Part shown: in pieces, positions 1 through 64,000 of the stretch
How the letters are laid out: each line of letters begins with the position of its first letter
Numbering within the stretch: the first letter of the stretch is position 1
From: Gammaproteobacteria bacterium
GTDB taxonomy: Bacteria > Pseudomonadota > Gammaproteobacteria > SZUA-229
Assembly (NCBI GenBank): GCA_029882355.1
Contig: JAOUKV010000006.1
Span: forward strand, 1 to 64,000
DNA length: 64,000 nt
Direction: 5' to 3'
Notes under the pieces: model-generated
Database searches by the model: none
Seen by the model: the letters and a program-made list of their open reading frames with translations, nothing else
What the model was told of the DNA's origin: nothing
Made by a program: the position numbers and the translations under genes

Positions 1-480
1 AGTAGCGCCATTGAAAAATGGGCAGATAAGTTTACCGATTTAAGCAACACCATTTTCCTTGGTCGTGGTGTTTTGTTCCCCATCGCCCTGGAAGGGGCGC
101 TCAAGCTAAAAGAAATTTCCTATATTCATGCCGATGCCTATCCTGCCGGAGAGCTCAAACACGGCCCGATTGCACTCATCGAACCCGGCAAACCCGTGGT
201 CGCCGTTGCCTGCAAAGATGGCTACGAAGACAAAATAAAATCCAATTTACAGGAAGTGCTGACACGTGGTGGTGAAGTCTACGTGCTTGCCGATGAACGT
301 ATAGATATGTCGGATATGGGTGAGCACTGTCACGTTATCAGCATGCCGCAAGTATCATCGATATTAGCACCTTTGTTGTATGCGATCCCTCTGCAACTGC
401 TGTCTTACTTTGTGGCGGTGTTGAAGGGTACGGATGTAGACCAGCCGAGGAATCTCGCCAAGTCAGTGACGGTAGAGTAA
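1..480 (+). CDS. glmS: Glutamine-fructose-6-phosphate aminotransferase (isomerising), C-terminal part
   Basis: This is the 3' end of GlmS, which makes glucosamine-6-phosphate from fructose-6-phosphate and glutamine, the first step towards UDP-GlcNAc for peptidoglycan and LPS. The reading frame is open from base 1, so the start lies outside the window and only about 159 residues are visible. They cover most of the second sugar-isomerase (SIS) domain. The segment DAYPAGELKHGPIALIE and the C-terminal ending AKSVTVE are hallmarks of the family; the latter forms the C-terminal tail at the sugar site. The glutaminase domain with its Cys1 nucleophile is not in view. The next gene starts 19 bases downstream with no clear terminator between them. 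The identification is secure; nothing can be said about regulation. Confidence 0.95.
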   Translation, partial: SSAIEKWADKFTDLSNTIFLGRGVLFPIALEGALKLKEISYIHADAYPAGELKHGPIALIEPGKPVVAVACKDGYEDKIKSNLQEVLTRGGEVYVLADERIDMSDMGEHCHVISMPQVSSILAPLLYAIPLQLLSYFVAVLKGTDVDQPRNLAKSVTVE

Positions 481-499
481 AATATTAAATCCAGTCTAA

Positions 500-3400
500 A
501 TGTCAGAGTTATTTATGAATATCCCCTCAGAATCTAATGTGGCAAGCAAGCTGGCTTTGTTGCAGCAGTCCTTTATGCAGCAGCTTCCCGACAAGATTAG
601 TAAAATTAAACATCTGTGGGAAATGTTTGGCCAAAATCAGGCCGAGGCTAATCTGGCAGAATTGCACCGCATGGCACATAGTCTGGCTGGATCCGGTGGT
701 ACCTTTGGCGCTGTGGCTGTGAGTACTATGGCTCGCGAACTAGAGCAGATGCTTAAACCCCTGTTAGATGAGCCTGATAGAACTTTGCCCATTTCTGATG
801 ATATGCAGCAGCAAATAAATGAAGCGCTCAGGCAGCTTAAACAAGTTGCTGGTAGTTGGGCGCCTTCAGAAATTGCTTATATCCATCCCGGTGAAATTAA
901 AGAGCAGCGCGAAGGTAATCTAATTTATCTGGCTGAAGATGATGAGCTGTTAGCTGAGGATATTGTCGTAAAGCTTGAGCAAGCCGACTATCGCGTGCGT
1001 CATTTTGTTGATTTGAATGACTTTGAAGCGGCCTTTGAGCATGAAGTTCCAGCTGTCATTGTTATGGATATAGTTTTTAAGGAAGGAGATGTCGCCGGTG
1101 CGGATGTTATTGCCAGGATAAAGAGCAAGCAGGAAACCTGTCCACCAGTCATTTTTATTTCAGTGCGTGATGATGTAGAGGTCCGTCTTGCTGCAGCGCG
1201 TGCAGGTGCCACTCGCTATTTTTGCAAGCCACTGGACATGAATAAGCTCATTCTCACTCTGGATGGTCTGACTGCGCGGCTGACTACAAAACCTTATCGA
1301 GTATTATTCATCGATGATGATGATATTTTGCTGGAGTATTATTCTACCGTGCTTCGTGATGCGGGTATGGATGTGGAAACACTATCCAACCCAATGGAAG
1401 GCTTAAAAGCATTAGCTGAGTTTAAACCTGATATTACTGTTATGGATATCTATATGCCAGGCTGTACCGGTCCAGAGCTGGCTCAGGTTATACGTCAGGA
1501 TGATGCCTGGGCAATGATGCCTATCATGTTCTTGTCTACTGAATCGAATCTTAATCGACAATTAGCTGCGATGAATCTTGGCGGTGATGATTTTTTAGTG
1601 AAACCTGTGGAAGCAGGCCATCTGGTCGCCGCCGTTCTCGCACGGGCAAAACGGGCACGCTGGACCAGCAGGTTGAATAAAGAGTTGCAACATGCTTTGA
1701 GAGAAAGTCAGTATCAGATAATTACCATGGATCAACATGATATTGTTAGTACTACCGATATCACGGGGAAAATAATCAGTGTGAATGACAGGTTCTGTAT
1801 GGTCAGCGGATACAGTCGTGAAGAAATGCTGGGTCAGAACCACCGTATACTTAAGTCAGGTTTTCACACTCAGTCATTTTATGATGACCTGTGGCAGTCT
1901 ATATCTAAAGGTGAGATTTGGCGTGGCACTATCTGTAACCTTAAAAAGAATGGTAATGAATATTGGGTAGAATCTACCATTGTTCCTTTTCTGGATGATA
2001 AAGGTAAACCCTATAAGTATGTTTCTGCACGTACCGATATTACTGAATCAAGGGCAAGCCGTGAACGTTTAGAACGTGGTCAACTTTATGCGGGTATTGG
2101 AACCTGGGATTGGGATGTACGAACTAACGATGTGTATTGGTCGGATAAAGTAAAACAATTGTATGGTTACAGCTCGGAAGTTAGTCCTGTGACATACGAA
2201 CACTTTATTAACATTGTACACCCTGAGGACAAATCGGCCGTTGAGAATGCGATTAATGCCTGTCTGGAAAAAGGCATTAAGTATGATATTGAACATCGTG
2301 TCGTATGGCCAGATAACAGTGTGCACTGGATGCTGGAACGGGGTGATGTATTACGGAATGAAGATGGAGAACCGTTGCATTTTCTCGGAGTGGTTCAGGA
2401 CATTACTCAACAGAAGAGTGCTGAGCTGGGTTTGATTGAAGCACGTAAAGACGCAGAAGAAGCCAATCGTGCAAAGTCACAATTTCTCTCCAGTATGAGT
2501 CATGAATTACGCACGCCGATGAACGCCATCCTGGGCTTCAGCCAGCTGCTTATTATGGATACTGAACAGCCTTTAAATGAATCGCAAAAAGATAGTCTTG
2601 TTGAGGTCTATAAGGCAGGAAAACATTTATTAGAGTTAATTAATGATGTGCTGGATCTGGCCAGAATTGAGGCTGGTCGTATTGACCTTTCTATCGAGGT
2701 GATAGTGACTGCTGAAGTGATTTCTGAAGCTCTGCAATTGATTACACCACTAGTACAGAAACGTGGAATAGAAATTAGCCTGGTGCAGGATGGAGCTGAG
2801 ATTAAAATTGAGCAGCTGTTATCCATGGTCAACGCAGTACGGGCAGATCGCGTTAGACTCAAACAAGTGTTGCTTAATCTGTTGAGTAATGCGGTCAAAT
2901 ACAACCGTAAAAATGGCAAAATCATCATTGCTTGTAATCTTGGCGATAATAACGTGACGCGTATTAGTATTACCGACACGGGTATTGGCATAGATCCGAA
3001 GCAGCAATCACGATTATTCAAGGCCTTCGAGAGGCTGGGGGCCGAGCAGACTGAGATAGAAGGCTCTGGAATAGGTCTGATGATTACTAAAAACATTATT
3101 GAGCTCATGGGTGGCACCATCGGTATGAGTAGCCAGCCGGATGTGGGTAGTACTTTCTGGATTGAATTGCCGACTGATACGTTGCATTCAGCACAGCGAA
3201 ATGTGCTTGATAATAAAACCATGGCACAATCAGAAAATATGGCTAATGAGAAATTTGAACATGCCGTATTATATATAGAAGACAATCCTGCAAATCTTCG
3301 ATTGATTGCTCAGGTGCTGGGTCAAAAATCCAATCTTCGATTATGGAGCGCCCATGAACCACAGCTTGGACTTGAGCTGGCAGCAGAGCATGAATTTAAT

Positions 3401-3628
3401 TTGATTCTTCTGGACATTAATTTGCCGGGCATGGATGGCTACGAAGTGCTTAAACATCTGAGAAAGCAAGAAGCTACGCGCCATATCCCTGTCATAGCGA
3501 TTAGCGCCAATGCCATGCCGGCTGATATCAAAAAAGGTCTGGCTGCGGGATTTGATGACTATATTACCAAACCCATTAATATCACTATTTTGTTGCAAGT
3601 CGTTGAAAAAATCTTATCAACTAAGTGA
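500..3628 (+). CDS. Cytoplasmic hybrid histidine kinase (Hpt-REC-REC-PAS-PAS-HisKA-HATPase-REC)
   Basis: A 1042-residue multidomain phosphorelay protein. Domains in order: an N-terminal Hpt domain (about 15-115, phospho-His60 in AHSLAGSGGTFG); two receiver domains (about 140-258, Asp190 in VIVMD; about 266-385, Asp316 in VMDIYMP); two PAS domains (about 405-515 and 525-640), each followed by a PAC-like ITES or ITQQ end; HisKA with His668 in SMSHELRTP; an HATPase domain with the N box LLNLLSNAVKYN; and a third receiver (about 919-1042, LLDINLPGMDG). No membrane segment is seen, so it probably senses a cytoplasmic signal through its PAS domains. Having the Hpt at the N terminus and two receivers ahead of the kinase is uncommon. 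It heads a run of signalling genes ending in a PilZ protein. ATG at 500 is taken; an in-frame ATG at 515 is an alternative. The input signal is unknown. Confidence 0.92.
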   Translation: MSELFMNIPSESNVASKLALLQQSFMQQLPDKISKIKHLWEMFGQNQAEANLAELHRMAHSLAGSGGTFGAVAVSTMARELEQMLKPLLDEPDRTLPISDDMQQQINEALRQLKQVAGSWAPSEIAYIHPGEIKEQREGNLIYLAEDDELLAEDIVVKLEQADYRVRHFVDLNDFEAAFEHEVPAVIVMDIVFKEGDVAGADVIARIKSKQETCPPVIFISVRDDVEVRLAAARAGATRYFCKPLDMNKLILTLDGLTARLTTKPYRVLFIDDDDILLEYYSTVLRDAGMDVETLSNPMEGLKALAEFKPDITVMDIYMPGCTGPELAQVIRQDDAWAMMPIMFLSTESNLNRQLAAMNLGGDDFLVKPVEAGHLVAAVLARAKRARWTSRLNKELQHALRESQYQIITMDQHDIVSTTDITGKIISVNDRFCMVSGYSREEMLGQNHRILKSGFHTQSFYDDLWQSISKGEIWRGTICNLKKNGNEYWVESTIVPFLDDKGKPYKYVSARTDITESRASRERLERGQLYAGIGTWDWDVRTNDVYWSDKVKQLYGYSSEVSPVTYEHFINIVHPEDKSAVENAINACLEKGIKYDIEHRVVWPDNSVHWMLERGDVLRNEDGEPLHFLGVVQDITQQKSAELGLIEARKDAEEANRAKSQFLSSMSHELRTPMNAILGFSQLLIMDTEQPLNESQKDSLVEVYKAGKHLLELINDVLDLARIEAGRIDLSIEVIVTAEVISEALQLITPLVQKRGIEISLVQDGAEIKIEQLLSMVNAVRADRVRLKQVLLNLLSNAVKYNRKNGKIIIACNLGDNNVTRISITDTGIGIDPKQQSRLFKAFERLGAEQTEIEGSGIGLMITKNIIELMGGTIGMSSQPDVGSTFWIELPTDTLHSAQRNVLDNKTMAQSENMANEKFEHAVLYIEDNPANLRLIAQVLGQKSNLRLWSAHEPQLGLELAAEHEFNLILLDINLPGMDGYEVLKHLRKQEATRHIPVIAISANAMPADIKKGLAAGFDDYITKPINITILLQVVEKILSTK

Positions 3629-3674
3629 GTGTAGTGGCTGCCAGCAATCATGAAACAAAAGAGAACTTGATAAT

Positions 3675-4061
3675 ATGACAGCGTTAAAACGTATTTTATA
3701 TGTCGAAGATGAACCCGATATTCGAGCTGTAGCGACCATCGCTCTGGAAACAGTCGGTGGTTTTGATTTAAAAGTTTGTAGTTCAGGTGAAGAGGCACTG
3801 GCTCATGCTGTTGGTTTTCAGCCCGACTTGCTGCTGCTGGATGTGATGATGCCGGGTATGGATGGCCCTGCCACCCTAAAAGCATTAAAAGCCTTGCCAG
3901 AACTGGTCAACACCCCCGTTATTTTTATGACAGCCAAGGTGCAGCCAACCGAAATTGCTGAATACAAAGCACTGGGTGCTCTGGATGTTATTGCCAAGCC
4001 CTTTGACCCAATGGCATTGGCAGATCAAATTAAAAACATTTGGCAGCAGGCTGCTAGTTAA
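3675..4061 (+). CDS. Single-domain response regulator (CheY-like)
   Basis: A 128-residue stand-alone receiver domain. The acidic pocket is in YVEDEPD near the N terminus, the phospho-acceptor is Asp56 in [13 protein letters not shown], the switch Thr is in IFMTAK, and the conserved Lys is in IAKPF. There is no output domain, so it should act by protein contact or as a shuttle in a phosphorelay. It lies between two hybrid kinases, 46 bases after the first and 15 bases before the PhnD-like gene, so it may pass phosphate between them or receive it from the Hpt domain of the first. That role is inferred from position only. Confidence 0.9.
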
Positions 4062-4076
4062 TTTAGGGGTGGTTAA

Positions 4077-4985
4077 ATGAAACTAACAAAAATAATATTA
4101 CTTTTAAATTTTCTTGTTTGGTGTTCTGGTTCCCTGGTTTATGCGGAAGAATATATTGTTACCGTTCGTGCTAAAAATGGTATCGAAGCTTCAATAGAAA
4201 AGTGGCAGCCAACGGTGGATTACCTTTCGCGGACAGTAAAAGGCGGTCATTCTTTCAAATTAAAACCTGTTGTTAGCCTTGGCGAAATTATACAGCAAGC
4301 CAGCAGGGGAGAATTTGACTTCTTACTGACCAATCCTTCTTCCTTTGTTGAAGTTGAACAACGCTATGGCGCTAAAGCACTTGTTACTCTGAAAAATAAA
4401 CGAGTTAACTTAGCACAGAGCGTGTTTGGTTCAGTTATTTTTACCCATGTAAAAAATACAGATATTCTGAACGTAAAAGATTTACAGGGTAAAACACTGA
4501 TGGCAGTTTCTGAACCCGCTTTTGGTGGCTGGCGTGTTGCCTGGCTTGAAATGTTAACGCTGGGTTTTGATCCTTATCGCGAATTAAAAACTCTGATGTT
4601 TGCCGAGAACAAAACACAGCCAGAAGTTGTTTTTGCCGTTCGTGATGGTAAGGCCGATGCAGGCGTTGTGCGTACAGATCAACTGGAACGTATGGAGGCT
4701 AGCGGTAAAATAGACATGCGTTATTTTCGAGTTCTCAATAATAAAAACAACAAAAATTTCCCTTTTTTCCTGAGTACAGATTTATATCCAGAATGGCCTT
4801 TCGCCGTCATGAAAAACGTACCTGCTGACGTTGCGCAGGAAGTTAAGCAGAAACTGGGCTTGTTAACAGCAGAAAGTTCTGCGGCTCGAAGTGGTAAATA
4901 TATTAGTTGGGTACCTCCGCTAGATTATGCTTCAGTAGATAGATTAATGCAGCGTTTGAAAGTTGGATCCTATGCTGAAAAATAA
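4077..4985 (+). CDS. Periplasmic PhnD-like substrate-binding protein
   Basis: 302 residues with a Sec signal peptide (about 1-23, cleavage after VYA), followed by a phosphate/phosphonate-type periplasmic binding fold of the PhnD family. The family pattern can be seen in DFLLTNPSSFVEVEQRYGA, DLQGKTLMAVSEPAFGGW and the DGKADAGVVRTDQLERM stretch. No ABC permease or ATPase lies nearby. The gene sits between a response regulator and a membrane hybrid kinase in one orientation. This arrangement suggests that it is a periplasmic ligand receptor for the downstream kinase rather than a transport protein, as in other signalling systems that use solute-binding proteins (TorT-TorS is a precedent for the principle). 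The ligand cannot be read from the sequence. Confidence 0.85.
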   Translation: MKLTKIILLLNFLVWCSGSLVYAEEYIVTVRAKNGIEASIEKWQPTVDYLSRTVKGGHSFKLKPVVSLGEIIQQASRGEFDFLLTNPSSFVEVEQRYGAKALVTLKNKRVNLAQSVFGSVIFTHVKNTDILNVKDLQGKTLMAVSEPAFGGWRVAWLEMLTLGFDPYRELKTLMFAENKTQPEVVFAVRDGKADAGVVRTDQLERMEASGKIDMRYFRVLNNKNNKNFPFFLSTDLYPEWPFAVMKNVPADVAQEVKQKLGLLTAESSAARSGKYISWVPPLDYASVDRLMQRLKVGSYAEK

Positions 4986-5028
4986 TTAACAGGCGTACTG
5001 AGGCTGGTGTTAACCGAGAAATGTTACC

Positions 5029-8000
5029 ATGAAATTTTCTATTGTTTATAAACTTGTACTGAGTTCTGTTCTGCTCGTGTTGATCAGTGCAGGTGTGGTG
5101 GGGTCTTTGTTTTACAGTAAATCAACAGAGCTGCTGGTAGATAATGCACTAAAGAATATTGCTGCTGGAGTGCAGGAAACTGGCTACATGTTACAGCAAA
5201 TTATTAATACACAGGATGCAGATGTATTATTCCTAGCTAATACGCCTCCAATACAGGGCATGTTGCGCGCCAAAATTGCTGGTGGTCACGACTCCCATGA
5301 TAATGCTACTTATGAACAGTGGGATGCGCGGCTAAAATTAATTTTTAAGTCCCAACTGCAGAGGAAATCTTCATATCTTACTATTCGTTTTATCGATAAA
5401 AATGGTCGGGAACTTGTTCATGTTGGACGACAGGGGCAGGAGATTATTAGTCTTAGCCGTGAAAAATTACAAAATAAAGCCGGCCGTACTTATGTGACTG
5501 AGGCGCTTAAGCTTCCCAATGGTTCAGTCTACGTATCGGAGATAAATCTTAATCGTGAGTATGGCGCAATAATAGAGCCGCATCAGGAAGTGCTACGCAG
5601 CGCTACACCAGTATACGATGAGAAAACGGGTGATCTGGCCGGCGTTGTCGCTATCACCTCAGAAATTGGTGCACAGTTAGACGTGATTCAGAAGCGTGTT
5701 CTTCATACAAGCAGTAATGAGATCTTTATTACTAATGATCATGGTGGTTATCTCATGCATCCTGATAAAAGCAAAATTTATGGCTTTGATCTAGGTAAGC
5801 ACTACCGCATTCAGGAAGAAGTTCCCCAACTATCGAACTTGTTTTTACCTAGTAATCAGAAGGTGCATAGAGTTTTGATGCCGAAGGATACCGATGGCGA
5901 AAAAGTGATGAACTTCACTAAAATTCCTTTTGATTCTTCACATCCAGAGCGTTTTATTGCCGTGGTTATCTCTCAGGATTATGGCAGTATTGTTGCAGAG
6001 CAGTCGTCGGTACTAAATGAAGTTCTGATATGGGCGTTGTTTCTGGCTTTTGCTGGAATGGGACTAGGTATTTTATTCTCGTTTCGTCTCACGCGGCCGA
6101 TTACAAAAATCACACAAGTAATGGATGACTATACCAATCAGCGTAGAGCGACGGTAACCATGCCAGTTGAGCGGAATGATGAGATAGGTTTACTGGCGAG
6201 AAGCTATGAATCACTAATCCATCAAGTTGAAGATGCTCAGGCTAAACTTGGCAACATGAATCGTAATTTGGAGAATATAGTTTCTGAACGCACGCATGCA
6301 TTAGGCATTAGTGAAATGCGTCAGCGAAGCATTGTTGAAAACATGGTAGATGGCCTGGTCACGATCGATGAAAATGGTGCTGTTATCTCATTTAATCCTG
6401 CGGCCGAAAAACTTTTTGGTTATCAGAAGGATGAAGTCATCGGAAAAAATATCAGCATGCTTATGGCTGAACCTTATCAGTCAGAATATGATCATTATTT
6501 TCAGAAGGACCATCAGGCGGATGATGAAAAAATCATTGGTATTGAACGTGAACTGGAAGGCTTACGTAAAAATAGTATCAGCTTTTCCATGGAGTTGTCG
6601 CTCAGTGAAATTTCACTGGATAGTCACAAATTATATACCGGTCTGGTTCGCGACATTACTGAACGTAAGCAGATGGAAAAAATGAAAAATGAATTTATCT
6701 CTACGGTCAGTCATGAATTACGTACACCGTTAACTTCTATTCGTGGATCGCTGGGATTGCTGAGTGGCGGTGCTGTGGGTGAACTGCCAGTGCAGGCTAC
6801 AGAAATGCTAAAAATTGCCAGCAATAATACCGAACGTTTACTGCTACTGATTAACGATATTCTTGATATTCAGAAAATTGAATCCGGTCAGATTGCTTTT
6901 AAATTCCAGAGCTTAAACGTGATGCCTTTTATCGAGCAGGCGCTGGCAGATAATGCCACCTATGCGGAACAATATGGTGTCAAGTTTGTTATTGCACAGG
7001 AATTGGCCGATGCTAGAATCTATGCAGATAAAGATCGTATGATGCAGGTAATGGCAAATTTACTTTCCAATGCCGCTAAGTTTTCTCCTGAAAATGAAAC
7101 AGTAGAAGTATCCATTGCTCACCATCATGGTGCATCAGTGCGGATTTCCGTGACTGATCATGGTTCAGGTATTCCAGAAGAGTTTCAGTCTAAACTATTT
7201 GACCGTTTTACTCAGTCAGATTCATCCGACACACGTCAGAAGGGTGGTACGGGGTTGGGCTTGAGTATTACCAAAACGATTGTCGAAAAACATGGTGGGC
7301 ATATCAATTTTGTCAGTCGTGAAGGAATAGGTTCGACATTTTTTATTGAGCTACCCGAGCTTTTGGGCGAAGTTCAGGAGTTTGATGGTGATATGTTGAA
7401 CCCTCTGCCGCAACAAGGCCATCTAGCCTGCATTCTGATTGTCGAAGATGATCCAGACATCGCTGCCTTGATAAAGCGGATGTTAGCCGAGAGTGGTTAC
7501 AACAGCGATATTGCCTATGATGCTAATGAAGCTCGACAACGATTACGTGAAAATGCTGGGCAATACAAAGCGATTACCCTTGATCTTGCTTTACCGGGTG
7601 AAGATGGTATTAGTTTTCTGGAAAGTTTGCGTCGTGAAGCGTCCACACATGACATTCCTGTGGTGGTGGTCTCGGTGAAGGCGGATGAAGCAAAACGGGG
7701 CTTAAAAGGTACCGCTGTAGGTGTGATTGACTGGCTGCAAAAACCCATCGACCAGAACCGTTTGATTGAATCAGTAAAACAGGCTGCAACACATGGGCAA
7801 TTACCTCGTGTGTTACATGTAGAAGATGATGCTGATGTGCATCAGGTTGTCAGTGCCATGGTTCGAGATCATTGTGAATTAACCTGGACCACTACGCTCG
7901 CTGCTTCTAAGGAAGCGGTAGCATCAGACAGTTTTGATCTTGTCTTGCTTGATATAGGTCTTCCAGATGGATCAGGCCTGGATTTGCTGGAAACCATTGA

Positions 8001-8160
8001 GCAACAGGCAGTGCCGCCACGAGTCGTAATTTTCTCTGCCAATGATGTCACAGAAGAACACGCTAACAAGGTGAATGCCGTGTTGGTGAAATCGAAAACT
8101 GATCAATTTAGATTGGCCGAGGTTATCAATAGGGTTATTAATCAGGGAAAGTATCAATAA
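5029..8160 (+). CDS. Membrane hybrid histidine kinase (dCache-HAMP-PAS-HisKA-HATPase-REC-REC)
   Basis: 1043 residues. A first membrane helix (about 10-31) and a second (about 333-355) bracket a roughly 300-residue periplasmic sensor that resembles a double Cache domain. After the second helix come HAMP (about 355-408), a coiled stretch, a PAS domain (NMVDGLVTIDENG onward), HisKA with His562 in TVSHELRTPLTS, HATPase (N box NLLSNAAKFS, G box GGTGLGLSI), and two receivers with Asp852 (LDLALPGEDG) and Asp975 (LLDIGLPDGSG). The second receiver ends in VLVKSK rather than the usual KP motif. The gene follows the PhnD-like gene by 43 bases and precedes the PilZ gene by 3 bases, so a ligand-to-c-di-GMP-effector pathway is plausible. 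The signal is unknown. Confidence 0.92.
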   Translation: MKFSIVYKLVLSSVLLVLISAGVVGSLFYSKSTELLVDNALKNIAAGVQETGYMLQQIINTQDADVLFLANTPPIQGMLRAKIAGGHDSHDNATYEQWDARLKLIFKSQLQRKSSYLTIRFIDKNGRELVHVGRQGQEIISLSREKLQNKAGRTYVTEALKLPNGSVYVSEINLNREYGAIIEPHQEVLRSATPVYDEKTGDLAGVVAITSEIGAQLDVIQKRVLHTSSNEIFITNDHGGYLMHPDKSKIYGFDLGKHYRIQEEVPQLSNLFLPSNQKVHRVLMPKDTDGEKVMNFTKIPFDSSHPERFIAVVISQDYGSIVAEQSSVLNEVLIWALFLAFAGMGLGILFSFRLTRPITKITQVMDDYTNQRRATVTMPVERNDEIGLLARSYESLIHQVEDAQAKLGNMNRNLENIVSERTHALGISEMRQRSIVENMVDGLVTIDENGAVISFNPAAEKLFGYQKDEVIGKNISMLMAEPYQSEYDHYFQKDHQADDEKIIGIERELEGLRKNSISFSMELSLSEISLDSHKLYTGLVRDITERKQMEKMKNEFISTVSHELRTPLTSIRGSLGLLSGGAVGELPVQATEMLKIASNNTERLLLLINDILDIQKIESGQIAFKFQSLNVMPFIEQALADNATYAEQYGVKFVIAQELADARIYADKDRMMQVMANLLSNAAKFSPENETVEVSIAHHHGASVRISVTDHGSGIPEEFQSKLFDRFTQSDSSDTRQKGGTGLGLSITKTIVEKHGGHINFVSREGIGSTFFIELPELLGEVQEFDGDMLNPLPQQGHLACILIVEDDPDIAALIKRMLAESGYNSDIAYDANEARQRLRENAGQYKAITLDLALPGEDGISFLESLRREASTHDIPVVVVSVKADEAKRGLKGTAVGVIDWLQKPIDQNRLIESVKQAATHGQLPRVLHVEDDADVHQVVSAMVRDHCELTWTTTLAASKEAVASDSFDLVLLDIGLPDGSGLDLLETIEQQAVPPRVVIFSANDVTEEHANKVNAVLVKSKTDQFRLAEVINRVINQGKYQ

Positions 8161-8163
8161 TAT

Positions 8164-8721
8164 ATGTCAAACAAAAAAGCTGATTTAATTAAGGATGCCC
8201 GCAAAGAATCGCGATATCCCTGTGTTGGTATTCCTGTTTTATATTCGCCAGCAAATAGTACCTGTACGGGCAATCTTGCAGATTGTCTTTATAAGGCAGT
8301 AGCGGTGGATATGAGTTTGTCTGGCTTGGCATTCGATGTTTATCAGAAAATGTATGCTGGTGATGCTTTACGGATACTTTTAGAAAAAACTGGTGGTAAT
8401 GTTTTTGAAGAGTTAAGCAGTGAGGTCCGCTGGTGTGAGGAATTATCGCCAAAGCAGTATCGAGTTGGTGTTGTTATTGATGCTTCAGCGAAAATTATAA
8501 ATACGCAGTTGAGTGCTCAGCGGAACGAGTTCGTCGGGGAACTTGAAGTGCCGAAAGAAATTAATAGCTGTTGTCCGTCATGTAAGCAGCAGGCCACTTT
8601 TGATTTTGTGTCTTATCAACCGGTACTGGCTGGGAATGGAATAATGCCACTTTATAATTGTTCGTTATGCGGTACCACACGTAGCCTGACCGGTGTTTTA
8701 GGTTATACCAACAAGCAATAA
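8164..8721 (+). CDS. PilZ-domain protein with C-terminal zinc-ribbon-like cysteines
   Basis: 185 residues. The N-terminal half has both c-di-GMP binding motifs of PilZ: RKESR at 13-17 and DMSLSG at 49-54. The C-terminal part has two CxxC pairs (CPSC and CSLC, about 25 residues apart), which suggests a small zinc ribbon, an unusual addition to PilZ. The start codon is 3 bases after the stop of the hybrid kinase, so the two are probably cotranscribed and translationally linked. It is a likely c-di-GMP effector of the preceding two-component module; its target is unknown. Function beyond c-di-GMP binding is inference. Confidence 0.85.
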   Translation: MSNKKADLIKDARKESRYPCVGIPVLYSPANSTCTGNLADCLYKAVAVDMSLSGLAFDVYQKMYAGDALRILLEKTGGNVFEELSSEVRWCEELSPKQYRVGVVIDASAKIINTQLSAQRNEFVGELEVPKEINSCCPSCKQQATFDFVSYQPVLAGNGIMPLYNCSLCGTTRSLTGVLGYTNKQ

Positions 8722-8797
8722 AATAATAGGGTTAGCATAGGGTTGATTGTCAATTCAAAGAGACACTGGCATAGAACAACCGGCATATTTAGATAAG

Positions 8798-9697
8798 TTA
8801 GTCGCTATTGTCTAGCTGTAAAAATGGGTGTTTTATTCGTCTTCGTCCGTGACCGATAATTAGTAGCAGCGAGCTTAGTAATAATAGGCTGGCACTACCA
8901 CCTCCATCTGTGCTTGAAACAGTATCATTATCACAGACATCACCCACGCCATCATTGTCGGTATCTGTTTGTGTGTCGTTGGTGAGAAGTGGGCAATTGT
9001 CGGTGTTGTCATCAAAACCATCACCATCGGTATCAGCGAGAAGCGGGTTGGTTCCTAGTGTCACTTCCTGTACATCGGTCAGACTGTCGTTGTCATCATC
9101 ATTATCACAGACATCACCCACGCCATCATTGTCGGTATCTGTTTGTGTGGCATTGGCGATGGCAGGGCAGTTGTCACTAGTGTCATCAATGCCATCACCG
9201 TCCGTGTCTGTGATTGCGACAGATGTAATAGTAACAATGCCATTAATGTAGCCGGGATTAATTGCAGCGCCATTGCTGGCCCATGGATTAATGATGAGCT
9301 CAGATAATGTTAAATCAGTACTTGCACCAGCGCTACCCACTATTTGGAACGTTACCGTGGCAACAGTGAAGTTGCCGGTAACACTCCCTAGTGTGTTCAC
9401 CAAAATGCCGCTGACCGAGCCACTCACATTGTTGATGGTGCCAGTATCAATTCCTGTTGGACCAAAGTTCCAGACGGTTTCATCAATGCTTACTGATACA
9501 ACATTAATGACGTTGGGATCGAAGCTAACATTGACCCCGCCACCATCAACATTAGTCGCAAAACTGAGACCAACAATATCGAGACTAAAAGTCGCATTTT
9601 CATTGACGGTCTGGCTAGTGCTGCTCCATGAGATTGTGGCTGCCTGCACGCAGTAACTGAGAAGAAAAAGTGGAATAACGAGTATATATTTTTTCAT
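8798..9697 (-). CDS. Exported cohesin-domain protein with thrombospondin type 3 repeats and GlyGly-CTERM tail
   Basis: 299 residues from the ATG at 9697, chosen because MKKYILVIPLFLLSYCVQA is a clear signal peptide; a longer frame to 9742 adds a non-signal N terminus. Residues about 20-160 form an all-beta domain with the cohesin pattern (GGGVNVSFDPNVINVVSV, then IATVTFQIVG-like strands), matching the domain of the neighbouring lipoprotein. Next come Asp-rich calcium-binding thrombospondin type 3 repeats (DTDGDGIDDTSDNCP type) containing a 58-residue internal duplication. The tail has DGGGSAS, a hydrophobic segment and then RRR, the layout of a GlyGly-CTERM signal cut by rhombosortase. Last gene of a minus-strand run of three. 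Inferred role: a surface-held scaffold that binds dockerin proteins. Confidence 0.82.
   Translation of the reverse strand: MKKYILVIPLFLLSYCVQAATISWSSTSQTVNENATFSLDIVGLSFATNVDGGGVNVSFDPNVINVVSVSIDETVWNFGPTGIDTGTINNVSGSVSGILVNTLGSVTGNFTVATVTFQIVGSAGASTDLTLSELIINPWASNGAAINPGYINGIVTITSVAITDTDGDGIDDTSDNCPAIANATQTDTDNDGVGDVCDNDDDNDSLTDVQEVTLGTNPLLADTDGDGFDDNTDNCPLLTNDTQTDTDNDGVGDVCDNDTVSSTDGGGSASLLLLSSLLLIIGHGRRRIKHPFLQLDNSD
8924..8975. repeat. 52-bp direct repeat, copy 1 (thrombospondin type 3 coding)
   Basis: This stretch recurs identically at 9098-9149, an offset of 174 bases (58 codons, in frame). It encodes the acidic calcium-binding repeat of the cohesin protein and reflects internal tandem duplication. 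Confidence 0.9.
9098..9149. repeat. 52-bp direct repeat, copy 2 (thrombospondin type 3 coding)
   Basis: Identical to 8924-8975. Because the offset is a multiple of three, recombination between the copies would delete or add 58 residues without a frameshift, so repeat number may vary between strains. Confidence 0.9.
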
Positions 9698-9748
9698 ATA
9701 AATAAGGATTTTGTCAGAGTTGTAGTGAAAAGAAAAAGTCACCTTTTT

Positions 9749-10714
9749 TTATTGGGCATTAATTTGAACATTGGTGTTGACAAAATTGGCCGGTGTTATT
9801 TGGCCTTCACTGGAAAATGGATTCATTGATGAACCCTGTAAGCCAATGGTGCTACTACCACTGCCGACAGCAGTAAACCTGATAGAGGCTATGTCGTTAT
9901 TGGAAGATACACCGCCATAACTACTAAATAAAATATCAGAGACCATGCCGGTATTATTATTAATGCTGCCAACTTGATTCACAAAATCCCAAACGCTTGT
10001 GTTTATAGTGACGTTGTTAACATTTAACATGCTTGAATTAAAAGTAACGGTTACACCACCACCTTCAGATGTTGAAAAATTACTCATTCTAAGATTGAGG
10101 GTAAAAGTATCACCAACCCTGGTAGTAATGTTTTGAGATGACAGTGAGACCGTGGCTGACGATGGCATTGCAGTCGGTGGCTCAATTATGGTTGTGTTAT
10201 CCGGAGTGGTCGCTGCGGGGGGGGCAGTGTTGTCTGGGATTGTCGCTACAGGCTCAGTAGTACCGTTGTATTCCGGAGTCATCGCTGATGTGATGTTAGT
10301 GGCGGTACCGTTCGTGGATAGTGCATAGCCAGTAATGTTGGTGTTGCCCGGAATTGTCGCTACAAGCTCATTCGTACCGCTGTCCTCTAGAGTCACCATC
10401 GGGTCAGCCGTGTTGTTGTCTTCTGCAATTATTTCTGCTGGCTCAGATATGCTGGTATCTTCTGGCGTCATCTCAACCGGATCTGTACTAGTTGACTCAT
10501 CTGGAGTGGTAGCTACCAAGTCTGTTCCCGCTGGTTCAGCCTGAGTTGTCAAAAATGGGTTGGATTCATTTGTTCTATTTGAAGTAGTTACTTCAGGTGC
10601 CGTCTTTTCTATATTGTTTTTCGGTTCAGTCTCAGTAGGGTCGTCACACGATATTACTAATAGTGATGTGAGTAATAGAGCTCCTGTTTTCATCATTGCC
10701 TTGTACGATATCAT
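9749..10714 (-). CDS. Cohesin-domain lipoprotein with Thr/Pro-rich stalk
   Basis: About 321 residues. The N terminus has a short hydrophobic stretch ending in LLVISC, a lipobox, so the protein should be lipid-anchored, probably in the outer membrane. Several starts are possible (10720, 10714, 10693); 10714 has AGAGAG about six bases upstream. Residues from about 25 to 185 are a low-complexity stalk rich in Thr, Pro, Glu and Asn with degenerate EPVATIPDNT-like units, a likely spacer. The C-terminal ~135 residues are a cohesin-like domain (VGDTFTLNLRMSNF, GGGVTVTFNSSMLNVNNVTI, NDIASIRFTAVG) paralogous to that of the next gene. It begins about 12-33 bases after the dockerin gene upstream, so the three are probably one operon. 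Inferred role: lipid-anchored receptor for dockerin proteins. Confidence 0.82.
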   Translation of the reverse strand: MISYKAMMKTGALLLTSLLVISCDDPTETEPKNNIEKTAPEVTTSNRTNESNPFLTTQAEPAGTDLVATTPDESTSTDPVEMTPEDTSISEPAEIIAEDNNTADPMVTLEDSGTNELVATIPGNTNITGYALSTNGTATNITSAMTPEYNGTTEPVATIPDNTAPPAATTPDNTTIIEPPTAMPSSATVSLSSQNITTRVGDTFTLNLRMSNFSTSEGGGVTVTFNSSMLNVNNVTINTSVWDFVNQVGSINNNTGMVSDILFSSYGGVSSNNDIASIRFTAVGSGSSTIGLQGSSMNPFSSEGQITPANFVNTNVQINAQ

Positions 10715-10726
10715 TATCATCTCTCT

Positions 10727-13700
10727 TTAAGGTGCTAAGCCAGAAGGTCCGGGTTGCGTGAAAATCATGTTTTTAAACAAACCTAGATCAAGTGAGTTAA
10801 CAATGCTGTCACCATTAAGGTCGGTTTGTTGAGGGCCTGTTTTGAAGAAATCAATCTTGAATAAACCCACATCCAGTGAATTCACAATACCATCGTTGTT
10901 GAAATCAGAATCGCATGCGTTGCCGTACTGATCACCGTCTGTGTCCAGTTGATTATTAGCCACCAGCGTGCAATTGTCCACCGCATCGAGATAACCATCG
11001 TTGTCGTCGTTGGTGTCGAGTGTGTTGCCGGTGCCATCACCGTCGGTGTCAGTATCAGTAGTGACTGTAAAGGTATCGCTAACGCCGCCAATGGTTAATA
11101 TGGCATCTACCGGAGACAACCAACTGGCTGATGAAGTAGTACGTACAACAACACTGTTGCCATTATTCACAAAACCACTTAACGAAGTATAAACACCGCC
11201 ATTGATGCTGTACTCACCACCGGTGATTGAGATCGGTGAGGAAGCTCCGAGGCCGGTAATTACAACTGTGTTTGAAGTGGTCAGAGTGCTGAGAGCCACA
11301 TCAATCTGGTCAACAAAACTGAAGGCGTCCGGTACGATATCGGTCATCGTGGTTACGCTCCAGGTATCGCCGCCATCGCCGACAGAAACGACAACATCTA
11401 CCGTGGTGTTGTAACTGGCTGATGAGGTGGCGCGTAGTTGTAGGGTGTCGTTGTTGCTCACGGTGCCAATACCGGTTGCTGAAGACCATGTCCCGCTATT
11501 CAGGCTGTACTCACCACCGGTAATAGAGATATCAACACTGGTACCGAGTCCTGTGATGGTCTCGATGTTAGAGGTGGTTTGTGTATTCAGCGCTACATCG
11601 CTCTGATCGGTAAACACCAGAGGGTCTGGCATTGTTAAGTTCACGTTTACACCTGCAACATAGCCCGCATTTTTGTCACCTGCTGTGGTGAACCAGCCAC
11701 CAGCATAAAGATTGCTGCCATTCCAAATTAGTGAATATACATCGTTATTCATACCCGAACCTAATGAACTCCAGCTTGTGCCATTCCATTGGGCGATATG
11801 GTTAACAGTTAGGTCATCTGCCAGGGTGAAATTTCCTACTGCATAAAGGCTGCTGCCGTTCCATGCCAGATCCCAAACAGTGTCATTCATACCTGAACCC
11901 AATGAACTCCAGTTTGTACCATTCCATAGAGCAATGCGGTTGGCTGATAATCCATCTGCCGTGGTGAAGCTACCTCCTGCATAAAGGTTGGCTCCATCCC
12001 AGGCCAATGCAATGACAGTGTTATCCATGCCTGCACCTAAGGCAACCCAGTTCGTACCATTCCATAGGGCAATACGGTTGGCTGATAAGCCATCTGCCGT
12101 GGTGAAGGATCCCCCTGCATACAGGTTCGTGCCATCCAAGGCCAGTGATCTAACCGTGTTATCCATGCCTGAACCCAATGCGCTCCAGTTCGTGCCGTCC
12201 CATAGGGCGGTGCGGTTAGCGGTTATGCCACCTGCCGTGGTGAAGCTACCCCCTGCATACAGATTCGTGCCATCCCATGCCAGTGCATAGACACTGCTAT
12301 TAACGCTCAAGCCTAGCCCGCTCCAGTTGATGCCATCCCACTTGGCGATGCAATTAGCGCTCACGCCACCTACAGAAGTGAAAGTACCACCAGCGTATAA
12401 ACTGGTTCCATCCCAGAGCAGTGCTCTAACATCTGTATAAAACTCACCCATCATCCCAGAGCTCAATGCGCTCCAGTTATTGCCGTCCCACAGGGCAATA
12501 TTGTTGGCCTCTACGCTACCTGCATTACTGAAAAAGCCTCCGGCATAAAGGTTGGCTCCGTCCCAGGCCAGTGCGTTGATCCAGCCATTTAGCCCCGTGC
12601 CTAGTACGCTCCAGTTAGTGCCATTCCATTGGCTTAGGAAGTTATATCCACCGTATGGGATAGAGCTAAAATCTTCACCTGCATGCAACTGGCTGCCATC
12701 CCAGAGCAACGCAGTGACTACGCCTAGTCCTTCACCCAGTGCGCTCCAGCTTACGCCATCCCATTTCGCTATACCCTTGGCAACTACACTATCTGCGTCG
12801 CTAAAAAAACCACCTGCATACAGATTGTTACCATCCCAGGCCAGTGCATATACTCTGTGGCTCAGCCATCCCAACGGCTCCCAGCTTGTACCATTCCACT
12901 GGGCGATGTAGTTAGCAGGTATACCGCCAGCATAGGTAAAGTTGCCGCCGGCGTAAAGATTTGTGCCGTTCCAGACCAGAGCAATGACAGCACTATCCAT
13001 GCCTGAGCTGAGCGTGCTCCATATGTTGCCGTTCCACTTGGCGATGTAATTAGCTGCTACACCGCCGGCAGTGTTGAATTCTCCACCAGCATATAAGTTG
13101 GCTCCATCCCAAGCTAGTGCGTTGACCCAGTTATTCATTCCTGAGCCCAGTGCACTCCAGACGCTGCCATCCCATTGGGCAATGTAACTGGTACTCACGC
13201 TGTCCGCAGTGGTGAAATTTCCACCGGCATAAAGGTTGGTGCCATCGAAGGCCAGTGCTCTGACGGTGTTATTCATGCCCGAGCCCAGTGCGATCCAGTT
13301 TGTGCCATCCCATTTGGCGATATAGTTGGCACTCATGCTACCTGCAGTGGTGAAGTCGCCACCTGCATATAGGTTCACGCCATCCCAGATTAGTGCTCTG
13401 ACAATATCATTCATACCTGTGCCTAGTGCAGTCCAGCTTGAGCCGTCCCATTTTGCGATGTATGCACTGTTAGTAATACCTATTACCTTATTGGTAGTGC
13501 CTGTAGACTCTGCAAAAGCAGAAGACATTCCACCGCCGACATAGAGATTACCTGCGCCATCAGACGCTAATGCTCTAACGGGGAAATCGACTTTAGGAAA
13601 AGCCGCCCCCAGCGAAAACCAATCAGCATCAGTAATAGTCGGATCAATACGCACAGGATATTGCGCGCCTTTATCATCAACAACAATGTGCAAAGTTTGT

Positions 13701-14410
13701 TTGTTTTTTAATACAAAGTGCGCAGGCAAAGTCTGGCCCGCAGCATCAGCCACCATCAAATTATGGTAAGCCAGTTCACGACCACTGCCCAGCGTCAGCA
13801 TTGCGCCCTTGCTATCCAGCCGGGTGGTCGCGCCTTCAATATCCAGCTCAACCACCAGCTTGCCTTTACCTTTAGGAGCAACAGGCACAACAAAATCCTG
13901 CCGAATACCGGCTGAACTGGTGGTGAACTCTTCGATCAGGTTGTTATGAAAAAGATGGGCGATTTTTTCATCATAGCTAACCTTGCCAGGTTTGATTTTT
14001 GTGAGTTCGCCTTTATCCCTACCCATACCATTAACTAGTAAAGCAAAGCTTTCACCAGCTTCATCATCAGAATAAATACTGGCCCCCTTTGGTGTCAGGG
14101 TAGCGATCACATCCTGCATAGGTGAAGGAATACGCACACTGCCATCCTTGTTCTTTGTGATGATGTGGGCATCGGCGCTCTGGCTTGTGGCCTGATCGAT
14201 AATTTCACTTTGAGAGAGCGCTTTGCTTTCTTTCTGTTCTGTTTGCAGGGGTTGTTCTAATGTCTGTGTGAGTGTCGGTGGTAGCAGTGACTCGCCACTG
14301 TTTGCCGAGGCCTGAGCAACAGGTATTGTTAAAGCTATAGATAATGCAGAGATGAAGACGAAGCTGAACAGGTTTCTGTTTGCTGATGATGTGCGGCCTT
14401 GTATATCCAT
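10727..14410 (-). CDS. Giant secreted beta-propeller-like protein with C-terminal type I dockerin
   Basis: 1227 residues from the ATG at 14410, which has GGAAAGG upstream and opens a signal peptide ending in PVAQA; the longer frame to 14599 adds an unlikely N terminus. After a ~220-residue N-terminal domain (ending VRIDPTITDADWFS) come about 14 repeats of ~45 residues with the pattern LYAGG-F-TAGG-IAKWDG-W-ALGSGMN, probably one or more beta-propellers. Then two ~93-residue beta repeats (about 930-1112), an Asp-rich calcium-binding stretch, and a dockerin pair: DFNNDGIVNSLDVGLFK and DLNGDSIVNSLDLGLFK, both with the D-x-N-x-D calcium-loop pattern. Tail PGPSGLAP. First gene of an inferred operon with the two cohesin genes. 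The ligand of the propeller is unknown. Near-identical neighbouring repeats could recombine. Confidence 0.88.
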   Translation of the reverse strand: MDIQGRTSSANRNLFSFVFISALSIALTIPVAQASANSGESLLPPTLTQTLEQPLQTEQKESKALSQSEIIDQATSQSADAHIITKNKDGSVRIPSPMQDVIATLTPKGASIYSDDEAGESFALLVNGMGRDKGELTKIKPGKVSYDEKIAHLFHNNLIEEFTTSSAGIRQDFVVPVAPKGKGKLVVELDIEGATTRLDSKGAMLTLGSGRELAYHNLMVADAAGQTLPAHFVLKNKQTLHIVVDDKGAQYPVRIDPTITDADWFSLGAAFPKVDFPVRALASDGAGNLYVGGGMSSAFAESTGTTNKVIGITNSAYIAKWDGSSWTALGTGMNDIVRALIWDGVNLYAGGDFTTAGSMSANYIAKWDGTNWIALGSGMNNTVRALAFDGTNLYAGGNFTTADSVSTSYIAQWDGSVWSALGSGMNNWVNALAWDGANLYAGGEFNTAGGVAANYIAKWNGNIWSTLSSGMDSAVIALVWNGTNLYAGGNFTYAGGIPANYIAQWNGTSWEPLGWLSHRVYALAWDGNNLYAGGFFSDADSVVAKGIAKWDGVSWSALGEGLGVVTALLWDGSQLHAGEDFSSIPYGGYNFLSQWNGTNWSVLGTGLNGWINALAWDGANLYAGGFFSNAGSVEANNIALWDGNNWSALSSGMMGEFYTDVRALLWDGTSLYAGGTFTSVGGVSANCIAKWDGINWSGLGLSVNSSVYALAWDGTNLYAGGSFTTAGGITANRTALWDGTNWSALGSGMDNTVRSLALDGTNLYAGGSFTTADGLSANRIALWNGTNWVALGAGMDNTVIALAWDGANLYAGGSFTTADGLSANRIALWNGTNWSSLGSGMNDTVWDLAWNGSSLYAVGNFTLADDLTVNHIAQWNGTSWSSLGSGMNNDVYSLIWNGSNLYAGGWFTTAGDKNAGYVAGVNVNLTMPDPLVFTDQSDVALNTQTTSNIETITGLGTSVDISITGGEYSLNSGTWSSATGIGTVSNNDTLQLRATSSASYNTTVDVVVSVGDGGDTWSVTTMTDIVPDAFSFVDQIDVALSTLTTSNTVVITGLGASSPISITGGEYSINGGVYTSLSGFVNNGNSVVVRTTSSASWLSPVDAILTIGGVSDTFTVTTDTDTDGDGTGNTLDTNDDNDGYLDAVDNCTLVANNQLDTDGDQYGNACDSDFNNDGIVNSLDVGLFKIDFFKTGPQQTDLNGDSIVNSLDLGLFKNMIFTQPGPSGLAP

Positions 14411-14603
14411 AATATCCTTTCCTTTCATGAGGTATGAGACAGATGTTACACCAGCAGTAAGTAGGTGGTAAAGCCTGCTTCTAATGGTGATTTGGTGATG
14501 CCAATCATGGTATTCTAGCCACATTAAATATTTCCACAGGAATACCCTACACACACATGACCAGCAATACCCCGATCGGCAACAGGCCTGATCCCGCAAA
14601 ATC
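14411..14603. promoter_or_regulatory. Divergent intergenic region between the dockerin protein gene and miaB
   Basis: About 190 bases hold the 5' regions of two divergent genes. On the minus strand the dockerin gene has a GAAAGGAAAGGATATT leader like those of the two other giant exported genes. Towards miaB there is a 16-codon open frame (ATG at 14557) whose TGA overlaps the miaB GTG. No convincing -35/-10 pair was identified in either direction. Confidence 0.4.
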
Positions 14604-15962
14604 GTGACCCGTAAGCTCTATATCAAGACCTTCGGTTGTCAGATGAATGAATACGATTCATCCCGAATGACCGATGTGCTCGCCGAATCCCATCAGCTCG
14701 AATTAACCGATAACCCGGAAGAAGCCGACGTGCTGCTGCTGAATACCTGTTCGATTCGTGAAAATGCGCAGGAGAAGGTGTTCTCCCAGCTCGGTCGCTG
14801 GAAAAACTGGAAAAATGATAGGCCTGATCTAGTGATTGGTGTCGGTGGTTGTGTGGCCAGTCAGGAAGGTGCGGTTATTCAGAAACGCGCGCCTTATGTT
14901 GACCTGGTTTTTGGTCCGCAGACGATTCATCGTTTGCCTGAAATGATTAGCGATGTGCAGAATAACAAGAGTTCGCTGATTGACATTAGCTTTCCTGAGA
15001 TAGAGAAATTCGATAATTTACCCGCGCCACATGCCGACGGCCCCAGTGCTTTTGTTTCGATTATGGAGGGTTGCAGTAAATATTGTACTTTCTGCGTGGT
15101 GCCTTACACCCGTGGTGAAGAAGTCAGTCGTCCGTTTGATGATGTGCTCGCTGAAATTTCAGGCCTGGCTGAGCAGGGTGTGCGCGAAGTTAATTTGCTG
15201 GGTCAAAACGTCAATGCTTACCGTGGTGTTATGCATGATGGCGAAGAAGCGGATCTGGCTTTGCTGATTCATTATGTCGCAGCAATTAATGGTATCGATC
15301 GGATTCGTTTTACCACTTCACACCCGATGGCTTTTTCAGATAGCCTGATTAAGGTCTTTGGCGAAGTGCCTGAACTGGTGAACTTTTTACACCTGCCGGT
15401 GCAGAGTGGTTCCGATATTGTTTTGAATGCAATGAAGCGTGGACACACAGCACTGGAATACAAATATATCATTCGACGCTTGCGCGAGGTTCGTCCTGAT
15501 ATCACAATTTCATCCGATTTTATCGTCGGTTTCCCCGGTGAAACCGATGCCGATTTTGATGCGACCATGAAGTTAATCAATGATATTGGTTTTGATTTCT
15601 CCTACAGTTTTGTTTATAGCGCACGCCCCGGTACACCGGCAGCTGATCTTTATGATGGTGTAGAACTGACCACAAAAAAACACCGTCTGGCAATTTTGCA
15701 GGATGTCATTAACCGTAATGCTATCGCTATAAGTGAAGCTATGATGGGAACGGTGCAACGTATACTGGTTGAACGTGTTTCCAGAAAAACGGATGAACAG
15801 TTGGCCGGTCGAACTGAAAATAATCGCGTGGTCAATTTTTATGGGGATAAAGATTTGATTGGCAGTTTTGTCGATGTGCGTATTACCGAAGTACGCACTA
15901 ACTCTTTGCAGGGGGAGTTTATTGCCTTATCCGAAAAGGAGGGGTCAAGAAAACTCGCATGA
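14604..15962 (+). CDS. miaB: tRNA-2-methylthio-N6-dimethylallyladenosine synthase
   Basis: 452 residues. MiaB is a radical-SAM methylthiotransferase that adds the 2-methylthio group to i6A37 of tRNAs reading UNN codons. Seen: the N-terminal MTTase domain with cluster cysteines in [20 protein letters not shown] and [10 protein letters not shown]; the radical-SAM motif CSKYCTFC; and a C-terminal TRAM-like domain. The start is GTG at 14604, giving the usual [17 protein letters not shown] terminus. The stop overlaps the start of the phoH-like gene by four bases (ATGA), beginning the conserved miaB-ybeZ-ybeY-corC-lnt operon. Length and motifs are normal. Confidence 0.96.
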
Positions 15963-16918
15963 GTGAATCATTAAATTTTGATCTATTGCCGGTAGACAAT
16001 AAACGTCTGGCCAATGTCTGCGGAAAGTTTAACGAAAATCTAAGTCAGCTCGAAAAACACTTTGATGTAAGCATTGATTGCAGTAGTAACCGCTTTCATA
16101 TCAGCGGCGAAAAAAGTAATTCGATAGCCACTATGCAGTTAATAAAGAAACTCTACAGTGTTGCCGATAAGGAAGTGATGGTGCCAGCCATGGTGCAATT
16201 ATATTTGAATGAATCCAGTGAGGATAAAGTGACAGAAAACGTCAGAGGCGAAATGCCGCAGTGGCAGGTTAAAACGCGCAAGGGACCAATTAAGGGTCGT
16301 GGTCAACATCAAAAAGAATATCTCGATAAGATAAAGGAGAATGATCTGGCTTTTGGCATTGGCCCGGCGGGAACGGGTAAAACTTATCTGGCTGTCGCCT
16401 GCGCCGTTGATGCTTTAGTTAATGATGAAGTCGATCGTCTGGTGCTGGTTCGCCCTGCGGTGGAAGCCGGTGAACGACTGGGTTTTTTACCTGGTGATCT
16501 GGCGCAGAAAATCGACCCTTATTTGCGGCCCATGTACGATGCCTTGTATGAGATGATGGGTACTGAAAAAGTTGCTAAGTTACTTGAGCAAAATATTATC
16601 GAGATTGCACCGCTGGCTTATATGCGCGGACGAACTTTGAACGATGCTTTTATTATTCTGGATGAAGCTCAGAATACGACGATTGAGCAGATGAAAATGT
16701 TTTTAACTCGCATTGGTTTTGGTTCCAAAGCGGTAGTGACTGGTGATATAACACAGGTTGATTTGCCGCGCGAAAAAGTCTCAGGGCTGCGTCATGCCAT
16801 GCATCTACTGGAAAAAATCGAAGGCATAGGCGTTACTCATTTTGATGCAGGAGATGTTGTCCGTCATCCATTAGTCAAAAAAATCGTCACGGCTTATGAA
16901 CGTGAGGACAGGCCTTAA
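15959..16918 (+). CDS. ybeZ: PhoH-like ATPase
   Basis: 319 residues. A PhoH-family P-loop protein partnering the YbeY endoribonuclease in rRNA and RNA metabolism. Walker A is visible as [13 protein letters not shown] and Walker B as [11 protein letters not shown]. The N-terminal ~110 residues are a KH-like region typical of the YbeZ branch. It overlaps miaB by four bases and is followed after three bases by ybeY, so expression is almost certainly coupled. The exact biochemical activity of the family remains partly unsettled; the family assignment is firm. Confidence 0.94.
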
Positions 16919-16921
16919 CGC

Positions 16922-17374
16922 ATGGCTGTTATTATAGAGTTATCCGTTTCTGAGGACGTTAATAAAGAGAAACTGCCGTCGGAAGAAAAGTTTCAGCATT
17001 GGGCGCAAGCAAGTTATGCAGGTGATGATGAGGTAGTGGCCAGTTTGCAGATTGTCGACAGTAATGAAATGCAAAAATTGAATAAAAACTATCGTGGTAA
17101 GGATAAGCCAACCAATGTATTATCGTTTCCGATGGAATTACCTGAAGAAGTGGGTGTTAATATTTTGGGTGATTTGGCGCTGTGCGATGAAGTTATTGAA
17201 GCTGAAGCGAAGCAACAGGCCAAAACTAGCGAAGCGCATTGGGCACATATGATTGTGCATGGTATGTTACATTTGCAAGCTTATGATCATATTGAAGATG
17301 ACGAAGCCGAAGTCATGGAAGCAAAAGAAATTGAAATAATGAAAAATCTCGGTTTTGAAAACCCCTACAAATAA
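16922..17374 (+). CDS. ybeY: Endoribonuclease YbeY (16S rRNA 3' maturation)
   Basis: 150 residues. YbeY is a zinc-dependent single-strand endoribonuclease that matures the 3' end of 16S rRNA and takes part in ribosome quality control. The three zinc-binding histidines are in HGMLHLQAYDH; the family more often has Gly where this protein has Ala (LHLxGYDH), a mild change. The upstream TNVLSFPM motif is also present. It sits between the PhoH-like gene and corC in the conserved order. Confidence 0.95.
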   Translation: MAVIIELSVSEDVNKEKLPSEEKFQHWAQASYAGDDEVVASLQIVDSNEMQKLNKNYRGKDKPTNVLSFPMELPEEVGVNILGDLALCDEVIEAEAKQQAKTSEAHWAHMIVHGMLHLQAYDHIEDDEAEVMEAKEIEIMKNLGFENPYK

Positions 17375-17400
17375 ATGATTTTAAATAAGATTGCATTTTT

Positions 17401-18261
17401 ATGAATAGTCCAAAAAACAACCCTTCCTGGTTTACCAATTTTATCCAGCATTTCAGTTCAGATAAAGATGACCGCACTGTGTTATTGGATACGCTGAAAG
17501 ACGCACATAAACACGGTGTTATCGATGCGGAAGCATTAACCATGATAGAAGGTGTGTTTCAGGTTTCTGAAATGCGAGTGCGTGACATTATGGTGCCACG
17601 AGCTCACATGGTAGCTCTGCATGATGATATGAGCGTTGAAGATATGTTGTCGTTGATTTCGAGTTCAGGACATTCACGTTTTCCTGTGGTTGATGAAAGT
17701 CTGGATGAAATTGTCGGGATTTTACTGGCTAAGGATTTGGCGCATTACAGTGATGAAAAAAGGCGTAGTAAGTTTGAACTTAAAGATATCTTGAGGTCTG
17801 CGATTTTTGTGCCTGAAAGTAAAAGATTGAATGTCCTGCTAAAAGATTTTAGAAGTAGTCGAAATCATATGGCGATAGTGATTGACGAGTACGGTGGTGT
17901 TGCTGGTTTAGTCACCATTGAAGATGTGCTTGAAGAAATTGTCGGTGAGATTGATGATGAACATGATGATGCGGATACAACCAATATCAAGCGCCATGGT
18001 TATCGACGTTATACTGTTAGTGGTTTAACAACTATCAGTGATTTTAATGAGTTTTTTGATGCGGACTTAACTGATGATCAATTTGATACCATTGCTGGTT
18101 ATGTGACGCACGAAATTGGTCATCTACCTGAACGTGGAGAAGAAGTAACTATCGGTAGTTTTCAATTTAAAGTAATTAGTGCGAACTCTCGTCGTATTAA
18201 TAATCTACAGGTTACCCTGCAATCTGTTCCCACTCCTGCTGACAATCAATTTGAGTTGTAA
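17401..18261 (+). CDS. corC: CBS-domain protein CorC/YbeX (magnesium and cobalt efflux family)
   Basis: 286 residues. Two CBS domains follow the characteristic RDIMVPRAHMVAL segment (about residues 59-185), and a C-terminal CorC/HlyC transporter-associated domain covers about 200-280. There is no membrane domain, as usual for YbeX/CorC as opposed to the longer membrane CNNM-like relatives. E. coli CorC was linked to Mg/Co efflux, and YbeX is also linked to ribosome maturation, which fits its place next to ybeY. It starts 26 bases after ybeY and is followed 11 bases later by lnt. Confidence 0.93.
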   Translation: MNSPKNNPSWFTNFIQHFSSDKDDRTVLLDTLKDAHKHGVIDAEALTMIEGVFQVSEMRVRDIMVPRAHMVALHDDMSVEDMLSLISSSGHSRFPVVDESLDEIVGILLAKDLAHYSDEKRRSKFELKDILRSAIFVPESKRLNVLLKDFRSSRNHMAIVIDEYGGVAGLVTIEDVLEEIVGEIDDEHDDADTTNIKRHGYRRYTVSGLTTISDFNEFFDADLTDDQFDTIAGYVTHEIGHLPERGEEVTIGSFQFKVISANSRRINNLQVTLQSVPTPADNQFEL

Positions 18262-18272
18262 TACGGATATTA

Positions 18273-19793
18273 ATGATTACAAATATTTTAAGCCGATTTA
18301 AAAAACTACAATCTATTTTTCTTGAATCTCGTTTTGCTCCACTAGTAAGCTTGCTTGCCGGTGCTTTAACCATTCTGGCTTTTGCGCCGTTTAATCAAGT
18401 CTGGTTGATCTATTTATTAATCGCTTTTATATTTTATATCTGGTCGTTGTCAACGCCTAAAAAAGCCCTATTCCATGGCTGGATGTTTGGTCTGGGTATG
18501 CAAGGCGTTGGTATTAGCTGGCTTTATTTTAGTTTGCATTACCATGGTGGCAGTCCTGTTTTTTTTGCGGTGTTGTTGGTATTCTTGCTGGCTTCTGTTT
18601 TGGCTATATTCACGGCTTTGATGGGTTTTTCTGTTAATCGCTTTTGCAAATCTAGTAACCCGGTCAAACTTGTTTTTTTGTATCCTATGGCATGGGCTTT
18701 GTTTGAATGGTTGCAAGGTATTGTATTAACGGGTTTCGCCTGGCAACAATTGGGTTATACGCAAATTGATTTACCCCTGTCGGGCTTTGCACCAGTAATT
18801 GGTGGTCATGGTGTGAGTTTATTGGTCGCCATGACAGCTGGCGGAATGATCTCATGGCTGGTCAATTCGGATTGTCGAAGAAAAATACCGAGCCTGCTCA
18901 TGGTGATATGGCTAAGTGGTTTTTTTCTGCAGGAAGTTGTCTGGACTGAAGCCACTGGTGATGAAATCAATGTTGCTCTGATTCAGGGGAATATTCCGCA
19001 AAGTCTTAAATGGAAGACTGAATCACGAGTGCCGACTTTGCTGAAATACCGGCAACTATCTTTAGAGCAAAAAGATGTCGATTTAATTATCTGGCCAGAA
19101 ACGGCTATCCCCGGTTACCAACATAGTTTAAAGGATTATATTGCTGAGCTTGGTGAGGCTATGAAAAAATCAGACACTGATTTACTGGCAGGAATCTTTG
19201 TCAGAGATTTTGAGACCGCTCGTTATTACAATAGCCTGATTAATATCAACGGTGGTGAATACCATAAACGTCACTTAGTACCTCTGGGTGAATATATTCC
19301 GTTACGTTTCCTGGTCGATTTTTTCAATCATTTTGTCAAAATACCCATGTCAGATATTGATTCTGGCGCTGATGATCAATCTCTACTATATGCAGCAGGT
19401 CAGCCATTGGGTGTGAGTATTTGTTTTGAAGATACTTTTGCGCGTGATGTGCGCAGGGATTTACCGGCAGCGACCTTGTTGGTGAACGTGAGCAACGATG
19501 CCTGGTTTGATGGTTCGTTTGAACCTGTACAGCATCATGCTATTGCGCGTATGCGAGCACTGGAAAGTGGCCGCTTCATGTTGCGAGCGACCAATACCGG
19601 CATATCTTCAATCATCGGGCCACAGGGGGAGGAGATTGCCGTCTCGCCCCAGTTTGAAACCTCTGTTTTGAAAGCCAGCGTGCAGCCCATGAAGGGATCT
19701 ACCCCTTATGTTTTCTGGGGCGACCTGTTGCTGGTGTTGACTTGCCTGAGTGTGCTGGCTGGTTTTATCTTTAAAGCACAGCGGGGAAAATAA
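18273..19793 (+). CDS. lnt: Apolipoprotein N-acyltransferase
   Basis: 506 residues. Lnt transfers an acyl chain from phospholipid to the N-terminal cysteine of apolipoproteins in the inner membrane, the last step before Lol sorting. Several hydrophobic helices fill the first ~220 residues; a nitrilase-fold periplasmic domain follows. The catalytic triad can be placed as Glu in IIWPETAIPG, Lys in the YHKRHLVPLGE region and Cys in GVSICFEDTF. A last helix is at the C terminus (LLLVLTCLSVLAGFIF). It closes the miaB-lnt operon, and its stop directly abuts the stop of the convergent zinc-ribbon gene. Relevant to the lipoproteins encoded in this window. Confidence 0.95.
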   Translation: MITNILSRFKKLQSIFLESRFAPLVSLLAGALTILAFAPFNQVWLIYLLIAFIFYIWSLSTPKKALFHGWMFGLGMQGVGISWLYFSLHYHGGSPVFFAVLLVFLLASVLAIFTALMGFSVNRFCKSSNPVKLVFLYPMAWALFEWLQGIVLTGFAWQQLGYTQIDLPLSGFAPVIGGHGVSLLVAMTAGGMISWLVNSDCRRKIPSLLMVIWLSGFFLQEVVWTEATGDEINVALIQGNIPQSLKWKTESRVPTLLKYRQLSLEQKDVDLIIWPETAIPGYQHSLKDYIAELGEAMKKSDTDLLAGIFVRDFETARYYNSLININGGEYHKRHLVPLGEYIPLRFLVDFFNHFVKIPMSDIDSGADDQSLLYAAGQPLGVSICFEDTFARDVRRDLPAATLLVNVSNDAWFDGSFEPVQHHAIARMRALESGRFMLRATNTGISSIIGPQGEEIAVSPQFETSVLKASVQPMKGSTPYVFWGDLLLVLTCLSVLAGFIFKAQRGK

Positions 19794-20318
19794 TTATTTC
19801 TGAGTCGTTTGTGCGCGTTGAAATGTGGTGTTTTTGCATTCAGGGCAGTCTTCTATTTCACCGGTGGTGATAAAGGAAATATTATGGCCGCATTTTGTGC
19901 AGACTAGTGTGCCGGGCCCGGTGATTTCACCAGTCTGGTATTCATTTGGATCATGTGGTGGATTTTGAAACTGTTCCAGTTCGATTCGAGTGCGATCGGC
20001 AACCGACAGGAATAGATCGATGATCTGACGTTCAATAATTTCGATATCCAGCATCAGCCAATCGCTAAACTCAGCGCTGGAATCCATCATATACTCCGCA
20101 GCATCATTGATATCACGTTTGATGTATTCGCTTATTTCATGTGCTTCTTCTATGGTGACTTCGCCGAGATGAACGGCCTGCTCTTTGGCGTCATTCAGAG
20201 CTTTTTGCAGGGTCAGATCTGAAGTATCCGCATTTTCAAATGTTTCGCGAATAGTGGCCATCATCTGATTATAGGTATCGATCAGACGATTCGATGATTG
20301 GTGTTTGTTAGATGTCAT
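19794..20318 (-). CDS. Zinc-ribbon protein, YbeL/DUF1451 family
   Basis: 174 residues from the ATG at 20318 (MTSNKHQSS); a longer frame reaches 20372. A charged helical N-terminal part of about 130 residues is followed by a C-terminal zinc ribbon with CTKC and CPEC pairs (LVCTKCGHNISF, IEDCPECKNTTF). This is the family of E. coli YbeL, which also neighbours leuS. Molecular function is not known. It is convergent with lnt with no gap and divergent from leuS. Confidence 0.85.
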   Translation of the reverse strand: MTSNKHQSSNRLIDTYNQMMATIRETFENADTSDLTLQKALNDAKEQAVHLGEVTIEEAHEISEYIKRDINDAAEYMMDSSAEFSDWLMLDIEIIERQIIDLFLSVADRTRIELEQFQNPPHDPNEYQTGEITGPGTLVCTKCGHNISFITTGEIEDCPECKNTTFQRAQTTQK

Positions 20319-20448
20319 AATTTCCAGCTTGAAAGGGTTATGTTTACGGGTTTGTGGTTTCCTTGCCTGCAACCCTCGTGTATCCTTCTGTCTCTATATT
20401 TATAGACCATAAAAGTTCGCAATGTCGATACGTCTGACGAACTGTTAA

Positions 20449-22916
<2,468 letters not shown>

Positions 22917-22917
<1 letters not shown>

Positions 22918-23465
22918 TGAATACTTTGCGCGGTCTACATAAGAAATTTTTTATTTTTATGCTGATTGCATTGGCCGGTGTGCAAGCATCCTGCGGCTTC
23001 CATCTTAGAGGTGCGCTTGGATTGCCTGCTCATATCACGCCAGTATTTCTCGACTTAAGCACAAGCGATGATGAGCTGGGACGTGAATTACAGGGCTTAT
23101 TATCGTCATCTGCTGAGAATGCTTTGGCCGCATCAAGTGTCGAAGCGAAAACAGTATTGAATATTTCTAATGTGCAGAAGCAGCAGCGTGTTGTCGCTGT
23201 CGATAATCTCGGACGTGCGCGTGAGTATGAATTAAATTATCAGTTTCGCTATGAGTTAAAGATGGTTTCTAAAACGGCGGCACAATCAGAAGTTATAAAA
23301 ACAAATACTATTAAATTAAAAAGAGATTTATTGTTTGATCCCGGTAGTGTTCTGGCAGTAGATCACGAGAAGAATGCTATGTATGAAGATATGCGTAAGG
23401 ATGCAGCACGATTAGTGCTCAGACAACTGAGTGTTATCAAACAACCCGCTGCGAGACAAAAATAA
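22917..23465 (+). CDS. lptE: LPS-assembly lipoprotein LptE
   Basis: 182 residues. LptE plugs the LptD outer-membrane barrel and helps deliver LPS to the surface. Seen: an N-terminal hydrophobic signal and a cysteine followed by GFHLRG, the family hallmark after the lipidated Cys. The lipobox is atypical (VQASC has Gln at -3), but the position and context support lipidation. Located in the conserved leuS-lptE-holA order and translationally coupled to leuS. Confidence 0.92.
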
Positions 23466-23482
23466 TGGTTGACCATTGAATA

Positions 23483-24496
23483 ATGAACGTCCGTCCTGAT
23501 CAGCTCAAATCAGTTTTAAAAAAACAACTGTACCCAGTTTATCTGGTCAGTGGTGATGAGCCTTTGCAGGCGATGGAGACCACCGACCTGATTCGCTCAA
23601 GCTGTCGTGAACAGGGTTATGCCGAACGTGAAATCTTTGAAGTTGATGCCAGCTTTGAATGGCAGGATTTCAATGATGAAGCCGCGAGCATGTCGTTGTT
23701 TTCATCGCAACGCATACTCGATGTACGCATCCCTTCAGGTAAGTTTGGTAAGCAGGGCAGTCAGGCGATAAAACAGTATCTCGATAATCCAGCTGAAGAT
23801 ACCGTAGTTCTAATCACCACCGGCAAACTGGACAAAAGCGCAAAAAATAGCGCCTGGTTCAAGGCAATAGATAAATTGGGTATGGTCATTCAATGCTGGC
23901 CGGTTGATAGTGGTCATCTAGCTGCCTGGGTACGTCAACGTTTCGAAGAGCGCGGCATGAAACCAGATAATGCAGTGGTCGATTATGTTTGTCAGAATGT
24001 AGAAGGAAACTTACTCGCCGCCGCTCAGGAAATCGAAAAAATATATTTATTCGTCGGCCCCGGCGATATCACTTTTGAAAACGTCAGCGAAGCGATCACG
24101 GAAAACTCCCGCTTCAGCGTTTTTGAATTAGTCGACACCGCACTCAAAGGCGATGCGCCCCGAGTAATAAAAATCCTCAACAGCCTGGATGCCGAAGGCG
24201 TAGAGCCACTCGCCATGATCTGGGCACTGGCCAAAGAAATCCGCCTTCTTTGTCTGGCCGCCGCCGACCCCTCATCTGCCGAATACATGCTCAGCCGCTC
24301 AGGTGTATGGAGCAACCGCATGCCTTTATTTAAAGCCTGCCTATCGCGTCACACCGAAAAAACCCTGCGTTCATTATTGCAGCGCTGTATGAAAATTGAA
24401 GGCATCAGCAAAGGCTTTGAAGAGGGTAATGCCCGTGATGAGCTGAGAATGTTGAGTTTTTTGTTGGCGAGTGGTCGAACTCGTATTAGACGCTAA
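23483..24496 (+). CDS. holA: DNA polymerase III delta subunit
   Basis: 337 residues. The delta subunit opens the beta clamp within the clamp loader. The N terminus MNVRPDQLKSVLKKQLYPVYLVSGDEPL is typical, and the ALKGDAPRVIKILNSLDAEG and ALAKEIRLL segments belong to the domain III region. The start is 17 bases after the lptE stop. In related genomes it is followed by nadD-type genes; here the subtilase pair and proA intervene. Confidence 0.94.
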   Translation: MNVRPDQLKSVLKKQLYPVYLVSGDEPLQAMETTDLIRSSCREQGYAEREIFEVDASFEWQDFNDEAASMSLFSSQRILDVRIPSGKFGKQGSQAIKQYLDNPAEDTVVLITTGKLDKSAKNSAWFKAIDKLGMVIQCWPVDSGHLAAWVRQRFEERGMKPDNAVVDYVCQNVEGNLLAAAQEIEKIYLFVGPGDITFENVSEAITENSRFSVFELVDTALKGDAPRVIKILNSLDAEGVEPLAMIWALAKEIRLLCLAAADPSSAEYMLSRSGVWSNRMPLFKACLSRHTEKTLRSLLQRCMKIEGISKGFEEGNARDELRMLSFLLASGRTRIRR

Positions 24497-24512
24497 GTTA
24501 TTTATAAATAAC
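24497..24512. repeat. 16-bp perfect AT-rich palindrome after holA
   Basis: GTTATTTATAAATAAC reads the same on both strands and begins directly after the holA stop codon. There is no GC stem or T tract, so it does not look like an intrinsic terminator. It could be a protein-binding site ahead of the subtilase gene, or chance. Confidence 0.35.
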
Positions 24513-24623
24513 GCTATTTTCTTGATTGTCGGTGCATTTTTGGGTATGACCTGCTGTCTGATTATTTCCCTAATTCTCCAAGTTCTGGTACATTTTACAT
24601 AGTAATAAGGAGTTATATTATCT

Positions 24624-27053
24624 ATGAAAATAAAGGTTATTATTCTTGCTTCTGTTTGGCTGTGTGTTTTTTTTTCGGCTGTAACTCAAGCCACCACCCT
24701 TGATGATATTGGGTTTACCGATCTGAAGCTTGAGCTGGGTGTGGCCTTACATGATGGCGCAGGTGTTAATGTTACTCAAGTTGAGGCGCCTGTTAGTGGT
24801 GCATGGATTCCAGACATAGCATCAGCTCAGTTTACTTCAAAAATATTTAACGAAATATCAATAGGGTCAATTGGTTACTCCAACCACGCTACATCTGTAG
24901 GCTACAGATTTTATGGATTAACCGTGTCATCTTCACCGGGTATTTCTAACATTGATTTATTTGAAGCGGGTGATTGGCTTGGCACAGGTTTTTTAAATAC
25001 AGGTGCAATTCAAGGTCCATTTCCAAAAACAATAGAAGCTTCTATCGGTACATCCTCAACACGAATAGTTAATCATAGTTGGGCGGGTAGTTACGCTGCT
25101 TCTGGCTGGGCGGGTGAAATTTTGCGCAGAATTGATTATCTGGTTGAGGTTGATGAGTTCATACAGGTTGTTGGTGTTAGCGTAAATACAACAACTTATG
25201 AGACGCCTTCCAACAGCTTCAATGCCATTGTGGCAGGGATTTCAGCTGGAACAGGCACCACAGGTACCAGGGCAATTGATACCACTTATGTCAGCGCTAG
25301 AGCCAAGCCGGATGTGGTTGCACCTGAATCTGCAGGCAGTTATGCCGCACCCAATGTTTCCTCAGCCGCAGCTTTATTGATAGATTATGCTCATAGCGAC
25401 CCCTTATTATCTAATGGCAGTGCAATAATAAATAGCAATACAGTTTATAACGCAGAGCGTTCTGAGACTATTAAGGCCCTGTTAATGGCGGGTGCGGATA
25501 GAGCAACGGTAGGAAATACTAATGCTGTTGATATTACTGACTACCGTGTGGCGGGCAAACAAACTAGCAATGGCCTGGATACACGTTTTGGTGCGGGACA
25601 AATTAATATTTACAATAGTTATCATGTACTGGCTGTGGGCGAACAGGATAGTGCAGAAGATGGCGGCTCAGTATTTGCCGATATTGGTTTTGATTATGAT
25701 CCGTCGTTTGGTGGATTAAGTGGTAATAGTGCTGCTACCTACAGCTTTACTACCAGTGCTATCGGTGGGCAACAATTAAAAGCTGCACTAGTTTGGAATC
25801 TCGATGTTTTAACTACATCAACTGATAATTTATACAATCTGGATTTACAGCTCATTGATGTCACTGGTGGTAATGTCATCATCGCAAGTTCAACAAGTAT
25901 TATCGATAACACCGAGAATATTTGGGTTAATTTGAAGAGTAATAATGATTACCAGCTAAAAGTGATTACTGGTGCTGGTCAAGCGGCATTTGAATGGGAT
26001 TACGCGTTAGCCTGGCAGACCATCGTTGTGCCAGGTATCACCGTGGCAGAAACAGTTGGTGATACTGTGACCGCCGAAGATGGGACAACAGACATCTTCA
26101 CTCTGGTTTTAGATACCGCTCCCATTGATGACGTAGTGATTAACTTAAGCAGCTCTGATACTTCTGAAGCAACTGTGTCACCATCAAGTGTTACATTTAC
26201 CAGCAGTAACTGGAGCACGCTCCAAACTGTGATTGTTACTGGTGTTAATGATGCAGTGGATGATGGTGATATTAACTACAACATTAACTTCAGTGTGAGC
26301 AGTGTTGCTGATGCCAATTACAATGGGATGACTCTGTCCAGTGTAATAGCCACCAATACGGACGATGATGCGACTTTCAGTTTTACCAATCAGAGTAATG
26401 TAGCATTAAATACATTGACTACTTCTAATGCTGTCGTTATTACTGGTTTACTAACGTCTTCAGTTATCTCGATTACGGGGGGTGAATACAGTATCGGCGG
26501 CGGGGCTTATACATCAGCAGACGGTATTATTGATAACGGTAACAATGTTATGGTACAGACAACTTCACCAACAACAGGTTTAACGTCAGTTAATGTGATA
26601 TTGAGCATTGGTGATGTTAGCGATACCTTTATGATTACTACAGAGGTAGATACTGACGGTGATGGTCTCGGAAATAGCATTGATATTGATGATGATAATG
26701 ATGGGTTAACTGATACTGATGAATTAACATTAGGTACTAATCCACTAGTAATAGATACTGATAACGATGGATTTACTGATGGTGAAGAAGTTTTAGCGGG
26801 CAGTGATCCTCTGGATGTTAATTCCCTGCCGGTTTTCTCCGATGCTGATATAAATAATGACGGTTTAGTTAATATGGTAGATATTATTCTTGCGCAACAA
26901 ATAATCATGGGCAATATCGGGCTAACAAGTACATATTTAGCTCATGGCGATGTCGCTCCTTTGGTAAATGGTATTCCTGCACCTGACGGTTTGTTTACGT
27001 TGGGTGATTTGGTTGTAATGCAAAGAAAAATGCTTGGTGAAACTACTTTTTAA
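24624..27053 (+). CDS. Secreted subtilisin-like (S8) protease with Calx-beta-like domain, beta repeat and C-terminal dockerin
   Basis: 809 residues. A signal peptide ends at about residue 24 (VTQA). A divergent S8 peptidase domain follows, with triad candidates Asp44 (LHDGAGVNV), His88 (SNHATSVG) and Ser239 (AGSYAAPNVSSAAALL). Spacing is close to subtilisin, but the usual GTS-x-A-P motif reads GSYAAP. Then come a beta domain, a Calx-beta-like domain (about 473-582, IVTGVNDAVDDGDINY), one copy of the ~93-residue repeat shared with the giant proteins, Asp-rich calcium-binding repeats, and a dockerin (about 740-809). Its first loop, DINNDGLVNMVDI, is canonical; the second, GDVAPL..PDGLFTLGDLVV, is longer. 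No propeptide is obvious. Inferred: an extracellular protease docked onto surface cohesins. Substrate unknown. Confidence 0.82.
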   Translation: MKIKVIILASVWLCVFFSAVTQATTLDDIGFTDLKLELGVALHDGAGVNVTQVEAPVSGAWIPDIASAQFTSKIFNEISIGSIGYSNHATSVGYRFYGLTVSSSPGISNIDLFEAGDWLGTGFLNTGAIQGPFPKTIEASIGTSSTRIVNHSWAGSYAASGWAGEILRRIDYLVEVDEFIQVVGVSVNTTTYETPSNSFNAIVAGISAGTGTTGTRAIDTTYVSARAKPDVVAPESAGSYAAPNVSSAAALLIDYAHSDPLLSNGSAIINSNTVYNAERSETIKALLMAGADRATVGNTNAVDITDYRVAGKQTSNGLDTRFGAGQINIYNSYHVLAVGEQDSAEDGGSVFADIGFDYDPSFGGLSGNSAATYSFTTSAIGGQQLKAALVWNLDVLTTSTDNLYNLDLQLIDVTGGNVIIASSTSIIDNTENIWVNLKSNNDYQLKVITGAGQAAFEWDYALAWQTIVVPGITVAETVGDTVTAEDGTTDIFTLVLDTAPIDDVVINLSSSDTSEATVSPSSVTFTSSNWSTLQTVIVTGVNDAVDDGDINYNINFSVSSVADANYNGMTLSSVIATNTDDDATFSFTNQSNVALNTLTTSNAVVITGLLTSSVISITGGEYSIGGGAYTSADGIIDNGNNVMVQTTSPTTGLTSVNVILSIGDVSDTFMITTEVDTDGDGLGNSIDIDDDNDGLTDTDELTLGTNPLVIDTDNDGFTDGEEVLAGSDPLDVNSLPVFSDADINNDGLVNMVDIILAQQIIMGNIGLTSTYLAHGDVAPLVNGIPAPDGLFTLGDLVVMQRKMLGETTF

Positions 27054-27084
27054 AAAATAACTCTATATTGATGCGAGAGATAAA

Positions 27085-27975
27085 ATGGTCACATACACAA
27101 CATTAAAAAAAATGCTTATATTATTCATATGTGCAGTATCACTCATATCATGTGGTGCTTTACGTACCTTCCATGAGTACGCCAGAGCTGGAGATACAAT
27201 TGCTGTTCCAGTTGGAACAAAAGCCAATTTTAGTAAAGACAATATCACTGTCACCATTACCCCTCCGGTTGGCAATATTATTGTATTAAATGCAACCGAT
27301 CCTAAGGTTCGTGCGATAATTAATTTCTATCCCGATCCCATATCAAGCATGATCGTTTCACGAGAAATTGGAACAAATTTAACGCCAGCTGCAACAACTT
27401 ATGCGGATACAATGCTGATCACAGCAGGCAGAGATAAAGATTATTTTCAAACAGTGGTTTTTATTGATCTTCCTGCAACACTGCCTGTAGGCTTAACACA
27501 AGTTGAAATTAGTAATGGTCTTGGTGAGCTTCATCAGGCAACACTGGATGTAATAGATGGCATTGGTACAGCCAATTCTTTTAATTCTGATTTCAGTAGT
27601 GGTTTGTTGCTTAGTGCCGATATGCTGGATTCATTAGCCCGCACATCACATACAACGGTTAATATTGATTCAGCCGTTATTCCACACGCCATAGAAATAT
27701 CATTTACACATGATCCTGATGCGAGCATTGGTGGCGTAGGCAAGGCTTTTGTTGTCAATCCACTGGGATATAGAAAAACATTACACTGGAGTGATGATGG
27801 TACTAATATGACGATTATTATGAATGAGAGTAAAGCAGGGCTTATTGACCATATGAATGACTATAAGTTTTATATAACAGGCACTGTAACAGGCTTAGTA
27901 TTTGGTACTGTTAAAGGTTACGATATTAATGGTGCTTTAATTTCTGGTGTAACCGCAACAACCGCTACACAATAA
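27085..27975 (+). CDS. Predicted lipoprotein of unknown function
   Basis: 296 residues, not recognised as a known family. The N terminus has a hydrophobic stretch ending in SLISCGALR, a good lipobox, so it is probably lipid-anchored. The remainder looks mainly beta and globular, without repeats, dockerin or sorting tail. It begins 31 bases after the dockerin protease gene in the same direction, so the two are probably coexpressed; it could be a dedicated partner or inhibitor of the protease, but nothing in the sequence proves this. An in-frame ATG ten codons in is an alternative start. Confidence 0.7.
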   Translation: MVTYTTLKKMLILFICAVSLISCGALRTFHEYARAGDTIAVPVGTKANFSKDNITVTITPPVGNIIVLNATDPKVRAIINFYPDPISSMIVSREIGTNLTPAATTYADTMLITAGRDKDYFQTVVFIDLPATLPVGLTQVEISNGLGELHQATLDVIDGIGTANSFNSDFSSGLLLSADMLDSLARTSHTTVNIDSAVIPHAIEISFTHDPDASIGGVGKAFVVNPLGYRKTLHWSDDGTNMTIIMNESKAGLIDHMNDYKFYITGTVTGLVFGTVKGYDINGALISGVTATTATQ

Positions 27976-28046
27976 TAAATTTGTTGAATAATGCTGTATT
28001 ACCATCTTCAGAAGGAAGCCGGAGTTGGTGTATTCTTTTGCTAACG

Positions 28047-28076
28047 TTTACCCGTTCTGTTTGTATCCGATATAAT
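28047..28076 (+). promoter_or_regulatory. Sigma70-type promoter upstream of proA
   Basis: TTTACC at 28047 and a perfect TATAAT at 28071 are separated by 18 bases, about 35 bases ahead of the proA start. An AGGAAAA ribosome-binding site lies just before the ATG at 28110. Confidence 0.6.
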
Positions 28077-28109
28077 ACGGATTCATTCATCGTGTAATTC
28101 AGGAAAACC

Positions 28110-29387
28110 ATGAGCAATCAATCCAAATCCATTGACGTTAAAAGTTACATGTCTCAGTTGGGGCAGCGTGTGCGTGCGGCTTCGCGTGAAATTGGCCGTG
28201 CTGAAACAGCGGTCAAAAATAAGGCGCTGAACGTGATCGCTGACCGCATTGATATCGAGGCTGAGAACTTGAAGCAGGCGAATGCACTGGATTTAGAGGC
28301 GGGTAAGGCCAAAGGTCTTAATGATGCCCTGCTGGATAGGCTCGGACTCACCGATGCGGGTATCAAGTCGATGGCCGAAGGTTTGCGTCAGATTGCTTCT
28401 CTGGAGGACCCTGTCGGTGTCATTACCGATATGGCCTACCGTCCTTCCGGTATTCAGGTTGGGCGTATGCGTGTGCCTCTGGGCGTCATTGGTATCATCT
28501 ATGAGTCGCGCCCTAATGTGACCGCCGATGCGGCTGGTCTGTGCTTGAAATCCGGCAACGCCTGTATTTTGCGCGGTGGCTCGGAAGCGTTTCATTCCAA
28601 TCAGGCGATTGCCGAGTGCATTCGCTATGGTCTGGAGCAAGCGGGTTTGTCGGGCGACGTGGTGCAGGTGGTGGAAACCACAGACCGCGAAGCGGTCGGC
28701 GAAATGCTGCGTATGAAAGATTTTGTCGATGTGATTATTCCGCGCGGTGGCAAGAGCCTGATCGAACGCATCACCAATGAATCCTCGGTGCCTGTGATCA
28801 AGCATCTTGATGGCATCTGCCACGTTTATATCGATGCCGATGCGGATATGGATAAGGCTATTAGTGTTGCCGTAAACTCAAAAACCCAGCGTTACGGCAC
28901 CTGTAACACGTTGGAGACTTTGCTGGTCGCAGAAAAAATTGCCGATGATGTTTTGCCCAGACTTTGTGATGAATACAAAGCCAAAGGTGTCGAGCTACGC
29001 GGCTGTGAGAAAACCCGTGCGCTGGTTGATGGCGTGATTGCCGCCACCGATGAAGACTGGGATACGGAATACCTGGCACCAATTCTTTCGATTCGTGTAG
29101 TTGCTGATATCGATGCGGCGATTGAGCATATTAATAAGCATAGCTCACAACATACTGAGTCAATCATCACCGAGAATTACACACTGGCTCGTCGCTTCCT
29201 GCGCGAAGTCGATTCCAGTTCAGTGATGGTCAATGCCTCAACCCGTTTTGCTGATGGCTTTGAATATGGGTTGGGTGCTGAGATTGGTATTAGTACTGAC
29301 AAGCTGCATGCACGTGGGCCAGTGGGACTGGAAGGGCTGACTAGCCAGAAGTATGTGGTGTTGGGTGATGGGCATATTAGGACTTGA
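28110..29387 (+). CDS. proA: Gamma-glutamyl phosphate reductase
   Basis: 425 residues. ProA reduces gamma-glutamyl phosphate to glutamate semialdehyde with NADPH, the second step of proline synthesis. The family N terminus ([14 protein letters not shown]), [16 protein letters not shown], and the active-site region around [16 protein letters not shown] (catalytic Cys in GTCN) are all present. It has its own promoter and terminator. In Pseudomonas-type genomes proA precedes nadD-rsfS-rlmH; here two giant exported-protein genes intervene. The last ~290 coding bases and the terminator are duplicated at 32501-32847. Confidence 0.96.
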
Positions 29388-29441
29388 TACAAACTTGTTG
29401 TGCAAATAAAAAAGCAGCCTTTCGGCTGCTTTTTTATTGTT
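29095..29441 (+). repeat. proA: 347-bp direct repeat, parental copy (proA 3' end plus terminator)
   Basis: Aligns without gaps to 32501-32847 at a constant offset of 3406 bases, with 23 differences by hand count. Coverage runs from within the proA coding region through the stop codon and the terminator hairpin. Confidence 0.93.
29413..29430. terminator. Bidirectional intrinsic terminator between proA and the convergent dockerin gene
   Basis: AGCAGCC-TTTC-GGCTGCT is a perfect 7-bp stem with a tetraloop. It is flanked by an A run on the left and a T run on the right, so it can stop transcription from either side. An identical hairpin lies at 32819-32836. Confidence 0.9.
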
Positions 29442-32392
29442 TAAGGAGCTGTCCCCGATGGCCCTGGTGGTGCCCCGAACTGTTTCTTAAATAATCCCAA
29501 ATCCAGTGAATTAACAATGTTGTCACCGTTAATATCTGTTGGCAGTGCGCCTGTAGAGAAGAAAGCTGTTTTGAACAGACCAAGATCCAGAGAGTTGGAA
29601 ATACCATCATTGTTGAAGTCTGCATCACAGGCATTGCCGTAGCCGTCACCATCAACATCAAGTTGATTGTTAGCGACTAAAATACAGTTGTCCACCGTAT
29701 CGAGATAACCATCGTTGTCGTCGTTGGTATCTAATGAATTACCGATACCATCACCGTCGGTATCGGCTTCCGTGGTTACGGTAAAGGTATCGCTAACACC
29801 GCCGATGGTCAGCACCACATCTGCCGCCGTATTGAAACTGGCGGAAGAGGTCGTGCGAACAGCAACAGTATCGTTATTATTAACAAAGCTACCGATCGAG
29901 GTATAAGCGCCACCGTTAATACTGTATTCACCACCAGTGATTGAAATAGCAGACGAAGCACCTAGTCCAGATATCGTAATGGTGTCCGATGTGGTTAATG
30001 TATTGTGCAATACGCCTATCTGATCAATAAAACTAAAAGCATCAGGCATGGTATCGATGAGGGTGGTTAGACTCCAGGTGTCGCCGCCGGTGCCCACACT
30101 GACCACAACATTGGTTGTTGTGTTGTAGCTGTCTGATGAGATGGTGCGTAGTTGCAGGGTGTCGCCATTCGTAGCTGTGCCAGCTGCTGCGGTGAAAGTG
30201 CCACTATTTAAACTGTACTCACCACCGGTGATGGTTATATCTACATCAACTTCGATACCTGTGATAGATAGCGTTTCTGATGTGATTAATGTATTTAGAG
30301 GCACATTAGATGAATCGGTAAATATGAGTCCGTCTGGAATAATGTCCAGATTGTATTTATATACAGAGTTGGCGTGAGTGCCTGCATAAAGAGCGTGGGT
30401 GGCAGGGTTGATGGCTAAGCTGGTCACATTAAGATTGTTTAAACCGTTATTAATGCTAGTCCAACTGACACCACTATTAGTGCTCTTGAAAATACCGCCG
30501 CTGAGACGATTGCTAGCATAAATGGTTGATGGGATGCTTGGATCAATGGTCATATCATACCACCAGCCAGAAAAGGCCAGGCCGCTGTCGCTGATGCCCC
30601 AGCTGGCGCCGCTATTGGTACTTTTGTATATACCAACGCCATTGTCGGCATAAAGGGTGGAAGGGGTGATCGGGTCAACAACCAGAGTATGCACTTCTAG
30701 GTCATTAAAAAGAAAAAGCTCAGCAATATACATACGACCGCTCCAGCTGGTGCCACCGTCAGTGCTTCTAAGTACGCCGTTTATAGTTGTTCCGGCATAG
30801 CCGAGAGACCCTGCATAGAGGGTGGAAGGGGTAGTTGGATCAATGGCTAGCGTATATATAGGGGTACTCAAGCCAGTGTCGATAGTTGTCCAGCTGCCTC
30901 CACTATCAGTACTTTTAATGAGGTAATTGCCGGTATCTTTGGTTACGGCATAGAGGGTAGAGGGTGTGATCGGGTCGATGACTATAGTGCGTACATCTAG
31001 AATATCTGAAATGAGTAAGCTACTTGTAATTTGGCTCCAGTTAGCACCGCTATCGGTACTTTTATAAATGCCCCCATAAGTTCCAGCATAGAGAGTAGCA
31101 GAAGAGACGGGGTCGATAGCTAATGTTTGCACATCCAGTCCATAGAAACTGGGGCTTAGGCCTGTGCTGCTGTTAGACCATGTGGAACCGTCGTCGGTAC
31201 TTTTGAATATCCCATCCCCATAGGCTCCGGCGTAGATGATGGAAGGAGAGACTGGGTCGATGGCCAGAGCGTGGATATCATAATTCACTAAACCAGCACT
31301 GCTAATTGACCAGTTGGTACCACTGTCGATGCTTTTGAAAATTCCGCTGTCATAAGTTCCTGCATAGACGGTAGAAGATGTTGTTGGATCAATAGCTAAT
31401 GTTTGCACCCAGTCACCATGGAGGCTGGGCGGTAAGCCAGTGCTGCTGATGTTCCAGCTTGTTCCTCCATTACTGCTTTTAAAGAGGCCGTTATTAGTGC
31501 CTGCATAAAGGGTGGAGGGGTTGTTTGAGTCTATAACTAGAGTAATTACATCAAGAGTACTTAAGCCAGTATTGAACGCGCTCCAGTTGGCACCTGCATC
31601 AATGCTTTTGAAAATACCGCTGGCGGTTGCAGTGTAGAGAATAATGGGATTGGATGGGTCAATGATTATCGTGCGCGCACCCGGGTCGCTCAAGCCTGTA
31701 CTGCTGGTGTTCCAGTTAGCGCCACTGTCGGTACTTTTGAAGACGCCATTGTTGGTGCCAGCATAGAGGGTGTTGGGATTAGATGAATCAATAGCCAGAG
31801 TATTTATATTGAGATCGCTTATGCCAGTGTTGACGGTGCTCCAATTGCTACCGCCATCCGTACTTTTAAATACTCCCTCGCCTGCAGTGCCAGCGTATAA
31901 CGTGGAAGAAGTGCTGGGGTTAATTGCTATTGTTCTCACATCAATGCTATTTCCTGTGAGCAAGCCTGTGTTAATGGTGCTCCAACTTGTGCCACCATCC
32001 GTACTTTTTGAAATACCAGCGTAGGCAATACCAGCGTACAGAGTGGAAGGGGTGGTTGGGTCAATGGTCAAAGCTTGTACTTGAAAATCGCTATGGCCAT
32101 CATTTGCGACTTGTACAAAAAGATCATTTAGCCCATCACTCAGACCGGTGCTACTATGTACCCAGTTAGCGCCACTGTCGGTACTTTTGAAGATGCCACC
32201 GTTTGAAACTCCAGTATAGAGTGTGGTGGAGTTGACTGGATCGATAACTAAGGTTGTTACATAGCCACTGCTTCCGGGACCGATATTGCTCCACTGCGCA
32301 TTGGCGGTCTGCCAGAATGAACAAAGCAGTAATAATGAAAAACAGGAGATGATGAATTGGTTTTTGTAGTGCTGGTTAGCATGATTTTCCAT
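29441..32392 (-). CDS. Giant secreted Asp-box (BNR) propeller protein with C-terminal type I dockerin
   Basis: 983 residues from the ATG at 32392, preceded by AAAAGGA and opening a signal peptide that ends near QTANAQ; the frame is open to 32413. Residues about 30-685 hold 13 Asp-box units (FKSTDSGANW, KSTDGGTSW and variants) alternating with IDP-x-TPSTLYAGT strands every 40-60 residues, as in sortilin/VPS10- or sialidase-like beta-propellers. Two ~93-residue beta repeats follow (about 687-876), then Asp-rich calcium-binding repeats, then a dockerin pair: DFNNDGISNSLDLGLFK and DINGDNIVNSLDLGLFK. The tail PGPSGTAP matches that of the other dockerin giant. No sialidase catalytic residues were recognised, so a binding role is more likely. 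Convergent with proA across a shared terminator. Confidence 0.87.
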   Translation of the reverse strand: MENHANQHYKNQFIISCFSLLLLCSFWQTANAQWSNIGPGSSGYVTTLVIDPVNSTTLYTGVSNGGIFKSTDSGANWVHSSTGLSDGLNDLFVQVANDGHSDFQVQALTIDPTTPSTLYAGIAYAGISKSTDGGTSWSTINTGLLTGNSIDVRTIAINPSTSSTLYAGTAGEGVFKSTDGGSNWSTVNTGISDLNINTLAIDSSNPNTLYAGTNNGVFKSTDSGANWNTSSTGLSDPGARTIIIDPSNPIILYTATASGIFKSIDAGANWSAFNTGLSTLDVITLVIDSNNPSTLYAGTNNGLFKSSNGGTSWNISSTGLPPSLHGDWVQTLAIDPTTSSTVYAGTYDSGIFKSIDSGTNWSISSAGLVNYDIHALAIDPVSPSIIYAGAYGDGIFKSTDDGSTWSNSSTGLSPSFYGLDVQTLAIDPVSSATLYAGTYGGIYKSTDSGANWSQITSSLLISDILDVRTIVIDPITPSTLYAVTKDTGNYLIKSTDSGGSWTTIDTGLSTPIYTLAIDPTTPSTLYAGSLGYAGTTINGVLRSTDGGTSWSGRMYIAELFLFNDLEVHTLVVDPITPSTLYADNGVGIYKSTNSGASWGISDSGLAFSGWWYDMTIDPSIPSTIYASNRLSGGIFKSTNSGVSWTSINNGLNNLNVTSLAINPATHALYAGTHANSVYKYNLDIIPDGLIFTDSSNVPLNTLITSETLSITGIEVDVDITITGGEYSLNSGTFTAAAGTATNGDTLQLRTISSDSYNTTTNVVVSVGTGGDTWSLTTLIDTMPDAFSFIDQIGVLHNTLTTSDTITISGLGASSAISITGGEYSINGGAYTSIGSFVNNNDTVAVRTTSSASFNTAADVVLTIGGVSDTFTVTTEADTDGDGIGNSLDTNDDNDGYLDTVDNCILVANNQLDVDGDGYGNACDADFNNDGISNSLDLGLFKTAFFSTGALPTDINGDNIVNSLDLGLFKKQFGAPPGPSGTAP

Positions 32393-32457
32393 AATATCCA
32401 TTCCTTTTGTCATGTTTGAAATAGATGATACCCTAAGTAAGTGACATAGGTATAGTG

Positions 32458-32483
32458 ACTGATTTTATTAGCGCTTACTTATG
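32458..32483 (-). promoter_or_regulatory. Conserved upstream element of the dockerin gene (copy 1)
   Basis: On the plus strand this is gattttatt, four variable bases, cttacttatg. The same layout occurs at 36588-36613 upstream of the other giant exported gene, at the same distance (60 bases) from the conserved leader, which suggests a shared promoter or regulator site. The factor is unknown. Confidence 0.5.
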
Positions 32484-32500
32484 AAGTGGCTGTTCTGTTT

Positions 32501-32847
32501 GTGTAGTTGATGATATCAACATGGCGATTGAGCATATTAATAAGCATAGCTCACAACATACTGAGTCAATCATCACCGAAAACTACACACTGGCGCGACG
32601 TTTTTTGCGTGAAGTTGATTCCAGTTCAGTGATGGTGAATGCCTCAATCCGTTTTGCTGATGGTTTTGAATATGGGTTGGGTGCTGGGATTGGTATTAGT
32701 ACTGACAAGCTGCATGCGCGTGGGCCGGTGGGGCTGGAAGGGCTGACTAGTCAGAAGTATGTTGTGTTGGGTGATGGGCATATTAGGACTTGATACAAAC
32801 TTGTTGTGCAAATAAAAAAGCAGCCTTTCGGCTGCTTTTTTATTGTT
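32501..32847 (+). pseudogene. Duplicated 3' fragment of proA with terminator (copy)
   Basis: The fragment encodes only the last ~90 residues of ProA (from [12 protein letters not shown]) and carries the same stop codon and downstream hairpin. The NADPH-binding region and catalytic Cys are absent, so it cannot be active. From the ATG at 32521 on, 16 of 18 codon differences from proA are synonymous, and two change residues (Thr to Ile, Glu to Gly). That bias shows that divergence happened mostly while this sequence was part of a working proA. The upstream edge has no proA start or obvious promoter. Confidence 0.92.
32819..32836. terminator. Second copy of the proA-type bidirectional terminator
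   Basis: A hairpin identical to that at 29413-29430, carried along in the duplicated segment. It can serve the convergent GlyGly-CTERM giant gene, whose stop lies about 33 bases to the right. Confidence 0.88.
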
Positions 32848-32868
32848 GGTTTTGTGTTGAACTCGTGG

Positions 32869-35800
32869 TTAGAGTTTGACCCTTCTACGGATAGATATAA
32901 TAAACAGTGATAATAGAACGAATAGCAGAGGGTTGGTGCTACCGCCACCACCTGAGCCATCCAGTGTTAATCCTGAATTGTTCTGACAGGTAACATCACA
33001 AGCTGCATTCCATGCATCCGGTAAACCATCATTATCTGCATCTACTGAAGCTGCAATGTTAGTCGGGAAGGCATCGCCATTATCACCCACGCCATCGCCA
33101 TCGGTGTCTACAGTTTCAGTAGCATCATTAGGAAAGGCATCTGCATTGTCACCTACGCCGTCACCATCACTGTCAACTGTTTCAGTTGCATCGTTCGGGA
33201 AAGCATCAGTATTATCACCCACGCCATCACTATCTGTATCGGAGTCCGTGGTCACAGTATAGGTATCACTAACACCACCAATAGTTAGCACTACATCCAG
33301 TGCCGTATTGAAACTGGCAGAAGACGTCGTGCGAACAGTCACTGTATCGTTATTATTAATAAAGCCCGCGATTGAAGTGAACGCGCCACTATTAATTTTG
33401 TACTCACCGCCAGCAATTGAAATAGCCGAAGAAGCACCCAGTCCAGATATCGTAATGGTGTTCGATGTGGTTAAAGTATTGTGCAATACATCTGCCTGAT
33501 CAATAAAACTAAAAGCATCAGGCACGGTATCGGTGAGCGTGGTCAGACTCCAGGTGTCGCCGCCACTACCTACGCTAACAATCACGTCAGTAGTGATGTT
33601 GAAATTAGCTGATGAAGTAGTACGTAGTTGCAAAGCATCGCCATTATTTGCTGTGCCTGCTGCTGAAGTCCATGAGCCACTATTCAGTCTGTACTCGCCG
33701 CCGGTTATTGAAATATTAGCACTCACAACACCTCGAATATTCAGCATCTCTGAGCTAACTAAAGTATTCAAAGCTATATCAGTCTGATCGGTGAACACTA
33801 GTGGGTCGGGGGTGGTTAGGTCGATGTTAATACCTACAATAGGGCCTGCATCTTTACCGTCGCTAGTAGGGAAATATCCATATGCATAAAGACTATTTCC
33901 ATCAAAGGTCAGTGTCTCAACAAGGTCATTTAACCCTGAACCTAGAGCACTCCAAGTGCTGCCGTTCCAGCGTGCGATATGTTCAGTTGACGTGCCATCG
34001 GCAGTAGTGAAATTTCCGCCAGCATAGAGGTTGGCACCGTCCCAGACCAGTGCGGAGGTAACGCTATTCATGCCAGAGCCTAGAGGGCTCCAGCTACTGC
34101 CATTCCATTTAGCAATGTAGTTAGCACTGTTACCATCCGCGCTGGTGAACCAGCCGCCAGCATAGAGATTTAAACCATCCCCAATTAGCGCTCGTACTTC
34201 GTCATTAACGCCTGAGCCAAGCGAGTTCCATGTGTTGCCGTCCCATTGGGCTATATGGTTTGCGCTTGTTCCTCCAGCGGCAGTAAATCTGCCACCTGCA
34301 TAGAGCTTGGCGTTATTCCAGACAAGGGTATAAATATCATTGTTCATGCCAGAACCGAGCGCACTCCATATGCTGCCGTCCCACTTGGCAATGTAATTCG
34401 CAGTTATCCCTCCAGCGGCACTAAAGATTCCGCCGGCATAAAGATTTATTCCGTCCCAAGTGAGTGTGTTTATATCGTTATTCACACCCGAACCGAGCGC
34501 ACTCCATATGCTGCCATCCCACTTTGCAATACGATTCGCAGTTATCCCGCTCGCGGTAGTAAATCTCCCGCCGGCATAGAGATTTGCTCCGTCCCAGATG
34601 AGTGAGCTGACAGAGCGCCCCATACCTGAACCCAGCGCGCTCCAGTTACTGCCGTTCCATTTCGCGATATGGTTTGTTGTTTCACCATTGTCCATGGTGA
34701 GGACGAAGCCACCACCGATATAGAGGTTAATACCATCTGAGGCGATTGCATCGATGGAACCGTCTATTCCAGAACCGAGTGCATACCAGTTGCTACCGTT
34801 CCAATGTTCAATAGTAAAAGATTGATCGGCATAGAGGTTGGTACCGTCCCAGGCTAGAGCATTGACAAAGGTATTTGTGCCTGATCCTAATGCACTCCAG
34901 TTGCTGCCGTCCCAGCGTGCAATATTTTTTACAGCTATGCCTCCAGCACTGGAGAAAGCTCCACCAGCATAGAGGTTTGATCCATCCCATACGAGTGACC
35001 TTGTAGAACCTCCGCTATTCATGCCTGAGCCAAGTGAGTTCCAGATATTACCATCCCATTTGGCTATAGCGTTTGCGCTTAACCCTCCAGCGGTAGCAAA
35101 GTCTCCACCGACGTAAAGGTTGGTGCCATCCCAGGCTAGTGACCTGACCAAGTCATTCGTACCTGAGTCAAGTGAGCCCCATACACTGCCATTCCATTTA
35201 GCAATGTAGTTTGTGGCTATACCACCAGCATTTGTAAAATACCCACCAGCGTAGATGTTTGTACCATTCCAACTTAATGCGTAGACAGTATTATTCGTGC
35301 CAGAACCGAGTGAACTCCAGATGCTTCCATTCCAGCGGGCAATATTGTTAGCGGCGATACCATTGGCGTTGCTAAAGTTTCCGCCGGCATAGAGGTTAAT
35401 GCCATCCCAGGCTAGCGTCTGAACCAGACCTCCCCCTATCACTGCAAGTGTCGTCCAGTTAGTACCATCCCACTTTGCGACGTTGGTACCACCGGCAAAA
35501 AGATTAGTGCCATCCCAAATGAGTGCCCTGACTTGAGGCATGACTGAACCTATTGAGCTCCAGCTATTACCATTCCATTTGGCAATGCCTTTGGTATTGG
35601 CAATACCAGAAAGTGAGGAGAATGAACCACCCATATAAAGATTACCGGCGCCATCTGAAACTAACGCGCAAACAGTGCCATAGATAGTGGGGAACGTTGC
35701 TCCAATTGAAAACCAATCCGCATCAGTAATAGTAGGATCAATCCGCACAGGATACTGCGCACCTTCATCATCAACAACAATGTGCAAAGTCTGTTTGTCT

Positions 35801-36522
35801 AGTAATACAAAGTGCGCAGGCAATGTTTTACCAGCAGCATCAGCCACCATTAAATTGTGATAAGCCAGCTCACGACCACTCTTCAGGGTAAGCATTGCAC
35901 CTTTGTTGTCCAGTCTGGCAGTCGCTCCTTCAATATCCAGCTCCACCACCAATTTACCTTTGCCCTTGGGTGATTGAGGAATCACAAAATCCTGACGAAT
36001 ACCACCAGAGCTGGTAGTAAATTCTTCGACTAAATTATTATGAAACAGGCGAGCTATTTTTTCATCGCTGGTAATTTTGCCAGACTTAATTTTAGTGAGT
36101 GTTGTTTTCTCTCTACCCAGACCATCAACCAATAAGGCAAAGCTTTCACCAGCTTCATCGTCCGAATAAATACGGGCGCCTTTGGCAGTGAGTGTGGCGA
36201 TAACATCCTGCATAGGGGAGGGAATACGTACACTGCCATCTTTGTTTTTTGTAATGACATGCGCATCTTTACTCTGACTGGTAGCCCGGTCGATGATCTC
36301 GGATTGAGAAAGGGCTTTGCCTTCTTTTTGTTCTGCCAGTGCGGCTGTTGGTTGTACTGCCTGTTTCAATATCTGTGTGGTCGTTGGTGGTAATAATGAA
36401 CTACTGCTTTCAACCGAAGCCTGAGCAACTGACATTGCCAGTGCAGCAATGAGGAAGACAGCTCCGTTCAAAGTAGTGAGGTTTTTTCTGTTTGCAGATG
36501 ATAGGCAACGTTGTAATTCCAT
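32869..36522 (-). CDS. Giant exported beta-propeller-like protein with GlyGly-CTERM sorting tail
   Basis: 1217 residues from the ATG at 36522, which has AAGGA about ten bases upstream; an ATG nine bases earlier is badly spaced. A signal peptide ends near SVAQA. The N-terminal ~220-residue domain and about 14 LYAGG-F-TAGG-IAKWNGS-W-ALGSGMN repeats are paralogous to the 10727-14410 protein. Two ~93-residue beta repeats follow (about 905-1094). There is no dockerin: instead three 22-residue calcium-binding repeats (DSDGDGVGDNADAFPNDATE type) lead to DGSGGGGSTNP, a hydrophobic segment and IRRRVKL, a GlyGly-CTERM signal. Inferred: processed by a rhombosortase and anchored directly at the surface, in contrast to its docked paralogue. 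The function of the propeller is unknown. Confidence 0.87.
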   Translation of the reverse strand: MELQRCLSSANRKNLTTLNGAVFLIAALAMSVAQASVESSSSLLPPTTTQILKQAVQPTAALAEQKEGKALSQSEIIDRATSQSKDAHVITKNKDGSVRIPSPMQDVIATLTAKGARIYSDDEAGESFALLVDGLGREKTTLTKIKSGKITSDEKIARLFHNNLVEEFTTSSGGIRQDFVIPQSPKGKGKLVVELDIEGATARLDNKGAMLTLKSGRELAYHNLMVADAAGKTLPAHFVLLDKQTLHIVVDDEGAQYPVRIDPTITDADWFSIGATFPTIYGTVCALVSDGAGNLYMGGSFSSLSGIANTKGIAKWNGNSWSSIGSVMPQVRALIWDGTNLFAGGTNVAKWDGTNWTTLAVIGGGLVQTLAWDGINLYAGGNFSNANGIAANNIARWNGSIWSSLGSGTNNTVYALSWNGTNIYAGGYFTNAGGIATNYIAKWNGSVWGSLDSGTNDLVRSLAWDGTNLYVGGDFATAGGLSANAIAKWDGNIWNSLGSGMNSGGSTRSLVWDGSNLYAGGAFSSAGGIAVKNIARWDGSNWSALGSGTNTFVNALAWDGTNLYADQSFTIEHWNGSNWYALGSGIDGSIDAIASDGINLYIGGGFVLTMDNGETTNHIAKWNGSNWSALGSGMGRSVSSLIWDGANLYAGGRFTTASGITANRIAKWDGSIWSALGSGVNNDINTLTWDGINLYAGGIFSAAGGITANYIAKWDGSIWSALGSGMNNDIYTLVWNNAKLYAGGRFTAAGGTSANHIAQWDGNTWNSLGSGVNDEVRALIGDGLNLYAGGWFTSADGNSANYIAKWNGSSWSPLGSGMNSVTSALVWDGANLYAGGNFTTADGTSTEHIARWNGSTWSALGSGLNDLVETLTFDGNSLYAYGYFPTSDGKDAGPIVGINIDLTTPDPLVFTDQTDIALNTLVSSEMLNIRGVVSANISITGGEYRLNSGSWTSAAGTANNGDALQLRTTSSANFNITTDVIVSVGSGGDTWSLTTLTDTVPDAFSFIDQADVLHNTLTTSNTITISGLGASSAISIAGGEYKINSGAFTSIAGFINNNDTVTVRTTSSASFNTALDVVLTIGGVSDTYTVTTDSDTDSDGVGDNTDAFPNDATETVDSDGDGVGDNADAFPNDATETVDTDGDGVGDNGDAFPTNIAASVDADNDGLPDAWNAACDVTCQNNSGLTLDGSGGGGSTNPLLFVLLSLFIISIRRRVKL

Positions 36523-36587
36523 TATTTCCATTCCTTTTTCGGGGCTTGATTATGATACTACAGGAGTATGAATGGGGTAGTAAAGTC

Positions 36588-36613
36588 ATTGATTTTATTG
36601 CTACTTACTTATG
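36588..36613 (-). promoter_or_regulatory. Conserved upstream element of the GlyGly-CTERM giant gene (copy 2)
   Basis: This matches 32458-32483 in all but four central bases and a few flanking ones. The cttacttatg half also overlaps where a -35 element for the divergent nadD would lie, so it could influence both directions. Confidence 0.5.
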
Positions 36614-36627
36614 CAGTAGTGCTTCTA

Positions 36628-36633
36628 TATAAT
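36628..36633 (+). promoter_or_regulatory. Candidate -10 element for the nadD operon
   Basis: A perfect TATAAT lies 45 bases before the nadD start. TTACTT at 36605 is a weak -35 candidate with 17-base spacing. Confidence 0.4.
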
Positions 36634-36677
36634 TACACTCTACTAATCACCGGCAAACAGCTACAAAGTTTTATATT

Positions 36678-37304
36678 TTGAAACCACTACTCGGCATTCT
36701 CGGCGGCACCTTCGACCCGATCCACTTCGGCCATCTCCGCCCTGCGCTGGATGTTAAACAGGCGCTAGGGTTGGAGCAGATTCGCTTCTTACCCAACAGC
36801 ATTCCACCACATCGCGAGCAACCCTGGTTGGATGCAGCGACGCGACAATCGCTACTCGAAATAGCTTTACAGGATATGCCCGGTTTCGAACTGGACTGCC
36901 GCGAGCTGGAACGCGAGGGCAAATCTTATATGGTCGATACGCTGGCCAGCTTGCACGGTAATTTCCCCGATCATCATCTGTGTTTGATTCTGGGTATGGA
37001 TGCTTTTGCCGGATTACACCAGTGGCATCAGTGGCAGCGTATTCTTGAGCAGTGCCATATTGTGGTCATCGGCAGGCCGGGTTTTGACTGGCCATCTGTG
37101 CCGGAACTTCAGGCACTCGAAGCTTGTCGTACTAGCGATGCTAACGAACTTAAACAGGTATCGACAGGGCGTATTCTGTTACAATCCGTCACCCAGCTGG
37201 ATATATCTGCCAGCGAGATTCGAAAACAACTTCAAGCAGGGCTAGATATTCGGTATTTACTACCCGAAGCCGTGCGTTTGAAACTATTAGAGATTACGAA
37301 ATAA
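36678..37304 (+). CDS. nadD: Nicotinate-nucleotide adenylyltransferase
   Basis: 208 residues. NadD adenylates nicotinate mononucleotide to deamido-NAD in NAD synthesis. The N-terminal nucleotidyltransferase motif GGTFDPIHFGHLRPA is intact, and SASEIRKQL near the C terminus matches the ISSTxIR-type motif. The start is TTG at 36678, chosen because the family motif begins a few residues later and no in-frame ATG lies upstream; its ribosome-binding site is weak. The stop overlaps the rsfS start (ATAATGA), as in the usual nadD-rsfS-rlmH operon. Confidence 0.94.
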   Translation: MKPLLGILGGTFDPIHFGHLRPALDVKQALGLEQIRFLPNSIPPHREQPWLDAATRQSLLEIALQDMPGFELDCRELEREGKSYMVDTLASLHGNFPDHHLCLILGMDAFAGLHQWHQWQRILEQCHIVVIGRPGFDWPSVPELQALEACRTSDANELKQVSTGRILLQSVTQLDISASEIRKQLQAGLDIRYLLPEAVRLKLLEITK

Positions 37305-37684
37305 TGACCATTGATGAAATCAGAGCGCTAGTTAGGGCAGCTTTGGAAGACCTGAAAGCCGAAGATATTGTTGAACTGGACGTGATGGGTAAGACCAGCG
37401 TGGCGGACACTATTTTTGTTGCCAGCGGAAATTCGGGTCGTCATGTTAGGTCTATTGCCAATAATGTTGTCATGGAATCCAAGCATGCAGGTAATCAGCC
37501 CCTGGGTGTTGAGGGCGAAGCTGATGCTGATTGGGTGCTGGTTGATCTGGGTGATGTGGTGGTTCATGTTATGCAGGCGCAGGCGCGCGAGTTTTATGAT
37601 CTCGAAGGCCTATGGAAAGTGACCATCGAAGAAAGACAAAATATGCAGGATAAATTAGAAGATAGCCTGGAATCAGACAGCTAA
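37304..37684 (+). CDS. rsfS: Ribosomal silencing factor RsfS
   Basis: 126 residues. RsfS binds L14 on the 50S subunit and blocks subunit joining under starvation. The family core DIVELDVMGKTSVADTIFVA and GDVVVHVMQAQAREFYDLEGLW is evident. It overlaps nadD by one base, and rlmH follows three bases after its stop. Confidence 0.94.
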   Translation: MTIDEIRALVRAALEDLKAEDIVELDVMGKTSVADTIFVASGNSGRHVRSIANNVVMESKHAGNQPLGVEGEADADWVLVDLGDVVVHVMQAQAREFYDLEGLWKVTIEERQNMQDKLEDSLESDS

Positions 37685-37687
37685 AAA

Positions 37688-38158
37688 ATGCACATCCACC
37701 TTGTCGCAGCCGGTCAGAAAATGCCCGCCTGGGTGGATATGGCCTGTGCTGATTTCATCAAGCGTATGCCGCCCGAGCTGAAGCTCAATCAGGTATTAAT
37801 CCCCACCATCAAGCGCGGTAAGAATGCTGATATACAACGCATAGTCCGCGACGAAAGCAGAAATCTGCTCGCTGCCGTGCCAGCTAATTGTCAAATTGTC
37901 GCGCTGGATGTTTTGGGTAAAAGTATCACCACAGAAAAACTATCCAGCATTCTTGATAACTGGATGCAGCAGGGGCAGGATATCGCCCTGATCATTGGCG
38001 GGCCGGATGGTGTTTCGGATGAGTTATTACAGAAAGCCGTGCTCAAAATTTCCTTGTCTGACCTGACCTTCCCGCATCCACTGGTGCGGGTGATTGTGGT
38101 CGAGCAACTGTACCGTGCATGGACGATTTTAAATAATCATCCTTATCATCGCGGTTGA
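37688..38158 (+). CDS. rlmH: 23S rRNA pseudouridine-1915 N3-methyltransferase
   Basis: 156 residues. RlmH is a SPOUT-class methyltransferase that uses SAM to methylate pseudouridine 1915 in helix 69. The knot motif IALIIGGPDGVSDEL and the C-terminal FPHPLVRVIVVEQLYRAW are diagnostic, and the length equals the E. coli enzyme. Last gene of the nadD-rsfS-rlmH run. Confidence 0.95.
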   Translation: MHIHLVAAGQKMPAWVDMACADFIKRMPPELKLNQVLIPTIKRGKNADIQRIVRDESRNLLAAVPANCQIVALDVLGKSITTEKLSSILDNWMQQGQDIALIIGGPDGVSDELLQKAVLKISLSDLTFPHPLVRVIVVEQLYRAWTILNNHPYHRG

Positions 38159-38180
38159 AAACAAACTTTTAAGATTTACC

Positions 38181-38207
38181 CTTGAAAAGGTAAAATTCAC
38201 CCCTATT
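38181..38207 (+). promoter_or_regulatory. RpoH (sigma32) heat-shock promoter upstream of htpG
   Basis: CTTGAA at 38181 and CCCCTATT at 38200 are separated by 13 bases, close to the sigma32 consensus (CTTGAA, 13-17 bases, CCCCATNT). It lies about 55 bases before the htpG start. HtpG is a classic heat-shock protein, so sequence and context agree. Confidence 0.8.
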
Positions 38208-38262
38208 CTATGCGGTGATAAATTTTCTATTATTTTTAAAGAGTTATTTGGAGAAAGACGTA

Positions 38263-40167
38263 ATGAGTGTTGATACTGCAACCGAAACCATGGAATTCCA
38301 GACCGAAGCTCGTCAAATTTTACATTTGATGACGCATTCACTGTATTCGAATAAAGAAATTTTTCTAAGAGAGTTGATTTCGAATGCCTCGGATGCCTGT
38401 GACAAGCTGCGTTTTGAAGCTTTATCTGATGATAGCCTATACGGCGATGATGGCGAGCTAGCCATTACCATCGATTTTGATAAAGAAGCCAATACGCTGA
38501 CTCTGCGTGATAACGGCATCGGAATGAATCGTCAGGAAATTATTGATAACATCGGCACCATCGCCAGTTCAGGTACCAAAAAATTCCTTGAAACACTTAC
38601 TGGTGACCAGGCCAAAGACTCACAAATGATCGGCCAGTTTGGTGTTGGTTTTTATTCTAGTTTTATTGTTGCTGATAAAGTTACCGTCACCAGTCGCCGT
38701 GCGGGCGCTGCTGCTGATGAGGCCGTAGTCTGGGAATCAGACGGTCACGGTAGTTTCACTTTAGGTGCTACTGAAAAAGCTGATCGTGGTACAGAAATTG
38801 TATTACACCTGAAAGAAGACGAAAAGGAATTTGCCGATAACTACCGTCTGCGTAATATCATCAAACAGTATTCAGATCATATTTCTTTACCTATCAACAT
38901 GCTCAAAGTTGTGCATGATGCGGAATCGAAAGAAGGTGAAGAAGAAATTATTGAAGTGCCTGAGTACGAACGTGTAAACAGCGCGTCTGCTTTATGGGCG
39001 CGTGATAAAAAAGACATCACCGATGAAGAGTACAAAGATTTCTATAAACACGTCAGCCACGATTTTCAGGATCCGCAGACCTGGGTACATAACCGCGTAG
39101 AAGGCAACCAAAGTTACACTACTTTGTTATACATTCCTGCGAACGCGCCTTTCGATTTATACGAACGTGATCACAAACGTGGTATTAAATTATACGTGAA
39201 ACGTACTTTTATCATGGATGATGCTGAGCACCTGATGCCTAACTATTTACGTTTCGTTAAAGGTGTGGTCGATTCCGATGATTTGCCATTGAACGTGTCT
39301 CGCGAGATTTTACAGCAGAATAAAATCACTGATCAAATTCGTGGTGCATCAGTCAAGAAAATATTAGGTCTACTGGAGTCGATGGCGAAAAACAAACCGG
39401 AAGATTATGCCTCGTTCTGGAAAACATTCGGGCAGGTAATGAAGGAAGGGCCTATCGAAGATTTTGCTAACAAGGAACGCATCGCCAAGTTGTTACGTTT
39501 TAATAGCACAGAATCTGACAATACAGATCAAACAGTGTCTCTTGAAGATTATGTCTCACGAATGAAAGAGAAACAGGAAAAAATTTATTTCATTACTGCT
39601 GAGTCACATACCGCCGCTAAGAACAGCCCGCACCTTGAAGTCTTCAGGAAAAAAGGTGTTGAAGTATTGTTGTTGAGCGACCGTGTTGATGAATGGCTGG
39701 TGTCGCATCTGAATGAATTTGATGGCAAACCATTGCAGTCAATTTTACGCGGTGACCTTGATCTGGGTGACGAAGAAGATAAGGAAGAGAAAGAAAAACT
39801 CACTGAAGAGTTTAAGGGTGTTACCGAGAAAGTTAAGAATCTGTTGGGCGATAAAGTCAGCGAAGTTCGCATGTCACAACGCTTAACTGATTCGCCTTCG
39901 TGCCTGGTTCTCAACGAATCAGATATGAGTGAACAGATGCAGAAAATTATGGAAGCTGCCGGCCAGTACGCACCTAAAGCAAAGCCAGTTCTGGAACTGA
40001 ACGCCGATCATGCATTAGTGAAGAAGTTGCATGATCTTGCCGATGATGGTCTTGAAGACTGGGCTATGTTGTTATTTGAGCAGGCAGCATTGGCCGCGGG
40101 TAACCAGCTTGAAGATTCGGCCGAATTTGTTAAACGTGTGAATCGTTTATTGACAGATAAAGCTTAA
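38263..40167 (+). CDS. htpG: Molecular chaperone HtpG (bacterial Hsp90)
   Basis: 634 residues from the ATG at 38263, which has GGAGAAAG upstream; the open frame to 38215 adds a non-family N terminus. HtpG is an ATP-driven cytosolic chaperone. The GHKL ATPase motifs are clear: [35 protein letters not shown] and [11 protein letters not shown]. The middle domain has VKRTFIMDD and [10 protein letters not shown] with the catalytic Arg. The protein ends without MEEVD, as in bacteria. Expected to be heat-inducible through the upstream sigma32-type promoter. Confidence 0.97.
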
Positions 40168-40220
40168 TCTCGGCATATTTATCAAGCGCATGACTTAGTT
40201 TTTTAGGCTTAAGGTTTATT

Positions 40221-40607
40221 ATGAGTGAGTCATTGCGTTTAGATAAATGGCTTTGGGCTGCGCGCTTTTATAAAACACGTGCACTTGCTACCGAGGCAGT
40301 GAATGGTGGCAAGGTTCATCTCAACGATAATCGTGTAAAACCGGGACGCGAAGTGAAGCCTGGTGATGCACTAACGATTCATCGTGGCGGATACACTTTT
40401 GAAATAACCGTGCTCGGTGTCCACAAACAACGGCGTCCTGCCAAAGAAGCACAATTATTGTTTGAGGAAAGTGAAGCCAGTATTGCTGCAAGGGAAGAGC
40501 AGGCTGAGAATCAACGCTTAGCTAATAGCGGACAACATGCACCTGATCATCGTCCTAATAAACGAGAACGCAGGCATATTGTGAAGTTTACGCGGAAGCA
40601 TGAATAA
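40221..40607 (+). CDS. hslR: Heat-shock protein 15 (S4-domain RNA-binding protein)
   Basis: 128 residues. Hsp15 binds the 50S subunit carrying a stalled nascent chain and helps recycle it. The N-terminal S4 fold is visible (LRLDKWLWAARFYKTRALAT, GGKVHLNDNRVKPG), followed by a basic C-terminal tail (RPNKRERRHIVKFTRKHE). It follows htpG by 53 bases and may share its heat-shock promoter. Confidence 0.9.
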   Translation: MSESLRLDKWLWAARFYKTRALATEAVNGGKVHLNDNRVKPGREVKPGDALTIHRGGYTFEITVLGVHKQRRPAKEAQLLFEESEASIAAREEQAENQRLANSGQHAPDHRPNKRERRHIVKFTRKHE

Positions 40608-40638
40608 CTAGAAATGCCTCAGCCAGTTTTTAATAGGT

Positions 40639-41304
40639 TTACTCAGCAATTAACTCGCTGATCAGTGTTTCAAGATGATCTAGCATCCCAAAAGATATAT
40701 CTCTCAAAACACCTTTTTTATCTATCAGAATAGATGAAGGTGTGCCTTGTAGTTGGTAAGTTTCAAACGTGAGTGCCTTGTGCGTTTTTGTATTTAGATA
40801 TTGTTCAGCCTGTTTATGAATAGCGAACTGTTTTTCTTCTGGCCAATCATTGTATTCAGGTATCTGGCTTTCTATAAACGCGAGTATTCTTTCTTCGCTT
40901 ATTTCATCATCGTGTTCAACCAGTTTGTCCATGGCGACAGCAAAGGGGATTTTGTAATCGAGTTTATTGCCCTGCAAATATTCGGTATTGGCGAGTTGTT
41001 TCAGTGGCTCACCGATGACTTCACCGGTTGCAAGTAAATGTTTTAAATTATCCAGTGTGTTGACTTCAAAATGTTCAAAGGCGGTGGCGATGCCCAGCAC
41101 GATGAGATCTTGTTTTTCAAATAATGAATGCAATCGAATGACTTCAGGCAAGGCATGTATGAAGCAGCCAGTGCAGTTCACCTGAAATACCTGTATCAGA
41201 ATAGCTTTACCGAGGTGATCACTGAGATTAGATGGCTCTCCCTGTAGCCATGTTTGTAATTCTAGTTCGGGTGCTTTCTGGCCAATGTGTGCGATGCTTG
41301 TCAT
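40639..41304 (-). CDS. Thioredoxin-like (AhpC/TSA-TlpA type) protein, apparently cytoplasmic
   Basis: 221 residues. A thioredoxin fold with redox pair Cys44 and Cys47 in QVNCTGCFIH and a cis-Pro in LQGTPSSILID. A roughly 70-residue helical insertion lies between the active-site half and the C-terminal half. No signal peptide or membrane anchor is seen, unlike classical TlpA. The gene starts three bases after the stop of the GNAT gene, so the two form an operon. Probable disulphide reductase or peroxidase-like role; substrate unknown. Confidence 0.8.
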   Translation of the reverse strand: MTSIAHIGQKAPELELQTWLQGEPSNLSDHLGKAILIQVFQVNCTGCFIHALPEVIRLHSLFEKQDLIVLGIATAFEHFEVNTLDNLKHLLATGEVIGEPLKQLANTEYLQGNKLDYKIPFAVAMDKLVEHDDEISEERILAFIESQIPEYNDWPEEKQFAIHKQAEQYLNTKTHKALTFETYQLQGTPSSILIDKKGVLRDISFGMLDHLETLISELIAE

Positions 41305-41307
41305 GCC

Positions 41308-41928
41308 TTATTTTATACCTTCTTCTGCTAGCGTGCGCATACGCTGTGCGTGGCAATCACGTGCATCCTTAACCATATAATGTTCGCCCGAATGACGGAA
41401 GCCCAGTTTGGTGTAGAAGCGTTTGAGTTGATTTTTAAGTTCTGGCGTGCGCTCTTCAATTTTGTCATCAACAATAGGTACGGCTTTTAAGGCGACCAGT
41501 GTATTGTTCATGTCCACTATTTGGCTCATGCGTTTCATCATTTCTGTGCCAATACTGTGGTTTCTATATTCAGGATCAACCATGAGTTCGCTGATGTAGA
41601 CCAGGCCACCGCAAGGCGTTTCTTCTGGCTCATCTTTGCTGAAAGCTTCAAGAAAACAATTATTGTCGGAAAGGATATGTGCACCAAGATCAGAAATTTC
41701 TGGCGAGATGGAGTCGAATAGATCCTGTAAGTCATCGAAGGATTTTCTCGCAAGCGAAATATCGACTCGTTGTCCCTTTATACTACCAACCACTTTTTCA
41801 TCGGCACTTTCGTCATCCCAGGTAACCGCTTTACCCTGAAAGCTGAGCAGGAAATGGCTAAATTCTTCTAAATCTGAAGGTTTGATCGAAAACTCAAATT
41901 CTAAATCTGAAAGAAGATCTGATTTCAT
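41308..41928 (-). CDS. GNAT-family N-acetyltransferase-like protein
   Basis: 206 residues. The C-terminal half carries GNAT features: a beta strand, VYISELMVDPEYR, the acetyl-CoA loop NHSIGTEMM, and a late FYTKLGFRHSGEHYMVKD segment. The N-terminal ~100 residues are acidic and unassigned. The acceptor is unknown. It leads a two-gene operon with the thioredoxin-like gene and is divergent from the deacetylase gene, an arrangement that could pair acetylation with deacetylation, though that is only suggestive. Confidence 0.72.
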   Translation of the reverse strand: MKSDLLSDLEFEFSIKPSDLEEFSHFLLSFQGKAVTWDDESADEKVVGSIKGQRVDISLARKSFDDLQDLFDSISPEISDLGAHILSDNNCFLEAFSKDEPEETPCGGLVYISELMVDPEYRNHSIGTEMMKRMSQIVDMNNTLVALKAVPIVDDKIEERTPELKNQLKRFYTKLGFRHSGEHYMVKDARDCHAQRMRTLAEEGIK

Positions 41929-42059
41929 AATATCTGTGCCGTGTGTGTATATGAGTTGTTTCTAATATGCGATTAAAGTTGTTAAAAATCAAGTTAATAA
42001 TAGATTACCTGGTGTAGTGTTGAGCTGGCTCAATTAACTAACTTTCTGAAAATTACCAT

Positions 42060-43004
42060 ATGTCGAAATCATCTGTTGCTATTATTGCTGGCTCACAACT
42101 GGCTGATTACCACTTTGGCGAAGAACATGCATTTGGCCCACTTCGGCATAAGGCTTTTCTGGAGGGTATGGACAGTCTCGGATTAAGTTCGCAGGTCGAA
42201 TGGCTGGCGCCGGTTCAATGTGATACTAAAAGTCTGCAAAGTTTTCATAACGATGAATTTGTAGAGATGGTCAGGCAGCGCTCAGAAGCGGGTACGGGGT
42301 TTCTTGATAGCGGTGATACGCCTGCTCGTAAAGGTATTTTCGAAGCTGCTTCAACCGTCGTAGGTTCGGTGCTCGACATGGTCGACAGGATTATGGATAA
42401 ACAGTTTCGGCGCGGCTTTGTGCCTATCGCCGGTCTGCATCATGGCTATCGCGATCATTGCAGTGGTTTCTGTGTCTTCAATGATTGCGCTATTGCTATC
42501 GAACACTTACGCAAACGACACGATCTAAAGAAAATTCTATACGTCGATATCGATGCGCATCATGGAGATGGCGTGTTTTATAACTACGATAGTGATAGCA
42601 ACCTTTTTATCGTCGATTTTCATGAAGACGGGCGCTTTCTTTATCCCGGTACAGGTGCTGCTGATGAGACGGGAAGTGGCCCCGCCAATGGCACGAAGAT
42701 GAATTTTCCAATGTCGAAACAGGCAAATGATGAAGATTTTTCTCGGTTATGGTCTGAAGCTGAAACATTTATAAAATCGATTGAACCTGAGTTTATTATC
42801 TTGCAGTGTGGCGCCGATAGTATGAAAGGTGACCCTATTACACATCTGGAATATTCACAACAATCCTATCAGCTGGCCACTGAAAGTTTATCCCGCATTG
42901 CCGACGAAATTTGTGATGGCAGACTTGTTGCGTTGGGTGGTGGCGGTTATAACATGGAAAATATAGCACTGGCCTGGCCAGTAGTTGTGCGCGCTATGCT
43001 TTAA
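42060..43004 (+). CDS. Histone deacetylase family protein (AcuC/acetylpolyamine amidohydrolase type)
   Basis: 314 residues. A zinc-dependent deacetylase of the arginase-deacetylase fold. Zinc ligands are in YVDIDAHHGDGVFY (Asp and His) and in LQCGADSMKGDP (Asp); the catalytic His pair is in AGLHHGYRDHCSGFCVFND; and the GGGGYN turn is near the C terminus. Bacterial members act on acetyl-CoA synthetase, acetylated polyamines or other acetylated substrates; the sequence does not say which. It is divergent from a GNAT gene. Confidence 0.88.
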   Translation: MSKSSVAIIAGSQLADYHFGEEHAFGPLRHKAFLEGMDSLGLSSQVEWLAPVQCDTKSLQSFHNDEFVEMVRQRSEAGTGFLDSGDTPARKGIFEAASTVVGSVLDMVDRIMDKQFRRGFVPIAGLHHGYRDHCSGFCVFNDCAIAIEHLRKRHDLKKILYVDIDAHHGDGVFYNYDSDSNLFIVDFHEDGRFLYPGTGAADETGSGPANGTKMNFPMSKQANDEDFSRLWSEAETFIKSIEPEFIILQCGADSMKGDPITHLEYSQQSYQLATESLSRIADEICDGRLVALGGGGYNMENIALAWPVVVRAML

Positions 43005-43008
43005 ATGC

Positions 43009-44166
43009 TTATAAATTTGATTGATGTTTAAGCAGTAGTTTTTCAGCGAGTGAAAGATTAAGGCTGCTCATTTTTTCTTTTACCAATTTAGCTGAATAAC
43101 GTTTTGCTTCTAATAAAGCAAAAAAACTATCTTTATTACCAATGGCTTTGTAATGAAGATAAGCAAGGTAGTAACCCTCGGCAATGTGATAACGATCTTC
43201 CTGAGTTAATGCATCAACCGAACCCTGTAACGAGGGTAGAGTGATCTGGTATTTCTCGCGTAAGCGATCCGGATTGCGAATACTGTCCTGATTGGCTTGA
43301 TAAATATGTGTCCAGAGCAGGGCGTCACCGTAATTATGCTCTGCAAGTTTCCATAACGAATCACCGTAAACAAGTATGTGATTTCGTTCAGTGAAAAAGA
43401 AAGTGTTTTTTTCTTCTTTTTGAATGGCTGATGTTACTGGTGGTGTATGAGTAGTTTGAGCAATATCGGTTGTTGATTGCTCTTCGACTGCGTCAATTGT
43501 TGTAATCTTTTGTTGCACAGGGGCGGCAGGAGTGCTTTGTATTATGATAGGTGCAACGGTTTGTTTAGCGATAATTGGCTGGCTACTTATTTCCTGATCT
43601 TTCTGTGATAAAAAAATAAGTAGGACAATAATAAGTACAGAACCTGTGCCCAAGAAATAAATTTTTCTATTAGATTTTATATTCTGTTTGTCTGCCTGTA
43701 TGGGCTGTGCGAGTTCTGTAGCGGGTACAGATTTTACTGCTTGTTCAGGCATTGCGGTCAGCGCAGCGTGTGCTCTTTCACTGACTTGAGGTGAAGCAGA
43801 TGACGTTACTGGTATAACGGGTCTAACCACGGCCTGGCTGGCTGCTTTTGTCTCACTAACCGGTATGGCTTTGGCTCTATTGGGTTCAATTAATTCACGC
43901 AGTGCTTTAGCCGGTGTGAAGACAACACGATTCTGTGCCTTTATAGTAATGGCCTGGCCTGTTTGTGGGTTACGTCCCTGATGTTCCGCCACGTATTTTA
44001 ATTTGAAAGTACCAAAATTTTGAATTCTAACGCTGCCATCACGCAGTAAACCATCCTTAACGATAAGCAGAACTTCTTTAGCTGCCGCTTTAACTTGCGC
44101 TAGCGGCATCGGCTGGCGTTCAACCAGACCAGTGAGCAGTGTTTGTGTGTAGATGGCGTCTTTCAT
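43009..44166 (-). CDS. HU-type DNA-binding domain fused to a membrane helix and periplasmic LysM-like domain
   Basis: 385 residues. Residues 1-95 are a complete HU/IHF-family domain, including the DNA-intercalating arm (EHQGRNPQTG, proline at 66) and INGRV-like ending VVFTPAKALRELI. A flexible Ala/Pro-rich linker leads to one membrane helix (about 169-187, IYFLGTGSVLIIVLLIFL). After another linker there is a LysM-like region (about 271-320, ILVYGDSLWKLAEHNYG) and a helical tail. The positive charges before the helix predict HU in the cytoplasm and LysM in the periplasm. The architecture suggests a protein that ties the nucleoid to the envelope; this is inference. Its ATG overlaps the stop of the small HU gene by one base (TAATG), so the two are translationally coupled. 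Confidence 0.82.
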   Translation of the reverse strand: MKDAIYTQTLLTGLVERQPMPLAQVKAAAKEVLLIVKDGLLRDGSVRIQNFGTFKLKYVAEHQGRNPQTGQAITIKAQNRVVFTPAKALRELIEPNRAKAIPVSETKAASQAVVRPVIPVTSSASPQVSERAHAALTAMPEQAVKSVPATELAQPIQADKQNIKSNRKIYFLGTGSVLIIVLLIFLSQKDQEISSQPIIAKQTVAPIIIQSTPAAPVQQKITTIDAVEEQSTTDIAQTTHTPPVTSAIQKEEKNTFFFTERNHILVYGDSLWKLAEHNYGDALLWTHIYQANQDSIRNPDRLREKYQITLPSLQGSVDALTQEDRYHIAEGYYLAYLHYKAIGNKDSFFALLEAKRYSAKLVKEKMSSLNLSLAEKLLLKHQSNL

Positions 44167-44450
44167 TATTCCGTTGGCTCGTTCAGCTGGCCTTTCAGTT
44201 TTTTAGCCGTGCGGAAAAATAATTTTTTGTGAGCAGGTATGTCGCACTGGCAGTTTTTACCCGGTAAGTATTGACGTTTTTGTGGAATTTGTTTGCAACC
44301 AAAACTACCAAAATCACGAAGAATAACGCTTTTACCATCGGCAAGATGAAGTGCTATCTCAGAGAAGAATCCCTGAATAATTTTTTTAGCTTCTACCTGA
44401 GTAATACCCTGTCTGGCGGCCAGTAGCTTTACAATCTCGCCTGTAGTCAT
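44166..44450 (-). CDS. Small HU-like DNA-binding protein
   Basis: 94 residues with the HU fold pattern (N-terminal helices, then VILRDFGSFGCKQI). The arm region differs from canonical HU: the RNP tip is replaced by a stretch with LPGKNCQCDIPAHKK, which keeps a proline but adds two Cys. The gene is directly upstream of, and coupled to, the HU-LysM fusion, so it is a likely heterodimer partner of that domain. This is not the housekeeping hupA/hupB type. Confidence 0.78.
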   Translation of the reverse strand: MTTGEIVKLLAARQGITQVEAKKIIQGFFSEIALHLADGKSVILRDFGSFGCKQIPQKRQYLPGKNCQCDIPAHKKLFFRTAKKLKGQLNEPTE

Positions 44451-44573
44451 GCTTCTCTCGCTTTTCCAGGTGGACTGGATTGGTTTAAGAGTTTATATGA
44501 TGAAGAATTCTAGCCTGAAGTGCAAGTGGGACTCATTTCCATGATCACGAATGGTGAATCTGCAAATAGGATT

Positions 44574-45437
44574 TTAATCTCTGCTCAACAGTTCAAGTAA
44601 GGCATTCGCAGGTCCTGAACGTGTTCTGGCTTTGTGAAAAACCACGCCTAGTTCACGCTGCATTTTTACATTTGTTATATCAATCACCTTAAGCGAGTCA
44701 TCTAGCATAGAGTCAGGTATCACGCCCCAACCAATACCGGTTTCAACCATGGCTTTGATGGTTTCCAGATAATTGGTTTCCATCAGGATATTGGTGTTGT
44801 CATCCAGTTTAAGCGCGTGGTTGATTAAGGTGCGAGTGTAAGTATCGGATGAGGGCAGAATTGATGGTTGGCTGAGTAGTTGTTTGCGGCTGATTTTCTT
44901 GGTCGCCGCCAGTGGATGATCGGCAGCAACCACACAGTGCATAGGATCGTGCCAGACATTTTGTAGTGTGAGGCGTTCATCGGATTGTGTTGGCAGGGTG
45001 ACAATGCCCAGTTCTATATCACCGTGCAGCACTTGCTGGCAGGCCTGTTCTGAATCCATGAATTGTAATTCCAGGTCAACATCAGGATAGTCTTTTGAAA
45101 ACTGACGTAATACGGCGGGCAGGCGATGTAGGCCGATGTGATGGCTGGTGGCAAAACGTAAATGACCACGTGTAGTTTCGCGCAGGTTGCTGATGATACG
45201 TTCGCTTTCTTCCAGTTCATCGAGAATGCGTCGATAGCCGGGGATGAGAGCATGGCCTGCTTCGGTGAGTTGCACGCTTTTACCAATACGGTCGAACAGG
45301 CTGATATCGAGATGCTGTTCCATGGTTTGTATGCGTTTGCTGATAGCTGGTTGTGTTAGAAACAGGCGTTCAGCAGCGCGCGAAAAAGAGACTGTTTCAC
45401 TGACGGCTAAAAAGGCACGAATATTCTGTATGTCCAT
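44574..45437 (-). CDS. LysR-family transcriptional regulator divergent from leuC
   Basis: 287 residues from the ATG at 45437 (MDIQNIRAFLAVSET); the longer frame to 45539 runs into the leuC upstream region. The N-terminal winged helix-turn-helix (AAERLFLTQPAISKRIQTME) and a C-terminal effector-binding domain are normal for the family. The divergent arrangement with leuC, sharing about 120 bases, is the usual LysR layout, so it probably regulates leuCD in response to a pathway metabolite. The effector is unknown. Confidence 0.88.
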   Translation of the reverse strand: MDIQNIRAFLAVSETVSFSRAAERLFLTQPAISKRIQTMEQHLDISLFDRIGKSVQLTEAGHALIPGYRRILDELEESERIISNLRETTRGHLRFATSHHIGLHRLPAVLRQFSKDYPDVDLELQFMDSEQACQQVLHGDIELGIVTLPTQSDERLTLQNVWHDPMHCVVAADHPLAATKKISRKQLLSQPSILPSSDTYTRTLINHALKLDDNTNILMETNYLETIKAMVETGIGWGVIPDSMLDDSLKVIDITNVKMQRELGVVFHKARTRSGPANALLELLSRD

Positions 45438-45560
45438 GTTTATATAATATAACAAAAAGGAATGGATATTATGAAAATAATGAATTTGTGTTATTTGTTG
45501 TTCGGGTCTAACCTCAGTGCCAGAGTTTGAATTAATCAAAGAATTGAAAGAGTGAGTCTA

Positions 45561-46967
45561 ATGATAGCTAAAACATTGTACGACAAATTATGGGATGCGC
45601 ACGTGGTGCGTAGCGAAGATAATGGCACAGCCTTGCTTTATATAGATCGCCATTTGGTTCACGAGGTGACCTCGCCGCAGGCGTTTGAAGGTTTGCGTAT
45701 GGCGGGTCGTAAACCCTGGCGTATTAATTCGGTGATGGCAGTGCCTGATCATAATGTACCGACCACTGATCGCAGTGCTGGTATCGAGGATCCAGTGGCA
45801 CGATTGCAGGTGGAGACGCTGGATGAAAACTGCCGGGAATTTGGCTTGAACGAGTTTGTTATGTCTGACATTCGTCAGGGTATTGTGCATGTGATTGGCC
45901 CTGAGCAGGGCGCGACCTTGCCGGGCATGACCGTGGTCTGTGGTGACTCGCATACTTCCACACACGGTGCTTTTGGTGCACTGGCGTTTGGTATCGGCAC
46001 CTCCGAAGTTGAACACGTATTGGCGACGCAATGTTTGTTGCAGAAAAAAAGTAAAAACATGTTGGTTAGTGTTGACGGTGAAGTCGGCGCCGGTGTTACC
46101 GCGAAGGATATCGTCCTGGCCGTGATCGGCGAAATCGGTACAGCCGGTGGCACAGGTTATGCCATTGAGTTTGGTGGTGATGCGATTCGTGCGCTCAGTA
46201 TAGAAGGCCGCATGACAGTTTGTAATATGGCGATTGAAGCCGGTGCACGCGCGGGCATGGTAGCTGTGGACAGTGCGACTATTGAATATGTGAAGGGTCG
46301 GCCTTATGCACCAACCGAAGAAGATTGGGATAGTGCGATTGCTGAATGGAAAGAATTGCATTCTGACGCCGACGCAAAATTTGATTATGAGGTTCATATT
46401 GATGCGACTTCGATCAAACCACAGGTGACCTGGGGCACTTCCCCGGAAATGGTGGTGGCGATTGATGATCTTGTACCTGATCCAGATAAAGAAACCGACA
46501 GTGTAAAAGCTGACGGTATGCGCAAGGCGCTGGCTTATATGGATTTAAAAGCGGGCACACCGATCAATGAAATTTCAATTGATAAAGTCTTTATTGGCTC
46601 CTGCACCAATTCGCGTATCGAAGATTTACGCGCAGCGGCAAAAGTCGCTGATGGTAAGCAGGTGGCAAGCAACGTGAAATTGGCGATGGTGGTACCGGGT
46701 TCGGGTTTGGTGAAACAGCAGGCGGAAGCAGAAGGTCTGGATAAAATTTTTATCACGGCGGGATTTGAATGGCGTGAGCCGGGTTGTTCCATGTGTCTGG
46801 CGATGAATGCGGATCGTCTGGAATCGGGTGAGCGTTGCGCTTCAACATCGAACCGAAATTTTGAAGGTCGTCAGGGTGCTGGTGGTCGTACGCATTTGGT
46901 GAGTCCGGCGATGGCAGCGGCGGCAGCGATTGCGGGACATTTTGCTGACGTGAATGAGGAGGGTTAA
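45561..46967 (+). CDS. leuC: 3-isopropylmalate dehydratase large subunit
   Basis: 468 residues. LeuC and LeuD isomerise 2- to 3-isopropylmalate in leucine synthesis using a 4Fe-4S cluster. Cluster cysteines are in [13 protein letters not shown] and [11 protein letters not shown]; the motif [19 protein letters not shown] is also present. ATG at 45561 is preferred; a GTG nine bases upstream is also in frame. leuD starts two bases after the stop. Synthase leuA is not in the window. Confidence 0.96.
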
Positions 46968-46969
46968 TC

Positions 46970-47605
46970 ATGCAAGTATTTAAACAACACAAAGGTATTG
47001 TTGCACCCATGGATCGACCCAATGTCGACACCGATGCGATTATTCCTAAACAGTTTTTGAAATCGATCAAACGTTCCGGCTTTGGTCCGAATGCATTCGA
47101 TGATTGGCGTTATCTCGATGAAGGCGGGCCAGATATTGATAATGATGGTCGTCGAGTGAATCCTGATTTCATATTGAATCTACCGCCCTACGATAAAGCC
47201 ACAATCTTGCTGGCCAGAGAGAATTTCGGCTGTGGTTCATCGCGTGAACATGCGGTCTGGGCTTTGGAAGACTTTGGCTTCCGTGCTGTGCTTGCGCCCA
47301 GTTTTGCCGACATCTTTTTCAATAACAGTTTTAAAAATGGCTTGTTACCAATAGTGCTGGATGCGGAGCTTATTGATTCTATTTTTAAGGCGATAGAAAA
47401 GAGCCCTGGCTTTGAATTGTCGATTGATCTGGAATCACAATCCATTTTGATGGAAGGTCACGAGCCAATTAAATTTGAGGTGGATGAATTCCGTAAGCAC
47501 TGTTTGTTGAATGGTCTGGATGATATTGCTTTGACCTTGCAGCATGCCGATGACATTAAAGCTTACGAGGCTAAAAGACGCCCGCAGGCACCCTGGCTGT
47601 TTTAG
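46970..47605 (+). CDS. leuD: 3-isopropylmalate dehydratase small subunit
   Basis: 211 residues. The aconitase swivel domain partner of LeuC. The characteristic [16 protein letters not shown] and [18 protein letters not shown] motifs are present. Immediately followed, with no gap, by a small lipoprotein gene before leuB. Confidence 0.95.
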
Positions 47606-48160
47606 ATGAGGTCATGGCGTAACAATATGGTTTTAGTTGTGCTGGTGTTCCTGGTGGCATGTAATTCTAATAAAGTATTGTTTGTGCCAGTTTCAGCATC
47701 GGCAGAAAAAGGTTCGGTGGTTTATATCTATCGTCCGATTAAGGCAGCTAATGTGATGTTGACACCTGATGTGAGTATTGCCGGCATTAAAACATTTGCT
47801 GTGGGCAATGGTGGCTATAAACAGCTTTATTTATCACCGGGCCAACATGCAATAAAGCTGGCGGCTATTGAAGGTAATACGCCTGCCGTGGAGCATGTGC
47901 TGAACGTGGTTGAAGGGCAGGTTCACTATCTACGTGTGGATGCTTTGATGAAGCTTGAGTTCGGGCAAACTTATCAGCCTTATAAACGGAAGTTTGAGTT
48001 GATGGAGGTGTTGGCTGAAATAGCGGTTACAGAACTTTCAGCCTGTACTGATATTGATGGGAATGAGGATCAGAAAAAAGCTGTGATTTCGATTGCGGAT
48101 GAGCAGCCTGAAGAGGCGACATTTTCGGTGGATAAAACAGCGAACCCCTTTTCCCGATAA
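47606..48160 (+). CDS. DUF2846-like predicted lipoprotein between leuD and leuB
   Basis: 184 residues. The hydrophobic N terminus ends in a lipobox (VFLVACNS), so it should be a lipoprotein. The body resembles DUF2846-type proteins: GSVVYIYRPIKAANVML near the N terminus and a YLSPGQHAIKLAA turn. It starts directly after the leuD stop, so it is translated with the leucine genes, although no link to leucine synthesis is apparent. The second ATG (47627) is an alternative start. Function unknown. Confidence 0.78.
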   Translation: MRSWRNNMVLVVLVFLVACNSNKVLFVPVSASAEKGSVVYIYRPIKAANVMLTPDVSIAGIKTFAVGNGGYKQLYLSPGQHAIKLAAIEGNTPAVEHVLNVVEGQVHYLRVDALMKLEFGQTYQPYKRKFELMEVLAEIAVTELSACTDIDGNEDQKKAVISIADEQPEEATFSVDKTANPFSR

Positions 48161-48183
48161 CAGACAGTGACTAGATATTCAAG

Positions 48184-48210
48184 TATAATTTGGCAGCCTA
48201 AATTGGCTGC
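48184..48210 (+). promoter_or_regulatory. Possible -10 element and hairpin ahead of leuB
   Basis: TATAAT lies at 48184 and a GCAGCC/GGCTGC hairpin with a six-base loop at 48193-48210, about 35 bases before leuB. No good -35 and no T tract follow, so an independent leuB promoter is possible, but terminator function is unlikely. Confidence 0.35.
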
Positions 48211-48245
48211 TGTACAGATAAACAATAAAGAAGACTGGATTAAGT

Positions 48246-49319
48246 ATGAGTAAAAAAATTGCAATTTTGCCGGGTGACGGTATTGGAGTTGAGATCGTTG
48301 CTGAGGCAGTAAAAGTGCTGGAGCATCTTAAAAGCGAAGGTCTTGATCTGGAGTTGACCGAAGCGCCCGTTGGCGGTGCCGGTTATGACGCCGCGGGTAA
48401 ACCATTACCGGATGAAACTTTAGCGCTGGTTAAAGATGCCGATTCAATTTTATTAGGTGCTGTCGGTGGCCCTCAGTACGAAGCTCTGCCGAGAGAGTTG
48501 CGCCCTGAGCGTGGCCTGTTAGGTTTGCGTTCTGAGCTGGGTTTATTCGCCAATTTACGACCTGCGATTTTGTACCCGCAGCTAGCTGATGCGTCTTCGC
48601 TAAAACCAGAAGTGGTTGCTGGTCTGGATATCATGATCGTGCGCGAACTCACCGGTGGCATTTATTTTGGTGAGCCTCGTGGTATTCGTACCAAAGAAAA
48701 CGGCGAACGCGAAGGTTATAACACGCTGGTTTATAGTGAGTCGGAAGTGGATCGCATATCGCGCGTAGCTTTTGATATTGCCATGAAGCGCGGCAAAAAA
48801 TTGTGTTCCGTCGATAAAGCCAACGTACTCGAAGTTTCTGAATTGTGGCGTGAAACGGTAGTGAAAGTTGGTGAAGAATATAATGATGTTGAACTGAGTC
48901 ACATGTACGTTGATAACGCGGCCATGCAATTGGTGAAATGGCCAAAACAGTTTGACGTTATGGTGACCAAGAATATGTTCGGTGATATTTTATCTGACGC
49001 CGCCGCTATGCTGACTGGTTCGATTGGCATGTTGCCGTCGGCCTCACTGGATGCAAATAGTAAAGGTATGTATGAACCCATTCACGGTTCCGCACCTGAC
49101 ATCGCCGGTAAAGGCGTAGCCAATCCATTAGCCACTATTTTATCTGTCGCCATGATGTTGCGTTACAGTCTTGATCAGCCTGCACTGGCAGACAAGATTG
49201 ATGCTGCCGTTGGTCGTGTGCTTGATAAAGGTTTGCGCACACCGGATATTATGGCCGCAGGCTGTAAACAAATCGGTACCGTTGAGATGGGTGATGCCGT
49301 TATGGCGGAACTGGCTTAA
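48246..49319 (+). CDS. leuB: 3-isopropylmalate dehydrogenase
   Basis: 357 residues. LeuB oxidatively decarboxylates 3-isopropylmalate with NAD. Family signatures are [36 protein letters not shown] and [20 protein letters not shown]. It is separated from the lipoprotein gene by 85 bases. asd follows after 46 bases, as in Pseudomonas-type genomes. Confidence 0.96.
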
Positions 49320-49365
49320 TCAGAAAAGCTATTTAATTTAATTTTAGAACCTGGAAAAAAAGACA

Positions 49366-50388
49366 ATGAGTAAAACTTATGATGTGGCAGTAGTGGGTGC
49401 TACCGGTGCGGTTGGCGAAGCGATGTTATCCATTCTGGCTGAACGTAATTTTCCTGTCGGCGAAGTTCATGCATTAGCTAGCAGTCGCTCGGCGGGTAAG
49501 CGCGTTGAATTTGGTGACAAGTTACTGGTGGTTAGAGATCTGGCTGAGTTTGATTTTTCCAAGGTTCAAATTGGTTTGTTTTCTGCAGGCGCTTCCATCT
49601 CTAAAGAATATGCACCAAAAGCTGCCGCTGCAGGTTGCGTGGTTATCGATAACACTTCCGAGTTTCGTTATGACGACGAAATCCCATTGGTAGTGCCAGA
49701 AGTAAATCCGCACGCGATTGCTAATCATAAAAAACACGGCATCATCGCTAATCCAAACTGTTCAACCATTCAGATGCTGGTTGCCTTGAAACCAATTTAT
49801 GATGCCGTAGGTATCAGCCGTATTAATGTAGCCACTTATCAGGCGGTTTCCGGCACCGGTAAAGAAGCGATTGAAGAGCTGGCGGGTCAGACTGCGAGTT
49901 TATTGAACGCAAAGCCAATGAAGTGTGACGTCTATCCAAAACAGATCGCCTTTAATGTCCTGCCGCAAATTGATGTCTTCCTTGAAAACGGCTACACCAA
50001 AGAAGAGATGAAAATGGTCTGGGAAACTCGCAAGATTTTTGAAGATGAATCTATCATGGTTAATCCGACTGCGGTTCGTGTGCCTGTATTTTTTGGCCAT
50101 TCAGAAGCGGTGCATATCGAGACTAAAGAAAAAATTTCTGCTGAAAAAGTCCGTGAATTGCTCATGGCTGCTGATGGCGTGGTTGTGATGGATGAGCATG
50201 TCGATGGTGGTTATCCGACGGCAGTGACCGAAGGTGCAAACAATGATCCTGTCTATGTCGGTCGAATTCGTGAGGATATCTCACATGAAAAAGGTATCGA
50301 TATGTGGGTGGTGGCAGATAACGTCAGAAAAGGTGCTGCATTAAATAGCGTACAAATTGCCGAAATTTTGATAAAACAATATTTATAA
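49366..50388 (+). CDS. asd: Aspartate-semialdehyde dehydrogenase
   Basis: 340 residues. Asd reduces aspartyl phosphate to the semialdehyde for lysine, threonine, methionine and diaminopimelate. The N-terminal VVGATGAVGEAML dinucleotide motif and the active-site Cys132 in ANPNCSTIQM are present; the QAVSGTGKEAIEEL segment is typical of the shorter branch of the family. A strong inverted repeat lies between asd and fimV. Confidence 0.96.
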   Translation: MSKTYDVAVVGATGAVGEAMLSILAERNFPVGEVHALASSRSAGKRVEFGDKLLVVRDLAEFDFSKVQIGLFSAGASISKEYAPKAAAAGCVVIDNTSEFRYDDEIPLVVPEVNPHAIANHKKHGIIANPNCSTIQMLVALKPIYDAVGISRINVATYQAVSGTGKEAIEELAGQTASLLNAKPMKCDVYPKQIAFNVLPQIDVFLENGYTKEEMKMVWETRKIFEDESIMVNPTAVRVPVFFGHSEAVHIETKEKISAEKVRELLMAADGVVVMDEHVDGGYPTAVTEGANNDPVYVGRIREDISHEKGIDMWVVADNVRKGAALNSVQIAEILIKQYL

Positions 50389-50461
50389 CCTATAGTTACA
50401 CCTATATAGTTAATGTACCTTCTTAAGGTGCGTTGATAAGATAACAAGAAAAAGGTTGTAA

Positions 50462-50502
50462 CACAGGAATTGATCAGGGACTAAATATGATCAATTCCTG
50501 TG
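50462..50502. promoter_or_regulatory. Perfect 15-bp inverted repeat between asd and fimV
   Basis: CACAGGAATTGATCA and its exact complement flank an 11-base loop. The right arm ends 28 bases before the fimV GTG, and no T run follows. It could be a factor-independent stop that lacks a U tract, an RNA structure in the fimV leader, or a dimeric regulator site. Confidence 0.6.
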
Positions 50503-50530
50503 ATAAATGACCAAATAAAGGGGAAATACA

Positions 50531-53485
50531 GTGCGTAAATTGATCTTTGCCTTGGCGCTCGGGGCGATATTAATTCCAAACCATGGATTTACATTGGGTT
50601 TGGGTGAAATTGAAGTCAATTCGTCATTAAATCAAAAGCTTGTAGCTCGTATTGATCTATTGTCAGCGGCGCCAGAGGACGCTGAATCACTGATAGTCAA
50701 GCTGGCATCACGAGAAGAATTTGTTCGTGCTGGCCTGGATCGCCCCGTTGTGCTTGGTTCACTGAAATTTAAAACTTCAGTGGAAGATGATCATGTCTAT
50801 ATTAATGTATTGTCACCAAAACCTATTCGCGAACCTTTTCTGAACTTTTTGGTAGAAGTTGATTGGCCTAAGGGACATTTGATTCGTGAGTACACTATTT
50901 TGCTTGATCCTCCTGTCTTTGCGGGTTCACGCCAGAAATCGGCACCTGTCTCAGGCCGTCCTGCTATGCGTGAATCTACAGGTAGTGCGCCAGTAAGCGT
51001 TCAGTCACCGGTCTCTGATGATTTTCGTCCTGCTGCACAGTCACCTGGTTCTGTTGAGCCTGTAGCTGTCGCCACAGAAGCATTTGCTTCAGAGCCTGTT
51101 CAGCAACAGACTACTTATGCTGCTCCTGGTTATTCTGCTCCATCGTATTCAGCCCCATCGGGTCATCGTATTCAAGCAGGTGATACCGCCTGGAGTATTG
51201 CTAACCGCACGAAACCAGCTTCTGTTTCTACGCAGCAAATGTTGATTGCAATGTTGCGTACCAATCCTGAAGTATTTATCGATGGCAATGTGAATGGTCT
51301 TAAAAAAGGCTATATTTTGCGGGCACCTGATAATGCGACTATCAACGCGATTAATCATGAAGAAGCCATGGCTGCAGTCAGTCAGCAGAATGCTTTGTGG
51401 CGTGAATATCAGCAATCATTGTCCAGTGAGCAGCCTGCTTCAGCCATTGATGAAAATTTCACCGAGTCAGAATATAGCTCTGCTATAAATATGAATGATG
51501 ACTCACGTTTGTCTATCGTGAGTGCGGGTAGTGGTAGTTCTGCTTCTGGAGAAACGAAAGATCCTTCAGAAATGACGGCCGGTGAGTTGCGCGAACAGCT
51601 GGCATTATCACGTGAACGAGTAGAAACAGAGCGTGTAGAAAAGGAAACACTGGAACAGCAAATGGGTTCTTTATCGACTCAAGTCGATAAGATGAAAGGG
51701 CTGATGACTATTGAAGATGATGCCATGGCTGAAATGCAGTCAGTAGGCGATTCATCTGATGAAGCAGCACTGGCTCTCGATGAGGCCAGTGAAAAAATTG
51801 TGGTTGAAGATGTAGTTGCTGAAGAAGAGGTTGTTGAACCGACTGGCAGCGCTGAAGAGCAAGCCATTGATGCATTGGATGCTTTGATAGGTGGTTCAGA
51901 TGATGAAAAAGATTCAGCTGCTGAAGAATTATTTGTTGATGAAACTGATGCTGCTGCGGCCGTAGATGCAGGTCTGGCAACCGAGCAGGAAGTGTTGGAT
52001 GAAATGGCTCCAGCTTCAGCTATACCTGTACCTCAGGAAGACAGTCTTGTTGATACGTTACTAAACAATAGGATGATCCTTGCTATCTTACTGTTGGTTG
52101 TATTGGTTGTTGGCGCTATTGTCTATCTGATTAAACGTCGTCGTGAGAATAATACATCTAGTGATACTGACTCATCAGGTGTCGATATCTTTAGTATTGA
52201 TGAAGAGGCTGCATTAGAAGATGTTGCCGATATGGTTGATGATGAATCGATTGATAACCTGGTGAGCGATGCAGAAGTTGAAGCTTCAATGGCTGAGGCC
52301 GAGGCTGAAGAAGAAGAGTTTGATGCGGAAGCAACTATGATTCTGCCGTCAGGAACTGGCACTGTCGTTGCACCTGCCGCTAGTTTGCAAGCTGAGGTAG
52401 AAGAAGAGGAGCAGGATGATGTATTGGCTGAAGCTGATGTTTATCTGGCTTATGGTATTTATCAGCAGGCAGAAGAGTTGCTGGAAAATGCGATTAAGGA
52501 AAACCCGGATAAAGATTCATACCGGGTCAAACTAGCAGAAACCTATTTTGCAGGTAAGAATGCGGATGCCCTGGCTAAGTTAGGTGTTGAAATGAAACAA
52601 AGGGTGGGCAATTCAGAGTCGGTTGCCTGGACTAAAGTCGCTACCCTGGGTAAAGAGCTTTGCCCAGATGAAGAGGTATTCCAGCAAGCAGATTCGGATG
52701 CGACATTAGATGTGAATGACTTAATGCCGAAGTCACCTGAGCCCATGGATTTTGATCTAGGCGAAGACGATGGTGTCGCTGAACTCGATATGGATTTCGA
52801 CACTCCACTTGAAGAGCCAGCAGATGATGGTGGATTTGAATTACCATCTATGGATCTTGATATGGATGAAACAGCGGTTATTTCTCCCGCAGATTCAGCT
52901 GAGTCTTTGGATGAGCTTGAGTTTGACTTGAGTGAAACTGACGCCATAGAAGAAACACCGTTAGAAGAAACAGCATTAGAAGAAGAGTTCTCGCTGGATA
53001 TAGAAGCTTCTGAACTTGATCTCGGAACTAGCGCTGCTGATGAAAGCCTTGATGCCGGTTTGGATATGGACCTGGATATGGACATGGACATGGGTCTTGA
53101 TATGTCAGCGGACGTTGAGAGTGTAGATGACGCCGAAAGTAGTATGGATTTTGACCTTGATATGTCGGTCGACGATGCTGAGGGAGAAATCGATCTTACT
53201 GACGAAGTTTCTGACTTCGATATGTCGCTAGATGATGCTGAGGGAGAAATCGATTTTACTGAGGAAGCTTCTGACCTGGGTTTGTCAATGGATGATGATC
53301 TTGGTGGTATGGATCTATCTGAGCCTCTAGATGCTGAGGAGGTTAATACCAAGCTTGATTTAGCTAAGGCGTATCTCGATATGGGGGATCATGAAGGTGC
53401 TCGTGATATCCTTGATGAAGTAGTAGCTGGCGGTAATGCTGAGCAGAAGAAAGAAGCTCAGGAGTTAATGGCTCAAGTGAATTAA
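50531..53485 (+). CDS. fimV: FimV-family polar hub protein
   Basis: 984 residues, GTG start with GGGGAAA upstream. FimV binds peptidoglycan and organises the cell pole for type IV pili and chemosensory signalling. Domains: signal peptide; conserved N-terminal FimV domain (LGEIEVNSSLNQKLVARIDL); LysM (about 212-265, IQAGDTAWSIANRT); a coiled coil near 355-390; one membrane helix (about 515-535); a long, very acidic cytoplasmic region containing a TPR-like segment; Asp/Met-rich near-repeats (DMSLDDAEGEIDFTEEASD); and the FimV C-terminal motif (LDLAKAYLDMGDHEGARDIL). The gene is followed by a terminator, then truA, the usual neighbour. Confidence 0.92.
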   Translation: MRKLIFALALGAILIPNHGFTLGLGEIEVNSSLNQKLVARIDLLSAAPEDAESLIVKLASREEFVRAGLDRPVVLGSLKFKTSVEDDHVYINVLSPKPIREPFLNFLVEVDWPKGHLIREYTILLDPPVFAGSRQKSAPVSGRPAMRESTGSAPVSVQSPVSDDFRPAAQSPGSVEPVAVATEAFASEPVQQQTTYAAPGYSAPSYSAPSGHRIQAGDTAWSIANRTKPASVSTQQMLIAMLRTNPEVFIDGNVNGLKKGYILRAPDNATINAINHEEAMAAVSQQNALWREYQQSLSSEQPASAIDENFTESEYSSAINMNDDSRLSIVSAGSGSSASGETKDPSEMTAGELREQLALSRERVETERVEKETLEQQMGSLSTQVDKMKGLMTIEDDAMAEMQSVGDSSDEAALALDEASEKIVVEDVVAEEEVVEPTGSAEEQAIDALDALIGGSDDEKDSAAEELFVDETDAAAAVDAGLATEQEVLDEMAPASAIPVPQEDSLVDTLLNNRMILAILLLVVLVVGAIVYLIKRRRENNTSSDTDSSGVDIFSIDEEAALEDVADMVDDESIDNLVSDAEVEASMAEAEAEEEEFDAEATMILPSGTGTVVAPAASLQAEVEEEEQDDVLAEADVYLAYGIYQQAEELLENAIKENPDKDSYRVKLAETYFAGKNADALAKLGVEMKQRVGNSESVAWTKVATLGKELCPDEEVFQQADSDATLDVNDLMPKSPEPMDFDLGEDDGVAELDMDFDTPLEEPADDGGFELPSMDLDMDETAVISPADSAESLDELEFDLSETDAIEETPLEETALEEEFSLDIEASELDLGTSAADESLDAGLDMDLDMDMDMGLDMSADVESVDDAESSMDFDLDMSVDDAEGEIDLTDEVSDFDMSLDDAEGEIDFTEEASDLGLSMDDDLGGMDLSEPLDAEEVNTKLDLAKAYLDMGDHEGARDILDEVVAGGNAEQKKEAQELMAQVN

Positions 53486-53548
53486 TCTGTTGATTAAACG
53501 GGATTAAATTAAACCTTCGAAGAAACGAAGCAATCGTTTAAAATATTG

Positions 53549-53577
53549 AAACGGCGTCTTTTAGATGCCGTTTTTTT
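53549..53577 (+). terminator. Intrinsic terminator after fimV
   Basis: AAACGGCGTC pairs with GATGCCGTTT (one G-U pair) around a five-base loop and runs into seven T residues. It lies between the fimV stop and truA. Confidence 0.85.
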
Positions 53578-53591
53578 ATTGGGTATACAAC

Positions 53592-54386
53592 ATGACCACA
53601 TCACGCATCGCAATCGGTATTGAATACAATGGCAGCCATTTTAATGGCTGGCAGATACAGTCTCAGGATGCCCGTACCGTACAGGAGCAGGTGCAAAAAG
53701 CGCTGGCTAAAATAGCGATTCATCCCATCAGTTTGATCTGTGCGGGTCGAACCGATACTGGCGTGCATGCAACAGCACAGGTGGCGCATTTTGATACTAC
53801 GGTAGAGCGTGAGCTGAAAGCCTGGGTGATGGGCGGCAATATTCATCTGCCGGATGATGTCAGTATTATCTGGGCGAAGAAGGTTGATGAGGATTTTAGT
53901 GCGCGTTTTAGTGCGACCAGGCGCAGCTACCGATATGTGATTTTAAATCGCAGGGCGAGAACCGCGATTCACAGCAAACAGGTGACCTGGATTTACGATG
54001 ATCTGGATGTTGAAGCCATGCATGAGGCCGCGCAGGCCATGCTGGGTAAGCAGGATTTTTCATCATTCCGTTCCTCGAAATGTCAGGCCAGCAATGCGAT
54101 TAGAAGCATGCATTCGATTAACATCTTTCGTGATGGCGATTACATATTTCTGGATATTTGTGCGAATGCGTTTCTGCATCATATGGTGCGAAATATCGTA
54201 GGCTCGTTGTTGATGATCGGCCGAGGAGAGCGGCCGCTGACCTGGATGGCGGATTTACTGGAAGTTAAAGATCGAACTCAGGCCGGACCGACAGCGCAGG
54301 CCGCAGGATTGTACCTGGTTGCTGTAGAATACCCTGAACAATATGGCCTGCCATCAACAGGCTTTTTACCAAGATTTAGCGACTGA
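53592..54386 (+). CDS. truA: tRNA pseudouridine(38-40) synthase
   Basis: 264 residues from the ATG at 53592 (MTTSRIAIGIEYNGSHFNGW); an upstream in-frame ATG lies inside the fimV terminator and is unlikely. TruA isomerises uridines 38-40 in the anticodon arm. The catalytic Asp is in CAGRTDTGVHA, and ANAFLHHMVRNIVGSL is a second family motif. trpF follows after 20 bases. Confidence 0.95.
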   Translation: MTTSRIAIGIEYNGSHFNGWQIQSQDARTVQEQVQKALAKIAIHPISLICAGRTDTGVHATAQVAHFDTTVERELKAWVMGGNIHLPDDVSIIWAKKVDEDFSARFSATRRSYRYVILNRRARTAIHSKQVTWIYDDLDVEAMHEAAQAMLGKQDFSSFRSSKCQASNAIRSMHSINIFRDGDYIFLDICANAFLHHMVRNIVGSLLMIGRGERPLTWMADLLEVKDRTQAGPTAQAAGLYLVAVEYPEQYGLPSTGFLPRFSD

Positions 54387-54406
54387 CGGGATGTTGGAGT
54401 ACAAGT

Positions 54407-55042
54407 ATGTCTTATACGCGTGTTAAAATATGCGGGATTACCAGAGTAGAGGATGCCTTGCACGCCGCCGCTGAAGGTGTAGATGCCATCGGTCTGGTTT
54501 TTTACGAGAAGAGCCCGCGTTATGTGACAGCGGCTCAGGCTGCAGAAATTTGTAACAAACTGCCCGCTTTTGTTACCTCAGTGGCTCTGTTTAAAGATGC
54601 TGGTGCAGGCACGGTTCGGCAGATATTGACTGAAGTATCCATCGATTTATTACAGTTTCACGGCAGCGAAAGCGCCGAGTTTTGCCGCCAGTTTGGCAAG
54701 CCCTATATCAAGGCGTTGGGCATGGCAGGAGAGTCTTCTGTACCAAAACAAGTGGCAGAATTTCACGATGCACGTGGCCTGTTGTTAGATGGTCACGCAC
54801 CGGGTGCTGATGGCGGCACTGGTGAAAGCTTTGAATGGGGTATGATACCGGCTGATCTGGAGTATCCATTGATACTGGCAGGTGGTCTTGATGTCGAAAA
54901 TGTACTCGGTGCTATCCGCGCCGTACAGCCCTATGCGGTTGATGTTAGCAGCGGCGTGGAAAGTGAAAAAGGTATTAAGAATGCCGCGTTAGTGACGGCA
55001 TTTATGAAAAATGTAAGACAGGCAAATAATGAGCAAAGTTAA
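54407..55042 (+). CDS. trpF: Phosphoribosylanthranilate isomerase
   Basis: 211 residues. TrpF performs the Amadori rearrangement of PRA in tryptophan synthesis. The TIM-barrel signatures [43 protein letters not shown] and AGGLDVENV are present, with catalytic Cys in KICG and Asp in LLDGHAPG. It overlaps trpB by 14 bases, implying coupled translation. Confidence 0.95.
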
Positions 55043-56249
55043 AGATAAAATTGATTACTCGAGCATGCCCGATGAACGTGGGCACTTTGGTGTTTATGGC
55101 GGCATTTTTGCTTCCGAGACATTGATGCAGGCACTCGATGAATTGAAAGAGGCCTACCAGAACTCGATTAGCGATAAAGCTTTTCAGGCAGGATTTGATG
55201 CCGATCTGGCACATTATGTTGGTCGTCCCAGCCCTCTATATCATGCAGAACGGTTATCGAAAGAAATCGGTGGCGCGCAAATTTATCTCAAGCGTGAAGA
55301 TTTAAATCACACCGGTGCGCATAAGATAAATAACACCATTGGCCAGGCACTGTTAGCCAAGGCTATGGGTAAGAAACGCGTTATCGCTGAAACCGGTGCT
55401 GGTCAACACGGCGTGGCAACCGCGACTGTGGCCGCGCGTTTTGGCATGGAATGCGTGGTTTACATGGGTGCAGAAGATATTATTCGCCAGGCACCGAATG
55501 TTTATCGCATGAAGTTGCTGGGCGCTAAGGTGGTGCCTGTCACCTCCGGTTCAAAAACATTAAAAGATGCCTTGAACGAAGCCATGCGTGACTGGGTGAC
55601 CAATGTTGATGATACCTTTTATATCATCGGCACCGTCGCTGGCCCGCATCCTTATCCGGCCATGGTGCGCGATTTTCAGGCCATCATCGGTCGTGAAGCG
55701 CGTCAGCAAATGCAGGATCAAACCGGTCGACTGCCCGATGCATTGGTCGCCTGTATAGGTGGTGGTTCCAATGCGATTGGCCTGTTCCATCCTTTCCTCG
55801 CCGATGATTCGGTTGAAATGTACGGCGTTGAAGCCGCCGGTGATGGTCTCGAAACGGGCCGCCATGCTGCGCCTTTATGTGCGGGTAAACCGGGTGTGTT
55901 GCACGGCAATCGTACTTATCTGATGGAAGATAAGGATGGTCAGATTATCGAAACCCATTCTGTTTCAGCTGGTCTGGATTATCCGGGTGTTGGCCCTGAG
56001 CATGCGTGGTTGAAAGACATCGGTCGCGTTAACTACGTTGCTGCCACCGATAAAGAAGCGCTTTCGGCCTTTCATCAATTAACTCGAGTCGAAGGTATTA
56101 TTCCCGCACTGGAATCCAGTCATGCCGTGGCTTATGGTATGAAGCTGGCCGCAGAGATGTCGCCTGATCAAAATATTATTGTTAATTTATCCGGTCGTGG
56201 TGATAAAGATATCAACACCATCGCCAAGATTGAAGGTATCGAATTATGA
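55029..56249 (+). CDS. trpB: Tryptophan synthase beta chain
   Basis: 406 residues. Condenses indole and serine using PLP. The PLP lysine is Lys99 in [13 protein letters not shown]; the catalytic Glu is in AETGAGQHG; and the phosphate loop is GGGSNAIG. It overlaps trpF upstream and trpA downstream (ATGA), so the three are translated together. Confidence 0.97.
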
Positions 56250-57064
56250 GCCGCTTGAAAGCCTGCTTTGAGCGCCTGAGTGCCGAATCAAAAAAAGCCC
56301 TGATACCTTACGTGATGACTGGTGATCCACATCCCGATGTGACTTTACCGTTAATGCACGCCATGGTTGAGGCGGGGGCTAATATTATTGAGTTAGGTGC
56401 GCCTTTCTCCGATCCTATGGCTGATGGTCCGGTGATTCAGGCGGCGGCAGAGCGTTCTCTTGAGTTCCATACCAGCCTGCACGACGTTTTTGCAATCGCC
56501 AAACAATTTCGTGAAAAGGATGATCAAACGCCTATCGTTATGATGGGGTATCTGAATCCCATCGAAGTCATGGGTTATCAGTCTTTTGCCAAATTAGCCG
56601 CAGAAAATGGCATTGATGGTGTTATCACCGTCGATATGCCGCCCGAAGAGGCAGAAGATTATATTGTTGCTTTGAAAGAATATCAGATCGATCCGATCTT
56701 CCTGATCGCACCAACCACCACCGAAGAACGCATGCAGAAAATCGCCGCTGTCGCCAGTGGCTTTGTCTATTATGTCTCGCTGAAAGGTGTCACCGGCGCT
56801 GCAACACTGGATGTGGCCGGTGTGGTTGAGCGAGTCAATCTGATTCGTCAATACATGGATCTGCCCATTGGCGTTGGTTTTGGCATTAATAATGCCGAAA
56901 CCGCCGCCAGCGTATCGAGCTGTGCTGATGCGGTGGTGGTTGGTAGTGCGATTGTTAACAGAATGGCAGCACAAAAAGACAAAAAGACTGAACAAACAGC
57001 TATAATCGTGAAAGATGTAACAGATTTGCTAAAATCCATGCGCGAAGCCATGGATGCGAAATAG
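56246..57064 (+). CDS. trpA: Tryptophan synthase alpha chain
   Basis: 272 residues. Cleaves indole-3-glycerol phosphate to indole and channels it to TrpB. The catalytic Glu is in [15 protein letters not shown] and the phosphate site in [10 protein letters not shown] and VVGSAIV. The other trp genes (trpE, G, D, C) are not in the window, consistent with the split trp operons of Pseudomonas-like bacteria. Confidence 0.96.
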
Positions 57065-57115
57065 AATAACAGTCCGCAAGGGCTTGAATCGGGTGACCAC
57101 GAGAGGACCCAAGAC

Positions 57116-57988
57116 ATGAGCTGGTTTGAAAAATTAATGCCATCAAGCATCCGTACCGATGCGACGAGTAAAGGTGCTGTACCCGAAGGGCTATGGACCA
57201 AGTGCACCGCATGCAGTGCGGTTCTCTATCGTGCTGAGTTAGAGCGTAATCAGGATGTCTGCCCGAAATGTAATCAGCATATGCGAGTTTTTGGACGTCG
57301 CCGTCTTGATCTGTTTCTCGATAAAGAAGCGCGCGAAGAAATTGCCAATAACCTGGTACCGACTGATAAATACAAATTCAAAGATTCCAAGAAATATAAA
57401 GATCGACTTCTTGTTGCCCAGAAAAATACGGGCGAGAAAGATGCGTTGATCGTTATAAAAGGTAAAGTCAAAGGTGTTGATGTGGTGGCCGTTGCTTTTG
57501 ATTTCCGCTTCATGGGTGGATCAATGGGTTCTGTGGTCGGTGAGAAATTTGTTAGAGCCGCTAACGTGGCATTAAAAGAAAATATTCCTCTGGTATGTTT
57601 CTCCGCTTCAGGTGGCGCACGTATGCAGGAAGCTTTGTTTTCGCTGATGCAGATGGCGAAAACCAGTGCGGTTTTAGCCAAGCTGGCTAAAAATAGAATC
57701 CCATATATTTCCGTATTGACCGACCCAACCATGGGTGGTGTATCCGCCAGTTTTGCCATGTTGGGTGATATTCATATTGCCGAGCCTAAAGCACTGATCG
57801 GTTTTGCCGGTCCACGTGTGATTGAACAAACAGTACGTGAGCAATTGCCTGAAGGTTTTCAGCGTAGTGAATTCCTGTTGGAGCACGGCGCGATTGATAT
57901 GATTGTAGATCGTCGTGATCTGCGTGATCGTATTTCAAGTATATGCTTGATGTTATCTAACCGGCCCGCTGTCCAGTCTGCAGGTTAA
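57116..57988 (+). CDS. accD: Acetyl-CoA carboxylase carboxyltransferase subunit beta
   Basis: 290 residues. Together with AccA it transfers the carboxyl group from biotin to acetyl-CoA. A four-cysteine zinc ribbon is near the N terminus ([20 protein letters not shown]), then the crotonase-fold oxyanion motifs [12 protein letters not shown] and [16 protein letters not shown]. It lies in the conserved trpA-accD-folC order. Confidence 0.96.
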
Positions 57989-58026
57989 CTGAAAAGTTCA
58001 GTTCACTCTCATGCGGTGAAATCTTC

Positions 58027-59328
58027 ATGAGATTTAATTCCCTCAATGCCTGGTTAGACTGGCAAGCCACACTCCACCCGGTAGAAATTAATCTTGGTCT
58101 GGAACGTATCGTTGATGTCTTGCAACGTATGGGTCTGGCTAATCAATTTGCATGCCCTTTGATTATGGTCGCCGGTACTAATGGCAAAGGATCGACGGTT
58201 AGTCTGCTGGAATCCATGGCTACAGCCGCAGGTCTCAATGTTGCCTGTTATACCTCGCCACACATCACACACTATAACGAACGCATAAGAATCAACGGCG
58301 AAAATATCGATGATGACAGCCTGTGTCAGTCTTTTCAGCGCATCGATCAAGCCAGAGCTGAAATCGCACTGACTTATTTTGAGTTCGGCACGCTGGCTGC
58401 GATTGATCTATGCATGCGCGCAAAAGCCGACCTGGTCATCATGGAAATAGGCCTGGGTGGCAGACTGGACGCGGTGAACGTGATGGAACCCGATGTTTCC
58501 ATTATTACTTCCATCGCGATTGACCACACTGACTGGTTGGGTGATAACCGTGAAGATATAGCTAGAGAAAAAGCCGGGATTATGCGGGCGGGTAAACCGG
58601 CTATTTGCGGTGAAACTGATGCGCCCGATTCTTTACTCGAAGTGGCAGAACAGAAATCAGCGGAGTTTTTTCAAATTGGACAGCAATACACAATAGAACA
58701 TTCGTCCTGCAATAACTGGTCTTTGCAAAGTCCCTTTGGCGGCATGAAAGACTTGCCATACCCTGTGCTGCAAGGGGATTTCCAGATCGGTAATGCTGCT
58801 ACCGCCATCGTTGCACTACAGGCCCTGGCGGCTAAGCTAACAATCAGTGATGAACATATCAAACAAGGTTTATTGAATGCACAGTTGCATGGTCGTTTTG
58901 AAAAACTGCACGACCAGCCTTTGGTGATCGCTGATGTTGCTCATAATCCACATGCCGTCAGTTCGCTGGTGGCTCAGTTGCGGACGCAGGCTATCAAAGG
59001 TTCGAGCCGAGTAGTGATTGCCATGCTGGCAGATAAACCTGTTGATGAGGTGATTGCATTATTGCTGCCAGTCACCGACTACTGGTATAGCGCGGGCCTG
59101 GAAGCCGAATCACGAGGATTATCCGCACAGGCCATGGCAGATAAAATAAAGCATGCACTAAATAAAAATGAGTCGCTTGCTCAGACCTCTACGGATGTTA
59201 AACTTTGCCCTGAGTTAACAGTCACAGCCGCCATAGCAGCGGCCATGCGCGATGCTGATCCAGAGGATGAAATCATCATACTGGGCTCGTTTTATACGGT
59301 TGCTGCGGCAACACATTATTTCTCCTGA
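58027..59328 (+). CDS. folC: Dihydrofolate synthase/folylpolyglutamate synthase
   Basis: 433 residues. A Mur-ligase-fold enzyme that adds glutamate to dihydropteroate and folates. The P-loop VAGTNGKGSTVSLLE and the folate-binding YTSPHITHYNERIRING region are clear; VADVAHNPHAV is the C-terminal motif. It follows accD by 38 bases and precedes the SPOR gene by 24. Confidence 0.95.
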   Translation: MRFNSLNAWLDWQATLHPVEINLGLERIVDVLQRMGLANQFACPLIMVAGTNGKGSTVSLLESMATAAGLNVACYTSPHITHYNERIRINGENIDDDSLCQSFQRIDQARAEIALTYFEFGTLAAIDLCMRAKADLVIMEIGLGGRLDAVNVMEPDVSIITSIAIDHTDWLGDNREDIAREKAGIMRAGKPAICGETDAPDSLLEVAEQKSAEFFQIGQQYTIEHSSCNNWSLQSPFGGMKDLPYPVLQGDFQIGNAATAIVALQALAAKLTISDEHIKQGLLNAQLHGRFEKLHDQPLVIADVAHNPHAVSSLVAQLRTQAIKGSSRVVIAMLADKPVDEVIALLLPVTDYWYSAGLEAESRGLSAQAMADKIKHALNKNESLAQTSTDVKLCPELTVTAAIAAAMRDADPEDEIIILGSFYTVAAATHYFS

Positions 59329-59352
59329 TCTTATTGGAATAACCACAGAATC

Positions 59353-59850
59353 ATGTTTGGCAATATGGAAAAAACACTTCAACAACGTCTAGTTGGTGCC
59401 GTGGTATTAGTCGCACTGGGTGTGATTCTGGTACCAGCATTGCTTGATGGCTCCGGTTATAAATCACGTCATGACCGTAATATTGAAATCCCCGTTAAGC
59501 CGGTGCTGCCGCCTTTAAAGGAAATAAAGGTCAAACCTGTGGCGATTGCAACGCCAGTGGATATTAGAAAGAAGAGGGTAGAGCAGAAGAAAAAGGATAC
59601 CCCAGCTAAACCAATTCAATCATGGACATTGCAAGTCGGTACCTTTAGTCAGGAAGATAATGCCCTGGCATTTCGTGAGACACTGCGTAAAGAAGGTTAT
59701 ATCGCTTATATGGAAAGCGCTGAGAGCAAAGGTAAAAAAAGTTACCGGGTTCGTATCGGCCCTGAGTTAGAAAAAAAGCATCTTGAAAAAATTAAAACAA
59801 AATTGAAGGCAGAGAAAAAGATCAATGGCTTCATTGTCAGACATCCTTAG
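59353..59850 (+). CDS. dedD: SPOR-domain cell division protein (DedD-like)
   Basis: 165 residues. A single N-terminal membrane helix (about 13-31, LVGAVVLVALGVILVPALL), a basic linker, and a C-terminal SPOR domain (about 92-165, WTLQVGTFSQEDNALAFRET) that binds denuded septal peptidoglycan. The location between folC and cvpA matches dedD. Start taken at 59353; MEKTLQQRL four codons later is an alternative. Confidence 0.88.
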   Translation: MFGNMEKTLQQRLVGAVVLVALGVILVPALLDGSGYKSRHDRNIEIPVKPVLPPLKEIKVKPVAIATPVDIRKKRVEQKKKDTPAKPIQSWTLQVGTFSQEDNALAFRETLRKEGYIAYMESAESKGKKSYRVRIGPELEKKHLEKIKTKLKAEKKINGFIVRHP

Positions 59851-59889
59851 AATGCCAATTTTTGAGTATATTCAAGTTATTCAAACGCG

Positions 59890-59895
59890 TATAAT
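59890..59895 (+). promoter_or_regulatory. Candidate -10 element for cvpA-purF
   Basis: A perfect TATAAT (in CGCGTATAATGCC) lies 37 bases before the cvpA ATG, in the 81-base gap after dedD. No well-spaced -35 is evident, so confidence is limited. Confidence 0.4.
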
Positions 59896-59931
59896 GCCAG
59901 TCTTCCAGCAATTCAAGAGATTTAATACACC

Positions 59932-60426
59932 ATGACAGTCGTTGATGTGATCATTCTTTTTGTGATCTCCCTCTCTGCTTTATTCAGTTTGATGCGTGGT
60001 TTTGTCAAAGAAGCTATTTCACTAACGACATGGATTATGGCGATATGGATATCCACAACTTTTGCCGCTAAATTGGCAGTGATGTTACCGGATAATCTGG
60101 AATCAGAAGCAGTACGTCTCTCAGTAGGTTTTGGTATTTTATTTATCGTCACACTGATGTTTGGTGCCATGGTGAATGCCATCGTCACAAGTTTTGTTAA
60201 AAAAACAGGTTTGTCAGGGGCTGATCGTGTTTTCGGTATAGCCTTCGGTTTCTTGCGTGGCTTGCTTATTATTGTGGTATTTGTCGTGGTCGGTAGCATG
60301 ACGCCATTACCTCAACAGGACTGGTGGCAATCATCAAATTTGCTGGGACGCTTTGAAAAAATCAGTTATATGTTAAAACCTTATATTCCGGAAAGCAGCT
60401 TAACGCCGGAAGGAATTGTGAAATAG
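59932..60426 (+). CDS. cvpA: CvpA family inner-membrane protein
   Basis: 164 residues with about four hydrophobic helices. The N-terminal signature [20 protein letters not shown] and the FVKEAISL segment are typical. CvpA is named for colicin V production in E. coli and is linked to envelope stress tolerance; its mechanism is unclear. purF starts two bases after the stop, the standard cvpA-purF pair. Confidence 0.92.
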
Positions 60427-60427
60427 T

Positions 60428-61930
60428 ATGTGTGGTATCGTCGGAATCGTTGGTCATTCACCGGTCAATATAGACCTGTATGAATCTTTATCTGTTTTGC
60501 AGCACCGCGGTCAGGATGCTGCCGGTATCATGACCTGTGAACAGGGTCGCTTTTATATGCGCAAGGGTAATGGTCTTGCACGCGATATTTTTTATAGTCA
60601 GCACATCAAAAAATTAGTCGGCAACATGGGCATTGCTCATGTTCGTTATCCGACAGCAGGTTGCTCATCTTCATTAGAAGCTCAACCTTTCTATGTGAAT
60701 TCACCTTACGGTATAGCTTTAGCGCATAACGGTAATTTAACTAATACCGAATCGCTTAAAGCGCAGTTATTTATAGATGATATGCGTCATCTGAATACCG
60801 AGTCTGATAGTGAGGCGCTGCTCAATGTTTTTGCGCATGAGTTGAATACACTGGCCAAACCCGTTTTTGACCGCGACGATATTTTTAAATCCGTGTCTGC
60901 GGTACACCGTCGTTGTCGCGGTGGTTATGCTGTTATCGCCATGATCGTTGGTAAGGGCATACTGGCATTCCGTGACCCTAATGGAATCCGCCCGATTGTC
61001 TATGGAAAGCGTGAAACAGAGGCCGGTACAGAATACATGATCGCTTCTGAAAGTGTCGCATTACAGGCGCAAGGTTTTGAGCTGGTGCGTGATTTAGCAC
61101 CCGGTGAAGCTGTCTTTATTGATGAAGACTGTAATTTTTATAGTCAGCAATGTGCTGAGAATCCAAGATTAGTCCCCTGTATTTTTGAGTACGTTTATTT
61201 TGCTCGCCCTGATTCCATTATCGATAATGTCTCCGTGTATAAAGCTCGTTTACGCATGGGGCAGACGCTGGTTCAGAAGATTTTACGCGAGCGACCTAAT
61301 CACGATATCGATGTTGTTATTCCCATTCCAGATACTAGCCGAAGTACTGCTCTGGAAGTGGCTTATCACCTTAATGTTAAATACCGCGAAGGTTTTATTA
61401 AAAATCGCTATATCGGTCGTACATTTATTATGCCCGGTCAACAGGAGCGAAAAAAATCGGTACGCCAGAAGTTAAATCCGATTGACCTGGAATTCGCCGG
61501 TAAAAATGTTTTGCTGGTCGATGATTCCATTGTTCGTGGCACCACCTCAAAACAAATTATTCAGATGGCACGTGAAGCTGGTGCGAATAAAGTTTATATG
61601 GCTTCGGCGGCACCGCCGGTTCGTCACCCCAATGTCTACGGTATTGATATGCCGGCGACTGATGAATTTGTCGCCCACAATAGAACAGTCGAAGAAATTG
61701 CAGAAGTGATTGGTGCTGACTGGCTGATTTATCAGGATCTAGAAGATCTGGTTGAGGCAATAAGAAAAGGCAATAAAGCACTTAGCGAATTTGATTGCTC
61801 GTGTTTTAACGGTAAGTATGTGACCAATGATGTCGATGGCGATTATTTCCAAAGGCTTCAGGATAAACGTAATGATGCCGCCAAGAACGATACCGGAGAA
61901 CGAACTGCATCTGAAACCGTTGAGCTATAG
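60428..61930 (+). CDS. purF: Amidophosphoribosyltransferase
   Basis: 500 residues. PurF makes phosphoribosylamine from PRPP and glutamine, the committed step of purine synthesis. The N-terminal nucleophile Cys follows the initiator Met (MCGIVGIVG). The glutaminase domain includes [11 protein letters not shown] and AHNGNLTN; the PRPP loop is [16 protein letters not shown]. The length matches E. coli PurF. In Pseudomonas purF is followed by metZ; here a small minus-strand gene and an L,D-transpeptidase intervene. Confidence 0.96.
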
Positions 61931-61941
61931 ATTAAACGGCT

Positions 61942-62277
61942 TCATTGCGGAATGATTTTAATTTTTGTTTCGGCAGTTTGTTTATCGATATCTAAGCGCA
62001 TTTCACAATAAGTATTCGCAGGCATAGGGTCATCACCACAGCCGCAACAAATCACAATCTCGGTAAAGAAAATCCCCACCAGTACCTGAACACTATCAGT
62101 CTGATCAGTAACGCGTAATACTGTTGCCGTAATCGGTTCATCGCTGACATAGCCTCCCTGTACCGTACCTTTCTCCAGCGGTAATAATTTCTTATCACAG
62201 GCCTCTATTTCATTTTTCAATACCAGTTTGAAATCATCCGAAGGGTAATGCTGGAGAGATTGAGAGAATTTGATCAT
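61942..62277 (-). CDS. Conserved hypothetical protein with CGCGDDP motif
   Basis: 111 residues; no function recognised. A central hydrophobic strand pair leads to IVICCGCGDDPMPANTYCEM, a cysteine-rich motif that could bind metal. No signal peptide. It is convergent with purF (12-base gap) and divergent from the L,D-transpeptidase gene. The compact fit between neighbours supports a real gene. Confidence 0.65.
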   Translation of the reverse strand: MIKFSQSLQHYPSDDFKLVLKNEIEACDKKLLPLEKGTVQGGYVSDEPITATVLRVTDQTDSVQVLVGIFFTEIVICCGCGDDPMPANTYCEMRLDIDKQTAETKIKIIPQ

Positions 62278-62288
62278 TGATTAAGCCG

Positions 62289-62318
62289 CTGACTGTGTAA
62301 TACTAATCACCATATTAT
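62289..62318 (+). promoter_or_regulatory. Candidate promoter for the L,D-transpeptidase-metZ pair
   Basis: CTGACT at 62289 and TATTAT at 62313 with an 18-base spacer, about 20 bases before the ATG at 62336. A moderate match to sigma70 elements. Confidence 0.4.
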
Positions 62319-62335
62319 ATCCTACAGGCAGAATA

Positions 62336-62818
62336 ATGAATTCCATACACATTAGCGTTAAAGACCAGCTCATGACTCTACTCGATGAGGCAGGGCGGGT
62401 GCTACACAGCTATCCGGTATCAACCTCAAAGTTCGGTACCGGCTCGCGGAATAACAGCAATCAGACACCGCTCGGCCTGCATCGCATCAAGGATAAAATT
62501 GGCGGTGCCATGCCCATCAACGAGGTCTTTATTGGGCGTATGCCACACGGCAGCCTCGATGAGTGCATCGAACGCGGGGTCGAGCTGCCTGAAGATGTCA
62601 TCACCAGCCGGATCATGTGGCTGGAAGGCATGCAGCCGGGAAGAAATCAGGGTGGTTATGTAGACACTTATCAGCGATACATATACATTCACGGTACCAG
62701 CGATGAAGAGCATATCGGCACGCCAGCATCGATGGGCTGTATCAGAATGTTAAATGCAGATATCGTGGAATTATTCAGACGGGTTGAATCCGGTACTGAA
62801 GTGATGATTGAGGAATAG
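62336..62818 (+). CDS. L,D-transpeptidase (YkuD domain) without a signal peptide
   Basis: 160 residues, consisting of little more than the YkuD catalytic domain. The active-site motif is YIHGTSDEEHIGTPASMGCIRM with catalytic Cys135 and the upstream His. Such enzymes form 3-3 crosslinks or attach lipoproteins to peptidoglycan, but this protein begins directly with the domain (MNSIHISVKDQLMTLLDEAG) and has no visible export signal, as in several short gammaproteobacterial homologues. metZ starts 8 bases after the stop. Confidence 0.87.
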   Translation: MNSIHISVKDQLMTLLDEAGRVLHSYPVSTSKFGTGSRNNSNQTPLGLHRIKDKIGGAMPINEVFIGRMPHGSLDECIERGVELPEDVITSRIMWLEGMQPGRNQGGYVDTYQRYIYIHGTSDEEHIGTPASMGCIRMLNADIVELFRRVESGTEVMIEE

Positions 62819-62826
62819 AAAAGAAC

Positions 62827-64000
62827 ATGAGTGATTTTAAAGACAACGAAGACTATGGCTTTGCCACCCGTGCCGTACGCGCCGGACAGGTGCGTACCCA
62901 CGAAGGCGAACACGGCGAACCCATCTTCCCGACCTCGAGTTTTGTTTTTGACTCTGCAGCCGAAGCGGCAGCACGTTTCTCGGGTGAACAGCCGGGCAAT
63001 ATATATTCACGTTTCACCAACCCCACCGTGCGCACTTTTGAAGAGCGCCTGGCTTCGTTAGAAGGTGCCGAGCGTTGCGTTGCCACCGCGTCGGGCATGT
63101 CCGCGATCACCGCGACGTTTATCGGTTTACTGAGTGCGGGTGATCACATCGTTTCATCGCGCAGTATTTTCGGCACCACGACTATTTTACTGACCAGCTT
63201 CATGGCCAAACTGGATATCGCTACCACCTTCGTTGATCTGCCAGATTTGAAAGCATGGGAAGCGGCGATTACGCCAAAAACAAAAATGCTGTTTCTGGAA
63301 ACACCCTCGAACCCGTTGCTCGATCTGGTGGATATCAAAGCGCTGGCAGAAATCGCCCATCGCAAAGACTGCCTGTTAGTGGTCGATAACTGCCTGTGTA
63401 CACCGGCCCTGCAACTGCCGCTGGCCCTGGGTGCAGACATCGTCATTCACTCAGCCACCAAATACATCGACGGTCAGGGGCGCTGCATGGGCGGTGCGGT
63501 TTGCGGCACCGAGGAAATTGTTGGTGGCGGCGTCTACGCTTTTTTACGTTCAGCCGGTCCAACCATGAGCACTTTCAACGCCTGGGTATTTTTGAAAGGT
63601 CTGGAAACCCTGGAGCTACGCATGAAAGCACATTGTGAAAATGCACAGGCTCTGGCGGAATGGCTGGAACAGCAACCCGCGGTGAAACGCGTTTATTATC
63701 CCGGTCTGCCCAGTCATCCTCAGCACGAGCTGGCCAAAAAACAGCAAAGCGGTTTTGGCGGCATCGTCTCGTTTGAATTAAACGGCGGCCAGAAAGAAGG
63801 CTGGAAATTAATTGATGCCACGCAGATGGTTTCGATCACCGCCAATCTGGGTGATACCAAAACCACGATTACGCATCCGGGAACGACGACGCATGGTCGG
63901 TTAACACCTGAACAAAAACAGGAAGCGGGTATTTCGGATGGTTTGATTCGGGTCGCTGTGGGGTTGGAGGATATTGAGGATATTAAGGCAGATTTGGCAA
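62827..64000 (+). CDS. metZ: O-succinylhomoserine sulfhydrylase, 3' end outside the window
   Basis: At least 391 residues with no stop before the window edge. A Cys/Met-metabolism PLP enzyme that makes homocysteine directly from O-succinylhomoserine and sulfide. The PLP lysine is Lys212 in HSATKYIDGQGR; other family motifs are NIYSRFTNPTV, TASGMSAI and FLETPSNPLL. Location near purF matches metZ of Pseudomonas. Assignment as metZ rather than metB or metY rests on the FPTSSFVFDSAAEAAARF-type N terminus and the context. Likely 10-15 residues are missing. Confidence 0.9.
   Translation, partial: MSDFKDNEDYGFATRAVRAGQVRTHEGEHGEPIFPTSSFVFDSAAEAAARFSGEQPGNIYSRFTNPTVRTFEERLASLEGAERCVATASGMSAITATFIGLLSAGDHIVSSRSIFGTTTILLTSFMAKLDIATTFVDLPDLKAWEAAITPKTKMLFLETPSNPLLDLVDIKALAEIAHRKDCLLVVDNCLCTPALQLPLALGADIVIHSATKYIDGQGRCMGGAVCGTEEIVGGGVYAFLRSAGPTMSTFNAWVFLKGLETLELRMKAHCENAQALAEWLEQQPAVKRVYYPGLPSHPQHELAKKQQSGFGGIVSFELNGGQKEGWKLIDATQMVSITANLGDTKTTITHPGTTTHGRLTPEQKQEAGISDGLIRVAVGLEDIEDIKADLA

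Follow-up and report, generated by a model that had tools for sequence, protein, structure and literature searches.

A small HU protein paired with an HU-transmembrane-LysM protein in Gammaproteobacteria: a candidate anchor between chromosome and cell envelope

The window, a 64,000-nucleotide stretch of a gammaproteobacterial genome, contains two adjacent genes that encode a small HU protein and a larger protein in which an HU domain, a single membrane helix and a LysM fold follow one another. Sequence comparison indicates that the pair is inherited as a conserved two-gene unit in scattered bacteria, and it is predicted to represent an apparently undescribed version of an envelope-chromosome anchor. 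A search of a library of open-access papers gave no description of this HU / HU-TM-LysM pair. Direct physical links between the chromosome and the cell wall have often been proposed and, to our knowledge, few have become known; HubP, a well-studied example, acts via a partitioning protein. The large protein would hold a DNA-binding-type fold inside the cell and a wall-binding-type fold outside it, always in the company of a second HU, so that the question of a tether becomes testable with two small genes. HU is usually a soluble packaging protein, and these genes suggest that it has been recruited to the envelope in Gammaproteobacteria.

Results

The gene pair and its distribution

The small HU gene is the first of the pair and the HU-TM-LysM gene the second, and in the window they overlap by 1 nt within the sequence TAATG, where the small HU gene ends and the large gene starts. 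The features of the locus are as follows.

43005-44573, no strand: presence/absence segment with the pair, between convergent HDAC-like and LysR genes that adjoin in congeners G001 and G005
44166-44450, reverse strand: small HU gene, 94 aa; PF00216 E = 1.2e-17
44223-44294, reverse strand: atypical beta-arm of the small HU, KQIPQKRQYLPGKNCQCDIPAHKK; by alignment YLP replaces the canonical RNP; contains Cys67 and Cys69
43009-44166, reverse strand: HU-TM-LysM gene, 385 aa; PF00216 E = 1.1e-20
43888-44139, reverse strand: HU domain of the large protein, residues 10-93, predicted cytoplasmic, with the canonical arm GRNPQTG
43669-43884, reverse strand: low-complexity linker 1, residues 95-166, pLDDT <50, fast-evolving in relatives
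43606-43662, reverse strand: single transmembrane helix, residues 169-187, IYFLGTGSVLIIVLLIFLS, from hydropathy and a model helix at 171-187
43402-43596, reverse strand: low-complexity linker 2 by composition, residues 191-255, predicted periplasmic, pLDDT <50
43231-43392, reverse strand: LysM domain, residues 259-312, from NCBIfam, the family profile, Pfam matches of the family and structure alignment
43015-43209, reverse strand: conserved C-terminal helical tail, residues 320-384, LTxxDRxxIAxGYYLxYxYY...ALLxAxxYD, from alignments and model helices

A survey of the lineages carrying the pair, proposed in the initial annotation, returned 13 complete homologous loci with both genes present in all of them. 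Twelve are gammaproteobacterial, from at least four families, and one is from a MAG labelled KSB1. The set comprises the window, L021 (a MAG filed as Chromatiales), L022-L028 (genera g3, g7 and g12 of the window's family), L029 (the KSB1-labelled MAG), L068 (family f15), L069 (f102) and L070 (f155); a partial locus was also found at a contig end in G011 (L067). The translationally coupled upstream HU partner noted in the initial annotation proved to be part of a conserved two-gene unit: the small HU gene immediately precedes the large gene, in the same direction, at 13 of 13 complete loci, and the two overlap by 1, 4 or 8 nt at 12 of these, being about 48 bases apart in L029. An apparent loss of the small HU from L070 and L029 was ruled out by a six-frame reading, which located it in both. 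The flanking genes form at least six unrelated sets, indicating that the constant pairing is not carried by the neighbours. The KSB1-labelled copy (L029:941-2608, forward strand) may be a true presence outside Gammaproteobacteria or a binning error.

The pair is rare and dispensable. The family sample of 54 genomes, which is also the whole order sampled, contained 9 carriers; among 369 class genomes about 4 had the pair in full length (the window genome, G050, G154 and G207), the other matches being HU-only or LysM-only. In a phylum sample of 398 genomes it occurred only in the window genome, and none of the six other genomes searched of the window's genus had it, nor did most of the family. 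In congeners G001 (L078) and G005 (L079) the HDAC-like and LysR genes adjoin, separated by a few to about 60 bases, and have no pair between them; these flanks are 83-86% identical. The GC content of the pair is 41.7% compared to a window mean of 45.4%, the 8th percentile among equal slices, which is weakly in line with gain of the pair. In G003, of the same genus, a multihaem-cytochrome-like gene (L080:4800-7300) lies between the HDAC-like and LysR genes, where the window has the pair, and this gap may take up inserts repeatedly.

A phage, plasmid or viral origin was rejected after searches of viral contigs, phages and plasmids gave only HU-length matches and no full-length relative. PADLOC returned no defence-system match for the pair. 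In genus g12 a ParA/MinD-like ATPase gene is convergent with and adjoins the large gene (L062:9322-9978, reverse strand; also in L064 and L066). This gene is not common to the other lineages, and assignment of a function from the neighbours was abandoned.

Architecture of the large protein

The order HU, linker, transmembrane helix, linker, LysM and helical tail is kept throughout the family. The full HU domain described in the initial annotation was recovered with PF00216 at 74 bits, compared to a cut-off of 22.4, and this family was matched by all 12 members of the large-protein alignment. Most members keep the DNA-contacting arm GxNPxTG in the large HU, with little or no variation at G64, P67 and G70 within the family; in the KSB1-labelled copy the arm is altered and the proline is lost. 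The full-length model of the large protein gave a mean pLDDT of 65, as expected because the linkers are long, and placed the HU domain at approximately residues 4-93, a helix at 171-187 and the LysM domain at 261-310, followed by helices to residue 384. Residues 96-125, 127-176 and 186-252 were modelled with pLDDT below 50, in agreement with the long linkers of low complexity first read from the sequence.

The refutation test set for the single membrane helix was whether the hydrophobic stretch is a membrane segment. Residues 169-187 have a KD value of 2.45, compared to 0.89 for the next best segment, and a Wimley-White octanol value of -12.3 kcal/mol, and a comparable single membrane segment is conserved in 12 of 12 large homologs examined. 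Lysine and arginine outnumber aspartate and glutamate just N-terminal of the helix in 10 of the 12, a bias that is consistent with an N-in orientation, which would put the HU end in the cytoplasm and the LysM domain in the periplasm.

The second refutation test of the initial annotation, whether the C-terminal domain matches LysM in a profile search, was passed as well, and both family profile and structure identify a LysM fold. The window copy alone falls under the Pfam PF01476 cut-off (E = 0.051, 14 bits against 20.9), so that "LysM-like", the wording of the initial annotation, was a fair one. NCBIfam LysM proteins match residues 259-303 of the large protein at 6e-8, and PF01476 was matched by 10 of 10 family members at E-values of up to 10, the best being 1.3e-7. 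A comparison of the family profile with solved structures gave Kbp at 2.1e-7, a LysM-domain protein in 6ve2 at 4.4e-7 and TsaP at 1.9e-6. The model of the C-terminal piece (pLDDT 88, pTM 0.83) has a beta-alpha-alpha-beta arrangement at residues 11-60 of the piece, and structure alignment over its residues 1-65 gave Z 8.0-9.2 with the best LysM chains; the Foldseek E-values for this model are modest, the best being 6.9e-3. The nearest solved structures include Kbp together with injection-system or phage baseplate proteins. Kbp and TsaP, which supply the best sequence and structure matches to this LysM domain, differ from the large protein in that neither has an HU domain or this tail. Kbp binds potassium, and its place among the best structural matches means that the LysM fold alone is no proof of a cell-wall ligand.

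The conserved helical tail was not part of the initial annotation. It is conserved together with the LysM domain across the family and matches no named family. A TPR-like identity was considered and rejected, as the structural matches were weak and non-diagnostic, with Z scores of 5-6.7, values that unrelated helical models also attain, and no family name is given. The outer half of the protein also occurs alone: in G352 a 195-aa protein (L071:5740-6324, reverse strand) has a membrane helix, the same type of LysM domain and a sequence related to the start of the tail, and contains no HU domain.

The small HU protein

The small HU of the window matches PF00216 at 64.4 bits (cut-off 22.4), as do all 12 members of the small-HU alignment. 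Its arm differs from the canonical form in being without RNPxTG, and in genera g3 and g7 the aligned arm is about 13 aa shorter. The loss of this motif and the shortening in one clade suggest that the small HU may not grip DNA itself. A cysteine-containing arm had been pointed out as a feature of this protein. The cysteines are indeed present in the window, which has two, but L021 and L069 have one and most other members have none; a cysteine arm or disulfide as the defining feature of the small HU was ruled out. Several of the small HUs in L022-L028 end in a conserved W-[RK]-P-E. The codons of this ending hold a GGAGG-like ribosome site just 5' of the large gene start, so part of the conservation may be translational.

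Phylogeny and selection

In a tree of HU domains the large HUs form one clade (100/100) and the small HUs another (97/97), with the canonical HU, IHF-alpha and IHF-beta of the genome outside both. The pair shares the PF00216 fold with these proteins and, in the model proposed below, the IHF-like pairing of two related subunits, and differs from them in forming clades apart and in having one subunit anchored in the membrane. In the large and the small tree alike, L021 is the sister of the window, with the members of the window's own family grouping elsewhere; support for this is moderate, and the shared placement fits joint transfer of the pair. Distances in the small and large trees correlate with a Mantel r of 0.84, which none of 2000 permutations reached and part of which shared species history can yield.

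Values of dN/dS were calculated for L025 and L026, the least diverged loci, giving 0.021 for the HU domain, 0.020 for the LysM domain and tail, 0.035 for the small HU and 0.27 for the linkers with the transmembrane helix; dS is near saturation here, so only the contrast between regions matters. By this contrast the HU domain, the LysM domain with its tail and the small HU are under purifying selection and the linkers vary freely.

Discussion

The products of the two genes are proposed to form a single nucleoid protein complex anchored in the envelope. In it the small HU and the large protein's HU domain would pair like the subunits of IHF, giving a DNA-binding heterodimer to which the large subunit would supply at least one DNA-gripping arm; a heterodimer is suggested by the asymmetry between the large and small arms together with the invariable pairing of the genes. 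The one membrane helix would hold this heterodimer against the inner membrane on its cytoplasmic side. A long flexible linker in the periplasm would let the LysM domain and helical tail reach peptidoglycan, or a partner bound to it. Cell wall and chromosome, or a subset of the DNA, would in this way be physically linked, which may serve nucleoid positioning or segregation. Such a tether is the simplest reading of the architecture, from which both DNA binding and peptidoglycan binding are predicted. Taken whole, an HU heterodimer at the inner membrane with its LysM domain on peptidoglycan, linking DNA to wall, is the best explanation of the sequences and models and has about an even chance of being correct. 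More specifically, the pair may be a dedicated two-subunit tether that spreads from lineage to lineage with its two genes together, a split HU heterodimer making a direct connection across the inner membrane between chromosomal DNA and peptidoglycan by way of the membrane helix and LysM domain of one subunit. This claim is advanced tentatively, as a serious candidate that falls somewhat short of probable.

The same architecture would fit a membrane-bound regulator resembling ToxR, in which the HU pair binds or bends particular DNA sites, the LysM domain and tail sense the state of the wall and transcription shifts with no mechanical tether. The conserved helical tail could then be the sensory or partner-binding part, and the canonical arm of the large HU would serve such a protein equally. 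However, DNA binding by HU folds is usually not very sequence-specific, IHF being an exception, and no conserved target gene lies beside a pair that is found in many neighbourhoods, which makes a regulator unlikely.

It is also doubtful that the HU domains have been reused for protein interaction or dimerisation, with the complex acting as a polar or divisome envelope scaffold that makes no contact with DNA. There is a precedent in RodZ, where a fold of DNA-binding type serves at the membrane, and the CCDC81-type HU group is proposed to include non-DNA roles. The arm of the small HU is degenerate or shortened, as a scaffold could permit, and all 12 small HUs gave matches to CCDC81-type models (PF18175, best 5.1e-7). 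These matches are sub-threshold, and the large HU retains both its GxNPxTG arm and its core in most members, which argues against the loss of DNA contact. With the CCDC81_bac models (PF18174/PF18175) the small HU of the window scored 14.9 bits against a cut-off of 35 and the large protein had no match; a search of the window's own genome gave nothing over the cut-off, and the model was also weakly matched in E. coli and B. subtilis. Membership of CCDC81_bac was rejected on the low score of the window copy and these weak matches elsewhere. The HU-CCDC81_bac proteins of Bacteroidetes, in the work of Burroughs et al. in Cell Cycle in 2017, reportedly combine a pair of HU domains with a membrane helix and a SPOR domain that binds peptidoglycan, and chromosome partition is the function proposed for them. 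They would resemble the present pair in having two HUs, a membrane helix and a wall domain, but in the window the HUs are on separate polypeptides and the wall domain is LysM, with no SPOR among the families listed for the 12 members.

A role in DNA uptake, a pilus or a mobile element, with the complex receiving or holding incoming DNA at the inner membrane, would suit the patchy distribution, the clean presence/absence site and the match of the LysM profile to TsaP, a pilus-secretin LysM protein, but is very unlikely given that the neighbourhoods have no competence, pilus or mobile genes in common and that the viral contigs, phages and plasmids searched held no full-length relative.

For a tether between DNA and envelope, the nearest working precedent by analogy would be HubP, in which a periplasmic LysM domain is needed for polar localisation and a single transmembrane helix leads to a cytosolic part that places the origin of chr1 at the pole via ParA1 (PMC8789113). 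HubP and FimV, which are polar landmark proteins, share with the large protein a periplasmic LysM domain, one membrane helix and a cytoplasmic part leading to the chromosome (PMC8789113, PMC12918733). The order is reversed, however, the LysM domain being N-terminal in HubP/FimV and C-terminal in the window protein, and HubP/FimV are without HU, HubP reaching DNA through ParA1. By sequence the pair is neither HubP/FimV, from which it is separated by order and domains, nor CCDC81_bac, from which it is separated by the Pfam cut-off and the wall domain. FimV_N was not matched by the window protein or by the 12 members. The window does contain a FimV homolog as a separate gene, at 50531-53002 on the forward strand (FimV_N E = 1.5e-37), approximately 6 kb from the pair.
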